A stretch of 64,000 nt of DNA. It comes from Advenella sp. S44. GTDB lineage: Bacteria; Pseudomonadota; Gammaproteobacteria; Burkholderiales; Burkholderiaceae_B. The notes under the pieces were generated by a model that searched no databases, was not told the DNA's origin, and saw nothing but the letters and a program-made list of their open reading frames with translations. Below are positions 1 to 64,000 of the stretch, one piece after another (position 1 is the first letter of the stretch; each line of letters starts with the position of its first letter). The DNA lies in contig NZ_NEXS01000009.1 in assembly GCF_002810445.1 (NCBI RefSeq), forward strand, positions 310,001 through 374,000, given 5' to 3'. The position numbers and the translations under genes are program-made.

Positions 1-240
1 CCGGTTACCGGTAAATGTGCCCACAATGACTTCGCGCAGGCGCTGGCGGTATAACCACATCACCGCCAGGATAGACCCCAGCTGGATAACGATCTCATAA
101 ACCTTGAATTGTCCGGAATCAAAGTTAATCCAGTCTCCCAGAATCAACAGATGGGCTGTACTGGAAATCGGCAGAAATTCAGTTATCCCTTCGACAATGC
201 CCAGAACGACAGCTTTAAACAGGTACCACACTTGATCCAT
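1..240 (-). CDS. uppP: Undecaprenyl-diphosphatase UppP/BacA, N-terminal part
   Basis: The first 80 codons of an integral membrane phosphatase that dephosphorylates undecaprenyl diphosphate to recycle the peptidoglycan lipid carrier. The gene runs off the left edge. The N-terminus contains the family signature [15 protein letters not shown] (about residues 17-31), in which the Glu-rich segment and the SS-T-H cluster belong to the active site; a second hydrophobic segment follows. The ATG at 238-240 has a GGAG about 12 bases upstream. The next gene on this strand, suhB, ends 28 bp upstream, so co-transcription is possible. The rest of the protein lies outside the window. Confidence 0.93.
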
Positions 241-268
241 AATAACGGGCTCCGAACCGCACAACAAT

Positions 269-1063
269 TTACTGCTTCAGCGAGATAAGCATTTGGGTGA
301 AGATTTTGGGGCTGGCCGCCAGCACATTGCCGGTTTGTTGCCAGGTTTGTTCCCCTTCGAAATCGGCGACCAGACCACCCGCCTCAAGAATCAGCAGGCT
401 GCCCGCCGCCAGATCCCAGGGTTTGAGATGGACACCGCAGTAGCCATCGAAGCGACCGGCGGCGACATAGGCCAGTTCCAGCACGGTCGCACCAAGCCGG
501 CGAAAACCCGAACATTCGTCGACCAGGCCGTAGTAACGCTCGGCGCCCTTGCGATTGGAACCGGAAACCGAAGGGAAACGGCCGGAGATTAGCGCGTCTG
601 AAAAACGGGTGCGGTTGCCGACCCGTACGCGGCGATCATTCAGGAACGCGCCACCTCCGCGGGTGGCGGTAAACATTTCATTGCGGGCCGGATCGTACAC
701 AACCGCCTGCGTGACAACGCCCTTGTGCAAAAGCGCGATGGATACTGCATAGTTGGGGAATCCATGAACAAAATTGGTCGTGCCATCCAGCGGGTCGACA
801 ACCCACTGGTACTCGGGCATTTCGTTTTCTTTATCCTTGGCGCCGGGAATATGACCGGACTCTTCACCCAGGAAGGCGTGATCCGGGTAAGCGTCGCGTA
901 ACACCTCTATAACCGCCTGTTCTGCGTTCCGATCGACTTCGGTAACATAATCGTTGGGGCCTTTACGCGCAATCTGAATTTTGTCCAGATCGAGACTGCC
1001 GCGATTAATAATGGCGCCGGCACGGCGAGCGGCACGTACGGCGATGGTGAGCATGGGGTGCAT
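269..1063 (-). CDS. suhB: Inositol-1-monophosphatase family protein (SuhB)
   Basis: 264-residue Mg-dependent phosphatase of the inositol monophosphatase family, close to the length of E. coli SuhB (267). Visible metal-binding motifs are GEESG (first Glu of the site), the core [17 protein letters not shown], and [16 protein letters not shown] near the C-terminus. In enterobacteria SuhB also takes part in rRNA antitermination; whether that holds here is not shown by sequence. I chose the ATG at 1061-1063 (MHPMLTIAV), where homologues begin, rather than the upstream ATG at 1156, which would add 31 residues with no family character and overlap the divergent trmJ leader. Confidence 0.93.
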
Positions 1064-1174
1064 AGCTTTCCAGACTTCGGTTGAGTAGTAAAATAGGCAT
1101 TTTAATGGACAATAATGCAGACTTCTGCAAATCCATTCATTTCTGTCCATATTCATGGCGTTCTAAGGAATTTT

Positions 1175-2065
1175 ATGTCACCGTTGCATACCCGGGTCCG
1201 TTTTATCATGGTGTCGCCGACCCACCCCGGCAATGTGGGCTCCGCCGCAAGAGCACTCAAAAACATGGGGTTTGCCGATCTTGTTCTGGTTAACCCGAAA
1301 GATCGCGACATACTTTTCTCTGAAGAAGCACAGGCCCTGGCCAGCGGCGCAACCGATATCCTGGAGTCTGCGCGTATCGCTCCCGACCTTGACACGGCGC
1401 TAACGGGCATTACCCTGGCCTTTGCGCTGACCGCCCGCAGCCGCGACATGGGCCCCCCTCCCCTGGACATCCGTCAGACGGCCCAGCTCTCTCGCACGCA
1501 CCTGCACAATCACGCCGATACGCAAATTGCGATTGTCCTGGGCACAGAGCGAACCGGACTGGACAATGACGATATCAGCCGCTGCCACCGCATCTGTCAT
1601 ATCCCAGCCAACCCTTTGTACAGCTCATTGAACGTATCGCAGGCATTGCTGCTGGCGGCCTGGGAACTGAATTACGCCATGCAGGCCGCGCCAGCGGCAT
1701 GGCATGCCGGCGCGGCAACGGCAACGACAACGACAGCGGTATCAGCCCCGATAACACTGTCCGCCGGCGCCGTCTCTTCCGGCAACGAAACATCAGCCCA
1801 GCACCCCGCGCCACCCGTGTCTACGCTGATTCCGGGTAGTTCAAGTGTGCCCGATCGCGATTATGCCCCTGCCGAAAAGGTAGAGGCATTCATCAATCAC
1901 TGGGAAAGCGCACTGATCGGGATTGATTTTCTGAATCCAAACCATCCGAAAAAGCTGATGCCGCGCATGCGCTATATGTTTACCCGCATTCACATGACGC
2001 AGGAGGAAGTGGACATGATGCGCGGGGTATGCACCAACATACTGAAAACGGTGTACCGACCGTAG
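1175..2065 (+). CDS. trmJ: tRNA (cytidine/uridine-32-2'-O)-methyltransferase TrmJ
   Basis: SPOUT-superfamily RNA 2'-O-methyltransferase expected to modify position 32 of several tRNAs. The SAM-binding knot motifs are clear: VSPTHPGNVGSAARALKNMG near the N-terminus, VLGTERTGL around residues 121-129, and a YSSLNVSQALLL motif around 149-160. The start at 1175 is preceded by TAAGGA with 5-bp spacing; the longer ORF from 1115 lacks this. At 296 residues it is longer than E. coli TrmJ (246), because about 60 Ala/Thr/Ser/Pro-rich residues (about 170-232) separate the catalytic domain from the C-terminal helices. It converges with the mscS-like gene, leaving only 5 bp between stop codons. Confidence 0.88.
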   Translation: MSPLHTRVRFIMVSPTHPGNVGSAARALKNMGFADLVLVNPKDRDILFSEEAQALASGATDILESARIAPDLDTALTGITLAFALTARSRDMGPPPLDIRQTAQLSRTHLHNHADTQIAIVLGTERTGLDNDDISRCHRICHIPANPLYSSLNVSQALLLAAWELNYAMQAAPAAWHAGAATATTTTAVSAPITLSAGAVSSGNETSAQHPAPPVSTLIPGSSSVPDRDYAPAEKVEAFINHWESALIGIDFLNPNHPKKLMPRMRYMFTRIHMTQEEVDMMRGVCTNILKTVYRP

Positions 2066-2070
2066 CCCCG

Positions 2071-2910
2071 TTATTTGGCGTCGCCGGCGCCATTGCCTTG
2101 CGGCGGATGAACCGTGACCCGCAACGGAGCCGGAACGTCAAAGCCTTCGGTTTTGAGTCTCATCTGGACTTCCCGGTTCAAGTCATTCTGTACATTGAAA
2201 AAATTGTCGGCACTGGCCCAGACACGCAGCGTCAGCGTAATGGTGCCATCCTTGCGGTCGGCCACGAAAACCGCCGGCGCCGGCATTTTCAAGGCGCCAG
2301 GCTGTTCATCAATCAGTTTGTTCAGTACCTCAATGGCCCGGTTGACATTGTCGCCAAAACAAATATAGGCCGGAATATCCATACGACGGTTATGGTGGCG
2401 GCTCAAATTGATGATCGTGCCGTTCCACACGGTGCTGTTGGGCACGGTCACCTGCACGCCGTCAGCCTGCACAATCCGCGTCAGAAACAGGCCCACTTCG
2501 TCGACGGTGCCGGAAATGCCCGAAGCCACCGTGACGCTTTCGCCCACGCGCAGCGGCCGCAACCCCAGCAGCATGATGCCGGCAGCAATATTTTGCAGCG
2601 TGCCCTGCAACGCCAGGCCAATGGCCAGGCCTGCGGCGCCCAGAACAGCAATGAGACTGGCCGTTTGCACGCCGAACTGCGACAACACCGCAATGATGGT
2701 AACGATGCGCACACTCCAGATCATCACCGTGCGAAACATGGGGATGATTGTGGGGTCAATTCGTTCTGACCGGGTACTCAGGCGCTGCACCATATTGCCA
2801 AGCCATTTGGAAACGGTCCAGCCGATGCCCAGAATAATGAACGCAACCACCACGTCAATGGCGAACCGCTGGACGAACGGCCAGAAACTTTCCATATGTT
2901 GAATATCCAT
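2071..2910 (-). CDS. mscS: Small-conductance mechanosensitive channel, MscS family
   Basis: 279-residue inner-membrane channel that opens on membrane tension to release solutes during hypo-osmotic shock. Three hydrophobic segments precede the pore helix, whose Gly/Ala pattern is visible in GAAGLAIGLALQGTLQNIAA; next come GLRPLRVGESV and the beta domain (VTVPNSTVWNGTIINLS) typical of short, E. coli MscS-like channels (286 residues). Two starts are possible: GTG at 2919 and ATG at 2910. GAGAG lies about 8 bp before the ATG, so I favour 2910. The C-terminal tail is short. The osmotic theme recurs in this window with betT and the EhuABCD-like importer. Confidence 0.9.
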   Translation of the reverse strand: MDIQHMESFWPFVQRFAIDVVVAFIILGIGWTVSKWLGNMVQRLSTRSERIDPTIIPMFRTVMIWSVRIVTIIAVLSQFGVQTASLIAVLGAAGLAIGLALQGTLQNIAAGIMLLGLRPLRVGESVTVASGISGTVDEVGLFLTRIVQADGVQVTVPNSTVWNGTIINLSRHHNRRMDIPAYICFGDNVNRAIEVLNKLIDEQPGALKMPAPAVFVADRKDGTITLTLRVWASADNFFNVQNDLNREVQMRLKTEGFDVPAPLRVTVHPPQGNGAGDAK

Positions 2911-3151
2911 ATAAGTCACTCTCTTGCTGGTTATTTAATAAAACAGGAAGGCTCGCGCCTGGCGAGAACACTGGGTACACCGATGCCGACAGCGGGCAAT
3001 CGCGATGTCAGGATTTTAACGTGTCATAATGACAGAATATACTTCAGGACAGCGAAACCGGGCCAGTTTTTATGCGGCGAGCCAGGCATAACAGAGCCCG
3101 TTTCAGCAATGACCATAACAACCAGCGTCTATACATGAATACACAGCACAC

Positions 3152-4645
3152 ATGAATACTCAGCACAGCACGTCTTCCACATTCCATACCCCCCAACGCA
3201 TCAGCTTCTCCAGTTTTCGCGACCCGCTCCTGGCTTTCGAGGAACTGCTGCGTATCTACGAACGCAACACGCTGTTTATCCGCGAATCCTTTTACCGTTT
3301 TATCAGCGGCGAGAACCACTCGGGTCAGCGCACCCGCGCCTGCTATCCGGCCATCCGCCTGCATGTACCTGATCATCAGGAAGTGGATTCGCGCCTGTCC
3401 TACGGCCATACCACCGAGCCGGGCCTGTACCAGACCACCATTACGCAGCCCCAGCAGTTCAAGAGTTATTTGCTGGAACAGATCGGGCTGATCATGAAAA
3501 ACCACTCGTTACCTGTGGAGATCGGCGAGTCCGATGTGCCTATTCCACTGCATTTCGCATTTACCGGTGGCCAGTACGTGGAAGGCGTCTATGCGGACAC
3601 GATTGGTTCGTCTTTGCGCAATTTCTTTGATGTCCCGGACCTGGCGGTCATGGATGACGCTATCGTCAATGGAACATTGCGCGAAGAACCGGGCCAGCCC
3701 GGGCCGCTGGCGCCTTTTACCGCACCGCGCATTGACTATTCGCTGCACCGCCTGCAGCACTATACCGCCACCGCTTCGGAGCATTTTCAGAATTTTGTTC
3801 TGTTTACCAATTACCAGTTCTATGTAGACGAGTTCGTCGAACGGGCTGCGCAATTGATCGAGGATGAGACATCCGGCTATACGGCGCTGGTCGAACCAGG
3901 CAACCATATCACGCGCAAGGGTCAACCCGATACCTCCCACCGACTGCAACGACTGCCGCAAATGCCGGCCTATCACCTGAAACGGGACGACGGCAACGGG
4001 ATTACACTGGTCAATATCGGCGTGGGGCCATCCAATGCCAAGACCATTACCGATCACATTGCGACACTGCGGCCATCGGCCTGGATCATGTTGGGTCATT
4101 GCGCCGGATTGCGAAACACGCAACGATTGGGAGACTATGTGCTGGCGCATGGTTATGTGCGAGAAGACCACGTGCTGGATGCCGACCTGCCGCTGTGGGT
4201 GCCGGTGCCGCCACTGGCCGAGATCCAGATCGCGCTGGAACATGCTGTCGAAGAAGTATCGGGCCTGTCGGACTGGGAGCTCAAACGCATCATGCGCACC
4301 GGTACTGTGGCGACCATCGATAACCGAAACTGGGAGTTGCGTGACCAGCATGAACCTGTCCAGCGGTTTTCCCAATCGCGGGCCATTGCCCTTGATATGG
4401 AATCGGCCACTATTGCAGCCAACGGTTTTCGCTTCCGCGTCCCCTATGGCACACTGCTGTGTGTGTCAGACAAGCCGCTGCATGGCGAACTGAAGCTGCC
4501 CGGCATGGCTTCGGACTTCTACCGCAAGCAGGTCAGCCAGCATTTGCGCATCGGTATGCGGGCGCTGGAAAAGCTTCGTGAAATGCCCCGCGAACGACTC
4601 CACTCGCGTAAACTGCGCAGCTTTATTGAAACCGCTTTTAAATAG
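3152..4645 (+). CDS. amn: AMP nucleosidase
   Basis: 497-residue cytoplasmic enzyme that splits AMP into adenine and ribose 5-phosphate (E. coli Amn has 484 residues). The N-terminal half is the Amn-specific domain; the C-terminal half is a nucleoside-phosphorylase-like domain with the phosphate/ribose motif VNIGVGPSNAKT, the segment MLGHCAGLR, and IALDMESATIAANGFRF carrying the purine-site Glu/Met. The C-terminus RLHSRKLRSFIETAF matches the family end. The TAG stop (4643-4645) lies inside the first unit of a 14-bp tandem array. A second ATG 17 bp upstream (3135) is in another frame. Confidence 0.93.
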   Translation: MNTQHSTSSTFHTPQRISFSSFRDPLLAFEELLRIYERNTLFIRESFYRFISGENHSGQRTRACYPAIRLHVPDHQEVDSRLSYGHTTEPGLYQTTITQPQQFKSYLLEQIGLIMKNHSLPVEIGESDVPIPLHFAFTGGQYVEGVYADTIGSSLRNFFDVPDLAVMDDAIVNGTLREEPGQPGPLAPFTAPRIDYSLHRLQHYTATASEHFQNFVLFTNYQFYVDEFVERAAQLIEDETSGYTALVEPGNHITRKGQPDTSHRLQRLPQMPAYHLKRDDGNGITLVNIGVGPSNAKTITDHIATLRPSAWIMLGHCAGLRNTQRLGDYVLAHGYVREDHVLDADLPLWVPVPPLAEIQIALEHAVEEVSGLSDWELKRIMRTGTVATIDNRNWELRDQHEPVQRFSQSRAIALDMESATIAANGFRFRVPYGTLLCVSDKPLHGELKLPGMASDFYRKQVSQHLRIGMRALEKLREMPRERLHSRKLRSFIETAFK

Positions 4646-4720
4646 CCCTCTTTAATTGGCCCGCTTTAAGCAGGCCCCTTTGAGTAGCCGCCCTTAAATA
4701 GCCCCCTTTAAGTAGCCCCG
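4637..4720. repeat. Tandem array of six 14-bp units between amn and the AEC transporter
   Basis: Six contiguous 14-bp units with consensus TTTAAGTAGCCCCC start at 4637, 4651, 4665, 4679, 4693 and 4707. Each matches the consensus at 11 to 13 of 14 positions, with no spacing errors. The first unit includes the amn stop codon, and the last ends 4 bp before the TTG start of the next gene, so the array fills the whole intergenic space. There is no G-rich ribosome binding site in it. Function is unknown. Confidence 0.9.
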
Positions 4721-4724
4721 TATT

Positions 4725-5654
4725 TTGAATTCCGTTATCAATGCCGCATTTCCGGTTTTTGCGCTGATCCTGATCGGATATATCGCCGCTCGCCGCCAGA
4801 TCCTGTCGGACCAGGCGAGCCAGCACCTGAACAACTACGTGGTATGGCTGGCGTTGCCGGCCCTGCTCTTTCATGCCATGGCGACCGCCAGTTGGCAGCA
4901 GCTGAACCAGATACCATTTATCCTGGCCAGTACCGGCGGCATGCTGGCCACGTTTTTCATTTTCATGGTCTGGCAACGGCGGCGCTTCAGCCCCGCCGAC
5001 AATAGCGTTGCCAGTCTGGCCGCATCCTACAGCAACGCCGGCTATATGGGGCTGCCGTTGTGCATGCTGGCCTATGGCCAGGAAGGCGTCATACCGGTCA
5101 TTATCACCATGATACTGACCGCCTGCGTGCTGTTTGCACTGTCTATTGTCTGCCTGGAAACCGGACTGCAGAAACACAGCAGCATCTGGACCAGCATGCG
5201 CCATACCGCTATAGCCCTCGGGAAAAACCCGCTGATCGTTTCGCCGGTCGCGGGCATGGCGTTATCCGGCTTAAATATTGCCCTGCCTGCACCGCTGGCC
5301 GAGCTGACACGCTTGCTGGGCAGTTCGGCCAGTCCCTGCGCGCTTGTCACTATCGGACTGTTTTTGGCTCAAACTCGCAGTGTTCGCCCGCATCCGGCGC
5401 TAGGCGCTGTTCTGCTCATGAAAATGCTGTTTCTGCCAGCGGTGACGGCATTTCTCGCTTTCGTCGTCTTTGACATGCCGCCCGTACAGCGCGAAGCGGC
5501 GGTTCTGCTTGCCGCACTGCCTATCGGCACTGGTCCGTTCATGCTGGCAACCATGTACCAGCGCGACACGCAATTGGTATCGCAGTCCATATTTATTTCA
5601 ACTGTGTTGTCGGTCATCAGTGTTTCTCTGCTCCTGGCGTGGTTCCAGGGATAG
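4725..5654 (+). CDS. AEC-family (auxin efflux carrier-like) transporter
   Basis: 309-residue membrane protein of the AEC family of secondary carriers, which often export or import organic acids; the substrate is not predictable. The hydrophobicity pattern fits about ten membrane segments, beginning AAFPVFALILIGYIAARR and containing the conserved SYSNAGYMGLPL region and a LPIGTGPFMLATMY segment in the C-terminal half. The frame is closed by a TAG at 4713-4715 inside the tandem array, so the start must lie at or after 4716. The only accepted codon near the conserved N-terminus is TTG at 4725, without a recognisable Shine-Dalgarno sequence. Translation may therefore depend on coupling to amn or on the array. 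Confidence 0.85.
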   Translation: MNSVINAAFPVFALILIGYIAARRQILSDQASQHLNNYVVWLALPALLFHAMATASWQQLNQIPFILASTGGMLATFFIFMVWQRRRFSPADNSVASLAASYSNAGYMGLPLCMLAYGQEGVIPVIITMILTACVLFALSIVCLETGLQKHSSIWTSMRHTAIALGKNPLIVSPVAGMALSGLNIALPAPLAELTRLLGSSASPCALVTIGLFLAQTRSVRPHPALGAVLLMKMLFLPAVTAFLAFVVFDMPPVQREAAVLLAALPIGTGPFMLATMYQRDTQLVSQSIFISTVLSVISVSLLLAWFQG

Positions 5655-5888
5655 GCCATGCAGCGCCATGGAGCTTTTGCCGCCCATCAGGCGTGGCCAA
5701 GGCTCACGCCGCTATCGGTCTGGCCGGCAAACCATGGACCGCCTGCGCAATCGCACTGGGCACCAGGACGGGGTGCCATGCGCTGGCGCGCAAGGTAATA
5801 TACTGTCAGGCATGAACGATGCGGACAGGGCTAGCGTTGCCCGCCGCTGCATAACATGCGGGTTATTTTCCCTTTTGTGGAGCGATAT

Positions 5889-6845
5889 ATGAAGCCTTCA
5901 ATTGTCATACTGGATGACTGGGAACACGGACTTGCCCGGCTGGTCGACTGGTCCGGTATACAGAGCCGCAGTACATTGACAATCCATCACGAACGGTTGC
6001 CCGACGATCAGTTGCCGGCTGCGCTGGCACAGGCGCAATGCATCGTGCTGATGCGTGACCGAACGCCATTTCCCCAAGCGTTGATCGCGCAATTGCCCAA
6101 TCTGAAGCGTATTGTCTTTACCGGCACACGCAACAATACGCTGGATCAACAAGCCGCTGAGCAGGCGGGTATCGTGGTCACACCCACCGAGTTCGGGCCA
6201 TCGAAAGCCAGTACCTGCGAGCTGGCCTGGTCGCTGATTCTGGCTTCCCTGAAAAAACTGCCCGAGCTGCTGGTCAGTCGCCAACAGCCGCTATGGCGCC
6301 CTCCCGCCGTCCGCGACCACTTACCGGAGGTCCTGGAGGCAAAGCGCCTGGGGCTGATTGGTCTGGGCCACATCGGCCAGCGCATGGCCACTGTGGCCCA
6401 GGCGTTCGGCATGCAGGTGCAGACATGGAGTCCGCATATGACACCCGAGCGGGCAAGCCAGCACAACGCAACCAGCGTTTCACTTGAAACGCTGCTGTCC
6501 ACATCGGATATCGTTTCTTTGCATCTGGTCGTCTCGGATGCGACGCGCAAGCTACTCAACAGCGAGACCCTGGCTCTGATGCAGCCGGGCAGCCTGCTGG
6601 TCAATACTTCCCGGTCCACGCTGATTGATACCGCCGCGCTGATCCAGGCGCTACAAAATGGACGGCCGGGGTTTGCTGCGCTTGATGTCTTTGACAATGA
6701 GCCGGGTATCAGTCCGGCGCTCATGGCTGTGCCCAATATCCTTCTGACACCGCATATGGGCTTTGTCAGCGAACAGGTGTACCGCAAATTTGCGATTGAC
6801 GTACAACAGCAGTTGAACCAATGGCTGGATGAAATTGCATCATGA
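5889..6845 (+). CDS. D-2-hydroxyacid dehydrogenase family protein
   Basis: 318-residue NAD(P)-dependent oxidoreductase of the D-isomer-specific 2-hydroxyacid dehydrogenase family. The Rossmann motif GLIGLGHIGQRMA lies near residue 152. The catalytic set is present: Arg in VNTSRSTLID, Glu in FDNEPG, and His in LTPHMGF. The substrate cannot be read from sequence; the unusual N-terminus (VILDDWEHG) is typical of a subgroup annotated only as D-2-hydroxyacid dehydrogenase. The ATG at 5889 has GTGGAG about 8 bp upstream. It overlaps the nicotinamidase gene by 4 bp (ATGA), so the two are probably translationally coupled. Confidence 0.88.
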   Translation: MKPSIVILDDWEHGLARLVDWSGIQSRSTLTIHHERLPDDQLPAALAQAQCIVLMRDRTPFPQALIAQLPNLKRIVFTGTRNNTLDQQAAEQAGIVVTPTEFGPSKASTCELAWSLILASLKKLPELLVSRQQPLWRPPAVRDHLPEVLEAKRLGLIGLGHIGQRMATVAQAFGMQVQTWSPHMTPERASQHNATSVSLETLLSTSDIVSLHLVVSDATRKLLNSETLALMQPGSLLVNTSRSTLIDTAALIQALQNGRPGFAALDVFDNEPGISPALMAVPNILLTPHMGFVSEQVYRKFAIDVQQQLNQWLDEIAS

Positions 6846-7498
6846 CACATGAAATACTGCCATGCAGCGCGCTTATCCTGGTCGATATACAGCCAGACTT
6901 TATGTCGGGTGGGCCGCTGGCCTGCGAGCAGGCCGATGCTATTGTGGCGCCGGTGCAGGCCATACTGGCACAGGATCGCTTCGCCCAGTATGTGGCCACC
7001 CAGGATTGGCACCCGGCCGGACATATCTCGTTTGCTTCAACACATGATGGCGGCAAGCCTTTTGACAATATTGAGCTCTATGGCCACCCCCAGGTTTTAT
7101 GGCCCGATCATTGCGTGCAGGGAACCACAGGTGCGGCGCTGCACAGCGCCATCAACTGGGACAGGATGAACCTTATCCTGCGCAAAGGCACCGACGCCGC
7201 GGTCGACTCCTACAGCGCATTTCGCGAAAACTACAATTGTGCAGAGCAACGTCCACAGACCGGACTTGCCGGCTGGTTAAAGGAACGTCAGGTGCGCAAC
7301 GTATATATATGCGGCCTGGCAAGAGATGTCTGTGTATTGTGGAGCGCACAGGATGCGCGGGCGGCCGGGTTCAATACATATGTCATTTGGGATGCCACCG
7401 CACCGGTCACCGGCAAAACCGACGACGCCACCAGAAGGCGCATGCAGAAACAAGGCATCCGCATCTTGCACAGCAGCGAGTTTTGTCCGGCCCCGTAG
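6842..7498 (+). CDS. pncA: Nicotinamidase (PncA-type isochorismatase-fold amidase)
   Basis: 218-residue amidase that converts nicotinamide to nicotinate for NAD salvage. The catalytic triad is visible: Asp15 (LVDIQPDF), Lys115 (LRKGTD) and Cys164 (GLARDVCV). The metal site DWHPAGH gives Asp55, His57 and His61. WPDHCVQGTTGA (about residues 87-98) is specific to nicotinamidases within this superfamily. The start ATG overlaps the TGA of the dehydrogenase gene. PncA can also act on other pyridine amides, so a role beyond NAD salvage is possible. Confidence 0.9.
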   Translation: MTHEILPCSALILVDIQPDFMSGGPLACEQADAIVAPVQAILAQDRFAQYVATQDWHPAGHISFASTHDGGKPFDNIELYGHPQVLWPDHCVQGTTGAALHSAINWDRMNLILRKGTDAAVDSYSAFRENYNCAEQRPQTGLAGWLKERQVRNVYICGLARDVCVLWSAQDARAAGFNTYVIWDATAPVTGKTDDATRRRMQKQGIRILHSSEFCPAP

Positions 7499-7610
7499 AC
7501 GGCTTACCGCTGACCCATACAAATCTTGCGGTAAAGCAAGCTTGCCACGGTCGTCTTTTGCGTTGTCTGTCCAGCGCTTGGCAAACGGAATTTCATGGCC
7601 CAAACGGATC

Positions 7611-7630
7611 AGGGCACTTTGCAGTGCCCT
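7611..7630. terminator. Hairpin between convergent pncA and the ABC operon
   Basis: A perfect inverted repeat, AGGGCACT-TTGC-AGTGCCCT, lies between two converging transcription units. Neither side has a strong T-tract, so termination is plausible but not certain. Confidence 0.35.
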
Positions 7631-7636
7631 GTCATA

Positions 7637-8512
7637 TCAGTGTTGCTCAATAAAGCTTTTGAGAAACTCCTGCGTTCTCGACTCCTGAGGATTGACCAGG
7701 ACTTGCTCGGGCGTGCCCTGCTCCACAATTTTACCCTTGTCAAAGAAACACACGCGATCGGAAATTTGCTTGGCGAACTGCATTTCATGCGTCACCAGCA
7801 GCATGGTCAGGTCATGCTCTTCAGCCAGGCGCTGAATCACATTGAGCACCTCGCCGACCAGTTCCGGATCCAGTGACGACGTTGGTTCGTCAAACAACAT
7901 AATATTGGGTCGCATCGCCAGTGCGCGGGCAATGGCGACCCGTTGTTGCTGACCACCAGAGAGCTGGCTCGGAAACTTGTCGCTCTGATCAGACAAACCG
8001 ACCAGTTCCAGATATTTGTCGGCGCGTTCGTTGGCTTCTTCCTTGGACAACTTGAGCACCTGCACCGGCGCTTCAGTGACATTGCGGCGCACCGTCATAT
8101 GCGGAAACAGATTGAACTGCTGAAAGACCATGCCCATTTCCTTGCGCATATCGCGCAAGTGGTCTTCCGAAGCCGGCACCAGTTCCCCGTTTTTTTCTTC
8201 GTGCCACAGCGGCCTGCCGGTCACATAGATGACGCCATCATTGATATTTTCAAGTGTCATCAGAATGCGCAACACCGTAGACTTGCCGGACCCCGACGGA
8301 CCAATGATGGTGACTTTCTCGCCTTTGCGAACCTCAAAATCCAGCTCGTCCAGCACAGTCACATCACCAAATTTCTTGATGACTTTTTCGAAACGAATAA
8401 TCGGCTCGCCGGTCTCCAGGTCAGCAGCGGCACCGTCGACTTTCACAACATCATCGCCCTGAGTGTTATCCGCAGCGACATTCACATTATCATTATTGAT
8501 CGGATTATTCAT
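7637..8512 (-). CDS. ehuA: Polar amino acid ABC transporter ATPase, EhuA-like
   Basis: 291-residue ATPase of the polar amino acid uptake family. Walker A is GPSGSGKST, the signature is [15 protein letters not shown], Walker B is [10 protein letters not shown] with the catalytic Glu, and the switch His is in LLVTHEM. About 40 Asn/Asp/Ala-rich residues precede the usual first strand (IIRFEKVIKKFGD), making it longer than typical homologues of about 250 residues. Its ATG overlaps the stop of the upstream permease by 4 bp. Assignment to the ectoine/hydroxyectoine group rests on the companion receptor and permease; general polar amino acid uptake is the safe call. Confidence 0.85.
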   Translation of the reverse strand: MNNPINNDNVNVAADNTQGDDVVKVDGAAADLETGEPIIRFEKVIKKFGDVTVLDELDFEVRKGEKVTIIGPSGSGKSTVLRILMTLENINDGVIYVTGRPLWHEEKNGELVPASEDHLRDMRKEMGMVFQQFNLFPHMTVRRNVTEAPVQVLKLSKEEANERADKYLELVGLSDQSDKFPSQLSGGQQQRVAIARALAMRPNIMLFDEPTSSLDPELVGEVLNVIQRLAEEHDLTMLLVTHEMQFAKQISDRVCFFDKGKIVEQGTPEQVLVNPQESRTQEFLKSFIEQH

Positions 8513-9201
8513 CGTAAAGGTATTCCTCGTTTTGGCAGATGGGTATCCAGATAACGCACCCCGTAGGACGCGACAATGGTCAGGATCAGATAAATGGCAC
8601 CCACCATGGATAGCGGTATCAGATAATTGAAGGTGCGATCACCTATGATTTTTGCTACGTTGAGCATCTCCAGCACGGTAACGACCGACAGCACCGGCAC
8701 ATCTTTCATGATCGAAACCAGGTAATTGCCCATCGCCGGAATAATACGCGGGATAGCTTGCGGCAGGATAATAAATCCGAACGTACGCACAGGCGCCAGA
8801 TCCAGCGCACGCGACGCCTCGGTCTGTCCCCTTGGAATGGATTCGATGCCGGCCCGATAGACTTCAGACAAATAGGCGCTGTATTGCACACCCAAAGCCA
8901 GTGCGCCGGTCAGAAACGCAGGCAATACAATGCCATGCTCCGGCAATACATAATATAGAAAAAACAGCTGCACCAGTAACGGCGTATCACGAATGAATTC
9001 GGTTATAAATTTGGCGGGCCAAGAGATAATGGCCAGCCTGGCGCTTTTGAGGCCAGCCAGTATCAGGCCAAGCACCATCGCCACCAGAAATCCCAGCACC
9101 GTCGCCTGCAGGGTAACCAGCAGGCCCTTGAGCAGTATTGGGAAAATTGAAACGGCAAAGGCCCAATTGCTGCTTGTATCCCATTCAATACCAAATAGCA
9201 T
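8509..9201 (-). CDS. ehuD: ABC transporter permease, EhuD-like
   Basis: 230-residue inner-membrane permease of the HisM/GlnP type. The EAA loop that docks with the ATPase is visible as EASRALDLAPVRTFGFIILP. The run EFIRDTPLLVQLFFLYYVLP and the SIPRGQ motif are typical, and the ordering of these segments resembles EhuD of ectoine importers. Five or so hydrophobic segments fit the family. It lies between the second permease (2 bp upstream) and the ATPase (4-bp overlap), so the three cytoplasmic and membrane parts are one operon. Confidence 0.82.
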   Translation of the reverse strand: MLFGIEWDTSSNWAFAVSIFPILLKGLLVTLQATVLGFLVAMVLGLILAGLKSARLAIISWPAKFITEFIRDTPLLVQLFFLYYVLPEHGIVLPAFLTGALALGVQYSAYLSEVYRAGIESIPRGQTEASRALDLAPVRTFGFIILPQAIPRIIPAMGNYLVSIMKDVPVLSVVTVLEMLNVAKIIGDRTFNYLIPLSMVGAIYLILTIVASYGVRYLDTHLPKRGIPLR

Positions 9202-9203
9202 GA

Positions 9204-9875
9204 TCAGGCCCTCCCTGCGCGCCAGCGGCCGACAGACCGCTCCAGCAGTTTCATGATGCCTGTCAGAATCAGCGCCATGCCAAAATACATGAACAGCAAA
9301 ATGGTGTACACCGTGGTGCTATCCTGCGTGTAGTTGCGAATCTGTTCGGCCCGAAACGCCATATCGCCAAGGCTGATCAGCGACACCAATGCCGTATCCT
9401 TGAGGTTTTGCACCGCCAGGTTACCGAAGCTGGGCATCATCTCCGGGATAGCCTGGGGCAGACTGATAGATCGCAATGTCTGGCGTGGAGTAAAGTCCAG
9501 CGCCTTGGCCGCCTCATATTGCGAGCGCGGTACCGCCTGGATGGCACCTCGCACCACCTCGGCGCCATATGCCCCGATATTGAAACCCAGCGCCAACGTG
9601 CCCGCTACCAAAGGCGCCATGCGCAGGTCCAGACCGATAGCCTGGCCCAGCAGTGGTAGTGCAAAGAACAACCAGAACAACTGCACAAGCAGGGATGTTC
9701 CGCGAAAGATCTCGATAAAGCAGATAGAGAATCCGCGATAGAACCAGTTACTGGACAGTTTGCCGATACCGAAGGCAAATGCTGTTATCCCCCCCAGTAT
9801 GGTTGAATAGACTGTCAGTTGAACGGTCACCCACGCACCCTGCAGCAGGGGCGCCAGATATATATTCCAATCCAT
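9204..9875 (-). CDS. ehuC: ABC transporter permease, EhuC-like
   Basis: 223-residue partner permease of the same importer. It carries EIFRGTSLLVQLFWLFFALP, the AVPRSQYEAAKALDF start of the EAA loop and the SISLPQAIPEMMPSFGN segment, all usual for the polar amino acid permease family. It pairs with the 8509-9201 permease as a heterodimer. About 180 bp separate it from the receptor gene upstream; that gap holds no gene I can support, and the receptor is probably the first gene of the operon. Confidence 0.82.
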   Translation of the reverse strand: MDWNIYLAPLLQGAWVTVQLTVYSTILGGITAFAFGIGKLSSNWFYRGFSICFIEIFRGTSLLVQLFWLFFALPLLGQAIGLDLRMAPLVAGTLALGFNIGAYGAEVVRGAIQAVPRSQYEAAKALDFTPRQTLRSISLPQAIPEMMPSFGNLAVQNLKDTALVSLISLGDMAFRAEQIRNYTQDSTTVYTILLFMYFGMALILTGIMKLLERSVGRWRAGRA

Positions 9876-10054
9876 CGGTCGCCTTTTATTGTGTGGAAGT
9901 CAAATGGCGGGTGCAAGTCGCAGCTTGCACGAGCCCGTGAGTTGAAGCAGGCTGCTCCTGCGGCGCGGCCTCATCCGGCCGGTTCGCTGTCGCGTTAGCA
10001 CAACCGAATGCAGACGCCACCAGGCGCCTGCATATCCAGCAAGCTACATCAGTA

Positions 10055-10924
10055 TTACTTCGCAGCGCAAAGTTGCTCTGTTGTCTGCTTGGTAGACTCT
10101 TCCAGATCATGCTCGGTAAAGCCATACTCGGTTAGAATATTTTTCCACTCCGGCGTTTTCTTGAACTTGGCTAGCTCTTCATTGACGGCTTGACGCAGAT
10201 CGTCCGAGCCCTGGTCAAAAGTAAAACCGCCCCAGCTGCGCGCTGGTTTTCCGTCAATGACCGGATCTTCGAACTGTTCAGCCGCTTCAACTTTGTCGCT
10301 CTTCTGAGCCAGCTCACTCACTGTCAGGCTGGTAGCAGCATAGGCCGCAGCACGTCCCGTGGACACGGTCGAGATGGCATCTGCATTATTTGAGATCGTT
10401 ACCATACGGCCATCGTCAACGCCAAGCTTTTGCAGCATTTCCAGTTGATCGGCACCTGCCATGATGGCAATTTTTTTATCAGACTCGCTAAAGTCTTCGT
10501 ACTTGTGCAGATTGTCGGGGTTGCCCTTGGCAACAAGCAAACCTTCGCCATATGAGCTATTAGGCTCGGAGAACGAGACCTGCTGGCAACGCTGCGGCAG
10601 GATGGCCATTTCTGCGGCGACCATATCAAACTGGTCAGCTTTCAGGCCGGGAATCAGTGAACTGAAACCGGTCGTGACCCATTTGATTTCTTTAACGCCC
10701 AGCTGTTCCATAATATGCTTAGCCACTTCCGGGCCAGCGCCTTTTGCTTCGCCGCTAGGATCGACAAAGCCGTAGGGAATTTCATTGGCTACGGCAATCC
10801 GCACCACGCCCTTATCCTTGATTTGCTGCAATGTGGCAGCCGATGCCGATGCTACTGTTCCAAAAGCCGCAGCGGTTGCTACAGCGAGAGCCAGCAGGGT
10901 TCGAGTTTTGCGTATTGTATTCAT
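10055..10924 (-). CDS. ehuB: Periplasmic amino acid-binding protein, EhuB-like (ectoine/hydroxyectoine type)
   Basis: 289-residue solute-binding protein with an N-terminal signal peptide (basic MNTIRKTRT, hydrophobic core, cleavage after SASA). The mature part has the type II fold motifs VRIAVANEIPYGFVDPSG and SSLIPGLKADQFDMVAAEM. The segment ILPQRCQQVSFSEP and the C-terminal EQLCA resemble EhuB receptors for ectoine and 5-hydroxyectoine, but this is from memory of the family, not a search. No ectoine degradation genes (eutABCDE) are nearby. The start has a strong GGGGAG 7 bp upstream. Inverted repeats at 10995-11219 may hold its regulation. Confidence 0.75.
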   Translation of the reverse strand: MNTIRKTRTLLALAVATAAAFGTVASASAATLQQIKDKGVVRIAVANEIPYGFVDPSGEAKGAGPEVAKHIMEQLGVKEIKWVTTGFSSLIPGLKADQFDMVAAEMAILPQRCQQVSFSEPNSSYGEGLLVAKGNPDNLHKYEDFSESDKKIAIMAGADQLEMLQKLGVDDGRMVTISNNADAISTVSTGRAAAYAATSLTVSELAQKSDKVEAAEQFEDPVIDGKPARSWGGFTFDQGSDDLRQAVNEELAKFKKTPEWKNILTEYGFTEHDLEESTKQTTEQLCAAK

Positions 10925-11745
10925 AGTTCTACTCCCCTTGAAGTTGATTTATCCTGAAGTTTTTAGCTGAACATATTTCAGATAAAAAATTACATTTGAA
11001 ATAACTTTCAAACGCGCAAACACTCTCGCCTCGTGCCGGAAATTTTTCGCATGAGTGGCGCGTGTGCTGCGCTAGCGGTTATCGCTTCATTTATAGAAGT
11101 AACATAGAAAAACGGTCTAGCACAACCGTAATGCCATCATTTCCATATATTTGTTACATTCAACAGCCGTCATTTATATGAAATAAACGCATGGAAAACC
11201 CTAGGTTTATTTCAAACGCAATTAAGGTTCTATATCAGGAAAGAGTGCCTGTAAAATTTCGTCATTGACACTTGTCCAACCCTGAAGACGGCATACCTGG
11301 AAGGCGCTAAGCACAGCGACACGGCAAGTTCAAACCAAAGCGACTGTGTCCATATTCGCTTGCCGCGCGCGGGGCTGGCCAGCCCTTTCATACACGACGA
11401 GATGCCTCTTTTACACGATGGTTAGCGCAGCAATCTGGTCAACGATGGAACGAATTAAACCGAGGTAAAAGCACCGTCAGAAATACAGTTGGGAACACAT
11501 TGATGCACAGCTGTCCAGTCGCACTTGGCAACATACCATTACTTTAAGACAAATTACTATCATGCCGTCGGGCCCTGCTACTGCATCGCCGTCTGTATTT
11601 ATCGCTTAGCTTTCCTGCCTCCAGTGCCTGGCTTCTGTCAGCCCTTTGCGCCGCATAAGGCACATTTGGTGACGGTATAGCATGCAAGGCGCGACATGAT
11701 AACCGTTAAGAAACCCGTCATCGCCTCGTACGTCCTAGTCTGTCA
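10925..11745. other. 820-bp AT-rich gap upstream of the EhuB-like gene; no gene seen
   Basis: No credible ORF or RNA gene is visible. The half nearest the receptor gene holds inverted and direct repeats (separate entry) and AT-rich blocks suited to promoters. The half next to the DapA-like gene is unremarkable; it lies downstream of that gene's stop. Confidence 0.6.
10995..11219. promoter_or_regulatory. Paired inverted repeats sharing TTTCAAACGC upstream of the EhuB-like gene
   Basis: At 10995-11012 TTTGAAA and TTTCAAA form a perfect 7-4-7 inverted repeat. At 11179-11188 and 11205-11214, TGAAATAAAC and GTTTATTTCA form a perfect 10-16-10 inverted repeat. The decamer TTTCAAACGC ends both, at 11006-11015 and 11210-11219. 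The first lies about 70 bp before the receptor start codon. A pair of regulator sites is the simplest reading, but no regulator gene is adjacent. Confidence 0.45.
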
Positions 11746-12654
11746 CTATTGCCATGCGCTTAATAATTGCTTGAGTCTATCGAGCGATTGTGGGTTCATT
11801 GGCCATGCAGAAGGTGGCCTTGTGGTACCGCAATCATTGCCCAGCAACTGCAACGCTGTCTTGACGACCGTGACATTCGCGCCATTGTTTTCTTCTGCAC
11901 GGAGTTGTTCAAAGGGCAACATTTGGTCAATAAGCTGGTTTGCTAACGTGTAGTCGCCGGTGTCAAGCGCAGCATGAATAGCGGCACTGCGCTTTGGCGC
12001 CACATTGATCAGGCCGGAGGTAAACCCGCGAGCGCCTACCGCATAAAAAGGCGGCGCCCAAGCTTCGGCCAGTCCGCCCACCCATGCCACGTCCAGGTGC
12101 CGGGTACGCGCGATGGCATCAGCCAGCAGCAGTGGCGTTGGCGACGCCCATTTGACACCCACTACCGAGGCAATACTACAAAGCGCCTCTATGGTTTCCA
12201 TGCCAATGACTTCATTGCGTAAATACAATACGAGAGGCAACCCTTGTGCCGCCTCTTCGATTCGCCGTACGTAGGCGAGGACGCCCCGTGGCGACACGAA
12301 CGGATCCGGTGGCTGGTGAATCATCAGGGCATCGGCGCCGGCCGCCCGTGACGCGACGGCAAGATCGCATGCTTCCTCGATGCTGCGACCGACCCCGGCA
12401 AGTAATGGGACCCGCCCACGTATCTGCTCTGCCGCCGCAGACACCATGGCCTGGCTTTCCTGCCAGCGCAAGCTGTAGTACTCACTGGTATTGCCGTTGG
12501 CTACCAATACGTGTATGCCTGCATCAATTGCGTCATCGATAATGGGCTGCATTCGCGCCGGTTCAATATTGCCGCTGGCATCAAACGGGGTAATCAGAAT
12601 GCCGGAAATACCATCAAGCGCGGCACGCACCTGCTGTCGATTGAAAGTTGCCAT
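11746..12654 (-). CDS. DapA-family lyase/dehydratase (sugar-acid type)
   Basis: 302-residue Schiff-base TIM barrel of the dihydrodipicolinate synthase/N-acetylneuraminate lyase superfamily. Tyr144 (LVLYLRN) and the Schiff-base Lys168 (VGVKWAS) are present. The true DapA signature YNxPxRT is replaced, so lysine synthesis is unlikely; a canonical dapA exists at 20922-21827. With the neighbouring enolase-superfamily dehydratase and Bug receptor, a 2-keto-3-deoxy sugar-acid aldolase or dehydratase role is most likely; the exact substrate is open. A strong AAGGAG precedes the ATG. It is the last gene of a minus-strand operon. Confidence 0.8.
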   Translation of the reverse strand: MATFNRQQVRAALDGISGILITPFDASGNIEPARMQPIIDDAIDAGIHVLVANGNTSEYYSLRWQESQAMVSAAAEQIRGRVPLLAGVGRSIEEACDLAVASRAAGADALMIHQPPDPFVSPRGVLAYVRRIEEAAQGLPLVLYLRNEVIGMETIEALCSIASVVGVKWASPTPLLLADAIARTRHLDVAWVGGLAEAWAPPFYAVGARGFTSGLINVAPKRSAAIHAALDTGDYTLANQLIDQMLPFEQLRAEENNGANVTVVKTALQLLGNDCGTTRPPSAWPMNPQSLDRLKQLLSAWQ

Positions 12655-12685
12655 GTCCTCTCCTTAAGTCAAATGGCTGGAATTG

Positions 12686-13891
12686 TTATAAAGGCAGCAC
12701 GCTGCGTCGAACACAAGCCTGCGGATCACTCTTGACTGCCGGCGCCAGTGCCGTGCCCAGGCCTGGGGCATCGGGCCGCAACAGAAACCCAGCATCCAGA
12801 ACGGGTAATTCGGTCACCAGATCCCGGTAAAAAGTATTGAGAAACGCCCGCACCACTTCCTGAAAAATCGCGTTGGGCGAAGCCAGCGCCAAATGCAGGG
12901 AAGCCCATAACACCACCGGCCCGGTGCAATCGTGCGGCGCGATCGGCTTTTGATACGCATCGGCAAGACTGGCGATTTTTCTGCCCTCGCTGATGCCGCC
13001 ACACCAGGATAGATCAAGCATCACGATATCCAGTGCATGAGCCGCCAGCAAGTCTCGAAACGTACTCTGGGAGGCCAGGGTTTCGCTGCCACAAACCGGA
13101 ATCTGCGCCTGGTTGCGATAGTCTGCCAACAAGCCCGGACTATCCATCTTGATCGGATCCTCCGCCCAGAACGGACGATATTGCCTGAGCTCGCGCGCAA
13201 TGGCAAGCGCGCTGGTCAGGTTCCACATGGAATGAAATTCGCACATGATTTCAATTCTGTCGCCGACCGCAAGCCGGATTTTCTCGAACACCTCCAGGCC
13301 CTGCCGCATGTGCCGGGCACTGACATACTGACCGCCGGTCTCGGTTGCGGCGCCATCGAAGGGCCATATTTTCATAGCCCCGAACCCTTCATCAATCAGG
13401 CTGAGCGCAAGCTCGGCGGGATCTTCGATGAACGCGATCTGGTCATCATAACGACCGCGAATTTTTTCTGTCCCGGGTTGAATCAGCCGCCGCTGGATAT
13501 TTTTACTATTGTAATCAGTCCCGGCACACGTGTTGTAGGCACGCATGCGCTCATGACAGGCGCCACCGAGCAACTGGTACACGGGTTGATCAGTCACTTT
13601 GCCGAAGATGTCCCACAGGGCAATATCGATGGCCGACGCCGCCCTGCTCTCTACACCGCTGCCGTTAAAGCCCAGATAGCCACGAAAAAGCACCTTGTGC
13701 AAACGTTCTATGTCCAGCGGGTTCTCACCCAGAATCAGCGGGGCGGCCATCGAGTGCAGATAGGTTTCCACCGCTTCTGCGCCACGAAAGGTTTCACCCA
13801 GTCCCGTAATGCCTGCCTCTGTTTCTATTTCAACCCAGACCAGATTTGGCTGGGACTTCAATCTTGTGGTTTCAATACCTGTAATACGCAT
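12686..13891 (-). CDS. Enolase-superfamily (mandelate racemase group) sugar-acid dehydratase
   Basis: 401-residue enzyme with the N-terminal capping domain (MRITGIETTRLKS) and a C-terminal barrel. Metal ligands are Glu in CEFHSMWN, Glu in WAEDPIK and Glu in GSETLA. The Asp in VMLDLSWCGG and the His in APHDCTGPV make the His-Asp dyad of the mandelate racemase group; AMKIWPFD lies where KxK/KxH motifs occur. This points to dehydration of an acid sugar such as galactonate, gluconate or a deoxy-sugar acid. The ATG at 13891 lies 5 bp after the Bug stop; the longer ORF from 13939 would overlap it. Confidence 0.83.
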   Translation of the reverse strand: MRITGIETTRLKSQPNLVWVEIETEAGITGLGETFRGAEAVETYLHSMAAPLILGENPLDIERLHKVLFRGYLGFNGSGVESRAASAIDIALWDIFGKVTDQPVYQLLGGACHERMRAYNTCAGTDYNSKNIQRRLIQPGTEKIRGRYDDQIAFIEDPAELALSLIDEGFGAMKIWPFDGAATETGGQYVSARHMRQGLEVFEKIRLAVGDRIEIMCEFHSMWNLTSALAIARELRQYRPFWAEDPIKMDSPGLLADYRNQAQIPVCGSETLASQSTFRDLLAAHALDIVMLDLSWCGGISEGRKIASLADAYQKPIAPHDCTGPVVLWASLHLALASPNAIFQEVVRAFLNTFYRDLVTELPVLDAGFLLRPDAPGLGTALAPAVKSDPQACVRRSVLPL

Positions 13892-13896
13892 ATTTT

Positions 13897-14865
13897 TTAC
13901 TCTGTAGAAATGCCCTGGGTCCGAATCAATTCGGCCCACCTGTCATGCTCTGTCCTGATGTGTCCGGCAAGCACAGAGGCGGCCCCGCCAATAGGCCGAA
14001 TGCCCGACTGGCTCAGTTTGCTGACCACATCCGGATCTTTCAGAGCCTCATTGAAAGCGGTATTCAATCGTTCAATGACGGCATCAGGCGTGCCTGCCGG
14101 CGCACCGACGGCAAACCATGGCTCGATGACAAACCCGTCATATCCTAATTCTTCCATCGTTGGAACATCGGGCAGATTGGCGGTGCGACTGTGCCCCGTC
14201 ACGGCCAGCGCATTGACTTTTCCAGATTGGATAAAAGGCAGGATTGACGGTTCGTTGTCAAAAAAAACGTCTATCTGGCCGCCAATCAAATCGGTGATCG
14301 CCGGGCCCGACCCCTTGTAGGGAACGTGAAGCAAAGCGATATTTGCCATTTTCTTGAGTAGCTCGCCAGCCAGATGATTGGACGCCCCGACGCCTGAGGA
14401 ACCATAGCTGATATCGCCCGCTTTGGCTTTTTCAATCAGCGTATTCACGCTATCGATATCAGTATTTGGTCCGGTCACGAATGCGTTGATGGACGATCCG
14501 AGCAAAATCACAGGCGCTATATCTTTGAATAAATCGAAGCCCGGATTGGCATATAGGCTGGAATTGACCGAGCAGTTACCAATGCTGCATAAAAAAATGG
14601 TGTAACCGTCTGCCGGCGAATTGATCGCCGCGACGGTTCCAATGTTGCCGGTGGCCCCGGGGCGATTATCTATCACGATTGGCTGCTGCAGATGCTTGGC
14701 TGCAGCGCTGGCGACCAGGCGCGACACCAAGTCTCCGGAGCCACCCGGCGGCACCGGCACAATCATCCTGATCGGCTTGGACGGAAATGATTGTGCGCCG
14801 GCAGTGCCGGGGCCAAATATCGCCGCGGCCAGCAGCAGGATGAATGCGCCTATCGGTTTTTTCAT
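13897..14865 (-). CDS. Bug-family periplasmic receptor (tripartite tricarboxylate transporter type)
   Basis: 322-residue extracytoplasmic binding protein with a signal peptide (MKKPIGAFILLLAAAIFGPG, cleavage after GAQS). The family motifs FPSKPIRMIVPVPPGGSGD, IDNRPGATGNIGT and LLHVPYKGSGPAITDLIGGQ are present. Bug proteins bind carboxylates; placed before a sugar-acid dehydratase, this one probably captures an acid sugar. No TctA/TctB membrane genes are nearby, so it would need a membrane partner elsewhere. GGGAG precedes the ATG. It is the first gene of the three-gene operon. Confidence 0.88.
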   Translation of the reverse strand: MKKPIGAFILLLAAAIFGPGTAGAQSFPSKPIRMIVPVPPGGSGDLVSRLVASAAAKHLQQPIVIDNRPGATGNIGTVAAINSPADGYTIFLCSIGNCSVNSSLYANPGFDLFKDIAPVILLGSSINAFVTGPNTDIDSVNTLIEKAKAGDISYGSSGVGASNHLAGELLKKMANIALLHVPYKGSGPAITDLIGGQIDVFFDNEPSILPFIQSGKVNALAVTGHSRTANLPDVPTMEELGYDGFVIEPWFAVGAPAGTPDAVIERLNTAFNEALKDPDVVSKLSQSGIRPIGGAASVLAGHIRTEHDRWAELIRTQGISTE

Positions 14866-14951
14866 GCAATGTCTCCCTATAATTTTTTGGGTTATCCGCT
14901 ATTTTGCGTTTATCTCTTGGCGTTTATCTCTTTATGCTTATATTAATAATA

Positions 14952-14968
14952 TAATCATTATATGATTA
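14952..14968. promoter_or_regulatory. Perfect 17-bp palindrome, candidate operator of the FadR-type regulator
   Basis: TAATCAT-TAT-ATGATTA is a perfect 7-3-7 inverted repeat in the 157-bp gap between the divergent Bug operon and the GntR-family gene. Position and symmetry fit an operator that controls both directions. It is AT-rich and lacks the classical TGGTnnnACCA FadR-like core, so assignment to this regulator is inference. Confidence 0.55.
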
Positions 14969-15022
14969 AAGTCAAGCGCAGCCGCTGACGCCGTGCTCTC
15001 TGTTACGGGTATACTTGTCGCC

Positions 15023-15712
15023 ATGTCTTCCTCCCCCTTACGAAACTTTCACCAGCAGATTGTCGACGTTCTCGGCAGCAGAATTGTTGCGGGGCAATTT
15101 GCCGAAGGCGTTCAGTTGCCCACCGAACCCGAACTGGCAGATACCTATGGCGCCAGCCGCCTGATTATCAGGGAAGCCATGAAAAGCCTGGCCGCCAAAG
15201 GTCTGGTGTCCATCCGGCCACGTACGGGGACACACGTGCTGCCGCGCTGTAAATGGAATCTTTTCGATCCGTCGGTACTGGAGTGGTATGGGCGACTGCC
15301 GCCGGACAAAAAACTGATTGCCGACTTGATGGAACTGCGGCAAGCGATTGAGCCTCAGGCGGCCCGTCTGGCAGCCATTCGGGCCTGCCCGGCCGATATC
15401 GACGCATTGCAAAATTCATACCTGGCGATGTCGGCTGCCTCCGATCAGCCTGCCTATATTCAGGCCGACTTGACCTTCCATGGCGCGGTCGTGCATGCAA
15501 GCGGCAATGTGTTTTTCCGGCAACTGGAATTGGCACTGTCTGCCGTCTGGAACATGAGCTTTCGTGCCTCCAGCGACCAATGGGGACCCGATCCGAAAGC
15601 ACTCAGACTGCACAAAGCATTACTCGACGCCATTGAGTCCAGCACGCCCGAAGCGGCCGAAAAGGCCGTGTTAGCGCTGATCGACAGAGCGGTAATGCGG
15701 ATAGGCAAGTGA
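15023..15712 (+). CDS. GntR-family transcriptional regulator, FadR (FCD) subfamily
   Basis: 229-residue regulator. The N-terminal winged helix-turn-helix has the GntR signature LPTEPELADTYGASRLIIRE followed by GLVSIRPRTGTHV. The C-terminal FCD domain shows metal-binding residues in DLTFHGAVVHASGN and a later His (LRLHKALLD). It most likely senses a pathway intermediate of the divergent sugar-acid operon. Two starts are possible, GTG at 14993 and ATG at 15023; neither has a clear ribosome binding site, and I chose the ATG because the DNA-binding domain begins soon after it. Confidence 0.87.
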   Translation: MSSSPLRNFHQQIVDVLGSRIVAGQFAEGVQLPTEPELADTYGASRLIIREAMKSLAAKGLVSIRPRTGTHVLPRCKWNLFDPSVLEWYGRLPPDKKLIADLMELRQAIEPQAARLAAIRACPADIDALQNSYLAMSAASDQPAYIQADLTFHGAVVHASGNVFFRQLELALSAVWNMSFRASSDQWGPDPKALRLHKALLDAIESSTPEAAEKAVLALIDRAVMRIGK

Positions 15713-15788
15713 CTTGTCGCCCAATCGAAGGCGGGAAGATCGTAAAATAGATGATTGAACGACAGAACCGTATAGCAACTCACCACCC

Positions 15789-18422
15789 ATGCCTGCAGAC
15801 CCCAGTAAAATTGCAACGTCCGGCCACACTCCCATGATGCAGCAGTATCTGCGCCTCAAGCTTGAGGCCGGATCCGTGTTGTTGCTCTATCGCATGGGAG
15901 ATTTCTATGAACTCTTCTATGACGATGCCGAAAAAGCAGCAAGGCTGCTAAACCTGACACTGACCAAGCGCGGCAACTCCAATGGCCAGCCCATTCCCAT
16001 GGCTGGCGTGCCAGTGCATGCCATGGAGACCTACTTGGCACGTCTAGTCGCGCTGGGCGAGTCGGTAGCCATCTGCGAGCAGATTGGCGATCCGGCAACC
16101 AGTAAAGGCCCGGTTGAACGAAAAATCGTACGAATCGTCACGCCCGGTACGCTGACAGATGAGACTCTGTTGCCATCCAAGGTGGATCGCCCGCTGCTGT
16201 CGGTCTTTCTGCCGCCAAAAGGCAGAGCCCCGAAATACGGCCTGGCGTGGCTGAACCTGGCCAGTGGCCAGTTCAGGGTGACTCAGTGCGACAGGGACGC
16301 CCTGGAATCCGAAATTCATCGTATCGCGCCCGCAGAAATCGTCCACGCCGATTCCTTCACGCTGGAAACAAAATTTGCCGGTTCCATCAGCCACACCGCC
16401 GACTGGCACTATGATCTGAATGATGCAGACTCGCACCTGTGCCAGCACTTTCACATTGATTCGCTGGCCAGTTTTGGCATGACCGATATGCCTGCCGCCA
16501 TTTGTGCCGCCGGTGCGTTGCTGCGCTATGTCGAGCGCACGCAAACGCAATCGCTCTCGCATGTGCAGCACATTATGGTGGATCATGCTCTCGATTATCT
16601 TGTACTGGATCCGGTCACGCGCAAGAACTTGGAAATTACCGAGACCATCAGTGGCGAGAGCCGCCCCACGCTGTTCTCCTTGCTGGACCATTGCGAGACC
16701 CCAATGGGCAGTCGCAAGCTGCGCCATTGGCTGCACCACCCGCTGCGTTCCAATCGTCAAATCCAGGCGCGCCAGACCGCCGTGACGGCCATGCTGACCG
16801 GCAGGCCCGACGCCTCGGTGCATCCGCATATTGCGCTGGACAACCTGCGCACAGAACTCAATACGTTTCCTGATCTGGAGCGCATCGCAACGCGCATCGC
16901 CTTGCGCTCGGTGCGTCCCCGCGAACTGTCCAGCCTGCGCGATGCCCTGGCGCGCCTTCCCCGGTTGCAAGCAGTTTTGCGCGACCAGCATGCCAACGCC
17001 GAACGACTTGAGGTGCTCAATAGTGAATTGGCGCTTGATGCTCATTTGCACGTGAGCCTGCAGTCCGCCATTGCCGTCGAACCGGCGGCCATGATCCGCG
17101 ATGGTGGCGTGATTGCACAAGGTTTTGATGCGGAACTGGACGAGTTGCGCACGCTGGCCAGCGACAGCGGCGCTTTTCTTGTTGAGCTGGAAGCCAGGGA
17201 ACGGGAACGCAGTGGCATTGCCAATCTGCGAGTCGAATTTAACCGGGTTCACGGATTTTTCATTGAAGTGTCCAGGGGCCAGGTCGACAAGGTTCCGGAC
17301 GATTACCGGCGCCGCCAGACGCTCAAGAACGTTGAGCGCTATATTACGCCAGAGCTCAAGGGATTTGAAGACAAGGTGCTGTCAGCGCGCGACCGGGCGC
17401 TTTCACGAGAAAAATGGCTTTACGAGCAGTTGCTCGATACCATGCAGGATTGGGTAAAACCGCTGCAGCGTTGCGCCCAGGCCGTTGCGGAGCTGGACGT
17501 TTATCTGGCACTGGCCGGCCATGCCCGGGATAACGCCTGGGTCGCTCCCAAACTGGCTGAACAACCCGTAATCGATATCGAAGCCGGGCGCCATCCGGTG
17601 GTCGAGCACACAATTGAACAGTTCACACCCAACAGCTGCCTGATGGATCACGACAGGCGCATGCTGCTGATTACCGGCCCCAATATGGGCGGTAAATCCA
17701 CCTATATGCGACAGACCGCACTGATCGTATTGCTGGCGCGCATGGGCAGTTTTGTGCCGGCCAAGGCTGCCACAATCGGTGTGATTGATCGCATTTTCAC
17801 CCGTATTGGCGCAGCCGATGACCTGGCCGGCGGTCAATCCACCTTCATGATGGAGATGACCGAAGCGGCCACCATTCTGGCCGCCAGTACGCCCAACAGC
17901 CTGGTGCTGATGGATGAAATCGGCCGCGGTACGTCCACCTACGATGGCTTGTCGCTGGCCTGGGCAATCGCCTGCCGGCTGCTGGATCATAACCATGCCC
18001 TCACCTTATTTGCCACCCATTATTTTGAAATCACCCGGCTGCCGGACCTGAATCCTTCTGCGATCAATGTACACCTTGCCGCCACCGAAGCGACCAGCGG
18101 CATTGTATTTCTGCATGAAGTACAGCAAGGACCGGCCAGTCGCAGCTATGGGATTCAGGTCGCGCAGCGCGCCGGCCTGCCTGTGGCCGTTATCCGGCAG
18201 GCAAAACGCGAACTGGAGCGCCTGGAAAGCCAATCGGGCGATATTTCCCAGCTCAATCTTTTTACAGCAACGCATGAAGCCGATGACGAGCAAAGCGACA
18301 ATGCGCTTGAGCTGACAGCCTTTCGCGAAGCACTGCACGAGCTGGATCCCGACAATATGAGTCCGCGCGAAGCGCTGGACGCCCTTTACAAACTACACAA
18401 CCGCTTTGGCGCAGAATCATGA
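15789..18422 (+). CDS. mutS: DNA mismatch repair protein MutS
   Basis: 877-residue mismatch sensor. The mismatch-wedging Phe-x-Glu motif lies in GDFYELF (Phe39, Glu41). The clamp and lever regions follow, and the ATPase domain has Walker [14 protein letters not shown] (about residue 630) and Walker [17 protein letters not shown] (about 703). Length is normal for MutS (E. coli 853). Its last codons overlap the roxA start by 4 bp, so the two are co-transcribed. No clear Shine-Dalgarno precedes the ATG. Confidence 0.97.
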
Positions 18423-19606
18423 CACCGATTGATATTGACGCACCCCTGGCATTGCTCGGCGGTCGCAGCCCCACTGAATTTATGCGCACTTACTGGCAGA
18501 AAAAGCCACTGTTGATCAGGCAGGCCATCGCCAATTTCACCAGCCCCGTGCCTGCGGCCGGACTGAAGAAACTGGCAAAGCGGGATGATGTCGAAGCGCG
18601 CCTGATCTGGCAGGAAAATGACGAGTGGAATATGGAGAGCGGCCCGTTCGCCCGCTTTCCAAAAATCGCCGAACCCAATTGGTCCCTGCTGGTGCAAAGC
18701 GTGGATTTGCATGATGACACGACTGCAGCCCTGATGCAGCAATTTCGGTTTGTTCCGGATGCGCGGCTGGACGATATCATGATCAGCCTGGCCTCCCGCC
18801 ATGGCGGTGTCGGCCCGCACTTTGACAGTTATGATGTTTTTCTGCTGCAAGGAAAAGGGCAGCGCCGCTGGCGCATCAGCCGACAGAAAGACCTGTCGCT
18901 GGTACCGGATATCCCCTGCAAAATACTGCAGCATTTTGAGCCCGAAGAAGAGTTCGTGCTGGAACCGGGCGATATGCTTTATTTGCCACCGCATATTGCG
19001 CATGACGGCATTTCCCTGTCCGATGAGTGTATTACCGTGTCTATCGGTTTTCGCGCGCCCCCTCTGGCTGTACTGGCGCGCGGGCTGCTGGAGGTGGCAG
19101 CCGATCAATTGAGCGCACGCAGCGGCCTGGGCTTTGGTCCCTACTCCACACCGACGCTGCCCGGACCGGATTTATCCGGCATGTTTCGGGATAAGGGCCT
19201 ACCCGCCACGACACAGCCGGCGGCGCTGCCCGATGAACTGGTCCACAGTGCCCTGGCCGCCGTTCAGAAAATTGCGTTCGACGAACGCATGGCAACGCGT
19301 TTCCTGGGATGCTGGCTGACCGAACCCAATTCGCTTACGGTCTTTCCGATTAGCCAGGACATGATCGATATCGATGACGTACTGGAACGCCAGGGCAGCC
19401 TTGCGCTGGACCGCCGCAGCCGCATGATGTACCGCGGCGCCGATTTGTTCATCAACGGCGAAGCGCTGGAGACCAAAACCAATGCCACATTCAAAAAACT
19501 GGCCGATGTCCGCGTTTTGAGCACTGCCGATCTGAAAAAAGCCAGTGCAGATACGCTGACGTTACTGCAGGAATGGTTGGACGACGGCTGGATGGTCGCG
19601 ATATAA
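18419..19606 (+). CDS. roxA: Cupin (JmjC-type) ribosomal protein uL16 arginine 3-hydroxylase, RoxA/YcfD family
   Basis: 395-residue Fe(II)/2-oxoglutarate oxygenase. The metal-binding HxD is in [19 protein letters not shown] and the distal His in [17 protein letters not shown] follows the first strand as in YcfD. The N-terminus ([16 protein letters not shown]) is the conserved family start, and the C-terminal winged-helix-like region is present. E. coli YcfD (373 residues) hydroxylates an arginine of ribosomal protein L16. Start ATG overlaps the mutS stop by 4 bp. Confidence 0.88.
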
Positions 19607-19678
19607 CGAAAGACCCCCGGCAATGGCCGGAGCATAGCGACGCTCCTAAACAAAAATCCCCGGAATGTGTGCCTTGCC

Positions 19679-19735
19679 AAAAAAAACAGCACCTGCAAAA
19701 GTTGGTTTCTTAGTCCAACTTTTGCAGGTGCTGTT
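19679..19735 (-). terminator. Strong intrinsic terminator for dapA-bamC
   Basis: A perfect 21-bp inverted repeat (19685-19705 with 19715-19735, loop of 9) is followed on the minus strand by eight T residues. It lies about 50 bp beyond the bamC stop. On the plus strand it could also stop readthrough from roxA, but the T-tract favours the minus direction. Confidence 0.85.
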
Positions 19736-19784
19736 CAATGAGGTGCCAGGCGTCCTTGACCGTTCTTGCGAAACAACGGCCTGA

Positions 19785-20906
19785 TTACATTCTTTCGCCC
19801 AGTACCGTCAGGATGCGACGCGCCGTGGCGCTGTTGTCGGCCTGGCCCTGTTCGTTGCGCACGGTGACGACAGACTGATTGCCTTCGGAGGTGACCACGA
19901 TGGTGTAAGGCAGGGGTGTCAGATTGCCTTTGTCGCCCCACAAGCGGCTGATAAAGTTGGACGCCTGGCGCTTCTCGCCGGTGTCGGTGTCCAGGTAGCG
20001 CACAGTATAGGTTCCGGCTTGCGGATCACTGTTATCGACCGTAAAACCGGCAGAGTTGATTGCCGTGCCCACCTGGGTATAGGCCTGGTTGTGGCCCACT
20101 TGCAGGGGCAATGCAGCCACATCATCCATCACCACTGGGTGGGTAGGCGCCGTTGCGGCAGCCGCGCTTTGACGAACCTGCTGCTCAGCTTGCTCCTTGG
20201 TGGCGCCCAAAAATACCATCAGGCGCGACAGCATGGCTGCATTTAAGCCCGGATCTTCCTTGGCAGGCAGCCATTTGAACGTTGTGCTATCCCGGTCCAT
20301 TGGGGTTTCAACCAGGCGTTCGTGGTTGATGAACACGAGTGTTTTGCCATTGGAGCGTTCCAGACGGGTACGGAAGCGTTCACGCTCGCCGCTGTCTTCA
20401 ACCATATTGATAATGGCGCCCAGCGCACGGTTGAGCAGATTGCCCGGAATTTTTGCGCGGTTTTCGGCCCAGTCGGTCTCGATTAGCCCGGCTTGGGGGT
20501 TATCACGATTGATCGTAAAGCCCGAATCGACCCAGAAGTCAATCACTTTCGGATAAACGCGGCCTGCTTCCTGGCTGACTTCCAGCCAACGATTCGTGCC
20601 CGAACTCTGGATTTGCAGTCCGGGCGTCTCAGGCAGGACAGAGGCGCCGGATGCAGCATTGCGGTTGGCCTCGGCCACGGCCTTGTTATATTCGTTAGCC
20701 GATGCATAACCACCCGGCGCCTTGTATGACGGCTTGATCTGGGATGCAGACAGATCTGGCGGCAGGCTTAACGGGTCACCCCTTACGGTACTCTTGTAGT
20801 CAACCTGTTCGGTCTCACCCATGACTTCGTCCATGACATTACATCCTGCCAGCAGGGTAAGTGACAGTAAACCAGATACTGCAAGAAAGCGTGCATTCAT
20901 ACGCAT
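19785..20906 (-). CDS. bamC: Outer membrane protein assembly factor BamC
   Basis: 373-residue lipoprotein of the BAM complex that inserts beta-barrel proteins. The signal peptide ends in the lipobox LLAGC (Cys about residue 22), followed by the unstructured segment that contacts BamD (GDPLSLPPDLSASQIKP), then two helix-grip domains. E. coli BamC has 344 residues. It lies 15 bp downstream of dapA, an arrangement also found in E. coli. An AGGA sits 8 bp before the ATG at 20906. Confidence 0.9.
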   Translation of the reverse strand: MRMNARFLAVSGLLSLTLLAGCNVMDEVMGETEQVDYKSTVRGDPLSLPPDLSASQIKPSYKAPGGYASANEYNKAVAEANRNAASGASVLPETPGLQIQSSGTNRWLEVSQEAGRVYPKVIDFWVDSGFTINRDNPQAGLIETDWAENRAKIPGNLLNRALGAIINMVEDSGERERFRTRLERSNGKTLVFINHERLVETPMDRDSTTFKWLPAKEDPGLNAAMLSRLMVFLGATKEQAEQQVRQSAAAATAPTHPVVMDDVAALPLQVGHNQAYTQVGTAINSAGFTVDNSDPQAGTYTVRYLDTDTGEKRQASNFISRLWGDKGNLTPLPYTIVVTSEGNQSVVTVRNEQGQADNSATARRILTVLGERM

Positions 20907-20921
20907 ATTCTCAATCCTATA

Positions 20922-21827
20922 TTATTTGACCAGCCCGAGGTCTTTCAGGGCGGTCAGAACAGTTTCGTGATGCTGGGCGCCCAGATCACACATTGGGAGC
21001 CGATATCCGGCCTGGATCAGGCCCATTTGCACAAGCGCCCATTTGACCGGAATGGGATTGGCTTCCAGAAACAGCACTTTATTGATATGTGCCAGTTTCA
21101 TATTGAGTTCTCGAGTGCGCGGGACATCTCCGGCCCGTGCTGCTACACAAAGTTCATGCATAAGCGCGGGAGCAATATTAGCCGTAACCGAGACATTCCC
21201 GTTACCGCCCAACAGCATCAGCGCTGCGGCAGTGGGATCATCGCCGCTAAAAACCTGGAAGTACTCGGGTTTGTCCCGAAACAGCAGACCCAGGCGTGCA
21301 ATATCTGCCGTAGCATCCTTGATACCGATGATTCCCTGTACCTCTGCCAGCCGCAAAACCGTATCATTGGACAGATCTGCCACTGTGCGGCCCGGCACAT
21401 TGTACAGCATGATCGGCAGGTCGCTTTCGCGGGCAATGGCCTCAAAATGGCGAAACAGCCCTTCCTGGGTCGGCTTGTTGTAATAGGGTACGACAGACAG
21501 GCCCGCATCGGCGCCCACTTCCCTGGCCTTTTTGGTCAGGTGAATGGCTTCTGCGGTTGAGTTGGCCCCTACCCCCGCAATCACGGGAATGCGTCCAGCC
21601 GTATGCTCCACCGCAACGCGAATTAAGTCAGTATGTTCATCCACATCTACGGTGGGAGATTCGCCCGATGTACCCACAACGACCAGACCGTCAGACCCTT
21701 GCTGGATATGCCAGTCGATCAGCTTCTTGTATGCATCGTAATCTATATCCCCATTGGGTTGCATTGGAGTCACGAGGGCAGGAAAGCTGCCGGTGAATAC
21801 AGGATACGAAGAACTGTCGACCGCCAT
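20922..21827 (-). CDS. dapA: 4-hydroxy-tetrahydrodipicolinate synthase
   Basis: 301-residue aldolase that condenses pyruvate with aspartate semialdehyde in the lysine/diaminopimelate pathway. Schiff-base Lys170 (GIIGIKDAT), Tyr142 and Arg148 (LYNVPGRT), and the GTSGES phosphate-like motif near residue 52 are all present, so this is the genuine DapA, unlike the gene at 11746-12654. It leads the dapA-bamC operon. Its promoter must lie in the 210-bp AT-rich gap between it and yciO. Confidence 0.95.
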
Positions 21828-22037
21828 GATAGAAACGTCCAGAAAAGGTTGATATTAAATGCCTAGCATATAGCTAATTCGGTAGTTTAATTGAAATGGA
21901 AAAAATTAATAGAAAATTTAATGACAATCCCGTAAAACACGTTACAGTCGACATCGGCCCGGCATGGACTGACAGATATGGCCGGGCTTGTTTACCCGCT
22001 GCCGCGGCGCGTCGCTCGCATAAAAAGTCATGAAAAG

Positions 22038-22667
22038 TTAGTCGCCCAGGCCGATGGTTGCCGGGTCTGCCAATCCCCGCCGCACAATCGTGGGGGTTGC
22101 CGTGGTCAGGTCTATGACCGTGGTCGGCTGGGTCGGGCAAGGACCACTGGAAATCACACCGGCCAGCGCATGCCCGTAACGATCGGTAATCTCGTGCGGG
22201 TCATTAAGCGGCATATCCTCTCCCTCCGGGATCAGCGATGTTGACAGCAAGGGTCTACCCAGCTCTTCGATAAGCAACAGGGTGACAGGATGATCCGGGA
22301 CACGAACACCGATGGTTTTCCTGGAAGGATGCGAAACCCGGCGTGGCACGTCCTTGGTGGCCTCCAGAATAAACGTCCACGGGCCGGGCGTGGCGTTTTT
22401 CAGCAAACGGTACTGGGCGTTATCCACTTTGGCGAACTTGGCGATTTCCGCCAGATCGCGCACCAGCAGCGTCAGGTGATGGCGCTCATCCAGACCGCGC
22501 AAACGGCGCAATGCATCAGCCGCCGCCTTGTCGTCAAGACGGGCGACCAGCGCGTAGCTGGAGTCAGTGGGAATGGCCATTAGCCGGCCATTATCCAGCA
22601 GTTGCGCTGCCTGTTTGAGCAAGCGTGGCTGCGGATTGACCGGGTGTACATCGAAAAGTATGGACAT
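22038..22667 (-). CDS. yciO: YciO/YrdC/Sua5-family protein
   Basis: 209-residue protein of the Sua5/YrdC/YciO family. It follows the YciO branch closely: AIPTDSSYAL, the KNATPGPWTFILEATKDVPR stretch, KTIGVRVPDHP and QPTTVIDLT. TsaC/YrdC makes threonylcarbamoyl-AMP for tRNA t6A; YciO has the same fold, but its activity in vivo is less settled, so I do not name it tsaC. I chose the ATG at 22665-22667, the usual family start, over one 33 bp upstream. Confidence 0.88.
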   Translation of the reverse strand: MSILFDVHPVNPQPRLLKQAAQLLDNGRLMAIPTDSSYALVARLDDKAAADALRRLRGLDERHHLTLLVRDLAEIAKFAKVDNAQYRLLKNATPGPWTFILEATKDVPRRVSHPSRKTIGVRVPDHPVTLLLIEELGRPLLSTSLIPEGEDMPLNDPHEITDRYGHALAGVISSGPCPTQPTTVIDLTTATPTIVRRGLADPATIGLGD

Positions 22668-22759
22668 AGGTATTGTTTCACTCCGTGGCTGGCGATGCAC
22701 CTATTGTAGCGAATTGAGTGACACGTGGTGCAGGTTCGGGTTAGAATCACGGGCTGGTT

Positions 22760-22836
22760 GTCTCCGTAGCTCAACTGGATAGAGCACCCGCCTTCTAAGC
22801 GGGTGGTTGTGGGTTCAAGTCCCGCCGGAGGCACCA
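22760..22836 (+). tRNA. tRNA-Arg (anticodon TCT)
   Basis: 77 nt with encoded CCA. Acceptor GTCTCCG pairs with CGGAGGC (one G-T pair), the D arm is GCTC...GAGC, the anticodon arm is CCCGC-CTTCTAA-GCGGG, and the T loop is GTGGGTTCAAGTCCCGC. The anticodon reads AGA codons. No integrase or attachment-like duplication follows it. Confidence 0.97.
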
Positions 22837-23011
22837 CTATACTGTCTTTTGTTGGCAAAGATGATGAGATCGTGCCCACCAGCAATAGTCCTGCTTGTGG
22901 TGTGGCGGTGCTGGAAGTGCCGCCCAACAGCAAGACCCACTTAGAATGCGGGCATGGCTTCTATTTTATAGAAAACTTAAGGCATCTCTTTTTTCACGCC
23001 CTTATTCTGCG

Positions 23012-23407
23012 CTATGGGACTGGCGCAAACCGCCCCACAAAAGCAATTTTGTTATTGTCAGGGTCCCGCACATAGGCCGCATAAAAGCGGTTGCCGTAAC
23101 GGGGACGAAAGCCGGGTTCTCCTTCGCTGCTGCCGCCTTCACGCAAGGCAATCGCATAAAGCCGGTCTATCATGTCCGAGTCTTCCAGCTCAAACGCCGT
23201 CATGGCGCCATTGCCGACACTGGCCTTGTCTCCGTCAAAGGGATATCCGGTGAAAAACCGGGGCACGCCCGGATCCGACTTTTTTCCCCAGGAAACACAG
23301 TTGTCATCCCTGTAGCACTGTTCCATTCCCATCTGAGCAAACAGGGGTTCATAAAAACGGACTGATTGCGCCAGGTTGTTGGTTCCTACCATGGTATAGC
23401 TGATCAT
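23012..23407 (-). CDS. VOC-family (glyoxalase-like) protein
   Basis: 131-residue protein of the vicinal oxygen chelate fold. It begins MISYTMVGTNNLAQSVRFYE, the standard first strand and helix, and ends YVRDPDNNKIAFVGR, the standard last strand with DPDGN-like turn. Such proteins include glyoxalases, dioxygenases and antibiotic-binding proteins; the metal ligands are not strongly conserved here, so no reaction can be named. GGAGAG precedes the ATG. It stands alone between tRNA-Arg and the lactonase gene. Confidence 0.8.
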   Translation of the reverse strand: MISYTMVGTNNLAQSVRFYEPLFAQMGMEQCYRDDNCVSWGKKSDPGVPRFFTGYPFDGDKASVGNGAMTAFELEDSDMIDRLYAIALREGGSSEGEPGFRPRYGNRFYAAYVRDPDNNKIAFVGRFAPVP

Positions 23408-23468
23408 TTCACTCTCCGGTAATCAGGATGCACGGATGCGCTGGCCTGCAATCGCAGCCGCTGGCCGC

Positions 23469-24629
23469 TCAGGTAATATGGGCGCCGCGCGTCTCTACGT
23501 ATACGGCATAAAGCGACTGACTGGCCGTCATGAAAAGTCGATTGCGCTTGGCTCCCCCAAAACATACGTTGGAGCAGATTTCGGGCAGCCGGATTTGTCC
23601 GATGCGCACGCCATCTGGCGCAAAAATATGCACACCATCATAACCGTCACCTCCCCAACCCGCGCTCGACCAGATATTGCCGTCCTCATCACAGCGAATC
23701 CCGTCCGCTGAACCGGACTTGCCTTCGAACTCCATGGTCACAAACGTACGCGGGTTCGTCAGCTTGGCACCGTCTATGTCAAATACCCATATCTGATTCT
23801 TTGCCGAGGGATAGTGTGAGTTTCCCGTATCGGTAACATAAAGCCTGCGATAGTCTTGGCTGAAGCACAGTCCATTGGGCTTGAACGGCTGGTCGGCCAC
23901 TTTGGTGATGGCGCCGGTTTGCGCGTCAATCCGATAGACCGCTTCCTTCTGAATGGGGCTGACCGAATCGGTGCTGTCCGGGTGTCGGTTGCCTTCATAT
24001 TCCATCAGCGCGCCATACCCCGGATCGGTAAACCAGATCGAACCGTCATTCGGATGCACCACGATATCGTTAGGCGCATTCAAACCTTTATTCTCGAAAC
24101 TGTCGGCAAGCACCGTCACCTGCCCGTTGTGTTCATAACGTACAACGCGCCGGGTATCATGTTCGCAGGCCAGCTGCCTGCCCTGAAAGTCAAAGGTGTT
24201 GCCGTTCGAATTGCCTGAAGGCGAGCGAAAGCGACGGCCGACATGCCCGTCCTCTTCGGACCAACGCAGTTGTTCATTGTTGGGGATATCGCTCCATACC
24301 AGATAGCGGCCAACGGCATTCCAGGCGGGGCCTTCGGCCCATTGCATGCCGGTATGCAAACGCGTGATGGCCGCATTTCCCAGCTTATATTTAAACCGCT
24401 TGTCCAGTACGACGATATCGGGATCCGGATAACGCACCGGTTCGGTGTGCGCGCCAAAATCCCGTGCCATTGCCGGCTTTGCGGCAACGGCCGGTGTCAG
24501 CACCGTGGCCGCTGTCGCCGTGGCGGCAGCAAGAAAGCCCCGCCGATTGATTCCTGCGCTTGATGCCGGGCCGCGAATCGTTGCATTGTCAGCCGGTCCT
24601 GCGAACGTTTCCTGTTGCGCATGTCTCAT
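23469..24629 (-). CDS. SMP-30/gluconolactonase-family protein with Tat signal
   Basis: 386-residue six-bladed beta-propeller hydrolase. The N-terminus carries a twin-arginine signal (NRRGFLAAATATAATVL), so export in folded form is expected. Family motifs include WAEGPAWNAVGRYLVWSDI, NAPNDIVVHPNDGSIWFTDP, KPNGLCFSQDYRRLYVTDT and SADGIRCDEDGNIW, which supply the Glu, Asn and Asp metal ligands. Periplasmic lactone hydrolysis is likely; the substrate (an aldonolactone or other lactone) is unknown. AAGGAG lies 8 bp before the ATG. Confidence 0.87.
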   Translation of the reverse strand: MRHAQQETFAGPADNATIRGPASSAGINRRGFLAAATATAATVLTPAVAAKPAMARDFGAHTEPVRYPDPDIVVLDKRFKYKLGNAAITRLHTGMQWAEGPAWNAVGRYLVWSDIPNNEQLRWSEEDGHVGRRFRSPSGNSNGNTFDFQGRQLACEHDTRRVVRYEHNGQVTVLADSFENKGLNAPNDIVVHPNDGSIWFTDPGYGALMEYEGNRHPDSTDSVSPIQKEAVYRIDAQTGAITKVADQPFKPNGLCFSQDYRRLYVTDTGNSHYPSAKNQIWVFDIDGAKLTNPRTFVTMEFEGKSGSADGIRCDEDGNIWSSAGWGGDGYDGVHIFAPDGVRIGQIRLPEICSNVCFGGAKRNRLFMTASQSLYAVYVETRGAHIT

Positions 24630-25073
24630 TTATGCTTCTCCTTTGCTTGTGGTTGTCACTTATCACTGCACGACTCGGGCGCGGGCCCTGACATTCCTCT
24701 GCGTTTTTTGTCTATTGGAAATTGAAGAGGCCGCGCTCTTGGTTACTACTCAAAGCATACGATGCGTTAGCCTGTCAGGCTGTGCCAAGTGCCAACGGGG
24801 CCAACAGCACGGCATTGTCCATAAAGGCTTGCTGCGAAAAACAAAGACTCACGGCACGCGCCCTGCCCTTGCGCCGAAGCAATCGCTGTATTCAAAAAAA
24901 CAAAAAGCGCCCCCTCAAAAATGCTACCCCGAAAAGCGCTTCTCTAAAAAGCCTATTCTCTTAGGGCAAGCCAATATTCAAGCGGAACAAGCCGTCCCCT
25001 TTCACGGGTACGGGCTTGTCTTTCTGGTCAATGCCGGAACCGATGCAGAACCCGATGTGGGCCTGCAGCGAAC
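24630..25073. other. 444-bp gap between the lactonase and betT
   Basis: No gene supported. It holds a weak tandem array at 24902-24960 and a hairpin at 24987-25019 (ACAAGCC pairing with GGCTTGT across a G/C-rich loop) just beyond the betT stop, which may act as a weak terminator for betT although a T-tract is missing. Confidence 0.5.
24902..24960. repeat. Degenerate tandem array, four units of 14-15 bp
   Basis: Units begin at 24902, 24917, 24932 and 24946. Each starts with four or five A, then a G/C/T segment such as GCGCCCCCTC or GCGCTTCTCT, and ends in a pyrimidine run. Divergence is high, so this is the weakest of the arrays in the window. Confidence 0.5.
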
Positions 25074-27065
25074 CTAGATGACCGGATCGGGCGAACCTGC
25101 ATAAAGCGCGGTGTTCGTTGACGTAACCAGCATTTGATAACGTTCGAACTGCGCAAGAATATCGTTGATAACCTGGGCCGAGCTCAATCCGAGAATGTCA
25201 TAGCCGCGACTACCATCGGCAAACACTGTGCGGGCCTGCCATTCATGGGGATGCACAGTTTCATTGCGTGCGGCAGCAGCCGTAAACGCCGCCATTTTTC
25301 TGGCTTCAGGCTGCACGCCGTAGACAAAATTGCGTCTGTCCTGAGCAACCACGGTAAGCCTGACCGATTCGTCTGCCGTTGCGACTTCGACATCAAGGCC
25401 GCGCTTTTTCAGTTCTTCGGCAACCTCGTGCACGGCCGGCGCAGCCACCTGCGCAATAAACCGCTCGGCATCCTCTTTTCTTGGCGTATGCATGATCGCA
25501 GACAGACGCTTGCGCCAGGATACTTCGGAGCCCGGCGCTGGTGCGGAATAGATACGTCGCCGATCCTGTCGATGCATATCGGCTTTCATGCCCTTGAGCA
25601 AACCGAACACCAGCAGTATCATGATCACGGCAAACGGCAGCGCGCTGGCCAGCGTCACCGTTTGCAGGGCTGTAAGCCCGCCGGCCAGGAGCAGCAGGGC
25701 CGCGGTTGTACCGGACAGCGCGCACCAGTAAATTCGCTGCCAGACCGGCGCATCTTCTTTGCCGCCCGCCGCCAGCGTGTCGATCACCAGCGAGCCCGAA
25801 TCTGCGGATGTAACGAAGAATACGGCAACCAGAATCACTGCCAGTGTCGAGGTCAGGCCGGGCCAGGGAAGGTATTCAAAAAACTGAAACAACGCGACAG
25901 AGACATCGGCAGCCACTTCCTGCGACAACTGCCCTGCTGCTACGCCCATATCAAGAAAAATGGCGGTATTGCCAAAGACTGTCATCCACAGAAACGTAAA
26001 TGTGCTGGGCACCAGCAGCACACCAAGGACGAACTCACGCACCGTGCGGCCGCGAGAGATGCGGGCAATAAACATGCCAACAAAAGGCGACCATGAAATC
26101 CACCAGGCCCAATAAAACAGCGTCCAGGACTTCATCCAGTCCTGGGCGCGAAATGCCTGGGTGGTAAATGAACGGGCAAAAAAATTGTCCAAATAAGCAC
26201 CGACATTCTGCACAAAAGCATTCATCAGAAAGCTGGTCGGTCCGACAACCAGAACAAACACCATCAGAATGACCGCAACAATAAGGTTGAACTCCGACAA
26301 TCTTCTGATGCCCACATCCAGCCCGCTGACCACCGACAGCGTCGCCATGGCCGTCACTACCACAATCAGGACAATCTGGAACCACGGCTCTTGCGGCGTC
26401 CCCATCAAATGCCCCAGGCCTGAACTGATTTGCAATACGCCAAAACCCATGGACGTCGCAATGCCAAAAAGCGTGCCGCACACGGCAAAGATATCCACGG
26501 TATCGCCCATCCAGCCGTTAATGCGCTTGCCCAGCAAGGGGTACAGTCCGGAACGGACTGTCAGCGGCAGGTTGTACCGAAAGCAAAAATAGGCCAGAGA
26601 TAAACCGACCACGGCATAGACCGACCAGGCATGCAGTCCCCAATGAAAAAAGGTGATAACCTGGGCTTCACGCGCGGCGGCAGCGCCTTGCACCGAGCCT
26701 GACGGCGGCGCGGAAAAATGCTGCATGGGCTCGGCAACGGCAAAGAACATCAGCCCAATGCCCATGCCCGCGGCAAACAGCATGGCCATCCAGGTAAAGT
26801 AGGGATAATCGGGATCGGAGTCATCCGGACCCAGTTTGAGGTTGCCGTAGCGGCTTAGCGCCAGATAGGCAACCGCAAAAAAGAACATGGCCACTGCCAG
26901 AATATAGAACCAGCCAAAACTTTCTATGATGACGCTTTGCAGTTTGCCGAAAATTGCCTCGGCATCGGCCGGAAACAAAATTCCGACCAATAGAAACAGA
27001 ACCACGATAATTGTTGACCCCCAGAATACTCTGGGATGTATCGTACTATTGAATCGGATCCCCAT
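25074..27065 (-). CDS. betT: BCCT-family choline/glycine betaine transporter, BetT type
   Basis: 663-residue secondary carrier with twelve predicted membrane segments. Family motifs include the Trp-rich YWAWWISWSPFVGMFIARIS and MGIGLMFFAVAEP. After the last membrane segment comes a cytoplasmic tail of about 150 residues, as in E. coli BetT (677 residues), where the tail senses osmotic stress. Proton-driven choline uptake is the best guess; no betAB or betI genes are adjacent. The ATG at 27065 has AAGGAG 7 bp upstream; the ORF's earlier ATG at 27107 does not. Confidence 0.88.
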   Translation of the reverse strand: MGIRFNSTIHPRVFWGSTIIVVLFLLVGILFPADAEAIFGKLQSVIIESFGWFYILAVAMFFFAVAYLALSRYGNLKLGPDDSDPDYPYFTWMAMLFAAGMGIGLMFFAVAEPMQHFSAPPSGSVQGAAAAREAQVITFFHWGLHAWSVYAVVGLSLAYFCFRYNLPLTVRSGLYPLLGKRINGWMGDTVDIFAVCGTLFGIATSMGFGVLQISSGLGHLMGTPQEPWFQIVLIVVVTAMATLSVVSGLDVGIRRLSEFNLIVAVILMVFVLVVGPTSFLMNAFVQNVGAYLDNFFARSFTTQAFRAQDWMKSWTLFYWAWWISWSPFVGMFIARISRGRTVREFVLGVLLVPSTFTFLWMTVFGNTAIFLDMGVAAGQLSQEVAADVSVALFQFFEYLPWPGLTSTLAVILVAVFFVTSADSGSLVIDTLAAGGKEDAPVWQRIYWCALSGTTAALLLLAGGLTALQTVTLASALPFAVIMILLVFGLLKGMKADMHRQDRRRIYSAPAPGSEVSWRKRLSAIMHTPRKEDAERFIAQVAAPAVHEVAEELKKRGLDVEVATADESVRLTVVAQDRRNFVYGVQPEARKMAAFTAAAARNETVHPHEWQARTVFADGSRGYDILGLSSAQVINDILAQFERYQMLVTSTNTALYAGSPDPVI

Positions 27066-27141
27066 TTTTTTGCTCCTTTGTACGTGTGCTGCACAAGAGT
27101 GTAACATTCAACGGCGGCACTGCTCGGCAACGTCCCCGATC

Positions 27142-28608
27142 CTACAAGTACGGCGAAGCCAGCCAGATCAGTTTGTTCCTGAGCGTTGCCAGCAACCCCT
27201 GCTTGCGTAATGACTCAAAAGTGACGCGCTGTGCATGCACGATTTCATTGTCGATGGCATCGTTAATCCACCCTGCCAGCCGACGGTCATACACTTCGAT
27301 ATCAATTTCAAAATTGAGCCGCAAGCTGCGCGAATCCCAGTTGGATGAGCCAATAAGCGACCAGCTATCGTCCACGGTCATCAGCTTGGAGTGGTCAAAA
27401 TTGCCCGAACCTTTCCACACCCGGCAGCCTGTCTCAATGACCTGATCGATCTGCGCCATCATGGCGTACTGGATCAGGCGTAGATTATTCTTGCCAGGAA
27501 TCACGATATCGACCCGCACGCCGCGCCGGGCTGCCGTAGTCAAGGCGCCGATCAGCACCTGATCAGGCAGAAAATAGGGCGACTGGATGCGAATATGCTT
27601 TTGTGCCACCGCGCAAGCGGCCAGCAGCAGCTTATGGGTGCTTTCAATTTCGCGGTCGGGTCCGGACGGCACGCAGCGTGCGGCCATATCAGCCGGCATG
27701 AACGCCGATTCTGCAGCAACCCAGTCGCCCAATTTGAGTTGTTCGCCCGTGGAAAAAAGCCAGTCATGGCAGAACACCACAAGCAACTGGGCCACGATCG
27801 GACCTCGCATGCGAAAGTGGATGTCGCGAGCAGTTTGGTCGTGTCCGATTTCTGTCAGGAATTCTTCCCGGATATTCATACCGCCCGCAAATCCGCTGGC
27901 GCCATCAACAACCAGGATTTTGCGGTGGCAGCGCATGTTGGCGTAGGGCATGCGCCAGGTGACTGCATTGGTTTCGAAAAGCGCCACCGTCACGCCCTTC
28001 TCTCTTAGTCGATGCACAATAGTGGGATGGGAATAGCGCACGCCAATCGAGTCGATCAGTACCCGCACGCGCACGCCACGCTCAAAGGCGGCAATAAGAC
28101 TGTCGGAAAAGCGGTGCCCGACAATATCGTTATCGAAAATATAAGTTTGCAGCAATACCGAATCTGTTGCCGAGTCAATGGCAGCAAGCATGGCCGGATA
28201 AGCCTGGTCCCCACCATTGAGCGGGATGATTTCGTTGCCGCCGCATAGAGGAAAACGGGTGACCGTGTCGCTGGCCCTTTTCAAGGACAGGCATTGCGCT
28301 GCCGCATAGCGGGTGAGGTCGCTGACCGTGACACTGCCATGGTCGGCGCCCTCCTTGAGCAGCCTGTCACGGTGGGACTTGATACGGGTCTGTCGGATCC
28401 GGTTAATACCCATAACAAAATACAGTACCGGCCCCAGAAACGGAGAAAAAATAACGACCCCGACCCAGGCGATGGCGGCACGCACGTCCCGCTTGGTCAG
28501 CGCAATATGCACGGCGGCCGAAACGCTCAGCCCTACGCTTACTGCGAAAATCAGATGGGTTTGATATTCAACCAGAAATTTCCACAGGGAAGACATCACA
28601 AAAGACAT
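27142..28608 (-). CDS. cls: Cardiolipin synthase
   Basis: 488-residue membrane enzyme that condenses two phosphatidylglycerol molecules. Two N-terminal hydrophobic segments precede two phospholipase D domains with HKD motifs HRKILVVDG (first) and HSKLMTVDD (second), each followed by the usual Gly/Asn segment (GFAGGMN, LIGSSNWDSRSL). Length matches ClsA (486). The window also encodes pssA and psd, so most of the zwitterionic and anionic phospholipid branch is present, though not contiguous. No strong ribosome binding site precedes the ATG at 28608. Confidence 0.92.
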   Translation of the reverse strand: MSFVMSSLWKFLVEYQTHLIFAVSVGLSVSAAVHIALTKRDVRAAIAWVGVVIFSPFLGPVLYFVMGINRIRQTRIKSHRDRLLKEGADHGSVTVSDLTRYAAAQCLSLKRASDTVTRFPLCGGNEIIPLNGGDQAYPAMLAAIDSATDSVLLQTYIFDNDIVGHRFSDSLIAAFERGVRVRVLIDSIGVRYSHPTIVHRLREKGVTVALFETNAVTWRMPYANMRCHRKILVVDGASGFAGGMNIREEFLTEIGHDQTARDIHFRMRGPIVAQLLVVFCHDWLFSTGEQLKLGDWVAAESAFMPADMAARCVPSGPDREIESTHKLLLAACAVAQKHIRIQSPYFLPDQVLIGALTTAARRGVRVDIVIPGKNNLRLIQYAMMAQIDQVIETGCRVWKGSGNFDHSKLMTVDDSWSLIGSSNWDSRSLRLNFEIDIEVYDRRLAGWINDAIDNEIVHAQRVTFESLRKQGLLATLRNKLIWLASPYL

Positions 28609-28713
28609 CCGCTTACCTTCAAAACCACTAAAAAGACAACAAAATAGTGTGTTGCACCCGTTTTTCCTTGTACGTTGAATACATACTTGTTATACTCTGA
28701 CGCTTACTCGGAT

Positions 28714-28790
28714 GGTGACTGTAGCTCAGTTGGTAGAGTCCCGGATTGTGATTCCGGTTGTCGTGGGTTCGAGCCCCATCAGTCACCCCA
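28714..28790 (+). tRNA. tRNA-His (anticodon GTG)
   Basis: 77 nt with encoded CCA and the extra 5' G (G-1, at 28714) paired with C73 that identifies tRNA-His. Acceptor GTGACTG pairs with CAGTCAC, the anticodon arm is CCGGA-TTGTGAT-TCCGG, and the T loop is GTGGGTTCGAGCCCCAT. Confidence 0.97.
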
Positions 28791-28831
28791 GTAATTTCAA
28801 CAAAAACAATAATACCCTATCACAACATGCT

Positions 28832-29036
28832 CTACCCAGTAATCGGGTCATGGCATTCACCAAACTCTCTTAGCAAACTCTCTTAGCATTAGCACTGAAT
28901 GACGCTAACCCGTAATCGCGGGATCGCATTCGTCAAATTTATTTATTCCCTGCTGGTTCTGCGAGCTCTGGCTTTATGGCGGGGTCGCATTCAGCGGCTC
29001 TACCCCATAAACCGGGGATGGGTATTCACCAAACTC
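28832..29036. repeat. Three degenerate 36-37-nt repeats with a conserved hairpin
   Basis: Copies lie at 28832-28867, 28905-28940 and 29000-29036. Each has a short C-run/G-run hairpin (ACCC..GGGT, CCCG..CGGG, CCCC..GGGG) followed by a conserved tail ATTCACCAAACTC or a variant of it. The stem sequence differs between copies while pairing is kept. A half copy (GGGGTCGCATTCAGC) sits near 28981. The repeats fill the 466-bp gap between tRNA-His and the small membrane protein gene; no other gene is visible there. Confidence 0.6.
28861..28886. repeat. Perfect 13-bp tandem duplication
   Basis: CAAACTCTCTTAG occurs twice without a gap (28861-28873, 28874-28886), at the end of the first hairpin repeat. 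It looks like a recent slippage event. Confidence 0.9.
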
Positions 29037-29256
29037 GATTCATCACTCCATCCCAACCGCATCGGGCCAAGCCCCTCGGCCGGTCATTCTCAAAATTTCT
29101 TAACCATACGCTATCGGGCAATACTGGCACGGTGGACGCTGCCCGTGCCGGAGCCAGACCTGACTGTCTCGCTGGTGTTGCACGCCTTCGACGACAACAC
29201 CACAGGGACGCCTTTCTTATCGGTCGTTTCCTTAGACTCCTGAAGAGTTTAAGTCC

Positions 29257-29469
29257 TTACTCTTCTGGCTGCTCATCCGATTTGCGGTTCAATTTCCATA
29301 CTGATACCAGTGCCGACATGAAAAAGGCCAGCAGCAGCCCCGCCATGGCGGCCACCAGAAAGTTATGCAGCCAGAACCACAACACGATAGTCAGCACGAA
29401 GGCCGTCGACAGCGGCCTGGCCGCCATGCCAGAGAGACACTGCCCCAGCCTTTCAAAAACACCTTTCAC
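29257..29469 (-). CDS. Small two-segment membrane protein, unknown function
   Basis: 70-residue protein with two hydrophobic segments (TAFVLTIVLWFWL and VAAMAGLLLAFFMSALV) and a charged C-terminus KLNRKSDEQPEE. I chose the GTG at 29469 because GAGG lies 7 bp before it; the longer ORF from 29517 adds a basic leader with no such site. The N-terminal FERLGQCLSGMAARPLS faintly recalls low-affinity iron permease-like small proteins, but it is too short for a family call. It is divergent from the ferredoxin oxidoreductase gene. Confidence 0.6.
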   Translation of the reverse strand: MKGVFERLGQCLSGMAARPLSTAFVLTIVLWFWLHNFLVAAMAGLLLAFFMSALVSVWKLNRKSDEQPEE

Positions 29470-29839
29470 TCTTTTTCCTCGATTCTTGCGCTTTGTTGCG
29501 CTAGCGACTAACATCACTCTAGGGCATACCCTGATTCATGCTGTTTTTATTTCCTTTTTTCAGGAAATCGCTTAAGTTTACGTTAACGTCAATTCGTTAA
29601 TGCGCCATTAACTTCATTGCCAGCCTGACAGCGGTTTTACCACGATTGCAGCATAGTGAGGAACTGCAATCAGGAAAGCAAAAACGTTGCGCCAGCCTGA
29701 CTGGCACGATGACGATATAGCGCCAGCCGAAAGGGTGGTGGACATTTCGGGTACGGGCACAAGATCCACAAGATACTTGCCAGCCACACCCCCGGAACCA
29801 TGCGTACCCATGCATATGATTCATATCGGAGACAACACA
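29470..29839. other. 370-bp divergent promoter region
   Basis: Lies between the small membrane protein gene and the ferredoxin oxidoreductase gene. The part at 29520-29620 is AT-rich and contains the palindromic motif listed separately. No gene is supported: an ATG-initiated extension of the downstream ORF from 29687 has no family character. Confidence 0.6.
29576..29593. promoter_or_regulatory. Palindromic motif resembling LiuR-type operators
   Basis: GTTTACGTTAACGTCAAT has the perfect core ACGTTAACGT (29580-29589). Read on the other strand it is ATTGACGTTAACGTAAAC, like sites of MerR-family regulators of branched-chain amino acid and fatty acid catabolism in proteobacteria. It lies about 245 bp before the ferredoxin oxidoreductase start. 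The match is from memory of the motif. Confidence 0.4.
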
Positions 29840-32800
29840 ATGAATGCCCCCCTACCTAAAGTGGCACAGGATGCCCTGAACAATACCACCATTGACGACA
29901 AATATAGCCTTGAAAGAGGTCGCGTCTATATGAGTGGCACCCAGGCGCTGGTGCGTCTGCCCATGCTGCAGAAAGACCGGGACCGGCGCGCCGGACTGGA
30001 CACCGGCGGTTTCATATCCGGGTACCGCGGCTCGCCCCTGGGCAATTTGGACTTGAGTCTGTGGAAGGCAAAAAAATACCTCGCCGAACATGAAATCTCT
30101 TTCCAGCCCGGCGTCAACGAAGAGCTTGGCGCCACCGCAGTTTGGGGTTCACAACAAGTCAATCTGTTTCCTGGCGCGACCAAACAGGGCGTCTTTGCCA
30201 TGTGGTATGGCAAGGGACCCGGCCTGGACCGCTCCATGGATGTATTCAAACATGCCAACTCGGCCGGCTCCAGCCAGTTTGGCGGCGTGCTGCTGCTGGC
30301 GGGCGATGACCATGCGGCCAAATCATCCACCGTTGCCTACCAGTCCGAGCATAACTTGCAATCGGCCGGCATTCCCGTTCTGTACCCCAGCAATGTGCAG
30401 GAATATCTGGACTTCGGCGTGCATGGCTGGGCCATGAGCCGCTATTCCGGCCTGTGGGTCGCCATGAAATGTGTTACCGACGTCATTGAATCGAGCTCGT
30501 CGGTCGAACTGGATCCGGATCGCGTCCAGACCATTACCCCCACCGATTTTGAGATGCCCGACGGTGGGCTGTCCATTCGCTGGCCCGATCCCCCGCTGGA
30601 TCAGGAAGCCCGACTGAATAATTACAAATTCTACGCAGCGCTGGCCTACGTGCGCGCCAACAAGCTGGACAAAATCATTTTTGATTCGCCCAAGGCCCGG
30701 TTTGGCATCATGACTGCCGGCAAAGCCTATCTGGATGTGCGCCAGGCGCTGACAGACCTGGGGCTGGATGAAGCCACCTGTGCCGATATCGGTATCCGGC
30801 TGTATAAAGTGGGCTGCGTCTGGCCGCTGGAAGCCCAGGGCGCCCGGCACTTTGCCGAAGGGCTGGATGAGATTCTGGTCGTTGAAGAAAAACGCCAGAT
30901 CATGGAATACGCCCTGAAGGAAGAACTGTATAACTGGCGCGACGACGTGAGGCCCGATGTCTACGGAAAATTTGACGCACGCGACGATGGCGGCGGCGAA
31001 TGGTCTGTGCCGCGCGGCAAATGGCTGCTGCCGGCCAATTACGAACTGTCCCCTGCCATTATTGCCAAGGCCATTGCCAAGCGCCTGGAGAAACATGCCC
31101 TGCCGGACGAAGTACGCGCCCGCATTCAGGCACGCATTGCCATTATTCACGCCAAGGAGCAGGATGCCAAGCGCCCTGTCGTCGTGCAGGATCGCAAGCC
31201 CTGGTTTTGTTCGGGCTGTCCGCATAATACGTCAACACGGGTTCCCGAAGGCTCGCGCGCTGTTGCAGGTATCGGCTGCCATTACATGACTATCTGGATG
31301 GATCGCAGCACCGACACCTTTACGCAGATGGGCGGAGAAGGCGTGCCCTGGATCGGCCAGAAAGACTTTACAACCACCAAGCATATTTTTGCCAATCTGG
31401 GTGACGGAACCTATTTTCACTCGGGCATCCTGGCTGTTCGCGCATCCATTGCCGCCAAAGTCAATATCACCTACAAGATTTTGTACAACGATGCCGTTGC
31501 CATGACCGGCGGACAGCCGGTGGACGGCACCCTGACGGTCCCCCAGATCAACGATCAGCTGCACGCCGAAGGCGCCAGTCGCATCGTCATAGTCACCGAT
31601 GAACCGGAAAAGTATAAAGGCGTGCGCCTGACCGGCGACCCCACCGTGTATCACCGCGATTCGCTTGATGATGTTCAATTGGAGCTGCGTGATACCGAAG
31701 GCACGACCATCCTGATTTATGACCAGACCTGCGCGACCGAGAAACGCCGGCGTCGCAAACGCAATGCGTATCCCGACCCCGACCGTCGCGTCTTTATTAA
31801 CGAAGCGGTCTGCGAAGGCTGCGGCGATTGTGGGGTCAAATCCAACTGTCTTTCCGTGGAACCGGTTGATACACCCATGGGCAGCAAGCGTCGCATCAAC
31901 CAGTCTTCGTGCAACAAAGATTATTCATGTCTTAATGGCTTCTGCCCCAGTTTTGTCACCGCCGAAGGCGCCAAGGTGCGCAAGCCGCAAACGGCCACGC
32001 TGTCTTTTGAAAAAATAGAAACCGATATTGCTGCCCCTGCCATGCCGGCGATCGAGCGCTCCTACAACATTCTGGTACCGGGCGTGGGCGGAACCGGCGT
32101 GGTGACCATCGGCGCCCTGCTGGGCATGGCGGCACACCTGGAAGGCAAAGGCGTCAATGTCCTGGATATCACGGGACTGGCACAAAAAGGCGGCGCTGTC
32201 GTCAGCCATGTACAAATCGGCAACCAGCCGGCAGACCTGCATTCGACCCGCATCGGCATGGGCGAAGCCGACCTGATAATCGGCTGCGACGCCATTGTCG
32301 CCGCGTCCCGTGAAATCACCTCAAAAACCCGCAAGGGCATCACGGTTGCAGCCATCAACAGCGCCAAGGTGCCGACAGCGGAAGTTTTCCAGAATCCCAA
32401 ATGGCAGTTCCCTTCTGCCATTACTGAAGCCGACATGCTGGATCTGCTGGGCAACGAAAAATGTGACTTCCTCGATGCCAATGGCTACGCGGTCGCCTTG
32501 TTGGGGGATGCGATTTTTGCCAATCCGTTGATGATGGGTTATGCCTGGCAAAAAGGATGGATCCCCCTGCACCACGAAAGCCTGGCGCGCGCCATTGAGC
32601 TCAATGGCGTTGCGGTAGACAAGAATCTGTCCGCCTTTGAGTGGGGCCGTTATCTGGCGCATCATGGCCTGCAGTCTGTGCCGCTTGCAGGTGGCAAACG
32701 TACGGCACGCCATGAGAATCTGATCAGCATGCCCGAGAGCACCGAGTCCCTGGTCAAGCGCCTTGAACAACACTTGACCAGATATCAAAACAACCGCTAC

Positions 32801-33400
32801 GCACAGCGCTTTACGCAGGCTGTCGCGCGTATCCGCGACACGGAAAGAAAGCTGGGGATTCGCAACGATATCCTCACCCAGGCAGTGGCACGCAATCTGG
32901 CCAAACTGATGAGCTACAAGGATGAATATGAAGTGGCACGCCTGTACACCGACCCGGCATACTTTGACAAACTGCGCGAACAATTTGAAGGAGAACCGGG
33001 ACGCGACTATGCCCTGCATGTGCATTTAGCGCCGCCCGCGTTCAGCAAAAAAGATAAAAAAGGCCACTTGATCAAGAAGAAATACGGCCCCTGGGTGCTG
33101 AAAGCCTTCGTCGTTCTGGCGCGTCTGAAGTCCTTGCGCGGCACCGCACTTGACCCGTTTGGCCGTACTGCAGAACGGCGCGCCGAGCGTGCCCTGGTCG
33201 AGAATTATTTCGATTTACTGGACGAGTTCAATCACAGCCTGAACGAGACCAATTACGATGCGGCGGTTCAGTTGGCTGTCCTGCCAGACGACATACGCGG
33301 TTACGGCCATATCAAGGAAGCCAATATGGAAAAAGCCGCCATTCGCCGGACCCAACTGCTGCAGATGTATCGCCGCGCAGTACTAAGCAAGGCCGCATAA
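29840..33400 (+). CDS. Fused indolepyruvate:ferredoxin oxidoreductase family protein
   Basis: 1186-residue multidomain enzyme of the 2-ketoacid:ferredoxin oxidoreductase superfamily, with IorA-like and IorB-like parts in one chain. In order: N-terminal pyrimidine-binding domain (GFISGYRGSPLG), the PP domain with NLGDGTYFHSGILA and YNDAVAMTGGQPVDG for thiamine diphosphate, a Cys-rich Fe-S segment (CEGCGDCGVKSNC, then CNKDYSCLNGFC), and the gamma-like domain (PGVGGTGVVTIGALLGMAAH). It should oxidatively decarboxylate an aryl- or branched-chain pyruvate to an acyl-CoA, reducing an electron carrier. Start ATG at 29840 with GGAG 9 bp upstream; the upstream in-frame ATG at 29687 is rejected. Confidence 0.9.
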   Translation: MNAPLPKVAQDALNNTTIDDKYSLERGRVYMSGTQALVRLPMLQKDRDRRAGLDTGGFISGYRGSPLGNLDLSLWKAKKYLAEHEISFQPGVNEELGATAVWGSQQVNLFPGATKQGVFAMWYGKGPGLDRSMDVFKHANSAGSSQFGGVLLLAGDDHAAKSSTVAYQSEHNLQSAGIPVLYPSNVQEYLDFGVHGWAMSRYSGLWVAMKCVTDVIESSSSVELDPDRVQTITPTDFEMPDGGLSIRWPDPPLDQEARLNNYKFYAALAYVRANKLDKIIFDSPKARFGIMTAGKAYLDVRQALTDLGLDEATCADIGIRLYKVGCVWPLEAQGARHFAEGLDEILVVEEKRQIMEYALKEELYNWRDDVRPDVYGKFDARDDGGGEWSVPRGKWLLPANYELSPAIIAKAIAKRLEKHALPDEVRARIQARIAIIHAKEQDAKRPVVVQDRKPWFCSGCPHNTSTRVPEGSRAVAGIGCHYMTIWMDRSTDTFTQMGGEGVPWIGQKDFTTTKHIFANLGDGTYFHSGILAVRASIAAKVNITYKILYNDAVAMTGGQPVDGTLTVPQINDQLHAEGASRIVIVTDEPEKYKGVRLTGDPTVYHRDSLDDVQLELRDTEGTTILIYDQTCATEKRRRRKRNAYPDPDRRVFINEAVCEGCGDCGVKSNCLSVEPVDTPMGSKRRINQSSCNKDYSCLNGFCPSFVTAEGAKVRKPQTATLSFEKIETDIAAPAMPAIERSYNILVPGVGGTGVVTIGALLGMAAHLEGKGVNVLDITGLAQKGGAVVSHVQIGNQPADLHSTRIGMGEADLIIGCDAIVAASREITSKTRKGITVAAINSAKVPTAEVFQNPKWQFPSAITEADMLDLLGNEKCDFLDANGYAVALLGDAIFANPLMMGYAWQKGWIPLHHESLARAIELNGVAVDKNLSAFEWGRYLAHHGLQSVPLAGGKRTARHENLISMPESTESLVKRLEQHLTRYQNNRYAQRFTQAVARIRDTERKLGIRNDILTQAVARNLAKLMSYKDEYEVARLYTDPAYFDKLREQFEGEPGRDYALHVHLAPPAFSKKDKKGHLIKKKYGPWVLKAFVVLARLKSLRGTALDPFGRTAERRAERALVENYFDLLDEFNHSLNETNYDAAVQLAVLPDDIRGYGHIKEANMEKAAIRRTQLLQMYRRAVLSKAA

Positions 33401-33574
33401 CACCGCCCCAGGGCCTCAATGTTGTGACGCGCCGATAAGGCAGCACACATTGCGCCCGGCTGCGGACCAAAGGATTCGAAACTTTGATGCACACCGCTTT
33501 ATCGTCAGAAGTTACAAAGCCGGCGCCGTTCGTCACTATAATGGTGGGTTTGATAACTCTTTTTCGGAGCCCTT

Positions 33575-33982
33575 ATGAAAACCAAGTCCGTACTCGATCA
33601 GCAAGACGTACAAAAAATCCTTGATGCGGCAGCCGCACATGCGACGCAAAACAACTGGGCCGTGACGATCGCCGTTACCGACGATGGCGGCCATTTACTG
33701 GGACTCAAACGCCTTGACGGCGCAGCTCCGATATCGGCCCATATCGCGCCGGCCAAGGCGCATACTGCCGCATTGAGTCAACGCGAAACCAAAGGCTATG
33801 AAGATATGATCAATAATGGTCGGGTGTCCTTTTTGTCTGCGCCAGCCATTGAAGGCATGCTTGAAGGTGGCGTACCCGTTATTGTTGACGGCCAAACCAT
33901 TGGCGCGGTCGGCGTATCGGGCGTTCAGGCAAGCCAGGATGCGGAAATCGCAAAAGCCGGCATTGCGGCAATTGCTGCCTGA
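33575..33982 (+). CDS. GlcG/HbpS-family heme-binding-like protein
   Basis: 135-residue protein of the GlcG/HbpS (DUF336) family. It has the typical VTDDGGHLLGLKRLDGAAP strand-turn and the C-terminal segment GGVPVIVDGQTIGAVGVSGV. Some family members bind heme extracellularly; others sit in glycolate or catabolic operons with no known activity. There is no signal peptide here, so a cytoplasmic role is likely. GGAG lies about 8 bp before the ATG. Confidence 0.82.
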   Translation: MKTKSVLDQQDVQKILDAAAAHATQNNWAVTIAVTDDGGHLLGLKRLDGAAPISAHIAPAKAHTAALSQRETKGYEDMINNGRVSFLSAPAIEGMLEGGVPVIVDGQTIGAVGVSGVQASQDAEIAKAGIAAIAA

Positions 33983-34353
33983 GTAACAAGTATTGGAGCC
34001 AGCCGCAGCGCCGGCTCCATGCCGGGCGGCGCGCCGCCGCAAATCGCAGCGGCCCGTTTTTAGTGGGATCGGCAACGATCGAATGGGTGCACATGCGTAC
34101 GCAAACGCACGTAAATCCAGTCAATATTGTTATTCAGCAACCTCAAAATGGGTCTGAATAAATCAGGGCAATCACCTATATCGTGCATTTTTCGCTGCAC
34201 TGCACACAATATAGCGGTATGATATTTACCCCTCGCATAACATTCATTGTGCTTCCGGCTCTTTTTCACGCAACTTTCTTTGCGTTGAAGTGACTCCGGC
34301 GCGAATGCGTTTGCCCCCTGAAACCCTTAACCTGCTCATTAAATTCAATTCAT
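33983..34353. other. 371-bp gap upstream of gdhA; no gene seen
   Basis: The first part has a GCCGGCGCTGCGGCTGGCTC-like inverted stretch just after the HbpS stop (AGCCGGCGCTGCGGCTGG region, near 34000-34020), which may fold as a terminator, but without a T-tract. The rest is AT-rich and probably holds the gdhA promoter. No ORF or RNA gene is supported. Confidence 0.5.
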
Positions 34354-35706
34354 ATGACATATATTGATACGACGCTGGCCCGTCTGGCCAAATCCAGCCC
34401 ATCGCAATCGGAGTTCTATCAGGCAGTCCGCGAAGTGCTGGAATCGCTGTCCCCTTTGTTCGACAAAGAAAAACACTATCTGGATCAGAACATTATTGAG
34501 CGCATCGTTGAGCCGGAGCGTCAGATTATGTTTCGGGTAACCTGGGTAGACGACAAGGGCAAAATCAATGTCAATAAGGGTTATAGAGTTGAATTTAACT
34601 CCGCCATCGGTCCTTACAAAGGCGGGTTGCGTTTTCATCCCAGCGTGTCATCGAGCATCATCAAATTCCTTGGCTTTGAGCAAACGTTCAAAAACTCGCT
34701 TACCGGCCTGGCTATCGGCGGCGGCAAAGGCGGCAGCGATTTCGATCCCAAAGGCAAATCAGATAATGAAATCATGAGCTTTTGCCAGGCCTTTATGTCT
34801 GAGCTTTACCGCCATATTGGCCCTACCATTGATGTGCCCGCCGGCGATATCGGCGTGGGTGGACGTGAAATCGGCTATCTTTTCGGCCAGTACAAGCGCC
34901 TGACGGGTCGCTACGAAGGTGTACTTACCGGCAAGCGCGTTCCATGGGGCGGCTCGCTGGTCCGCACGGAAGCCACGGGTTACGGGGCTGTCTATTTTGC
35001 CCTGAACATGTTGCAACACGCGGGTGACCATATGGACGGCAAGGTGTGCGCTGTGTCTGGCGCTGGTAACGTTGCCATCTATACCATCGAAAAATTGTAT
35101 CAGTTGGGGGCAAGACCGGTAAGCTGCAGCGATTCGCGTGGCATGATCTATCACAAGACCGGCATCAACCTGGAAACCCTGAAACGCTTGAAGGAACACC
35201 AGCAGGCGCCGCTGCAAGAGTATTTGGAAGCGCATCCCGATGCGGTGTTCAAGCCCGTGACCGATTACGCAGCAGGTCGCAATGAGGTCTGGTCAGTGCC
35301 ATGTGATCTGGCCTTCCCCAGCGCGACACAGAACGAACTGAACCAGGCTGATGCCCTCGCCCTGCTGGCCAATGGCTGCAAACTGGTCGCCGAAGGCGCC
35401 AATATGCCTTCCACACCGGAGGCCATCGAGGAATTTATCAAGGCAGGCATTCATTATGCGCCGGGCAAGGCAGCCAATGCCGGCGGCGTGGCCACCAGCC
35501 AGCTCGAAATGGCCCAGAATTCAGCCATGATCCAATGGACCTTTGATGAGGTCGACCTGCGCCTGAAAAAGATCATGCAAAATATTTTCATCACAGCGTC
35601 TGAAACAGCAGATGAATTCAATGAACCGGGCAATCTGGCGCTTGGCGCCAATATTGCTGGTTTTCGCAAAGTCGCCGACGCCATGATAGATCAGGGCGCC
35701 GTCTGA
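34354..35706 (+). CDS. gdhA: NADP-specific glutamate dehydrogenase
   Basis: 450-residue enzyme that forms glutamate from 2-oxoglutarate and ammonium (E. coli GdhA 447). The substrate-binding core PYKGGLRFHPSV, the catalytic Lys in GGGKGGSDFDPKGKSD, and DVPAGDIGVGGREIGYL are present. The Rossmann motif is VSGAGNVAIYTIEKL. The C-terminus NIAGFRKVADAMIDQGAV is typical of the hexameric NADP type. No strong ribosome binding site precedes the ATG. Its transcript probably ends at the bidirectional hairpin at 35886-35925. Confidence 0.96.
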   Translation: MTYIDTTLARLAKSSPSQSEFYQAVREVLESLSPLFDKEKHYLDQNIIERIVEPERQIMFRVTWVDDKGKINVNKGYRVEFNSAIGPYKGGLRFHPSVSSSIIKFLGFEQTFKNSLTGLAIGGGKGGSDFDPKGKSDNEIMSFCQAFMSELYRHIGPTIDVPAGDIGVGGREIGYLFGQYKRLTGRYEGVLTGKRVPWGGSLVRTEATGYGAVYFALNMLQHAGDHMDGKVCAVSGAGNVAIYTIEKLYQLGARPVSCSDSRGMIYHKTGINLETLKRLKEHQQAPLQEYLEAHPDAVFKPVTDYAAGRNEVWSVPCDLAFPSATQNELNQADALALLANGCKLVAEGANMPSTPEAIEEFIKAGIHYAPGKAANAGGVATSQLEMAQNSAMIQWTFDEVDLRLKKIMQNIFITASETADEFNEPGNLALGANIAGFRKVADAMIDQGAV

Positions 35707-35760
35707 TTTAACGTAATGCGCGCTGCCAGATTGCTCTTATTCGCCATCGGCAGCGGCACG

Positions 35761-35844
35761 CTGTAATCTGTAAGCTGCAAGCTGTAATTTACGATTTGTA
35801 TTCTACGTTCTGCTGGCTGCGATCTTTAATCTGCGCAGCGACCT
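35761..35844. repeat. Tandem array of six 14-bp units downstream of gdhA
   Basis: Contiguous units at 35761, 35775, 35789, 35803, 35817 and 35831 with consensus CTGCGATCTGTAAT. Units 1, 2, 3 and 5 match at 10 to 13 of 14 positions; units 4 and 6 are decayed (8 and 7). Phase is kept throughout. It lies 54 bp after the gdhA stop, before the terminator. Confidence 0.7.
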
Positions 35845-35885
35845 GCGGGCGGGCAATCTTCTAGCAGCAATCGCGGCAACAATAC

Positions 35886-35925
35886 AAAAAAGCCTCGCAC
35901 TCAATATCTGAGCGCGAGGCTTTTT
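35886..35925. terminator. Bidirectional intrinsic terminator between gdhA and pnp
   Basis: AGCCTCGC (35891-35898) pairs with GCGAGGCT (35914-35921), flanked by five or six A on the left and five T on the right, so it can stop both gdhA and pnp transcripts. Confidence 0.88.
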
Positions 35926-36006
35926 ACCAACTGCGGCATATGCCCGCAACGGTCAGCCGTGCAGGCAGTATTGCTTCAAGGGAAGCAATACGTGTGAGGG
36001 CTGCAG

Positions 36007-38169
36007 TTACTCGGCAGGCTTGTCCGACTCTTCGCTGGCTTGTTCCGGTGCATTTTCCTGCGCACCCTCCAGGCCACCCAGCGCTTTGGCTGACAGACGC
36101 AGACGGCCACGGTCGTCGGCTTCAATTACCTTGACCTTGACTTTCTGCCCGACAGTCAACACGTCATTGATATTGGCAATGCGGTAGTTGGCGATTTCAG
36201 AGATATGCAGCAAGCCGTCGCGGCCTGGCAGAATCTGCACGATACCACCAAAGTCCAGCAGGCGTTGCACCGTACCTTCGTACACCTGACCCACCTCAAC
36301 CACAGCAGTCAGCTCGGCAATACGCCGCTCGGCTTCCTTGGCTTTGTCCAGATCGGCGCTGGAAATGGTGACCACACCTTCGTCGCTGATATCGATATGG
36401 CAACCGGTTTCTTCGGTCAACGCACGAATCGTGGCGCCGCCCTTGCCGATGACATCACGGATTTTTTCCGGATTGATTTTCATGGACAGCATGCGTGGTG
36501 CGAACGTAGACAGTTCCTCGCGTGAGCCAGTCAGCGCATCGGTCATTTTGCCCAGGATATGCATACGGCCTTCACGGGCCTGAGCCAGTGCAACCTGCAT
36601 GATTTCCTTGGTGATGCCCTGGATCTTGATATCCATTTGCAAAGCAGTGATACCGTTTTTGGTGCCGGCCACTTTGAAATCCATATCGCCCAGATGATCT
36701 TCATCGCCCAGGATATCGGTCAGCACAGCGAACTTGCCACCGTCCTTGATCAGGCCCATGGCCACACCTGCTACGTGATCTTTCACAGGTACACCAGCAT
36801 CCATCATCGCCAGTGATCCGCCACAAACCGACGCCATAGAAGAGGAACCATTGGATTCTGTAATTTCAGACACGACACGAATCGTGTACTGGAAGTCTTC
36901 ATGGGCAGGCAGCGTTGAAATCAGCGCGCGCTTGGCAAGGCGGCCATGACCGATCTCACGGCGTTTTGGCGCACCGAAACGACCGGTTTCGCCCGTGGCA
37001 AACGGAGGCATATTGTAGTGAAGCATGAAGCGATCACGGTGTTCGCCCATGACTGAATCAATAATCTGTTCATCCTGCTTGGTGCCCAGCGTCGCGACAA
37101 CCAGCGCCTGCGTCTCGCCCCGGGTAAACAGCGCACTGCCGTGTGTACGCGGCAATACGCCCAGACGAATAGAGATAGGACGCACGGTACGAGTATCACG
37201 ACCGTCGATACGAGGCTCACCAGCCAGAATCTGGCCACGCACAATATTGGATTCCAGATCGAAAATAATATTTTCGATGGCCACGTTATCGGGCGCTTCC
37301 TGACCAGCCTTCTCAGCCTGCTCTGCCAGTGTCTGTTTAACGGCAGCAGTCACTTCACGCAATTTGGTCGTGCGTTCCTGTTTCTGACGGATTTCATAGG
37401 CGCTTTTCAGGCCGGGCTCGGCTGCCGCTGTCACTGCAGCAATCAGCGCTTCGTTTTTCGGCTCTGGCTGCCAATCCCACTCAGGCTTGCCGGCCTCGGC
37501 CACCAGGTCATGAATCGCATTGATTGCCGCTTGCATTTGCTCATGGCCATATACTACGCCGCCCAGCATGATTTCCTCGGACAATTGCTTGGCTTCGGAC
37601 TCGACCATCAGTACGGCATTTTCAGTACCAGCAACGACCAGATTCATTTCTGAATCGAGTAGTTGATCTTGTGTCGGATTCAGCAAATACTGGCCATTCA
37701 TATATCCCACGCGCGCTGCGCCAATTGGGCCGTCGAACGGAATACCAGAGACGGCCAGCGCCGCAGAACTGCCGATCAGTGCAGCGATATCGGGATCGAT
37801 TTGAGGATCAACCGACAGCACATGGATAATGACCTGTACTTCGTTATAGAAACCTTCAGGAAATAGCGGACGCAACGGGCGATCGATCAGGCGCGATGTC
37901 AGCGTTTCTTTTTCAGAGGGCTTGCCTTCACGCTTGAAGAATCCACCGGGAATACGGCCGGCAGAATAGGTCTTTTCTACATAGTCAACAGTAAGAGGGA
38001 AAAAGTCCTGTCCGGGCTTGGCATTTTTCGCTGCCACGACGGTGGCCAGCACAACGGAATCACCCATTGAAACCACAACGGCGCCTGACGACTGGCGGGC
38101 GATTTCGCCGGTTTCCAGTACAACAGTCTGATCGCCATACTGAAACGACTTGGTCACTTTGTTAAACAT
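36007..38169 (-). CDS. pnp: Polynucleotide phosphorylase
   Basis: 720-residue 3'-5' exoribonuclease that degrades RNA with phosphate and is a core part of the degradosome. Two RNase PH-like domains ([38 protein letters not shown]) flank an alpha-helical domain; the catalytic region of the second core contains [22 protein letters not shown] ([15 protein letters not shown]) and S1 ([20 protein letters not shown]) domains close the protein. It follows rpsO on the same strand, the standard order. AAGGA precedes the ATG. Confidence 0.97.
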
Positions 38170-38263
38170 TTTTCAATCCTTACAATAAAGCCAGAGAGGT
38201 CGGGCCGTTTTCAGTCGTACACCACGATTCTGTGTACGCGTACCGATCCCGTTCCGGCACAAT

Positions 38264-38308
38264 AAAAAAAACCGTGCCAGGCGCCAGCCTGGCGCTCTGC
38301 ACGGTTTT
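38264..38308 (-). terminator. Intrinsic terminator/attenuator between rpsO and pnp
   Basis: On the minus strand ACCGTGC (from 38305-38299) pairs with GCACGGT (38277-38271), enclosing a second stem (GCGCCAG with CTGGCGC), and is followed by a run of eight T (38271-38264). In E. coli the rpsO-pnp gap also contains a terminator that allows partial readthrough. Confidence 0.85.
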
Positions 38309-38329
38309 GTGTTGGGCGCAAACCCAATA

Positions 38330-38599
38330 TCACTTACGCAGACCGAGTTTTTCGATGAGTGAGCGGTAAGCGTCAGGGTTACGACCTTTAAGGTAGTCGA
38401 GCAGTTTACGGCGACGGCTAACCATGCGCAGCAAACCACGACGTGAGTGGTGGTCTTTCATGTGTTCTTTGAAATGACCGGTTAATTCATTGATACGGGC
38501 GGTCAGCAATGCAACCTGCACTTCAGGGGAACCTGTATCGCCTTGAGCGCGACCGTATTGAGCAACAATTTCAGATTTTTTGATATCAGCAACTGACAT
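38330..38599 (-). CDS. rpsO: 30S ribosomal protein S15
   Basis: 89-residue primary 16S rRNA-binding protein. Diagnostic segments are [36 protein letters not shown] and the C-terminal LIEKLGLRK. Length equals E. coli S15 (89). The GAGG about 12 bp before the ATG is the likely ribosome binding site. It is the first gene of rpsO-pnp; the promoter should lie just beyond 38600. Confidence 0.98.
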
Positions 38600-39190
38600 A
38601 TCGAATAAGCCTCATGAACTGGCGGTAAAACCGAGGCGTTTTACCGTGGAGTATTAAAAATAAAATAACAGATAATTTCCCGACCAAAGTGCCACCAGCA
38701 AAAACAACGCGATCGCCACAGGCACAAACAGTAAACTGCCCTGTAACCATCGGCTTTCGAATGCTATTGGTTGCACTGCGAACCGGCCACCGGTCTCCAG
38801 AAATACAATTAAAATATTGGTGGAAATATAGGTGACACGCCCTGAAATTTAAGTGCTAGACTGTACCACCACAGCAGTTCCAGCTTCGCCGCAGCATTAC
38901 AGCCGCTCCATCATAACTAATCTGATTAAAACCGATCCGATCAAACCGATCCACTCAGAACGGGTGCGATTAAAAAACCGGCCCCATCAAAACTGTTCTG
39001 ATTACAACGGGTCTGTCACAGCCGTTTCACACAGCCATTTCATCACAACTGTTCTATTACAGATTAACACGCTACAATGGATTTTCCAGAAACGCCACGC
39101 AAGATATGCGTCTGGCATTCAGTCAAGACCGACAATTATATATGATTCGGCCCGAAATTACACGTAAACCTGAGCCATCCGAGTCCAAAT
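38600..39190. other. 591-bp gap between rpsO and the lipoprotein gene
   Basis: Contains the rpsO promoter side (AT-rich 38650-38670) and the degenerate tandem array at 38901-39061. A 40-codon GTG-initiated reading frame on the minus strand at 38654-38776 encodes a hydrophobic peptide but lacks a well-placed ribosome binding site; I do not call it a gene. Confidence 0.6.
38901..39061. repeat. Degenerate tandem array of about eleven units, 13-17 bp
   Basis: Units begin near 38901, 38915, 38931, 38945, 38960, 38977, 38992, 39007, 39021, 39034 and 39048. A loose consensus is ACCGATCTGATTACA: each opens with A/G-C-C/G/T-G and ends in an A-rich stretch. Spacing varies by one to three bases, mostly through the length of the A-run. 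It lies upstream of the lipoprotein gene. Confidence 0.6.
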
Positions 39191-39802
39191 ATGCCTAATA
39201 TTCGTTGTTTTTCCCAACTTGCGGGCTTTTTTACCACCACTTACCGGCATCGGTTGCCTGCAGCGGCGTCTTTCGCCGGGTCTGAGCATACACGCAAACC
39301 CATCAGAATGATGGTTCTGGCCAGCCTTTGCGCCACGCTGGGCGCCTGCGCCACCTATCGGGACGTGCCGCCCAATGCGCCCAAAGAGGTCGTTCTGGAA
39401 ACCATGGGAACGCCCAATTTCACCTGCCCCATGCCCGATGGCGGCATCCGGGCTATCTGGACCCAGCAGCCCAACGGCCAGTACGCCTATGGCACACGAT
39501 TCAATAGCGCGGGCATCGCAGACCGGGTGGAACCCATTCTGACCGATGCAAATTTTCGCAAGCTGGATAAGGGCGTCTGGACACCACAGGATGTCACCTG
39601 CGAGTTCGGTCCGCCGGCCAAGGTCAGTCGGGTCGGGTTGGGCGACAAGAACGAGGTCGTCTGGGAATATCGCTATAAACAGGCCAATGTCTGGAACTCG
39701 CTGATGTATGTGTACCTGGGCCGCGATGGTCAGCAGGTCACTCGTCACCACCCTGGCCCTGATCCTGCCTACGAACACGAATTTGAATTCATGGGATTTT
39801 AG
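39191..39802 (+). CDS. Predicted lipoprotein, unknown function
   Basis: 203 residues from the first ATG. The lipobox is LGAC within MMVLASLCATLGACATYRDV, so the mature protein starts at that Cys and is probably outer-membrane attached. The first ATG gives an unusually long leader; TTG at 39254 or ATG at 39308 are alternatives that place the lipobox at a more normal distance, and none has a clear ribosome binding site. The mature domain (TMGTPNFTCPMPDGGIRAIW, then VTCEFGPPAKV) has two similar Gly-Thr/Gly-Pro-Pro turns that suggest an SmpA/OmlA-like duplicated fold; this is weak inference. Confidence 0.75.
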   Translation: MPNIRCFSQLAGFFTTTYRHRLPAAASFAGSEHTRKPIRMMVLASLCATLGACATYRDVPPNAPKEVVLETMGTPNFTCPMPDGGIRAIWTQQPNGQYAYGTRFNSAGIADRVEPILTDANFRKLDKGVWTPQDVTCEFGPPAKVSRVGLGDKNEVVWEYRYKQANVWNSLMYVYLGRDGQQVTRHHPGPDPAYEHEFEFMGF

Positions 39803-39827
39803 GCCAGCCAGAAAGGCCGGCCCCACA

Positions 39828-40814
39828 TCAATCCTTTTTGAACCAGTCTTTGGGCTTGCCTGCGTCTTGCGGGTCCGCAATATGCGGCTCGCTGCGTGAA
39901 GAGGCCTGCCCGTTATCGCGCTGATTATCTTGCGTCGGTTCATGAGCCGACGACTTGGAAGCCATCTGCCCTTTATCGCTCACTTTTTTTTGCACTGGCC
40001 CATGAGGGGACGAGGTGGAAGCAGACCTGGCGCTATTGGCCTGCGCCGCCTCTGCCTCTCGGCTTTCGCGACGACTATCGTGCAGCTTCTGGGCTCGGCG
40101 CCAACGTAAGTACCAGACGACCCAGCCCGACAGCCCGTACACGATAAACAGCAAAAACAGCACAATGGGCGGATCGGATGAGACAAAAGCGAAAACAAGC
40201 ACCAGCACCAGCATGATGTTTTGCGGTGACAGCTTTTTCTCAAGCGCCAGCGATTTGCCGCTGAAAAACGGCGCATTGGAAATCATGCTGATGCCTGCAT
40301 AAACGGTCATGACGAAAGTCAGCCAGGCCAGCGACTCGTAGTCGGGGATACGATTATCGACAGATAGCCAGACGAAACCCGCGACCAGGGCAGCGGCAGC
40401 CGGGCTGGGCAATCCCTGAAAAAAGCGGCTATCGACCACGCCGATATTGGTATTGAAACGGGCCAGACGCAGCGCCGCACCGGCCACATAGATAAACGCG
40501 GCGATCCATCCCCAGCGCCCCAGCGCCTGCAATTGGTATTGATACATCACCAATGCCGGCGCAACACCAAAAGACACCATATCCGACATGGAATCGTATT
40601 GCTCGCCAAAAGCCGACTGGGTGTTCGTCAGCCGCGCCACGCGCCCATCCATGGCGTCCAGAACCATCGCCACGAAAATTGCGATTGCTGCCACCTCGAA
40701 GCGTCCGCTCATGGCCTGCACGACGGCGTAAAAACCGGCAAACAAATTGGCCGTCGTAAACGCATTGGGCAGCAGGTAAACGGCGCTGCGCGGACGTGGC
40801 AGATTTTCATTCAT
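39828..40814 (-). CDS. pssA: CDP-diacylglycerol-serine O-phosphatidyltransferase
   Basis: 328-residue membrane enzyme that makes phosphatidylserine, the precursor of phosphatidylethanolamine. The CDP-alcohol phosphotransferase motif is complete at residues 56-78: DGRVARL, then G, then YDSMSD. About eight hydrophobic segments follow. The last 80 residues form a hydrophilic tail with two clear 20-residue repeats (266-285 and 286-305) and a partial third (306-316), beginning S-x-S-S-x-H-x-P. Typical homologues of this subclass end soon after the last membrane segment. The ATG overlaps the psd stop by 4 bp. Confidence 0.92.
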
Positions 40815-41494
40815 GGCTGGTTGCTCTGATTGCCAGTTGAAGTCAGTTGCGGCAAATCGGCCAAGGCCGTGGATGTGGCAGACACTTTGTCGCCGATAGC
40901 CACGCGAGGTCGCGAATCGGGCGGCAGATAGACATCGACGCGCGAGCCAAACCGGATGAATCCATAACGCTCGCCGGCGCCACGGGTATCACCAGGTTTG
41001 ACATAGCACAGAATACGACGGGCGACCAGGCCAGCCACTTGCACAACGGTCACATGCTCGCCTGAATCCAGACTGATATGCACGGCATTTCTTTCATTTT
41101 CCACAGACGCCTTGTCAAGCGCGGCATTGACGAAAGAGCCCGGATAATATTGAACCTGGGTTACCCGGCCACTGACCGGGAAACGATTGGAATGCACATT
41201 GAACACATTCATGAACACACTGATTTTGAGGGCCTCGTGCTGCGTATAGGGATCGGTCGTCTTGTCGACCGACACGATGCGCCCGTCAGCGGGCGACAGC
41301 ACGACCCGCTCGCCGTCTGGCGCCTGGCGTTGCGGATCACGGAAAAACTGAATCACGAAAATGGCCAGCAGCCAGAAAATCAGCCCGACGCCAAAAGACC
41401 AAAAAGACACCAGCAACGCCAGAATGAGAGACCCGGCGATAAAGGGCCAGCCCTCTCGGGCCAGAACAGGATGCGGGTAGGATGGTTTAAACAT
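40811..41494 (-). CDS. psd: Phosphatidylserine decarboxylase proenzyme, short type
   Basis: 227-residue proenzyme that self-cleaves to form a pyruvoyl prosthetic group and decarboxylates phosphatidylserine. The cleavage site is the Gly-Ser of [12 protein letters not shown] near the C-terminus, as in the short PSD-A class; the segments [13 protein letters not shown] and [13 protein letters not shown] hold the other active-site residues. One N-terminal hydrophobic stretch ([20 protein letters not shown]) anchors it. It is co-transcribed with pssA, giving the two-step pathway to phosphatidylethanolamine. Confidence 0.93.
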
Positions 41495-42022
41495 GCAATG
41501 GTTGCCGACAAATTAAAACGTCATTTTAGTCGCAAACACTCCTTGCGGAGAATGGGGATACACCAAATGTGCAATTTTTGTATCACAAGCCGCATTTTCA
41601 TGCCCAATGCTGCAAGTCGAAGGCGGCCACGCGTCTCTGAAACCAGCTAACTGCACAATGGGCGTGGCCGATCCCAAGGCGGCAAGCCGCATTGGCCTCA
41701 TCACAAGGAACATATATCATCAGCAATAGACGTTCTTTATCAAACCAAAGACTCATTCTTCAACAAAAGTAGTCGCCCGTTCTTTGCCAGACGAAAACCG
41801 CCCTGCGTGCGTGCATCGGCAAAGCCATTCTGGTGCATTCGCTTGACACCACAATGCAATATGTATCCATATGTATATATTGTTTGAAAGTACGTTAAAA
41901 TCCATTAAAAATACAACTGCGGTTTTAGTCAGAAAAAGAGTTCTTAAAAATTAGGGTAAAACCTGAACCCTAAGCATGAGCATTTCGTTCATACTAGCAA
42001 CACCGTTATAAAGGAGTTATCC
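41495..42022. other. 528-bp gap between divergent psd and gltI
   Basis: Holds the promoters of both operons. An inverted repeat CGGCCACGC...GCGTGGCCG (41624-41632 with 41662-41670) and a repeated AAGCCGCATT (41588-41597 and 41684-41693) are visible. A TTGACA at 41843-41848 followed by AT-rich sequence is a possible promoter for gltI. No gene is supported. Confidence 0.5.
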
Positions 42023-42913
42023 ATGAAGTTATCAAGTCTCGTGCTTGCTGCACTTATTTCTTCAATTGGTTTGTCTGCCCACGCCGAAGGCCGTCTGGAC
42101 AAAATCAAAAGTACAAAAACAATTTCTCTGGGTCATCGCGACTCCTCCATTCCTTTTTCCTACCTGGACGGTGGAAAGCCAATCGGGTACTCCAAGGAAA
42201 TCTGTGACGGCATCGTCAAGGCGCTCGAAAAACAACTGGGTATCGAACTCACGGTCAAACAGGTTCCTGTGACATCGGCCAGCCGTATCCCGCTGATCAT
42301 GAACGGCACGATTGACCTGGCTTGCGGTTCAGCAACCAACAACGCAGAGCGCCAGAAGCAGGTCAGCTTTGCGCCCACCACGTTCGTGACTGCAACGCGC
42401 TTTGTATCGGCCAAGGCTGACAATATCAAGGATGTGGCCGGCTTCAAGGGCCAGACAGTTACTTCCACCGCCGGCACCAGCAACATCAAATGGCTCGCCG
42501 CCACCAATGCCAAGGAAAACCTGGGCATGAACATTATTCCTTCCAAAGACCACGCGGGCGCCTTTCTGACAGTTCAGGCCGGTCGTGCCAAAGCGTTCTT
42601 CATGGATGACGTGTTGCTGGCCAGCCTGGTTGCCAACTCAGAAGACCCTGACAAATGGGCCGTCAGCGACGAAGCGCTCACGATCGAGCCTTACGCGATG
42701 ATTCAGCCCAAGGATGATCCTGAGTTCAAGAAAGCGGTGGACGACGCGGTAATCGCCATGATCAAAAGCGGCGAAATCGAAAAGCTCTACAAAAAATGGT
42801 TTGAAAGCCCCATTCCTCCGAAGAACATCAATATGAATCTGCCTATGTCAGAATCGCTGAAAAAAGCGCTTGCCAATCCAACAGATTCTCCAGACCCGGC
42901 CACTTACCAATAA
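42023..42913 (+). CDS. gltI: Glutamate/aspartate-binding periplasmic protein GltI
   Basis: 296-residue solute-binding protein with a signal peptide (MKLSSLVLAALISSIGLSAHA). Mature motifs HRDSSIPFSYLDGGKPIGYS, VTSASRIPLIMNGTIDLACG and TAGTSNIKWLAA match the GltI group; length fits E. coli GltI (302). It has the strongest ribosome binding site of the operon (AAAGGAG, 7 bp before the ATG). A hairpin with a T-tract follows the gene and may make the receptor more abundant than the membrane components. Confidence 0.9.
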   Translation: MKLSSLVLAALISSIGLSAHAEGRLDKIKSTKTISLGHRDSSIPFSYLDGGKPIGYSKEICDGIVKALEKQLGIELTVKQVPVTSASRIPLIMNGTIDLACGSATNNAERQKQVSFAPTTFVTATRFVSAKADNIKDVAGFKGQTVTSTAGTSNIKWLAATNAKENLGMNIIPSKDHAGAFLTVQAGRAKAFFMDDVLLASLVANSEDPDKWAVSDEALTIEPYAMIQPKDDPEFKKAVDDAVIAMIKSGEIEKLYKKWFESPIPPKNINMNLPMSESLKKALANPTDSPDPATYQ

Positions 42914-42928
42914 CCGGTTTCTGTCCGA

Positions 42929-42969
42929 CGGCACAAAACACAGCGGAAGCGGGTTTTGTGCCGTTTTTT
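42929..42969 (+). terminator. Intrinsic terminator/attenuator between gltI and gltJ
   Basis: CGGCACAAAAC (42929-42939) pairs perfectly with GTTTTGTGCCG (42953-42963), followed by six T. It lies inside the operon, 27 bp before gltJ, so partial termination would favour the receptor over the permeases. Confidence 0.8.
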
Positions 42970-42995
42970 GTTTTCTATAAATTGCGTATCAAATT

Positions 42996-43760
42996 ATGTC
43001 AATTTCCACATTATTTTGTGACCCGGCCAATATCGATAACGCGTCCCTGTTTTGCCAGATATCCCCTAGCGGAAATACGTATCTGGAAGCGTTCACGACG
43101 GCCGTGCTATGGACGCTGGAGCTGTCTGCGATCGCGTGGGTGCTTGCCTTCATCACGGGTGTCGCCGTCGGTATCGGGTTAACAAGCCAGAGTCGACTGG
43201 TATCCCGATTCTGTTCAGCCTATGTCGAGCTGTTCCGAAACATTCCCCTGCTGGTGCAGTTGTTCCTCTGGTATTACGTGGTGCCCCAAGTGCTGCCCGA
43301 ATCCATGGGCAAGGCGATCATCAGCATGCAGTATCCCTATTCCGTATTCTGGCCAGCGGTATTGTGCCTGGGCCTGTTTACCTCTTCGCGGATCGCTATT
43401 CAACTGTCATCGGGCATTCGTTCCTTACCGCGAGGTCAGTCCATGGCAGCAACGGCGTTGGGTCTGACCCGTGTGCAGATGTACAGATATGTACTGTTGC
43501 CCATGGCAATGCGTATCATTACACCGCCAATGACTTCTGAAATGCTCAACCTGCTGAAGAACTCTTCGGTTGCCTATACCATCGGTCTGCTCGAAATTAC
43601 CGGCGCAGCAGCATCCATGCAGGAATCCACATTCCAGACATTCCCGTCATACATGGCGGCAACTGCCCTGTACGTCATCATCAACTTATTGATTCTGGTA
43701 GTCATGTCAGCCGTTGAACGTTTTTTCAGTGTTCCTGGCTTTATTTCAGGCAAAGGGTAG
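42996..43760 (+). CDS. gltJ: Glutamate/aspartate ABC permease GltJ
   Basis: 254-residue inner-membrane permease. Motifs ELFRNIPLLVQLFLWYYVVP, SLPRGQSMAATALGLTRVQM (EAA loop) and MLNLLKNSSVAYTIGLLEI place it in the GltJ branch (E. coli 246 residues). An N-terminal segment with one or two Cys precedes the first membrane helix. The ribosome binding site is weak. It forms a heterodimer with the following permease. Confidence 0.9.
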   Translation: MSISTLFCDPANIDNASLFCQISPSGNTYLEAFTTAVLWTLELSAIAWVLAFITGVAVGIGLTSQSRLVSRFCSAYVELFRNIPLLVQLFLWYYVVPQVLPESMGKAIISMQYPYSVFWPAVLCLGLFTSSRIAIQLSSGIRSLPRGQSMAATALGLTRVQMYRYVLLPMAMRIITPPMTSEMLNLLKNSSVAYTIGLLEITGAAASMQESTFQTFPSYMAATALYVIINLLILVVMSAVERFFSVPGFISGKG

Positions 43761-43769
43761 GAGCACACG

Positions 43770-44537
43770 ATGAATTTTCAAGATTTGCTTATCTCTGCGT
43801 CATCTGTCAGCGTTGCCGCCTTTGACTGGGGCGTTATCCAGCAGGCGGCGCCGGCCCTACTGAAGGAAGGCCTGGTCTTTACGCTGAAGCTGACGCTGTA
43901 CTCAACCGTTCTTGCCCTTCTGTGGGGCACCATCCTGGCCATGATGCGTCTGTCATCGATCAGGGTGTTCCGGTTTTTTGCCAGCTCTTACGTGAACGTC
44001 ATGCGTTCACTGCCCCTGATCCTGATCCTGTTCTGGTTCTTTTTCCTGGTGCCCTATATCCTGGGATGGTCCGATTTCATGTGGGAGACTTATGTCAATG
44101 GCAATGAGTCGGCCAGACTGGTCTCGCGACCACTGAACGGCTTTACCTGCGCAGTCATTACTTTTACCCTGTTTGAAGCGGCCTATTTCTGCGAAATCAT
44201 GCGTGCCGGAATCCAGTCGATCCCCCGTGGGCAGGTCGGGGCTGGCTATGCGCTGGGCTTGCGTTACTTTCAGGTTATGCGGCTGATTGTGCTGCCGCAG
44301 GCATTCCGAAATATGATGCCTGTGATCTTCACACAAATGATCGTGCTTTTCCAGGACACGTCTCTGGTGACGGTACTGTCGCTCAATGACCTGCTGGGCA
44401 TGGCCCGCATTAACGCCGACATTACCGGGCGCCCGGTTGAGCTGTATATCTTTGCAGCTGCTATTTATTTTGTTATCTCTTTAGTTTGCTCTCGTCTGGT
44501 CAAAGTGGTCGATCGGCGTATGACGATTATTCGATAA
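43770..44537 (+). CDS. gltK: Glutamate/aspartate ABC permease GltK
   Basis: 255-residue permease, longer than E. coli GltK (224), mainly through an N-terminal extension and a periplasmic insert ([20 protein letters not shown]). Motifs [40 protein letters not shown] and [16 protein letters not shown] are typical. TAGGAG lies 8 bp upstream of the ATG. It is 9 bp after gltJ. Confidence 0.9.
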
Positions 44538-44548
44538 GGTATTTCTCC

Positions 44549-45289
44549 ATGGCTATGATTGAATTTAAAAACGTTAGTAAATGGTATGGAAAATTCCAGG
44601 TCCTGACCGATTGCACAACCGAAATCAACAAAGGTGAAGTTGTGGTAGTTTGCGGTCCGTCGGGCTCAGGCAAATCCACCCTGATTAAAACGGCCAACGG
44701 TCTGGAACCCTTCCAGAAGGGCGAGATTTTCTTCAACGAGATCTCGGTCGGAAGCCCGAAAACGGATCTGCCCAAACTGCGCTCGAAAATCGGTATGGTG
44801 TTTCAGCATTTCGAATTGTTCCCGCATCTTTCCGTGATGGAAAATCTGGCGCTGGCGCAAATCAAGGTTCTGGATCGCTCCAAGGACGAAGCCATGGAAC
44901 GCGGTCGCAAGCTGCTGGATCGCGTGGGGCTTATTGATCATAAAGACAAGTTCCCAGGCCAGCTCTCAGGCGGGCAGCAACAACGTGTCGCCATCGCCCG
45001 GGCGCTCGCCATGGACCCCATGGCCATGCTGTTTGATGAACCGACTTCTGCGCTTGACCCTGAAATGGTGAACGAAGTGCTTGACGTCATGGTCGATCTG
45101 GCCAAGGAAGGCATGACCATGATGGTGGTCACCCACGAAATGGGTTTTGCCCGCAAAGTGGCTGACCGCGTGGTTTTCATGGACGAAGGACAAATTGTCG
45201 AAGATTGCGTCAAGGAAGAGTTTTTCGGCAACCAGCAAGCACGCTCGGAACGAGCCAAGCATTTTCTGTCAAAAATCCTCGGGCATTAA
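44549..45289 (+). CDS. gltL: Glutamate/aspartate ABC transporter ATPase GltL
   Basis: 246-residue ATPase. Walker A is GPSGSGKST, the signature is [15 protein letters not shown], Walker B is [17 protein letters not shown] and the switch His is in [10 protein letters not shown]. The start at 44549 ([14 protein letters not shown]) follows AAGG with 7-bp spacing, 11 bp after the gltK stop; the longer ORF from 44486 overlaps gltK and is not supported. Completes the gltIJKL importer. Confidence 0.92.
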
Positions 45290-45312
45290 TCCGCAGAGCC
45301 TCGCAAAATGAT

Positions 45313-45346
45313 AAAAAATCGGGCAATGACTTTGCCCGATTTTTTT
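45313..45346. terminator. Bidirectional terminator between gltL and pcaF
   Basis: AAAAAATCGGGCAA pairs with TTGCCCGATTTTTT across a 5-nt loop. A-run and T-run on the two sides allow termination in both directions for these convergent operons. Confidence 0.9.
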
Positions 45347-45419
45347 ATTCCGCCCTGCCGCTGTTACCGCCAGACCGGTCATGGAGCGGCTTGTGCCCAT
45401 TGCGGGACAGGCTGCCTGG

Positions 45420-46622
45420 TTACACGCGTTCGATAATAACAGCGGCGCCCTGGCCGACACCAATACACATGGTGCACAAGGCATACCTGCCACCAGTGCG
45501 CTGCAATTGATACATCGCGGTTGTTACCAGGCGCGCGCCGGAGGCGCCCAGCGGATGCCCCAGGGCGATCGCGCCACCATTAGGATTGACATGAGCGGCA
45601 TCGTCCGGCAGGCCCAGGTCACGCGTCACGGCCAGGGCTTGAGCGGCAAAGGCCTCATTGAGCTCGACCACATCCATTTGCTCAATGTTCATGCCCGTCT
45701 TTTCCAGTACCTTGCGCACCGCAGGAATCGGGCCCACGCCCATCACGCGCGGCGCGACCCCGGCCACAGCCATACCCACCACGCGAGCCTTGGGCTTGAG
45801 GCCGTATTTTTTGACGGCTTCATCCGAGGCCAGCAATAATGCGCAGGAACCGTCATTGACGCCCGATGCATTACCCGCAGTCACACTGCCGTCAGCGCGC
45901 ACCACGCCCTTGAGTTTGGTCAGCGCCTCGGCCGAGGTAGCACGCGGATGCTCGTCGGTATCGACCACGACCGGATCGCCCTTGCGTTGCGGCACGCTGA
46001 CAGGAATGATCTCGTCCTTGAAAATGCCATCTGCAATAGACTTTGCTGCACGCTGCTGACTGCGCAATGCAAAGGCATCCTGATCGGCGCGGGAAATTTT
46101 ATAATCGTCAGCGACATTCTCAGCCGTTTCCGGCATGGAATCCACGCCAAAGGCGGCTTTCATTTTCGGATTAATGAATCGCCAGCCGATTGTCGTATCT
46201 TCAATTTTAGCGGTACGCGCAAACGCAGACTCGGCTTTGCCCATGACAAACGGGGCACGCGACATGCTCTCGACACCACCGGCAATCATCAGGTCAACTT
46301 CACCGGACTTGATCGCCCGCGCAGCTGTCCCTACCGCATCCAGACTGGAGGCGCAAAGCCGATTCAGTGTCGCGCCGGGCACCTGTACATCAATGCCTGC
46401 CAGCAAAAGCGCCATACGCGCCACATTGCGGTTATCTTCGCCAGCCTGATTCGCGCAGCCATAAATGACATCGTCCACTTTGCTCCAGTCTACGCCCGGA
46501 TTGCGTTCCATCAATGCCTTGATCGGCAGCGCAGCCAGGTCATCGGTGCGAACGGTGGACAGGCCGCCGCCGTAACGGCCAATAGGCGTACGGACAGCAT
46601 CACAAATATAAGCGTTATTCAT
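45420..46622 (-). CDS. pcaF: 3-oxoadipyl-CoA thiolase
   Basis: 400-residue thiolase. The acylated Cys is in [18 protein letters not shown], the His in [16 protein letters not shown], and the second Cys in [11 protein letters not shown]. The sequence [19 protein letters not shown] and the [20 protein letters not shown] segment are characteristic of PcaF/PaaJ thiolases, which split 3-oxoadipyl-CoA into succinyl-CoA and acetyl-CoA. It follows the pcaIJ CoA-transferase genes. GAGG lies 7 bp before the ATG. Confidence 0.92.
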
Positions 46623-46670
46623 ACATTTCCTCTGTGTTATTTCAATCTGATACTGGTATCTTGCTGCCGG

Positions 46671-47312
46671 TCAGGCGAAGATCAATTTTGCGCCGGTCAG
46701 CGACTGTAGTTCCTCGTTTGTGATATCAACTAGTTTTTCCACAACTGTCATACCGGCTGCTGTAACTTCCAGCACCGCAATATCGGTATAGACACGGCTG
46801 ACGACGCCCAGGCCTGTCACCGGCAGCGTGCATTTCTCCAGAATCTTGGGCGAGCCATCCTTTGCATTGTGTTCCATCAGGATATATACCTTGCGGGCGC
46901 CGACTGCCAGATCCATGGCCCCGCCCACCGCAGGTGGCTCTCCGGGCCGGCCCAGCGACCAATTGGCCAGATCGCCGCCGGCAGATACCTGCATGCCGCC
47001 CATGATGCACAGATCCAAGTGTCCGCCGCGCATAATGGCAAACGAATCGACATGATGAAAGAATGCGCCGCCGGTTAGCAATGTCACGGGCTTTTTGCCG
47101 GCATTGATGAGCTCTGCATCAATGTCGTCCCCTGTGGCGGCCGGGCCCATGCCCAAAATACCGTTCTCGCTATGCAAAAGAATCTCATCTTCTGCCTTCA
47201 GGTAATTGGCAACCAGCTCCGGCATGCCGATGCCGATGTTGACATAACTGCCGGGAGCGATATCTTTGGCCAGACGTTCGGCCATTTGGTTTCTGTTCAA
47301 TTTATTCATCAT
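46671..47312 (-). CDS. pcaJ: 3-oxoadipate CoA-transferase subunit B
   Basis: 213-residue beta subunit of a class I CoA transferase. The catalytic Glu is in LLHSENGILGMGP, and GGHLDLCIMGGMQVSAGGDL is typical. With PcaF next door, 3-oxoadipate is the most likely substrate; acetoacetate CoA-transferase (AtoAD/ScoAB) is the main alternative by sequence alone. It lies 9 bp after pcaI; two adjacent ATG codons (47312, 47309) could serve as start. Confidence 0.88.
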   Translation of the reverse strand: MMNKLNRNQMAERLAKDIAPGSYVNIGIGMPELVANYLKAEDEILLHSENGILGMGPAATGDDIDAELINAGKKPVTLLTGGAFFHHVDSFAIMRGGHLDLCIMGGMQVSAGGDLANWSLGRPGEPPAVGGAMDLAVGARKVYILMEHNAKDGSPKILEKCTLPVTGLGVVSRVYTDIAVLEVTAAGMTVVEKLVDITNEELQSLTGAKLIFA

Positions 47313-47321
47313 ATGACCTGC

Positions 47322-48002
47322 TTAACTGGAGACGGCCGGATTGGCGACTTGAACAATCCGATTCACGAAAATTCCGGGGGTGATAATCGTTTCCGGATCA
47401 AGCTGGCCCAGTTCGACTTTCTGCTTGACCTGCACAATCGTCGTTTTGGCCGCCATGCACATGACCGGCCCGAAATTGCGAGCCGCCTTGCGATAAACCA
47501 GATTACCCCAGCGATCCCCCTTCTCGGCCAGGACCAGCGCAAAGTCGCCATGGATCGGCTTTTCAAATACATAGTTCACGCCATCAATATTGCGTGTTTC
47601 CTTGCCTTTTGCCAGATCCGTGCCGTAGCTGGTTTTAGTATAAAACCCGCCAATACCGGCACCGGCCGCATGCAGCCGCTCGGCAATCGTGCCTTGCGGG
47701 ACACATTCGAGCTCGATTTTTCCTTCCTTGTACATTTCATTGAAGACATAGGAATGAGATGCCTTAGGAAAGGAACAGATCATCTTACGAACACGGCCTG
47801 CCTTGATCAGCGCAGCCAGGCCCGTATCGTGGTTGCCCGCATTGTTGTTGACGACGGTCAGCTCTTTCGCGCCCTGATCAATCAGGGCATGGATCAGCTC
47901 TGTCGGATGGCCCGCGCCACCGAATCCGCCGATAAGCACGGTGGCGCCGTCAAAGACATCGGCGAGCGCCTCGTGGATATCGTCCAAAAATTTATTAATC
48001 AT
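47322..48002 (-). CDS. pcaI: 3-oxoadipate CoA-transferase subunit A
   Basis: 226-residue alpha subunit. VLIGGFGGAGHPTELIHALI holds the glycine-rich CoA-binding loop and PQGTIAERLHAAGAGIGGFY is the conserved second motif. Together with PcaJ it moves CoA from succinyl-CoA to 3-oxoadipate. It lies 86 bp downstream of the CoA ligase gene on the same strand, close enough to share a transcript with the dicarboxylate cluster. Confidence 0.88.
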   Translation of the reverse strand: MINKFLDDIHEALADVFDGATVLIGGFGGAGHPTELIHALIDQGAKELTVVNNNAGNHDTGLAALIKAGRVRKMICSFPKASHSYVFNEMYKEGKIELECVPQGTIAERLHAAGAGIGGFYTKTSYGTDLAKGKETRNIDGVNYVFEKPIHGDFALVLAEKGDRWGNLVYRKAARNFGPVMCMAAKTTIVQVKQKVELGQLDPETIITPGIFVNRIVQVANPAVSS

Positions 48003-48088
48003 CTGTTATACCTGTGTTTTCTTTTATCTGTAACTGTGCTTGTGCCATTGCTGCTGCAAGCCATTATTTCATATTTCGTGCGTGTTAT

Positions 48089-49738
48089 TTACCCAAGCGC
48101 GCGCCACAAGACTTTTCCCGACGAGGTTTTCGGCAGCGCGTCTGTGAAAACGACAAGTCGTGGCGCTTTGTACGAAGCCATTTTTTCGCGGCACCAGTCA
48201 ATAATGTCCTGTTCGCTGACACGGCCGCGACTGTTTTCTCGCAACACCACCCAGGCCTTGACGGTTTCACCGCGTTTTTCGTCAGTCACGCCCACGACGC
48301 AGGCTTCGAGAATCGCCGGGTGGGCATACATCATGGACTCCACTTCAGCGGGCCAGACCTTGAAACCCGAGGCATTGATCATACGCTTGAGCCGGTCCAC
48401 CATAAAATAGTAGCCGTCCTCATCCATGCGCCCGAGATCTCCGGTGCGTAAAAAGCGTTTGCCATCAATGGTAATGAAGGCCTCGGCCGTTGCTTGCGGA
48501 CTGTTCCAATAGCCCTGCATCAGTTGCGGACCATGCACCACGATCTCACCGACTTCGCCCTGTGGCACCTCCTGCAGCGTGGCCGGATCAACAATGCGTG
48601 AATCCACATCAAAAATCGGAATACCCAGGCATTGCCGTTTCGGATGCCGCTCCGGATTGATATGCGATGGCGCCATGACTTCAGACATTCCGTAACCTTC
48701 AATATACGTGAGTCCGAAATCACGCTGCAGTTTTTCTGCAACCGCTTCCGGCATGGCTGCCCCGCCGCCACTGATGCGCGCAATACTGGACAGGTCATAG
48801 TCATGCAAATCGGGCATGGCCAGCAAGTCCACCACCATCGGTGCGATAAGCGCCAGCCGGCCAATACGATACCGTTCGATGCATTGGGCCGCCACCACCC
48901 GATCCCAGCGCGTCATGATAACGATAGTTGCACCCAGATAGATTGCGCTGTTCATGACGCCTTCCATCCCGGTTACATGGAAAAACGGCAACACGCCAAG
49001 ATACACTGCGTCCTGGTTTCCGCCGTCGTACCACACCGCGGCCGATACCGTGTTGTACATGGTGGAGCGATGCGTGTGGATACAGCCTTTTGGATGTCCG
49101 GTGGTGCCCGAGGTATAGGGCATGACGGCCATGTCTGCGGACAGCGCGCTTGACGACAGAGGCACATAGCCGCCAGCCAGGACATCGCGCCAAAGCACCA
49201 GTCCATCGCCAGTCAGTGGCTGCGCCGGCGTGGCAACAACATCAGGTACACGCTGGTCTGTACCCGCCTGAGGCAGGTAATCGTGATAGGCAGCAACCAG
49301 CTTGTGCGCGGGCGCAAACGCGCCAAGCGTAGCAACCTGGTCGTGCAATTCCTGTCCGTAAATGATGACAGTGGCGCCGGTATCACGAATGTAATGTTGC
49401 AGCTCGTCGGCACGATTCATCGGGTTAACCGGCACAACCACCGCGTCTGCCCGCAGTATGGCGTAATAGGCTAGCACAAACTGCGGGCTGTTTTGCATAT
49501 ATAACAACACCCGATCACCCTTGCGCACGCCGCAGTCAGACTGCAAAAATCCGGCCAGCGCCTGCACCTGTTCTAGCACCTGTCCGTAACTATAGGTCGC
49601 GCCGTAATACACCAGACATGTTTTCTGCGGATAGCGTTGCGCCGATATCTCCAGATTGGCGTGCAGGGCCGTTTCGGGAATACTGAGCGTGCTGCTGCGC
49701 CCACGCGGCCAGACGGCGGAGTAATCGGGCCTGGTCAT
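48089..49738 (-). CDS. Acyl-CoA ligase (AMP-forming), PimA-like
   Basis: 549-residue adenylate-forming enzyme. The P-loop motif is [18 protein letters not shown], the A5 motif EGYGMSEV, the hinge [19 protein letters not shown], and the catalytic Lys lies in [11 protein letters not shown] at the C-terminus. It activates a carboxylic acid to its CoA ester; with its neighbours a medium- or long-chain dicarboxylate is likely. The ATG at 49738 overlaps the thiolase stop by 4 bp (ATGA); the longer ORF from 49783 is not supported. Confidence 0.88.
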
Positions 49739-50913
49739 GCCACTTCGAACAACCCGGCTGCGCCCTGACCGCCCCCGATGCACATGGTGACCACGACATA
49801 TTTGACACCTCGGCGCCTGCCCTCGATCAGAGCGTGGCCGACCATGCGCGCTCCCGACACCCCGTACGGGTGGCCCACAGCGATCGCACCGCCATTAACG
49901 TTGAGCCGGTCATCGGGAATGCCCAGTTTGTCGCGACAATACAGTACCTGGCAGGCGAACGCCTCGTTCAATTCCCACAAACCGATATCATCCACCTTCA
50001 GCCCGGCCCGCTGCAGCAGGCGCGGCACCGCAAAGACCGGCCCGATTCCCATTTCATCGGGCTCACAACCAGCAACGGCAAATCCGCGGAAGATGCCCAA
50101 TGGTGCCAGGCCACGCTGGCGCGCCAATTCAGCATCCATCAACACGCATGCTGATGAACCATCCGAAAACTGGCTGGCATTACCGGCAGAAATCGACCCT
50201 TTCGGAAATACCGGACGAATCCTGGAAACCGCTTCGAGCGTCGTATCTGGCCGGATGCCTTCATCTGCAGCAATGGTGACTTCACGGCGGGATATGCCGC
50301 CAGTGGCTTTATCAAAGACACTCATGACAGTTGTCATGGGTACGATTTCCTCACTGAACAGGCCTTCTGCCTGCGCACGGGCTGCGCGCTGCTGACTGCG
50401 GGCGCCGTATTCATCCTGCACCTGTCGCGATATACCATAACGCGTGGCAACGGTCTCTGCCGTCTGCAACATGCTCCAGTACACTTCGGGCTTATGCTCG
50501 CGCAACCACGGATCCTGACGCATGAGTGTATTGGCGTCATTCTGCACGCAGGAAATGCTTTCGACACCGCCTGCCACCAGAACCGGCACCTGGTCGACAA
50601 TAATGCGCTGCGCCGCCATGGCGATTGCCTGCAGCCCCGAAGAGCAGAAGCGATTGACTGTGACACCGGCGCAACTTACCGGCAATCCGGCGCGCAAGGC
50701 AATGGCGCGGGCAATATTGCCGCCCGTTGTTCCTTCGGGCAAGGCCGAGCCGATAATGACATCTTCGACTTCAGCCGGATCAATGCCGGCACGCGCCACC
50801 GCGTGCGACACCGAATGGGCGCCCAGGGTTGCGCCGTAGGTCATATTGAATGCGCCTTTCCAGGATTTTGCCAATCCGGTGCGCGCAGTGGAAACGATTA
50901 CTGCTTCTCTCAT
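49735..50913 (-). CDS. Acetyl-CoA acyltransferase (thiolase), PimB-like
   Basis: 392-residue degradative thiolase. The nucleophile is in [19 protein letters not shown], the His in [17 protein letters not shown], and the second Cys in [13 protein letters not shown]. It differs from PcaF and lies in the operon with the fused hydratase/dehydrogenase and the CoA ligase, as pimB does in the Rhodopseudomonas pim operon. TGGAG precedes the ATG. A possible terminator lies between it and the upstream gene. Confidence 0.88.
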
Positions 50914-51083
50914 GTCTCTTCTCCAGGCTGGACCCGTCGCTTATCGCCGCTAAGCGATCCCGGGCCCGGTCAACATAAATTCAATCGTATTCAATCGGAA
51001 TGCTTGAATGATGCCGGCTCCAGCTGCCGCCAGGCGGCCGGCGTTCCAAAATCAGACAGTCCGATTATTCTGTTTGCAATGAT

Positions 51084-51113
51084 AAAAAAGGCGGGGGCCC
51101 TTACTTGCCCGCC
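51084..51113 (-). terminator. Hairpin with T-tract after the fused beta-oxidation gene
   Basis: On the minus strand GGCGGG (51113-51108) pairs with CCCGCC (51095-51090), followed by six T (51089-51084). It lies 12 bp beyond the stop at 51126 and about 170 bp before the thiolase gene, so it could limit readthrough into the rest of the operon. Confidence 0.5.
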
Positions 51114-51125
51114 GCCATGCTTTTT

Positions 51126-53210
51126 TTATTTAAGTGGCTCACCGCTTTGGGCATGTTCGTCCAGCAACGCAGCCACCTCCCACGCCTGCGGACGGGCTGA
51201 GTTTGCGCCGAACTGTCGTAGCGCCCGGACAACATTGAACAGGCCTGCCTGCTGCGCATAGTGCATGGGGCCACCACGATGTAGCGGAAAGCCATAGCCA
51301 TTCAGGTACACAATGTCGATGTCCGACGCTCGCAGTGCAATACCCTCTTGGAGAATCTTCGCGCCCTCATTGGCCAGCGCATAAACGCAACGCTCAACAA
51401 TTTCCTGGTCGCTGATCTTGCGTGGTGTGACGCCCTTTTCCTGACGGAAAGTCTCGATCAGTTTTTCCACCTCAGGGTCAACCTGCGGCTTGCGATCGCC
51501 GGCCACATAGCGATACCACCCTGCACCCGTTTTCTGCCCGAAGCGGCCCGCCTCGCACAGGCGATCGGCGACGACCTCTTCATACCCGGCTGGATCGGCT
51601 TGCTTCTTGCGCTTGCGAATCGCCCAGCCGATATCCAGTCCGGCCAGGTCGCCAACACGATACGGCCCCATGGCAAAGCCGAAGTTTTCCAGTGCACGGT
51701 CAATCTGCGAAGGCGCGGCGCCCTGCAGCATTACCTCATCGGCAGCATCACGATAGGCATACAGCATGCGATTGCCGATAAAGCCATCGCATACACCCGA
51801 GACAACCGGCTTTTTGCCGATCTTTTTGCCCATATCGATACATGTGGCCAGCACGTCCTTGGCGGTTTTGTCACCACGTACAATTTCCAGCAGTTTCATC
51901 ACGTTGGCCGGACTGAAAAAATGCAGTCCGATCACGTCCTGCGGACGTTTGGTAAACGCCGCAATCTGATCGACGTCCAGTGTCGACGTGTTGGAAGCCA
52001 GAATCGCTCCGGGCTTGATCACACGATCCAGTTCGCGAAATACCACTTCCTTGACACCCATATCCTCAAAGACCGCTTCGATGACCAGGTCTACTTCGTT
52101 CAATGCGTCATAGGACAGCGTCGTGCTGAGCAGATTCATACGCTCTTCCACTTGCTCGGCCGTAATCCGCCCTTTCTTCATGGTGTTTTCATAGTTCTTG
52201 CGGATAGTCGCCACGCCACGCTGCAGCGCCTCTTCTTTTTGCTCAAGCAGGACCACGGGTATACCGGCATTCAGGTAATTCATACTGATGCCGCCACCCA
52301 TGGTGCCGGCGCCGATCACGCCGACCCGGGCGATCGGACGCAAGGGCGTATCGGCCGGCACATCGGGAATTTTGGTGGCCGCGCGTTCAGCCGCGAACAC
52401 ATGGCGCAACGCCAATGATTCTGGCGAAGCAAGCAGTTGGGTAAAGTGCCGGCGCTCAAAGGCCAGACCCTCGTCAAAAGGCATCTGAGTGCTGGCCGCG
52501 ACGGCCTCAACGCAGGCTGCCGGCGCAGGAAAGCGCGCCGAAGCGGCCTTGGCCGCATTGCGGGCATTGAGCAACAAGGCATCGGCATCCGCATCGTTGA
52601 CCTTCAGGTCACGGACCCGTTTGCGCGGCGCATCTGCCGCCAGCCCTTTGGCAAAGTCAATCGCCGCCGCCTGGGGATCGCTATCGACCACTTTATCGAA
52701 CAAAGCAGTCTCCACCAATGACGCTGCCTTGACAATCTGGCCTGACACAATCATGTTCAGCGCTTTTTCCAGACCCACAACGCGCGGCAGCCGCTGGGTC
52801 CCGCCTGCACCCGGCAGAATACCCAGCTTGACTTCGGGCAGACCCACCTTGGCAGCAGCGGCAACAACACGATAGTGCGCACCCAGCGCGAGCTCCAGCC
52901 CGCCCCCAAGGCATACGCCATTGATGGCAGCGACAACCGGCTTGGCCGATTGCTCCAGCACTTCTATGACCGTGCGCAGTGTGGGCGCCTGATGCGCCTT
53001 GGGCGTGCCAAACTCGGTCACATCTGCGCCCCCCGAAAACGCTCTCTCGGATCCGCCCAGCACGATAGCGCGGATCGCCGCATTGCTGTTGGCGCGATCA
53101 ACACCTTCAACGATGGCCTTGCGCAACCCATGGCTAAGCCCGTTTACGGGCGGATTATTGAAAGTAATAACGGCAACCCCGTCCTGTTCTTTGTAAAACG
53201 CATGCTCCAT
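51126..53210 (-). CDS. Fused enoyl-CoA hydratase/3-hydroxyacyl-CoA dehydrogenase, PimF/FadB-like
   Basis: 694-residue bifunctional beta-oxidation enzyme. The hydratase half has ALGGSERAFSGGADVTEFG-like oxyanion residues, NGVCLGGGLELALGAHYRV, and LPEVKLGILPGAGGTQRLPR with the catalytic Glu. The dehydrogenase half has the NAD motif RVGVIGAGTMGGGI and GLHFFSPANVMKLLEIV with the catalytic His. It is the first gene of the minus-strand operon. The ATG at 53210 has AGGAG 8 bp upstream; the ORF continues upstream for 135 codons without family similarity. Confidence 0.92.
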   Translation of the reverse strand: MEHAFYKEQDGVAVITFNNPPVNGLSHGLRKAIVEGVDRANSNAAIRAIVLGGSERAFSGGADVTEFGTPKAHQAPTLRTVIEVLEQSAKPVVAAINGVCLGGGLELALGAHYRVVAAAAKVGLPEVKLGILPGAGGTQRLPRVVGLEKALNMIVSGQIVKAASLVETALFDKVVDSDPQAAAIDFAKGLAADAPRKRVRDLKVNDADADALLLNARNAAKAASARFPAPAACVEAVAASTQMPFDEGLAFERRHFTQLLASPESLALRHVFAAERAATKIPDVPADTPLRPIARVGVIGAGTMGGGISMNYLNAGIPVVLLEQKEEALQRGVATIRKNYENTMKKGRITAEQVEERMNLLSTTLSYDALNEVDLVIEAVFEDMGVKEVVFRELDRVIKPGAILASNTSTLDVDQIAAFTKRPQDVIGLHFFSPANVMKLLEIVRGDKTAKDVLATCIDMGKKIGKKPVVSGVCDGFIGNRMLYAYRDAADEVMLQGAAPSQIDRALENFGFAMGPYRVGDLAGLDIGWAIRKRKKQADPAGYEEVVADRLCEAGRFGQKTGAGWYRYVAGDRKPQVDPEVEKLIETFRQEKGVTPRKISDQEIVERCVYALANEGAKILQEGIALRASDIDIVYLNGYGFPLHRGGPMHYAQQAGLFNVVRALRQFGANSARPQAWEVAALLDEHAQSGEPLK

Positions 53211-53534
53211 GGCGATGTCTCCTGTTCCGGCCTGATGAAAAGACGGCACGTTGTCACTACGCCTTTTTGTTTCGCATAGCAGAATTTCCGTACCCTGATA
53301 ATTCTTTGATAATACTCCGTGCCACCCACGAGTGTAAAGCGAATTGTAGGCTGAAAGCATTTCCATGTTTTTGATATCCCTGTCTTTCCATTTAATCCAT
53401 TGCTCGCTATAATCAATTCCATAAATCAATTTTGTATTCCACAGTGCAGAATAAATAAAAATAAGCCAGCCGCTGACCGCAACGGCGGCGGTTTTGCTTG
53501 CGCTGCTCAATAATTTGAAAAGGAATTTCCGTCC
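53211..53534. other. 324-bp divergent promoter region of the dicarboxylate cluster
   Basis: AT-rich region between the fused beta-oxidation gene and the first acyl-CoA dehydrogenase. It contains the IclR-type motif at 53436-53452. No gene is supported. Confidence 0.6.
53436..53452. promoter_or_regulatory. Candidate IclR-family operator, site 1
   Basis: ATTCCACAGTGCAGAAT, an imperfect palindrome (ATTC..CA-G-TG..GAAT), lies 83 bp before the acyl-CoA dehydrogenase start. It shares 15 of 17 positions with the site upstream of the IclR gene (57355-57371). Confidence 0.6.
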
Positions 53535-54731
53535 ATGGATATCCGCTACACCACTGAACAACTGGCCTTTCGCGATTCCGTTCGCGCATTCCTGCAAACC
53601 GCAGTGCCTGCCCATGTTCGTGACAAAACGCGGCAGTGCCTGCCGCTGTCAAAAGACGAACGCGAGCAATGGCAGCGCAGTCTGTTTGAACAAGGCTGGG
53701 GCGCCCCGTCATGGGCGGTGGCGTTCGGCGGCACCGGCTGGGACGCGGTGCAACGCCATATCTTTGAAGAAGAATGTGCCGCCTTCGGCGCGCCGGAACA
53801 ATTGCCTTTCGGACTGAAAATGGTCGCGCCCGTGATCCAGAAATATGGCAGCAAGGAACAACAGGACCGGTTTCTTCCGCGCATATTGTCCGGCCAGGAC
53901 TGGTGGTGCCAGGGGTATTCCGAACCGGGTGCAGGCTCTGACCTGGCCTCGCTCAAAACAACGGCGGTGCGCGATGGCGACGACTATATTGTCAATGGCC
54001 AGAAAACCTGGACTACGCTGGCTCAGCATGCCGACTGGATTTTCTGCCTGGTGCGCACCAATCCCGAAGTGCGCAAGCAGGAAGGCATTTCATTCCTGCT
54101 CATCGACATGAAAACGCCAGGCATCACGGTGCGCCCCATCATCATGCTGGACGACGGGCATGAAGTCAATGAAGTCTGGCTTGAGAATGTGCGCGTCCCC
54201 GCTGCCAATCTGATCGGCGAAGAAAACAAAGGCTGGACCTACGCCAAGTTTCTCTTGGGCCACGAAAGAACCAATATCGCCCGCGTTGGCCGTTCCAAGG
54301 CGGCGCTGCAGCAGGTCAAAACGGCGGCCGCCCGGCAAATCGGCAATGACGGCCAGCCGCTGTTACACGATATGCGCTTTCGCGATCGCCTGGCACAGGT
54401 CGAGCTGGACTTGATGGCACTTGAAATAACCAATCTGAAATTGATTTCGCAAGAAGGCGGCGGCCACGCGCCCGGGCCGGAAGCCTCCATTTTGAAAGTC
54501 AAAGGTTCCGAAATCCAGCAGGCTATTACTGCGCTGGCATCGCAGGTCGCCGGCCCGTATGCGGCGGCCCATATTTTGCCGGACGATCAGGTACACGAAC
54601 TTTCCGCAGCGTTCCCGCAGGAGCAGGAACACATGACGGCACAATATTTCAATTACCGCAAAACAACCATCTACGGCGGATCCAATGAAGTGCAGAAAAG
54701 CATTATCTGCCGGATGATTCTGGGACTGTAA
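53535..54731 (+). CDS. pimC: Acyl-CoA dehydrogenase, pimeloyl-CoA dehydrogenase large subunit-like
   Basis: 398-residue FAD enzyme. Motifs WWCQGYSEPGAGSDLASLKT and DDYIVNGQKTWTT form the FAD/substrate region. At the usual C-terminal catalytic position (YEGT in classical enzymes) it has YGGSNEVQ, so that Glu is absent; a Glu in FLLGHERTNIARV falls where isovaleryl-type enzymes keep their base. This pattern and the pairing with the next gene fit PimC-type large subunits. AAGGA lies 10 bp before the ATG. The name rests on gene order and motif resemblance. Confidence 0.85.
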   Translation: MDIRYTTEQLAFRDSVRAFLQTAVPAHVRDKTRQCLPLSKDEREQWQRSLFEQGWGAPSWAVAFGGTGWDAVQRHIFEEECAAFGAPEQLPFGLKMVAPVIQKYGSKEQQDRFLPRILSGQDWWCQGYSEPGAGSDLASLKTTAVRDGDDYIVNGQKTWTTLAQHADWIFCLVRTNPEVRKQEGISFLLIDMKTPGITVRPIIMLDDGHEVNEVWLENVRVPAANLIGEENKGWTYAKFLLGHERTNIARVGRSKAALQQVKTAAARQIGNDGQPLLHDMRFRDRLAQVELDLMALEITNLKLISQEGGGHAPGPEASILKVKGSEIQQAITALASQVAGPYAAAHILPDDQVHELSAAFPQEQEHMTAQYFNYRKTTIYGGSNEVQKSIICRMILGL

Positions 54732-54785
54732 ACGGCCCGCCATCCCTTCCCGATACAGAACAGAATACGCTACGGAGTCATCCAC

Positions 54786-55949
54786 ATGGACTTTACCTTT
54801 ACCGAAGAACAGCTTGCATTGCAGGATACGCTTACCCGCTTTATCGACAAAGACTATACATTCGAACAGCGCCGGAAAAACCTTGCCGCGAACCGTCATG
54901 AAAACGAAGGCGCCTGGGCTGCCTTTGCGGAACTGGGCATACTGGCCCTGCCCTTTGCCGAACAGGACGGCGGCCTGGACGGCACAGCACTGGACACCTA
55001 CCTGGTGATGCGCTCGTTGGCCAAAGGACTCATTCTTGAACCCTACATCAGCACGGTCGTACTATCAGGCTCGTTCCTGCAGCAGCACGCCACACCGCAA
55101 CAACGCAGCGTACTCATTCCCGCCATTGCCGATGGCTCGACCCGCTTTGCATTTGCACATTATGATGTGGAGTCACGCTACCAGGAGTCGCGCATCCATA
55201 CGCGGGCAGTAAAGCAGGCAGACGAGTGGATATTGAATGGTCACAAGGCCATGGTGATTGACGCCCCGGTATGCGACCACTGGCTGATCACTGCCAGGAC
55301 AGCCGGTCAGGACCATGACAGCCATGGCCTGTCGGTGTTTCTGGTCAAGGCCGGCCATCCGGGCATCAGGCTCAAATCTTACCGGCTGCATGATGGCCAT
55401 CAGGCGGCAGACCTTGTCATGGAAAACGCCCGCTTGCCACAAGAAGCCCTTATCGGCGCCGCAGATACGGCTTACCCGGCCATCATGCAGGCGCTGGCCG
55501 CCACCCACGCTGCGCTCTCGGCCGAAGCGGCCGGGTTGATTGAAGCGCTGAACACAGCCACTCTGGAATATCTGAAAACACGAAAGCAGTTTGGCGTGGC
55601 CATCGGTACCTTCCAGGCCCTGCAGCATCGCATGGCCGATATGGCGATTGCGGCAGAACAGGCAACCTCCATGGCGCTGTTGGCCGCCATCAGCCTGGCG
55701 AGCGACGATCCGCAAGAGCGCATCGTCAAAGCTGCCGGCGCAAGAGTGCTGCTGGCCAGACTGTCCCGCCACGTCGGCGAAGAAGCCGTGCAACTGCATG
55801 GCGGCATGGGCGTGACCGATGAGCTGATCGTTCCGCATTATTTCAAACGCGTCACAGTGCTAAACAGCCAATATGGCGATCCGGACTTTCATTTACAACG
55901 ATATAGTGATAGCTTGCTGACTTCGCAAAAAGATAATGACGCCGCTTAA
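54786..55949 (+). CDS. pimD: Acyl-CoA dehydrogenase, pimeloyl-CoA dehydrogenase small subunit-like
   Basis: 387-residue acyl-CoA dehydrogenase-fold protein. It begins MDFTFTEEQLALQDTLTRF and has ELGILALPFAEQDGG, HKAMVIDAPVCDHWL and RKQFGVAIGTFQALQHRMAD, with QLHGGMGVTDELIVPHYFKR near the end. The classical YEGT catalytic segment is missing. It resembles PimD-type small subunits that pair with a catalytic large subunit, so a heteromeric enzyme with the upstream gene (54 bp away) is likely. GGAG precedes the ATG. Confidence 0.85.
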   Translation: MDFTFTEEQLALQDTLTRFIDKDYTFEQRRKNLAANRHENEGAWAAFAELGILALPFAEQDGGLDGTALDTYLVMRSLAKGLILEPYISTVVLSGSFLQQHATPQQRSVLIPAIADGSTRFAFAHYDVESRYQESRIHTRAVKQADEWILNGHKAMVIDAPVCDHWLITARTAGQDHDSHGLSVFLVKAGHPGIRLKSYRLHDGHQAADLVMENARLPQEALIGAADTAYPAIMQALAATHAALSAEAAGLIEALNTATLEYLKTRKQFGVAIGTFQALQHRMADMAIAAEQATSMALLAAISLASDDPQERIVKAAGARVLLARLSRHVGEEAVQLHGGMGVTDELIVPHYFKRVTVLNSQYGDPDFHLQRYSDSLLTSQKDNDAA

Positions 55950-55964
55950 GGAAACACCCGTAAC

Positions 55965-56387
55965 ATGATTGACCAGAATATTCCCGAACACTATCGACTG
56001 CTGAACCGTTTCAGCACCTTTTCAGACCTGACCGGGCCATTTTATGAAAAGGTGATCGACGGACGCCACGTGGGTATCGGCATCCGGGTAAAGCCGACGC
56101 ATTTGAACAAGGTCGGCGTCGCTCACGGCGGCCTTGTCATGACCGTTGCCGATAATGCATTTGGCGATGCCATTCTCCACGCCCATGACGAGCCGGTGGC
56201 TTTCGTGACCATGTCGCTGACCTGCGAATTCATGTCACCCGTGCGCGAAGGCGACTGGCTCGAAGCGAGCGTGGATATTCAACGCAAGGGCAAACGGGTC
56301 GTATTTGCCAATTGTGATTTGCGCGTAGGCGACAAGAAAGTGGCATTTGCCACCGCCCTGTTTTCCATGATCGACAAAAAAGCCTGA
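55965..56387 (+). CDS. PaaI-family hotdog thioesterase
   Basis: 140-residue hotdog-fold protein. KVGVAHGGLVMTVADNAFGDA is the family's HGG motif with the catalytic Asp, and VTMSLTCEFMSPVREGDWLEA follows. It probably hydrolyses stalled acyl-CoA intermediates to free CoA during dicarboxylate breakdown. It lies 15 bp after the small dehydrogenase subunit gene, with AAGGA about 11 bp before the ATG, and ends the plus-strand operon opposite the convergent IclR gene. Confidence 0.85.
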   Translation: MIDQNIPEHYRLLNRFSTFSDLTGPFYEKVIDGRHVGIGIRVKPTHLNKVGVAHGGLVMTVADNAFGDAILHAHDEPVAFVTMSLTCEFMSPVREGDWLEASVDIQRKGKRVVFANCDLRVGDKKVAFATALFSMIDKKA

Positions 56388-56513
56388 TCCGCGTTCGCCG
56401 ATTGCGGGAGCCTATTTTCAGGCTGTCCGCAGGACCGCGGCCTGTCCCGCGATGTCGTATTCTGGCTTGCTACACTGCTGTCTGTCGCGCGATGCCTCAG
56501 CGCGCCTGGGCGA

Positions 56514-57335
56514 TCACGCAGGCTGGCCCACCGTCTCTTTCAATTTGCGCACGACTTCCAGCAGTTTGGGTCGCGCCTCTTCAAGCAGATATTGCTCGGA
56601 CAGGCTGAAGGACGGTCCGCCGCAACTGATTGCCATGATCGGAAACTGACGCCCCAGGTTCAATCCTACCGCGATGGCGTTGACATCTTTTTGCCAGTCG
56701 CCGAACGAACAGGTGCATCCGAGCCGTTCATAGTCTTCCAATGAAGAGGCGATCCCGGTCATCAAGGCTTCACTGGCCAGTTCATCCAGTTCCCGCACCC
56801 GCCCGAAAACTTCTTCGCGCTCCTGCAGCGGCACTTCTGCCAGATAGGCCCTACCCATGGCGGTAGACACAATGGGAATGCGAGCGCCCACGTCCATGCT
56901 CAGCGTGAGCGCAGACCGGCTGCGACAGTTTTCCAGATACAGCATGGACAAACGGTCGCGTGTCCCCAGGGTCACCATGCCCTGGGTTTCGTCCGCCAGC
57001 GCCTGCATGAGCGGCCGGGCCACCTGGCGAATATCGAGTTTTGCCAGCAGGCCCACGCCCAGCGACAAGGTGGCCATACCCAGCTGATATTTACTGGTCT
57101 CTTCATTGTGAGTCAGATAGCCGAGCTTTGTCAGGGTATAGGTAATGCGTGAAACCGTTGATTTAGGCAGCTTGCAGCGGCTGGCGATTTCCTGATTACC
57201 CAGCACCTTATTGCCAGAACGAAAGCAGGCCAGTACATCAAGCCCACGGGCGATTGCCGTGATGAAGTGGCGATCGTCCTCATATTCACTGGCCAAAGGC
57301 GGCTTGTTAATGGTTTTCCTGATGTCAGATGTCAT
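56514..57335 (-). CDS. IclR-family transcriptional regulator
   Basis: 273-residue regulator. The N-terminal helix-turn-helix is in ITAIARGLDVLACFRSG and LPKSTVSRITYTLTKLGYL; the C-terminal effector domain has TLGTRDRLSMLYLENCRS and GIASSLEDYERLGCTCSFGD. It sits between two catabolic operons, converging on one and divergent from the other. Identical-type sites at 53436, 57355 and 57534 suggest it controls both and itself. I chose the ATG at 57335; the longer frame from 57389 would run through the operator-like site. Confidence 0.9.
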   Translation of the reverse strand: MTSDIRKTINKPPLASEYEDDRHFITAIARGLDVLACFRSGNKVLGNQEIASRCKLPKSTVSRITYTLTKLGYLTHNEETSKYQLGMATLSLGVGLLAKLDIRQVARPLMQALADETQGMVTLGTRDRLSMLYLENCRSRSALTLSMDVGARIPIVSTAMGRAYLAEVPLQEREEVFGRVRELDELASEALMTGIASSLEDYERLGCTCSFGDWQKDVNAIAVGLNLGRQFPIMAISCGGPSFSLSEQYLLEEARPKLLEVVRKLKETVGQPA

Positions 57336-57354
57336 AAGTAATTTCGCAGGCACA

Positions 57355-57371
57355 ATTCCAATGTGCAGAAT
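57355..57371. promoter_or_regulatory. Candidate IclR-family operator, site 2
   Basis: ATTCCAATGTGCAGAAT begins 20 bp upstream of the IclR start codon and matches site 1 at 15 of 17 positions; negative autoregulation is the natural reading. Confidence 0.6.
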
Positions 57372-57533
57372 ATAAGGCAAAATGGCCATGCCCCACGCAT
57401 TTAGCGCTTCACATTCGCCAAAAAGTATAATAATACCCGTTTTATACTATGTTTAAAAAGAAAATTCCATTGCCCGCTGCTCCAGAGTAGTCTATTATTG
57501 AACGCGGATCGTTTGTACCTGTATAGCGTTAAT

Positions 57534-57550
57534 GTACCGCAATGCAGAAT
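57534..57550. promoter_or_regulatory. Candidate IclR-family operator, site 3
   Basis: GTACCGCAATGCAGAAT matches site 1 at 13 of 17 positions, with the right half TGCAGAAT fully conserved. It lies about 230 bp before the nitronate monooxygenase-like gene. Confidence 0.45.
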
Positions 57551-57781
57551 ATAGTTTCGAATTTTTTGGTCGACCCGGCGCATAGCAACGGGCGCGAACG
57601 GGTTTCGGGACTTTGCTGTTGAGACTTTGCGAAGTCTGCGACGTCAGCAGTACACCGGTGTTGCGCTAGCGTCGCATTTGATTGTCACGCGAGCTTCGCT
57701 TACGGCCGTTTTCTCGGGCGATGTATTTGTCGGTTCACGATAGGCATTTCCCATGATATTTTCTGATCGAGGTTTGTATTT

Positions 57782-58753
57782 ATGACTCATCCTGTCGTAC
57801 AAAATTTGCGCGCTAAAATGTCGCTTCCCGTGATTTGCTCTCCCATGTTTATCGTGTCCAATCCGGCTATGGTGATTGAGCAGTGCAAAAGCGGGATGAT
57901 CGGATCATTTCCGGCACTCAATGCCCGTCCGGCCTCACTGCTGGACGATTGGCTGGCACAAATTACCACCACGCTGGATGAGGAACGCAAGCAGCACCCT
58001 GAACAAAAAATCGCGCCTTTTGCCGTCAATCAGATCATTCATACGTCAAACGACAGGCTTGACCATGATATGCAGGCCTGCGAAAAATATAAGGTCCCTG
58101 TCATTATTACCAGCCTGCGTGCGCCCACAGACGTGGCGTCGGCCGTGCATGGCTGGGGCGGGCTGGTCTTTCATGATGTCACGACCATTCGCCATGCCGA
58201 AAAAGCCCTTGAGGCGGGCGTTGACGGGCTGATCCTGGTGGCCGCAGGCGCGGGGGGCCATGCCGGTACGCTCAGCCCTTTCGCGCTGGTATCCGAAATT
58301 CGTAAATTTTACGATGGCCCCGTTATTCTTTCCGGCTCCATCACCAATGGCGATGCCATTCTGGCAGCCCAGGCCATGGGCGCCGATTTTGCGTATATCG
58401 GCACTCGCTTTATCGCCAGCGTAGAGGCCAATGCCGATCCGCGCTACAAGCAGATGATTGTCCAGGCGAGCGCCAAGGATATTTTGTATACCCCGTTTTT
58501 TACTGGCATTCCCGGCAATTACCTGGCGCCGAGCATTACGGCGTCCGGACTGGATCCCGACAATCTGAAAGTGGAAGAAAAATCGTCCACCAATTTTGGC
58601 TCGACGCGGGTCAAGGCGTGGAAGGATGTCTGGGGCGCCGGTCAGGGCGTGGGCACCATTGACTCGATCGATCCGGTTGCCACCATCGCACAACGACTGC
58701 AACAGGAATATCAGACGGCGCGCCAGCGCCTTGAGATCGGGCAAGCGTCATGA
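57782..58753 (+). CDS. Nitronate monooxygenase (2-nitropropane dioxygenase) family protein
   Basis: 323-residue FMN-dependent TIM-barrel protein. VAAGAGGHAGTLSPFALV has the GGHxG motif with the His used as base in class I nitronate monooxygenases; ILSGSITNGDAILAAQAMGA and YIGTRFIASVEA bind FMN phosphate. The family also includes FabK-like enoyl reductases, so the reaction is not certain. It heads an operon with an enoyl-CoA hydratase (4-bp overlap) and an acyl-CoA dehydrogenase. GAGG lies before the ATG. Confidence 0.87.
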   Translation: MTHPVVQNLRAKMSLPVICSPMFIVSNPAMVIEQCKSGMIGSFPALNARPASLLDDWLAQITTTLDEERKQHPEQKIAPFAVNQIIHTSNDRLDHDMQACEKYKVPVIITSLRAPTDVASAVHGWGGLVFHDVTTIRHAEKALEAGVDGLILVAAGAGGHAGTLSPFALVSEIRKFYDGPVILSGSITNGDAILAAQAMGADFAYIGTRFIASVEANADPRYKQMIVQASAKDILYTPFFTGIPGNYLAPSITASGLDPDNLKVEEKSSTNFGSTRVKAWKDVWGAGQGVGTIDSIDPVATIAQRLQQEYQTARQRLEIGQAS

Positions 58754-59499
58754 GCGAGGCCACCACAACCACCCTGCTCGTCAATATTAGCCAGCGGGTT
58801 ATGACACTGACTATCAACCGGCCCGCACAGAAAAACGCGCTGGATAGCGCCACCTATGGTGCGTTGACTGCGGCATTGACACAGGCTAACGCAAGAGATG
58901 ACTTGCATGCCATCGTACTGACCGGCGCCGGCGGCTATTTCACCGCAGGCAACGACCTGCACGATTTTGTCAAAGCGCCCGAAGGCGCCAGTCCTGGCCT
59001 GACGTTTTTGAAGGCAATCAGCAAAGTCAACATCCCCATTATCGCAGCCGTTGAAGGCGGCGCCATCGGCATTGGCGTCACGATGCTACTGCATTGTGAT
59101 TTTGTGGTCGCCGGCACCGGCACGCAATTTCGCATTCCCTTTGTCCCCCTGGGTCTATGTCCCGAAGGCGCATCCAGCCTGTTGCTCGCCCGTTATGTCG
59201 GCATCCGCAAGGCCAATGAATGGCTTTATCGCGGTATGCCGTTTACCGCAGAAGAGGCCCAGCAGGCAGGACTGATAAACCGGGTTGTTGTCGCCGGCCA
59301 GGCAGAAAGCACCGCCCAGGAACTGGCCCGCGAAATGGCCGATCAGTCCAGGCTGGCACTGACCAGCACCAAGGCGCTGATGCAGCGCGCATCAGCGCAA
59401 GAGGTTGCCGAAACCCTGGACGCCGAACGCGAACGTTTCGCGCAATGTCTGGCTTCGCCCGAAGCCCGGGCGGCGTTCAGTCGCTTTCTGGCAAAATAG
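58750..59499 (+). CDS. Enoyl-CoA hydratase/isomerase family protein
   Basis: 249-residue crotonase-fold protein. The oxyanion-hole segments are LTGAGGYFTAGNDLHDFV and AAVEGGAIGIGVTMLLHCDF. At the second catalytic position, FRIPFVPLGLCPEGASSLLL keeps one Glu-like position only (PEGASS), while the first Glu position is replaced, a pattern seen in isomerases and other crotonase relatives. So hydration of an enoyl-CoA is likely but not assured. The ATG overlaps the upstream stop by 4 bp. Confidence 0.85.
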   Translation: MSEATTTTLLVNISQRVMTLTINRPAQKNALDSATYGALTAALTQANARDDLHAIVLTGAGGYFTAGNDLHDFVKAPEGASPGLTFLKAISKVNIPIIAAVEGGAIGIGVTMLLHCDFVVAGTGTQFRIPFVPLGLCPEGASSLLLARYVGIRKANEWLYRGMPFTAEEAQQAGLINRVVVAGQAESTAQELAREMADQSRLALTSTKALMQRASAQEVAETLDAERERFAQCLASPEARAAFSRFLAK

Positions 59500-59532
59500 C
59501 ACGCTCATTTTTTTATAGGATAAATCACATTT

Positions 59533-60687
59533 ATGATTCGCGATCAGCAAACCCAGACCCTTCTTGAAGAGGGCGTCCGCCGCTTCGTCAACGAAGTACT
59601 TGTTCCCGCCGAAAACGAAGTTGCTGAAACCGACGAGATCCCTCAGAAAATACGCGAACAGATGAAAGAGCTTGGCCTGTTTGGCCTTGCGTTGCCCGAG
59701 GAATATGACGGCCTGGGTTTGACCATGGAAGAAGAAGCACGCATCGCCATGGAACTGGGCCGCACGTCGCCCGCATTCCGTTCCTACATTGGCACAAACA
59801 ACGGTATTGGCTCTTCGGGTATTGTGATTGACGGCACGCCGGAGCAAAAGCAAAAATACCTCCCGCGGCTGGCTTCGGGCGATCTGATCGGCTCTTTTGC
59901 ACTGACCGAACCGGAGGCCGGATCCGATGCAGGGTCCCTGCGCACCACGGCCGTGCGTGACGGCGATGATTACGTTATCAACGGCACCAAGCGCTTTATT
60001 ACCAATGCCCCGCATGCAGGCATCTTTACCGTGATGGCGCGCACCAGTCCCGAAGTCAAAGGCGCATCTGGCATTTCCGCGTTCATCGTCGAGGCTGGCA
60101 CTCCCGGCCTGACGCTAGGCAAACGCGACCAGAAAATGGGCCAGAAAGGCGCTCACACCTGTGATGTTATTTTTGACAACTGCCGCGTACCGGCAAGCCA
60201 GCTGATTGGCGGCAGGGAAGGCGTCGGATTCAAGACCGCCATGAAGGTATTGGACAAAGGCCGCCTGCATATATCGGCCGTTGCCATTGGCGCGGCCAAA
60301 CGCATGCTGGCTGACGCATTGAACTTTGCCAAGGACCGCAAGCAGTTCGGGCATCCACTGGTTGATTTTCAATTGATTCAAGGTATGCTTGCCGATAGCA
60401 AAACCGATATTTACGCGGCCGAATGCATGTTGCTTGACGCTGCACGCCGACGCGACAACGGTGAAAGTGTATCGGCACTGGCTTCTTGCGTGAAATACTT
60501 TGCCACCGAAATGTGCTGTCGCGTTGCCGACAGGGCGGTACAAATACATGGCGGCTCGGGATATATTTCGGAATACGCCATTGAACGCTTTTATCGCGAT
60601 GTGCGCCTGTTCCGTCTGTACGAGGGTACGTCGCAAATTCAGCAAATCATCATCGCCAAGGATCTGATTAAAGAAGGTAATATCTGA
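59533..60687 (+). CDS. Acyl-CoA dehydrogenase
   Basis: 384-residue flavoenzyme with the full classical set: SFALTEPEAGSDAGSLRTTA, GDDYVINGTKRFITNAPHAG, DRKQFGHPLVDFQLIQGMLA, QIHGGSGYISEYAIERFYRD and the catalytic Glu in RLYEGTSQIQ. It oxidises an acyl-CoA at the alpha-beta bond and passes electrons to ETF. Unlike the paired dehydrogenases at 53535-55949 it should act as a homomer. AGGA lies 12 bp before the ATG. Third gene of the NMO operon. Confidence 0.93.
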   Translation: MIRDQQTQTLLEEGVRRFVNEVLVPAENEVAETDEIPQKIREQMKELGLFGLALPEEYDGLGLTMEEEARIAMELGRTSPAFRSYIGTNNGIGSSGIVIDGTPEQKQKYLPRLASGDLIGSFALTEPEAGSDAGSLRTTAVRDGDDYVINGTKRFITNAPHAGIFTVMARTSPEVKGASGISAFIVEAGTPGLTLGKRDQKMGQKGAHTCDVIFDNCRVPASQLIGGREGVGFKTAMKVLDKGRLHISAVAIGAAKRMLADALNFAKDRKQFGHPLVDFQLIQGMLADSKTDIYAAECMLLDAARRRDNGESVSALASCVKYFATEMCCRVADRAVQIHGGSGYISEYAIERFYRDVRLFRLYEGTSQIQQIIIAKDLIKEGNI

Positions 60688-60771
60688 TAGATATGACCCT
60701 GCGGTAAATTAGTCGGGCATCCAGGCAGCCATATGCAGTTAATCCATATTATTAAAAAACAGGAGACAAAC

Positions 60772-61755
60772 GTGATAAAACCAGGCAAGCCCATGTACAC
60801 CGCTGCGGTTGCAGCACTGATGGCGTTCGGCATGCAATCGGCTCAGGCCATGTCCGAAGCAGCCAAAAATTTTCCCGACAAGCCAATCACAATCGTGATT
60901 GGCTATACGGCCGGGGGTTCAACCGATATTCCCTTCCGCGTGCTGGCAGAGAACCTGACTGGGATTCTGAAGCAGCCGGTGATTGTGGAAAACAAACCCG
61001 GGGCCGGCGGCGTGTTGCCAGCCATGCAACTGCATAATAAAAAGCCGGACGGATACACGCTGGCCCAGACGCCAACCCCTGTGTTTCGCCTGCCCTATAT
61101 CAGCAAGATCGATTGGGATCCAGCCAACGATCTGACGTATGTCATCGGCCTTGCCGGCTATTCATTTGGCCTGGTGGTACCTGCCGACTCCCCCATCAAG
61201 TCGATGAAAGAATATATTGACTACGCCAAAAACAACCCGGAGAAACTGACCTATGGTTCGCCGGGCATCATGACAACGCTGCATATCACGATGGAAGCGA
61301 TTGCGCAGGATGCCGGAGTCAAGCTGGTACATGTTCCCTACAAAGGCAATGCGGAATCGCTCAAGGCAATTATCGGCGGATTCGTCATGTCGGTGGCAGA
61401 TACGCCCGCGTGGGCGCCGTATGTAGAAAATGGCAAGCTTCGCTTACTGTCGACCTGGGGCGAGAAGCGCAGCAAGAAATTTCCTGATGCCCCTACACTC
61501 AAGGAGTCGGGCATTGATCGCGTCCAGCTCTCGCCTTTCGGATTGGCTGTGCCCAAAAAGACAGATCCGGATATTGTGAAAAAACTCCATGACGCGCTCA
61601 AGCTAGCCATGGAAAAGCCAAATTTTCGCGAAGCGCTGGAAAAATACGATATGGAACCGCTCTATATGAGCACAGAGCAATATACTGAATTTGCCAAAAA
61701 GACCACGGCAGACGAAGGCAAGGTGCTGGAATCTCTTGGATTTCAGAAAAAGTAG
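60772..61755 (+). CDS. Bug-family periplasmic receptor
   Basis: 327-residue extracytoplasmic carboxylate-binding protein. The start is a GTG at 60772 with AGGAG 7 bp upstream; an ATG at 60733 in the same frame has no such site. The signal peptide (MIKPGKPMYTAAVAALMAFG, cleavage after AQA) precedes FPDKPITIVIGYTAGGSTD, VENKPGAGGVLPAMQL and LVHVPYKGNAESLKAIIGG. In this operon it probably captures the acid that feeds the CoA pathway. No TctAB membrane genes are near. Confidence 0.88.
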   Translation: MIKPGKPMYTAAVAALMAFGMQSAQAMSEAAKNFPDKPITIVIGYTAGGSTDIPFRVLAENLTGILKQPVIVENKPGAGGVLPAMQLHNKKPDGYTLAQTPTPVFRLPYISKIDWDPANDLTYVIGLAGYSFGLVVPADSPIKSMKEYIDYAKNNPEKLTYGSPGIMTTLHITMEAIAQDAGVKLVHVPYKGNAESLKAIIGGFVMSVADTPAWAPYVENGKLRLLSTWGEKRSKKFPDAPTLKESGIDRVQLSPFGLAVPKKTDPDIVKKLHDALKLAMEKPNFREALEKYDMEPLYMSTEQYTEFAKKTTADEGKVLESLGFQKK

Positions 61756-61771
61756 GAAATCTGCATAACGA

Positions 61772-61816
61772 CTACTTTTGACCGGCACAAATCCGCGTCC
61801 GTGCCGGTCAAAGTAG
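61772..61816. terminator. Long hairpin after the Bug gene
   Basis: CTACTTTTGACCGGCAC (61772-61788) pairs with GTGCCGGTCAAAGTAG (61801-61816), with one bulged T and a 12-nt loop. It is a strong stem 17 bp after the stop, but has no T-tract, so transcript stabilisation is as likely as termination. Confidence 0.6.
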
Positions 61817-61818
61817 CC

Positions 61819-61899
61819 AACGCCCCTATCCAACGACTCTGCCCCACGACCACTTCCCAACGAGCCGGGCAAACGACCACATCCGAACACCGCCTCCCC
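61819..61899. repeat. Degenerate tandem array, about six units of 13-14 bp
   Basis: AACG or ACG starts recur at 61819, 61832, 61846, 61859, 61872 and 61886. A loose consensus is AACGACCACTTCCC; the strand is very poor in G and T. It directly follows the hairpin. The remaining part of the 381-bp gap (to 62136) shows nothing else I can support. Confidence 0.5.
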
Positions 61900-62136
61900 C
61901 GACTGCGTCCGCATCCAAATGCCGGTCCTGCCAGACCAGCCATATATTGCCACTTCATCATCCCGCCACGCACCATTTCCATATCGTTCAAATTTTTTGA
62001 ATGGTCCCAACAAAACAGATGAAACACATTGACCCTGCGATGCAGCATAATATTAACTATGCAAGTACCACGAGCGATTATGGTATACAAACGAACGATC
62101 TTTCCACTGAATATTTTTTTAAAGGGTTTTACTGAT

Positions 62137-62736
62137 ATGTCCGCAAATTTTCTGCAGCACTTGAAAAACCGCCGTACCATTTACGCGCTGGATCGCGATG
62201 TCAAATTGGGCAATGACGAACTTGTCGGGCTGATTCAAGACGCCATCAAGCAGGCGCCGTCCTCTTTTAACTCACAGTCTTCACGCGCCGTCATTTTGCT
62301 GGGCAAACACCAGGATCGCGTATGGGAGATCGCCAAGGAGTCGCTCAAGGCCATCGTCCCGGCCGATGCCTATCCGGCCACTGACGCAAAACTGAGCGGC
62401 TTTCAGGCTGCCTATGGCACCGTCCTGTTTTTCGAAGATCAGGATGTCGTGGCCGGACTGCAGAAACAATTTGCGCTTTACGCAGACAACTTCCCTATCT
62501 GGTCAGAGCATTCAACCGGTATGGCACAACTGGCCGTCTGGACGGCGCTGGCCGAACACGGCATTGGTGCTTCACTGCAACATTACAATCCATTGATCGA
62601 CGACAAGGTCAAGGCTGAATGGAATATCCCGGCGAGCTGGAAATTGCGCGCCCAAATGCCTTTTGGCAGCATTGTCAGCCCGGCCGGGGAAAAAGAATAT
62701 ATGGACGACACAGCGCGTTTCCGCGTCTTTGAATAA
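62137..62736 (+). CDS. Nitroreductase-family protein (HBN1/YdgI-like)
   Basis: 199-residue FMN-dependent oxidoreductase. FLQHLKNRRTIYALDRDV and IKQAPSSFNSQSSRAVILLG form the N-terminal FMN-phosphate region of this short subfamily, and TGMAQLAVWTALAEHGIGAS is the conserved central helix. Such enzymes reduce quinones, nitro compounds or enals using NAD(P)H. The start at 62137 gives the usual family N-terminus; the ORF from 62029 adds unrelated residues. It sits 381 bp after the NMO operon and may have its own promoter. Confidence 0.85.
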   Translation: MSANFLQHLKNRRTIYALDRDVKLGNDELVGLIQDAIKQAPSSFNSQSSRAVILLGKHQDRVWEIAKESLKAIVPADAYPATDAKLSGFQAAYGTVLFFEDQDVVAGLQKQFALYADNFPIWSEHSTGMAQLAVWTALAEHGIGASLQHYNPLIDDKVKAEWNIPASWKLRAQMPFGSIVSPAGEKEYMDDTARFRVFE

Positions 62737-62772
62737 ACCGGTTGGAACGAGCGCAACCAAAACGTAGGGCCG

Positions 62773-62788
62773 GGCGCAATATTGCGCC
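62773..62788. promoter_or_regulatory. Perfect 16-bp palindrome
   Basis: GGCGCAAT-ATTGCGCC, 36 bp after the nitroreductase stop and upstream of a hairpin terminator. It may be a regulator site for the next gene or simply a short stem. Confidence 0.35.
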
Positions 62789-62846
62789 TGCCAACACAGG
62801 AAAATGAACCGGTAATCGACTCGTGACGATCTCTGTGTTCTGCTGT

Positions 62847-62883
62847 GCAAAAGCCCGCCAGTCAACACTGTGCGGGCTTTTGC
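62847..62883. terminator. Intrinsic hairpin terminator after the nitroreductase gene
   Basis: GCAAAAGCCCGC (62847-62858) pairs perfectly with GCGGGCTTTTGC (62872-62883). The T-run is within the stem, as in many bidirectional terminators. Confidence 0.65.
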
Positions 62884-62997
62884 GATTCTTTGGGAATTCA
62901 ATAGATTTACTTTTTTATTTCATTCGTGACCTCTTATTTTTGACCAATGTTTGTTATCCTTTACGAGTTATATAAAATCTCATAAGGATTAATTCAA

Positions 62998-63957
62998 ATG
63001 AAAATAAAAGAGACAACGTATCTTGCGTGCTCAGCCATGATAGCCCTTACCCTGCCCATGGCGGCAAACGCAGCATGGCCTGACAAACCCATCAAGGTTA
63101 TCGTTCCCTACACGCCAGGCGGCGCTACCGACACTGTTACCCGGGTCGTGATGCAAAAACTGTCTGAAAAACTCAAGCAACCTATCGTCATTGAAAACAA
63201 ACCCGGCGCCAACAGTACCATCGGCACCGCCCAAGCCGCGCGCTCCAAGCCGGACGGTTATACATTCGTCACTGTGCTGGCAGCCTATTCCGCCAACCCG
63301 CACCTGTACAAACTCAATTACAGCAACGATGATTTCGCCCCGGTTTCCCATATCGCCGATCTGCCTCTGTTTCTGTTTGTCAGCAAGCAGGTGCCCGCTA
63401 AAAATGTGAAAGAACTGGTGGAATACGGCAAGAAGAATCATCTGACCTACGCCTCTAGCGGCACGGGCTCCAGCGCCCACCTGACCGGCGCGCATTTTGC
63501 CCAGGAAGCCGGGATCGAAATGACGCATGTACCCTATAAGGGAAGCGCGCCCATTCTAGCCGACCTGCTCAGCGGCCAGGTCTCCATGGTTTTTGACCCG
63601 ATCCTGGTGCCCATGGGCTACGTCAAGGAAGACAAGCTAAATGCGCTGGCGATCACCTCCGCCAAGCGATGGGAGGGCGAAGACGACATCCCCACTATGG
63701 AAGAAGCCGGCTTCAAGGGCTTTGTAATGAACTCATGGACGTCATTGATGGCGCCCAAGGGAACCCCGCAGGAAATCGTGGATCGCGTCTCCAGCGAGCT
63801 TGCCCAGATCGTGCAGGACCCGGACGTCAAAAGCAAGTTCAAAAACGCCGGTTTTGTGCCGGTCGGGGGTTCTGCGGCCGAGCTGGGTGAACTGATCAAG
63901 CGCGATTCGGCCCTGTACGAAAAAATCATTAAGGACAATAATATTACCGTGCAATAA
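62998..63957 (+). CDS. Bug-family periplasmic receptor
   Basis: 319-residue extracytoplasmic carboxylate-binding protein with a signal peptide (MKIKETTYLACSAMIALTLP, cleavage after ANA). Family motifs WPDKPIKVIVPYTPGGATD, VIENKPGANSTIGTAQAARS and MTHVPYKGSAPILADLLSGQ are present. AAGGA lies 9 bp before the ATG. It starts a new transcription unit whose later genes lie beyond the window, so the ligand cannot be guessed. Confidence 0.88.
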   Translation: MKIKETTYLACSAMIALTLPMAANAAWPDKPIKVIVPYTPGGATDTVTRVVMQKLSEKLKQPIVIENKPGANSTIGTAQAARSKPDGYTFVTVLAAYSANPHLYKLNYSNDDFAPVSHIADLPLFLFVSKQVPAKNVKELVEYGKKNHLTYASSGTGSSAHLTGAHFAQEAGIEMTHVPYKGSAPILADLLSGQVSMVFDPILVPMGYVKEDKLNALAITSAKRWEGEDDIPTMEEAGFKGFVMNSWTSLMAPKGTPQEIVDRVSSELAQIVQDPDVKSKFKNAGFVPVGGSAAELGELIKRDSALYEKIIKDNNITVQ

Positions 63958-64000
63958 CGTCGCAATCTGCCCGCTACACTGCCACAGCAACCCGGTTTCC

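Follow-up and report, generated by a model that had tools for sequence, protein, structure and literature searches.

Gene content of the locus

The window analyzed here is a 64-kb stretch of Advenella DNA in which an IclR-family regulator gene (56514..57335, minus strand) lies between pim-type dicarboxylate genes and an operon headed by a nitronate monooxygenase-like gene, called nmo below. The regulator has the IclR helix-turn-helix (HTH) domain (PF09339, 56.7 bits; cut-off, 22) and the C-terminal effector domain (PF01614, 74.7 bits; cut-off, 24). IclR-family proteins act as activators or repressors. The best NCBIfam model was that of the PcaR/PcaU/PobR subfamily of beta-ketoadipate regulators (TIGR02431), and pcaIJF-like genes are present in the cluster. 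However, the score of 117 bits is far under the subfamily cut-off of 284.75, and an identity as PcaR was rejected.

On the minus strand, a gene with FadB and FadJ as its best models, below cut-off (51126..53210), is followed by a pimB-like thiolase gene (49735..50913; NF005494, 720.8 bits; cut-off, 615) and, in the pimA position, an acyl-CoA ligase gene (48089..49738; NF006181, 849 bits; cut-off, 705) that scored 273.3 bits against the PimA model, below its cut-off of 705.6. Behind the ligase on the same strand are pcaI- and pcaJ-like CoA-transferase genes and a pcaF thiolase gene (45420..48002; TIGR02429, TIGR02428, and TIGR02430, all over cut-off), which presumably belong to the pimF transcript. 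The plus strand carries two acyl-CoA dehydrogenase subunit genes (53535..55949) with PimC and PimD models as best hits. Since these hits were below cut-off (TIGR03204, 495.4 versus 623.85 bits; TIGR03203, 353.4 versus 652.7 bits), we call the genes pim-like. A paaI-like hotdog thioesterase gene follows (55965..56387, plus strand; TIGR00369, 38.4 bits; cut-off, 36.6).

The dicarboxylate operon of Rhodopseudomonas palustris is pimFABCDE. Counterparts of pimF, pimB, pimC, and pimD are present in the window, but here the genes are split into two divergent units, an nmo operon is attached, and the PimA, PimC, and PimD models stay below cut-off. PMC12543098 describes fitness phenotypes on dicarboxylic acids for PimCD-like pairs in beta-proteobacteria.

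The nmo gene (57782..58753, plus strand) is followed by genes for an enoyl-CoA hydratase-like protein (ech) and a third acyl-CoA dehydrogenase (58750..60687, plus strand). Its product belongs to the nitronate monooxygenase superfamily (PF03060, 79.3 bits; gathering score, 28) and is under the FabK equivalog cut-off (TIGR03151, 91.3 versus 453.1 bits). The solved structures nearest to it are those of FabK, which head the sequence search and account for 13 of the top 14 hits of the fold search; with a structure model of mean pLDDT 65 built from six sequences, and TM-scores of about 0.5 to 0.6, the fold search is only supportive. A GGHAG motif is invariant in six sequences. The protein resembles the FabK and nitronate monooxygenase flavoproteins but differs from them in sitting in acyl-CoA degradation clusters.

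Candidate operators at four promoters

The initial annotation placed related 17-mers at 53436, 57355, and 57534. All three are there verbatim on the plus strand, and a fourth site, at 53269, had been overlooked. Judged by sequence, the 17-mers are versions of a single palindrome, RTTCYGCANTGCRGAAY, of the IclR-family group 1 operator type. We scored them using a matrix from 54 non-Advenella loci that were retrieved by the IclR protein alone and so are independent of the sites first noticed. The candidate operator of the nmo promoter (GTACCGCAATGCAGAAT, 57534..57550) ranked first in the window at 22.5 bits, that of the pimF promoter (GTTTCGCATAGCAGAAT, 53269..53285) second at 18.1 bits, and that of the pimC promoter (ATTCCACAGTGCAGAAT, 53436..53452) third at 15.2 bits. 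The site shortly before the likely iclR start (ATTCCAATGTGCAGAAT, 57355..57371) ranked ninth at 4.2 bits, too weak to call alone, and is probably a degenerate operator; it was found in six close Advenella loci at 2.8 to 4.2 bits. Its position relative to the gene depends on our choice of 57335 as the start, as an alternative in-frame ATG upstream, at 57389, would place it inside the gene. Each of the four promoters has one site, and the sites serve two divergent pairs, pimF|pimC and iclR|nmo. Four Advenella share 15 of 17 bases at 53269, 57355, and 57534 and 13 of 17 at 53436, and other parts of these promoters are as conserved as the sites. At the 16 noncentral positions, agreement with the reverse complement is 12 for 53436, 8 for 57355, and 10 for 57534, so the description "nearly palindromic," originally given to 53436, is true of that site only.

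Two further candidates are weak and uncertain. One precedes a nitroreductase-like gene (ACCCTGCGATGCAGCAT, 62032..62048; 4.7 bits), and four Advenella agree there at 14 of 17 bases. The other precedes a TctC-type receptor gene (GTTCTGCTGTGCAAAAG, 62837..62853; 11.5 bits; agreement at 16 of 17) and overlaps a terminator-like hairpin that alone could explain part of its conservation. The hairpin confounds this site as evidence for a further regulon member.

The group 1 consensus is a 17-bp palindrome, GTTYCRYW3RYGRAAC or WTTYCRYW3RYGRAAW, with subgroups GTT-11-AAC and WTT-11-AAW (Suvorova and Gelfand 2021, PMC8222616). The motif described here has the same length and 11-bp inner spacing, the window's own sites being imperfect. 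As in that group (PMC8222616), sites lie upstream of the regulator gene and adjoining catabolic genes, and a few relatives have tandem sites 20 bp apart. The half-site differs, being mostly RTTCYGCA here. Pimeloyl, dicarboxyl, and nitronate terms do not occur in the main text of PMC8222616, and the group may be among its 181 supplementary groups.

Frequency of the motif against background

Sites with at most one mismatch to RTTCYGCANTGCRGAAY, 48 in all, were present in 33 of the 54 non-Advenella loci, leaving 21 without one. Thirty permuted palindromes run on the same loci gave no site in 29 cases and two sites in one. In 60 simulated 64-kb sequences, the mean number of places reaching the scores of 57534, 53269, and 53436 was 0, 0.03, and 0.1, respectively.

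Looser patterns are less selective. With both strands of the window counted, there are six copies of the shared core, TGCAGAAT, three of them at the sites first noted. Allowing two mismatches, RTTCYGCANTGYRGAAY matches 27 places genome-wide, four of them within these 4.1 kb against 0.026 expected (Poisson P of about 2e-8, post hoc). Of the 23 outside matches, 20 were examined; by a crude call, 19 are inside open reading frames (ORFs) of at least 100 amino acids and one is intergenic, and two of the 19 (L072 and L083) are within about 55 nt of the ORF 5' end. Coding DNA therefore does contain a background of loose matches, while strong matches cluster at these promoters. Matches of equal strength are also present elsewhere in the genome. 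The strongest outside the cluster (24.7 bits), at C16:633166, precedes a lactate-permease gene; it had no counterpart with at most one mismatch in the nine other Advenella genomes searched and for that reason was not taken as a further regulon member.

The motif follows the IclR ortholog across genomes

Relatives that keep the IclR gene next to nmo largely keep the motif as well. Where iclR adjoins nmo, 11 of 12 loci have the site; where it does not, none of 18 has it. Of these 18, 17 come from ortholog-free genomes, and the remaining genome (L098) has the ortholog elsewhere. Likewise, where a genome lacks the ortholog, pimC has no site either, as seen at all 30 such loci. In the one exception among the 12, a Pelistega locus (L091), the recognition helix of the regulator is altered (LSNSTVSR), as it is in L094, where the site is weak. 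Across 200 family genomes, the exact motif was found in 11 of 26 with the ortholog versus 6 of 174 without (Fisher p, 1.6e-7), and in 8 of those 11 an exact site and the gene are no more than 5 kb apart. The other 15 ortholog-bearing genomes, this one included, have no exact site.

Relocated nmo genes keep the site, before a receptor-receptor-nmo-ech array in L114 and between a pcaF-like gene and nmo in L021. One relative whose IclR protein is 73 to 74% identical (L137) has two sites in each of two divergent regions. In such relatives, the iclR site is not kept in position, and a second site adjoins nmo instead.

Among 25 genomes that carry pimC without the regulator ortholog, 12 also have an nmo-like gene no more than 15 kb from pimC, and in L170 the pim and nmo sets form one cluster. 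The metabolic link between them therefore has support beyond the motif. Together with the sites and their co-occurrence with the regulator gene, this neighborhood largely bears out the initial proposal of a single regulon joining pim-type beta-oxidation to the nmo operon. Of the two contrary outcomes named with that proposal, loss of the motif from relatives that retain the IclR gene and mere background frequency in coding DNA, neither was on the whole observed.

Proposed regulation

We propose that the 17-mers are operators of the adjacent IclR protein, which probably represses a dicarboxylyl-CoA beta-oxidation regulon until a ligand releases it. The sequence-based part of this model comprises the sites, their conservation, their co-occurrence with the gene, and gene linkage; binding, repression, the effector, the extent of the transcripts, and what the nmo operon acts on are what we infer. 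The protein, encoded among the sites, would bind one operator per promoter. In Advenella each operator begins 22 to 57 nt past a predicted -10 element (consensus predictions), early in the transcribed region, where the protein, bound as a dimer or tetramer, would stand in the way of transcription. With its C-terminal domain occupied by a substrate or intermediate, such as a dicarboxylate, an oxo-dicarboxylate, or a CoA ester of either, the protein would come off the DNA, inducing the dicarboxylate beta-oxidation genes along with nmo, ech, and the acyl-CoA dehydrogenase gene. The downstream operator position is supported only in Advenella, since for 50 oriented sites from 57 loci, no single offset collected more than 6 near-consensus -10 boxes. 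Looping of the DNA between phased sites was considered and rejected, as 32 distinct paired-site distances had no 10.5-bp phase (Rayleigh p of about 0.24). The weakest part of the model is repression by the regulator of its own gene. The initial annotation noted that IclR-family regulators commonly bind short palindromes of this kind and repress their own gene; the degenerate iclR site, and the second site beside nmo in its place in the 73 to 74% identical relatives, make the case for self-repression weaker than was claimed.

The same protein and sites could instead serve activation, or activation plus repression. IclR-family proteins can do either (PMC12543098), but sites downstream of predicted -10 elements would be unusual for an activator, and we regard this alternative as improbable, bearing in mind that the promoters are consensus predictions. 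It is more improbable still that the sites serve a different IclR-family protein, encoded elsewhere in the genome, that recognizes the same motif. There are 41 HTH_IclR matches to choose from, and an IclR gene 35 to 37% identical adjoins the exact motif in four ortholog-free genomes. Against this, the sites flank the present iclR gene, the motif at nmo and pimC promoters vanishes with this ortholog, and the genome holds no second match to the regulator at an E value of 1e-70 or better. That the 17-mers are alike merely by eye, or are conserved promoter sequence without a regulator, is hardly credible: the loose matches in ORFs and the equal conservation of the surrounding promoter would suit it, but it is contradicted by the cross-genus matrix and simulations, the positive versus negative loci, and the clustering of matches. 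We return to the repressor model, in which a single regulator very likely binds the sites at the four promoters and would control the dicarboxylic acid genes jointly with the nmo-led operon.

As to the nmo-like protein itself, a tentative reading, which we think unlikely on present evidence, is that of a flavin mononucleotide (FMN) enoyl-thioester enzyme of the FabK fold acting on a dicarboxylyl-CoA intermediate rather than a nitronate detoxifier. Reduction of an unsaturated diacyl-CoA would be one example of such a reaction. If so, nmo, the hydratase, and the dehydrogenase would form an unrecognized branch of diacid beta-oxidation, which both the regulon and gene linkage would connect with the pim genes.

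A literature search, mostly at title level, revealed no paper that evidently reports an IclR regulator for these genes. For dicarboxylic acid catabolism in beta-proteobacteria, a process of interest for the reuse of polymer monomers, the analysis provides a candidate regulator with a defined operator and a set of targets that can be tested. It also connects a family annotated as "nitronate monooxygenase" with the degradation of acyl-CoA, a reason not to accept that annotation uncritically.

Layout of the locus and its predicted operators

The IclR-family gene (56514 to 57335, minus strand) lies between a pim-like dicarboxylate cluster and, on its far side, a plus-strand row of nmo, ech, and an acyl-CoA dehydrogenase gene. 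The cluster has pimF, pimB, acyl-CoA ligase, and pcaIJF-like genes on the minus strand and pimC, pimD, and a paaI-like gene on the plus strand. Because the PimC and PimD models, the best matches for the two proteins, both scored below their cut-offs, we use these names in the sense of “pim-like.” The iclR start at 57335 is a chosen one, with an alternative in-frame ATG at 57389. The IclR protein is 92 to 95% identical to those of three Advenella strains (L007, L008, and L038), which makes the source probably an Advenella.

The initial annotation had proposed that one 17-bp motif, at 53436 (pimC promoter), 57355 (iclR), and 57534 (nmo), joins these genes. All three 17-mers are present. Since these sites could not test themselves, we used the 54 non-Advenella loci (of 57 retrieved by the IclR protein alone), many from related Paraburkholderia. 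Allowing a single mismatch to RTTCYGCANTGCRGAAY, we counted 48 sites, a number that is not blind because the consensus was settled after inspecting the same loci. The sites were spread over 33 of the 54 loci; 21 had none. Of 30 column-permuted palindromes run on these loci as a control, 29 gave no site and one gave two.

A weight matrix was built from the unique non-Advenella sites, with no Advenella sequence in it. It ranked 57534 first in the window (22.5 bits), 53269 in the pimF promoter second (18.1), and 53436 third (15.2). Sixty simulated windows held means of 0, 0.03, and 0.1 places at or above these respective scores, and their best single score was 20.8 bits. The iclR site at 57355 ranked ninth (4.2 bits). 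Counting 53269, which the earlier proposal lacked, each divergent region (pimF-pimC and iclR-nmo) has two sites, one for each of four promoters.

The motif follows the iclR gene

From 200 genomes of the family, we took the best 30 nmo loci with flanks of about 1.5 kb; 12 had an adjacent iclR and 18 did not. A site of at least 11 bits lay between iclR and nmo in 11 of the 12: six close Advenella (window genome included), four same-genus loci with 73 to 74% IclR identity, and L094. In this set, the motif is present at nearly all orthologous promoters where iclR is kept beside nmo. Locus L091, at the same place as the Pelistega suis locus L043, had no such site between the two genes. The recognition helix reads LPKSTVSR or a near variant in most aligned proteins and LSNSTVSR in L043, L091, and L094, consistent with sites that are weak or absent at these three loci. 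None of the 18 loci without adjacent iclR reached 11 bits (two reached 8.0); the genome of one, L098, carries an ortholog elsewhere. Among 80 ortholog-free genomes searched (of 174), 25 had pimC, and none of their 30 pimC loci had a site of at least 11 bits (best, 9.5); some of these matches, only 51 to 66% identical to the window's pimC, may be paralogs. The relative L137 has four sites of 14.2 to 20.6 bits across its two divergent regions.

The exact motif occurred in 17 of the 200 genomes, an ortholog (E of at most 1e-70) in 26, and both in 11 (Fisher P = 1.6e-7). In 8 of these 11, an exact site lay within 5 kb of iclR on the same contig. A reversed control pattern occurred in 1 of 200. The exact motif was missing from 15 of the 26 ortholog-bearing genomes, the window's among them, because their sites are imperfect.

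Other IclR proteins and related palindromes

Six genomes carried the motif without the ortholog. In four of them, which belong to another genus (L129, L130, L134, and L135), an exact palindrome lay 80 to 95 bp from the start of a different IclR gene (35 to 37% identity). No IclR-like match lay within 5 kb of the motif in the remaining two genomes, or of an additional site in one of those four. The motif is therefore common to more than one IclR group, and its assignment to the window's protein rests on adjacency and co-loss. HTH_IclR has 41 matches in the source genome; the weakest of these may be HTH proteins of other kinds.

In two Advenella genomes (L118 and L119), a second IclR gene, 45 to 46% identical, sits beside acyl-CoA ligase-like and nmo-like genes, with AAACTGCAATGCAGTAT in front. 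Upstream of pimC, several genomes that lack the window's IclR gene share a palindrome, ATTCTTCATTGCTGAAG, that is related to the motif but distinct from it (L139, L140, L143, and L163; variants in L142, L149, L150, and L152; also L168:8378). In L168, the cluster has a LysR-type gene nearby.

Limits of the proposed regulon

With up to two mismatches, the loose motif matched 27 places in the 4.3-Mb source genome. By a crude ORF call, 19 of 20 matches examined outside the cluster lie inside ORFs, and some outside matches score as high as sites at the four promoters. Loose matches are frequent in coding DNA elsewhere, and naming further members by matrix alone would be unsafe. The strongest outside match (G000:C16:633166; L065:1501-1517) is an isolated palindrome, GTTCTGCAACGCAGAAT, that precedes a lactate-permease gene by about 250 bp; a search of nine other genomes of the genus, allowing one mismatch, did not find it.

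Self-repression of iclR would be the weakest arm of the proposed regulon, because the iclR site is degenerate and placement differs in the three 73 to 74% relatives L092, L093, and L095. In these, the nmo start is about 26 bp from one site, and iclR is about 200 to 230 bp from the other.

Gene neighborhood also links pim and nmo

Among the nmo matches listed, at least 12 of the 25 ortholog-free pimC genomes have an nmo-like gene within 15 kb of pimC, at least 11 within 5 kb; these are lower bounds. In L170, a single cluster lacking the window's IclR gene has counterparts of nitroreductase, acyl-CoA dehydrogenase (81%), nmo, paaI, pimD, pimC, pimF, and pcaF. Because neighborhood also joins them, the pim-nmo metabolic link does not depend on the motif alone. 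In L114, a perfect palindrome precedes a row of two TctC-type receptor genes, nmo, and ech. L021 (a MAG labeled Acidiferrobacteraceae) has a 17.1-bit site between a pcaF-like gene and nmo-ech-iclR. Sites also precede an 82 to 83% relative of the window's third acyl-CoA dehydrogenase (L122 and L127) and a 74% relative of its second receptor gene (L123).

Promoter position and mode of action

We aligned the window with three other Advenella. At the pimF-pimC sites, 28 of 34 bases were identical in all four, versus 149 of 288 elsewhere; at the iclR-nmo sites, 30 of 34, versus 140 of 412. Other stretches, predicted promoter elements among them, were conserved as strongly, and the sites are therefore not distinguished by their conservation alone. 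Across the four sequences, sites start after the best predicted −10 element by 22 nt (pimC), 23 to 24 nt (pimF), 34 to 35 nt (nmo), and 55 to 57 nt (iclR). We favor a predicted ligand-released repressor, which would bind just downstream of the promoters; the protein acting as an activator is possible. The palindrome fits the operator type of IclR group 1, as given in the accessible part of PMC8222616. Loci L014, L015, L039, and L121 have sites in tandem at 20-bp spacing, an arrangement common in the IclR family.

The leader from the nmo site to the nmo start (57551 to 57781, about 230 nt) is about 75 nt longer than in the three other Advenella, and no 14-mer of the added sequence occurs elsewhere in the window. 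At 61980 to 62010, upstream of a nitroreductase-like gene, an AT-rich block around ATTCAAAT-TTTTGAA is conserved in all four and is perhaps another regulator's site.

The accessible part of PMC12543098 describes fitness phenotypes of PimCD-like pairs on dicarboxylic acids and reports regulators of the LysR and TetR types along with an IclR repressor of the PcaR type; no mention of the window's IclR regulator was found in that part. The motif described in the initial annotation is real, and its reading was correct in the main, with a degenerate iclR arm. The proposed regulon is of an ordinary kind, and no description of it was found in the literature searched. In sequence, and also in predicted structure (a modest model, pLDDT 65), the nmo protein resembles FabK more closely than it does characterized nitronate monooxygenases. 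This likeness would suit a thioester substrate, and the lead it offers is that the flavoenzyme family of the nmo protein is possibly misannotated.
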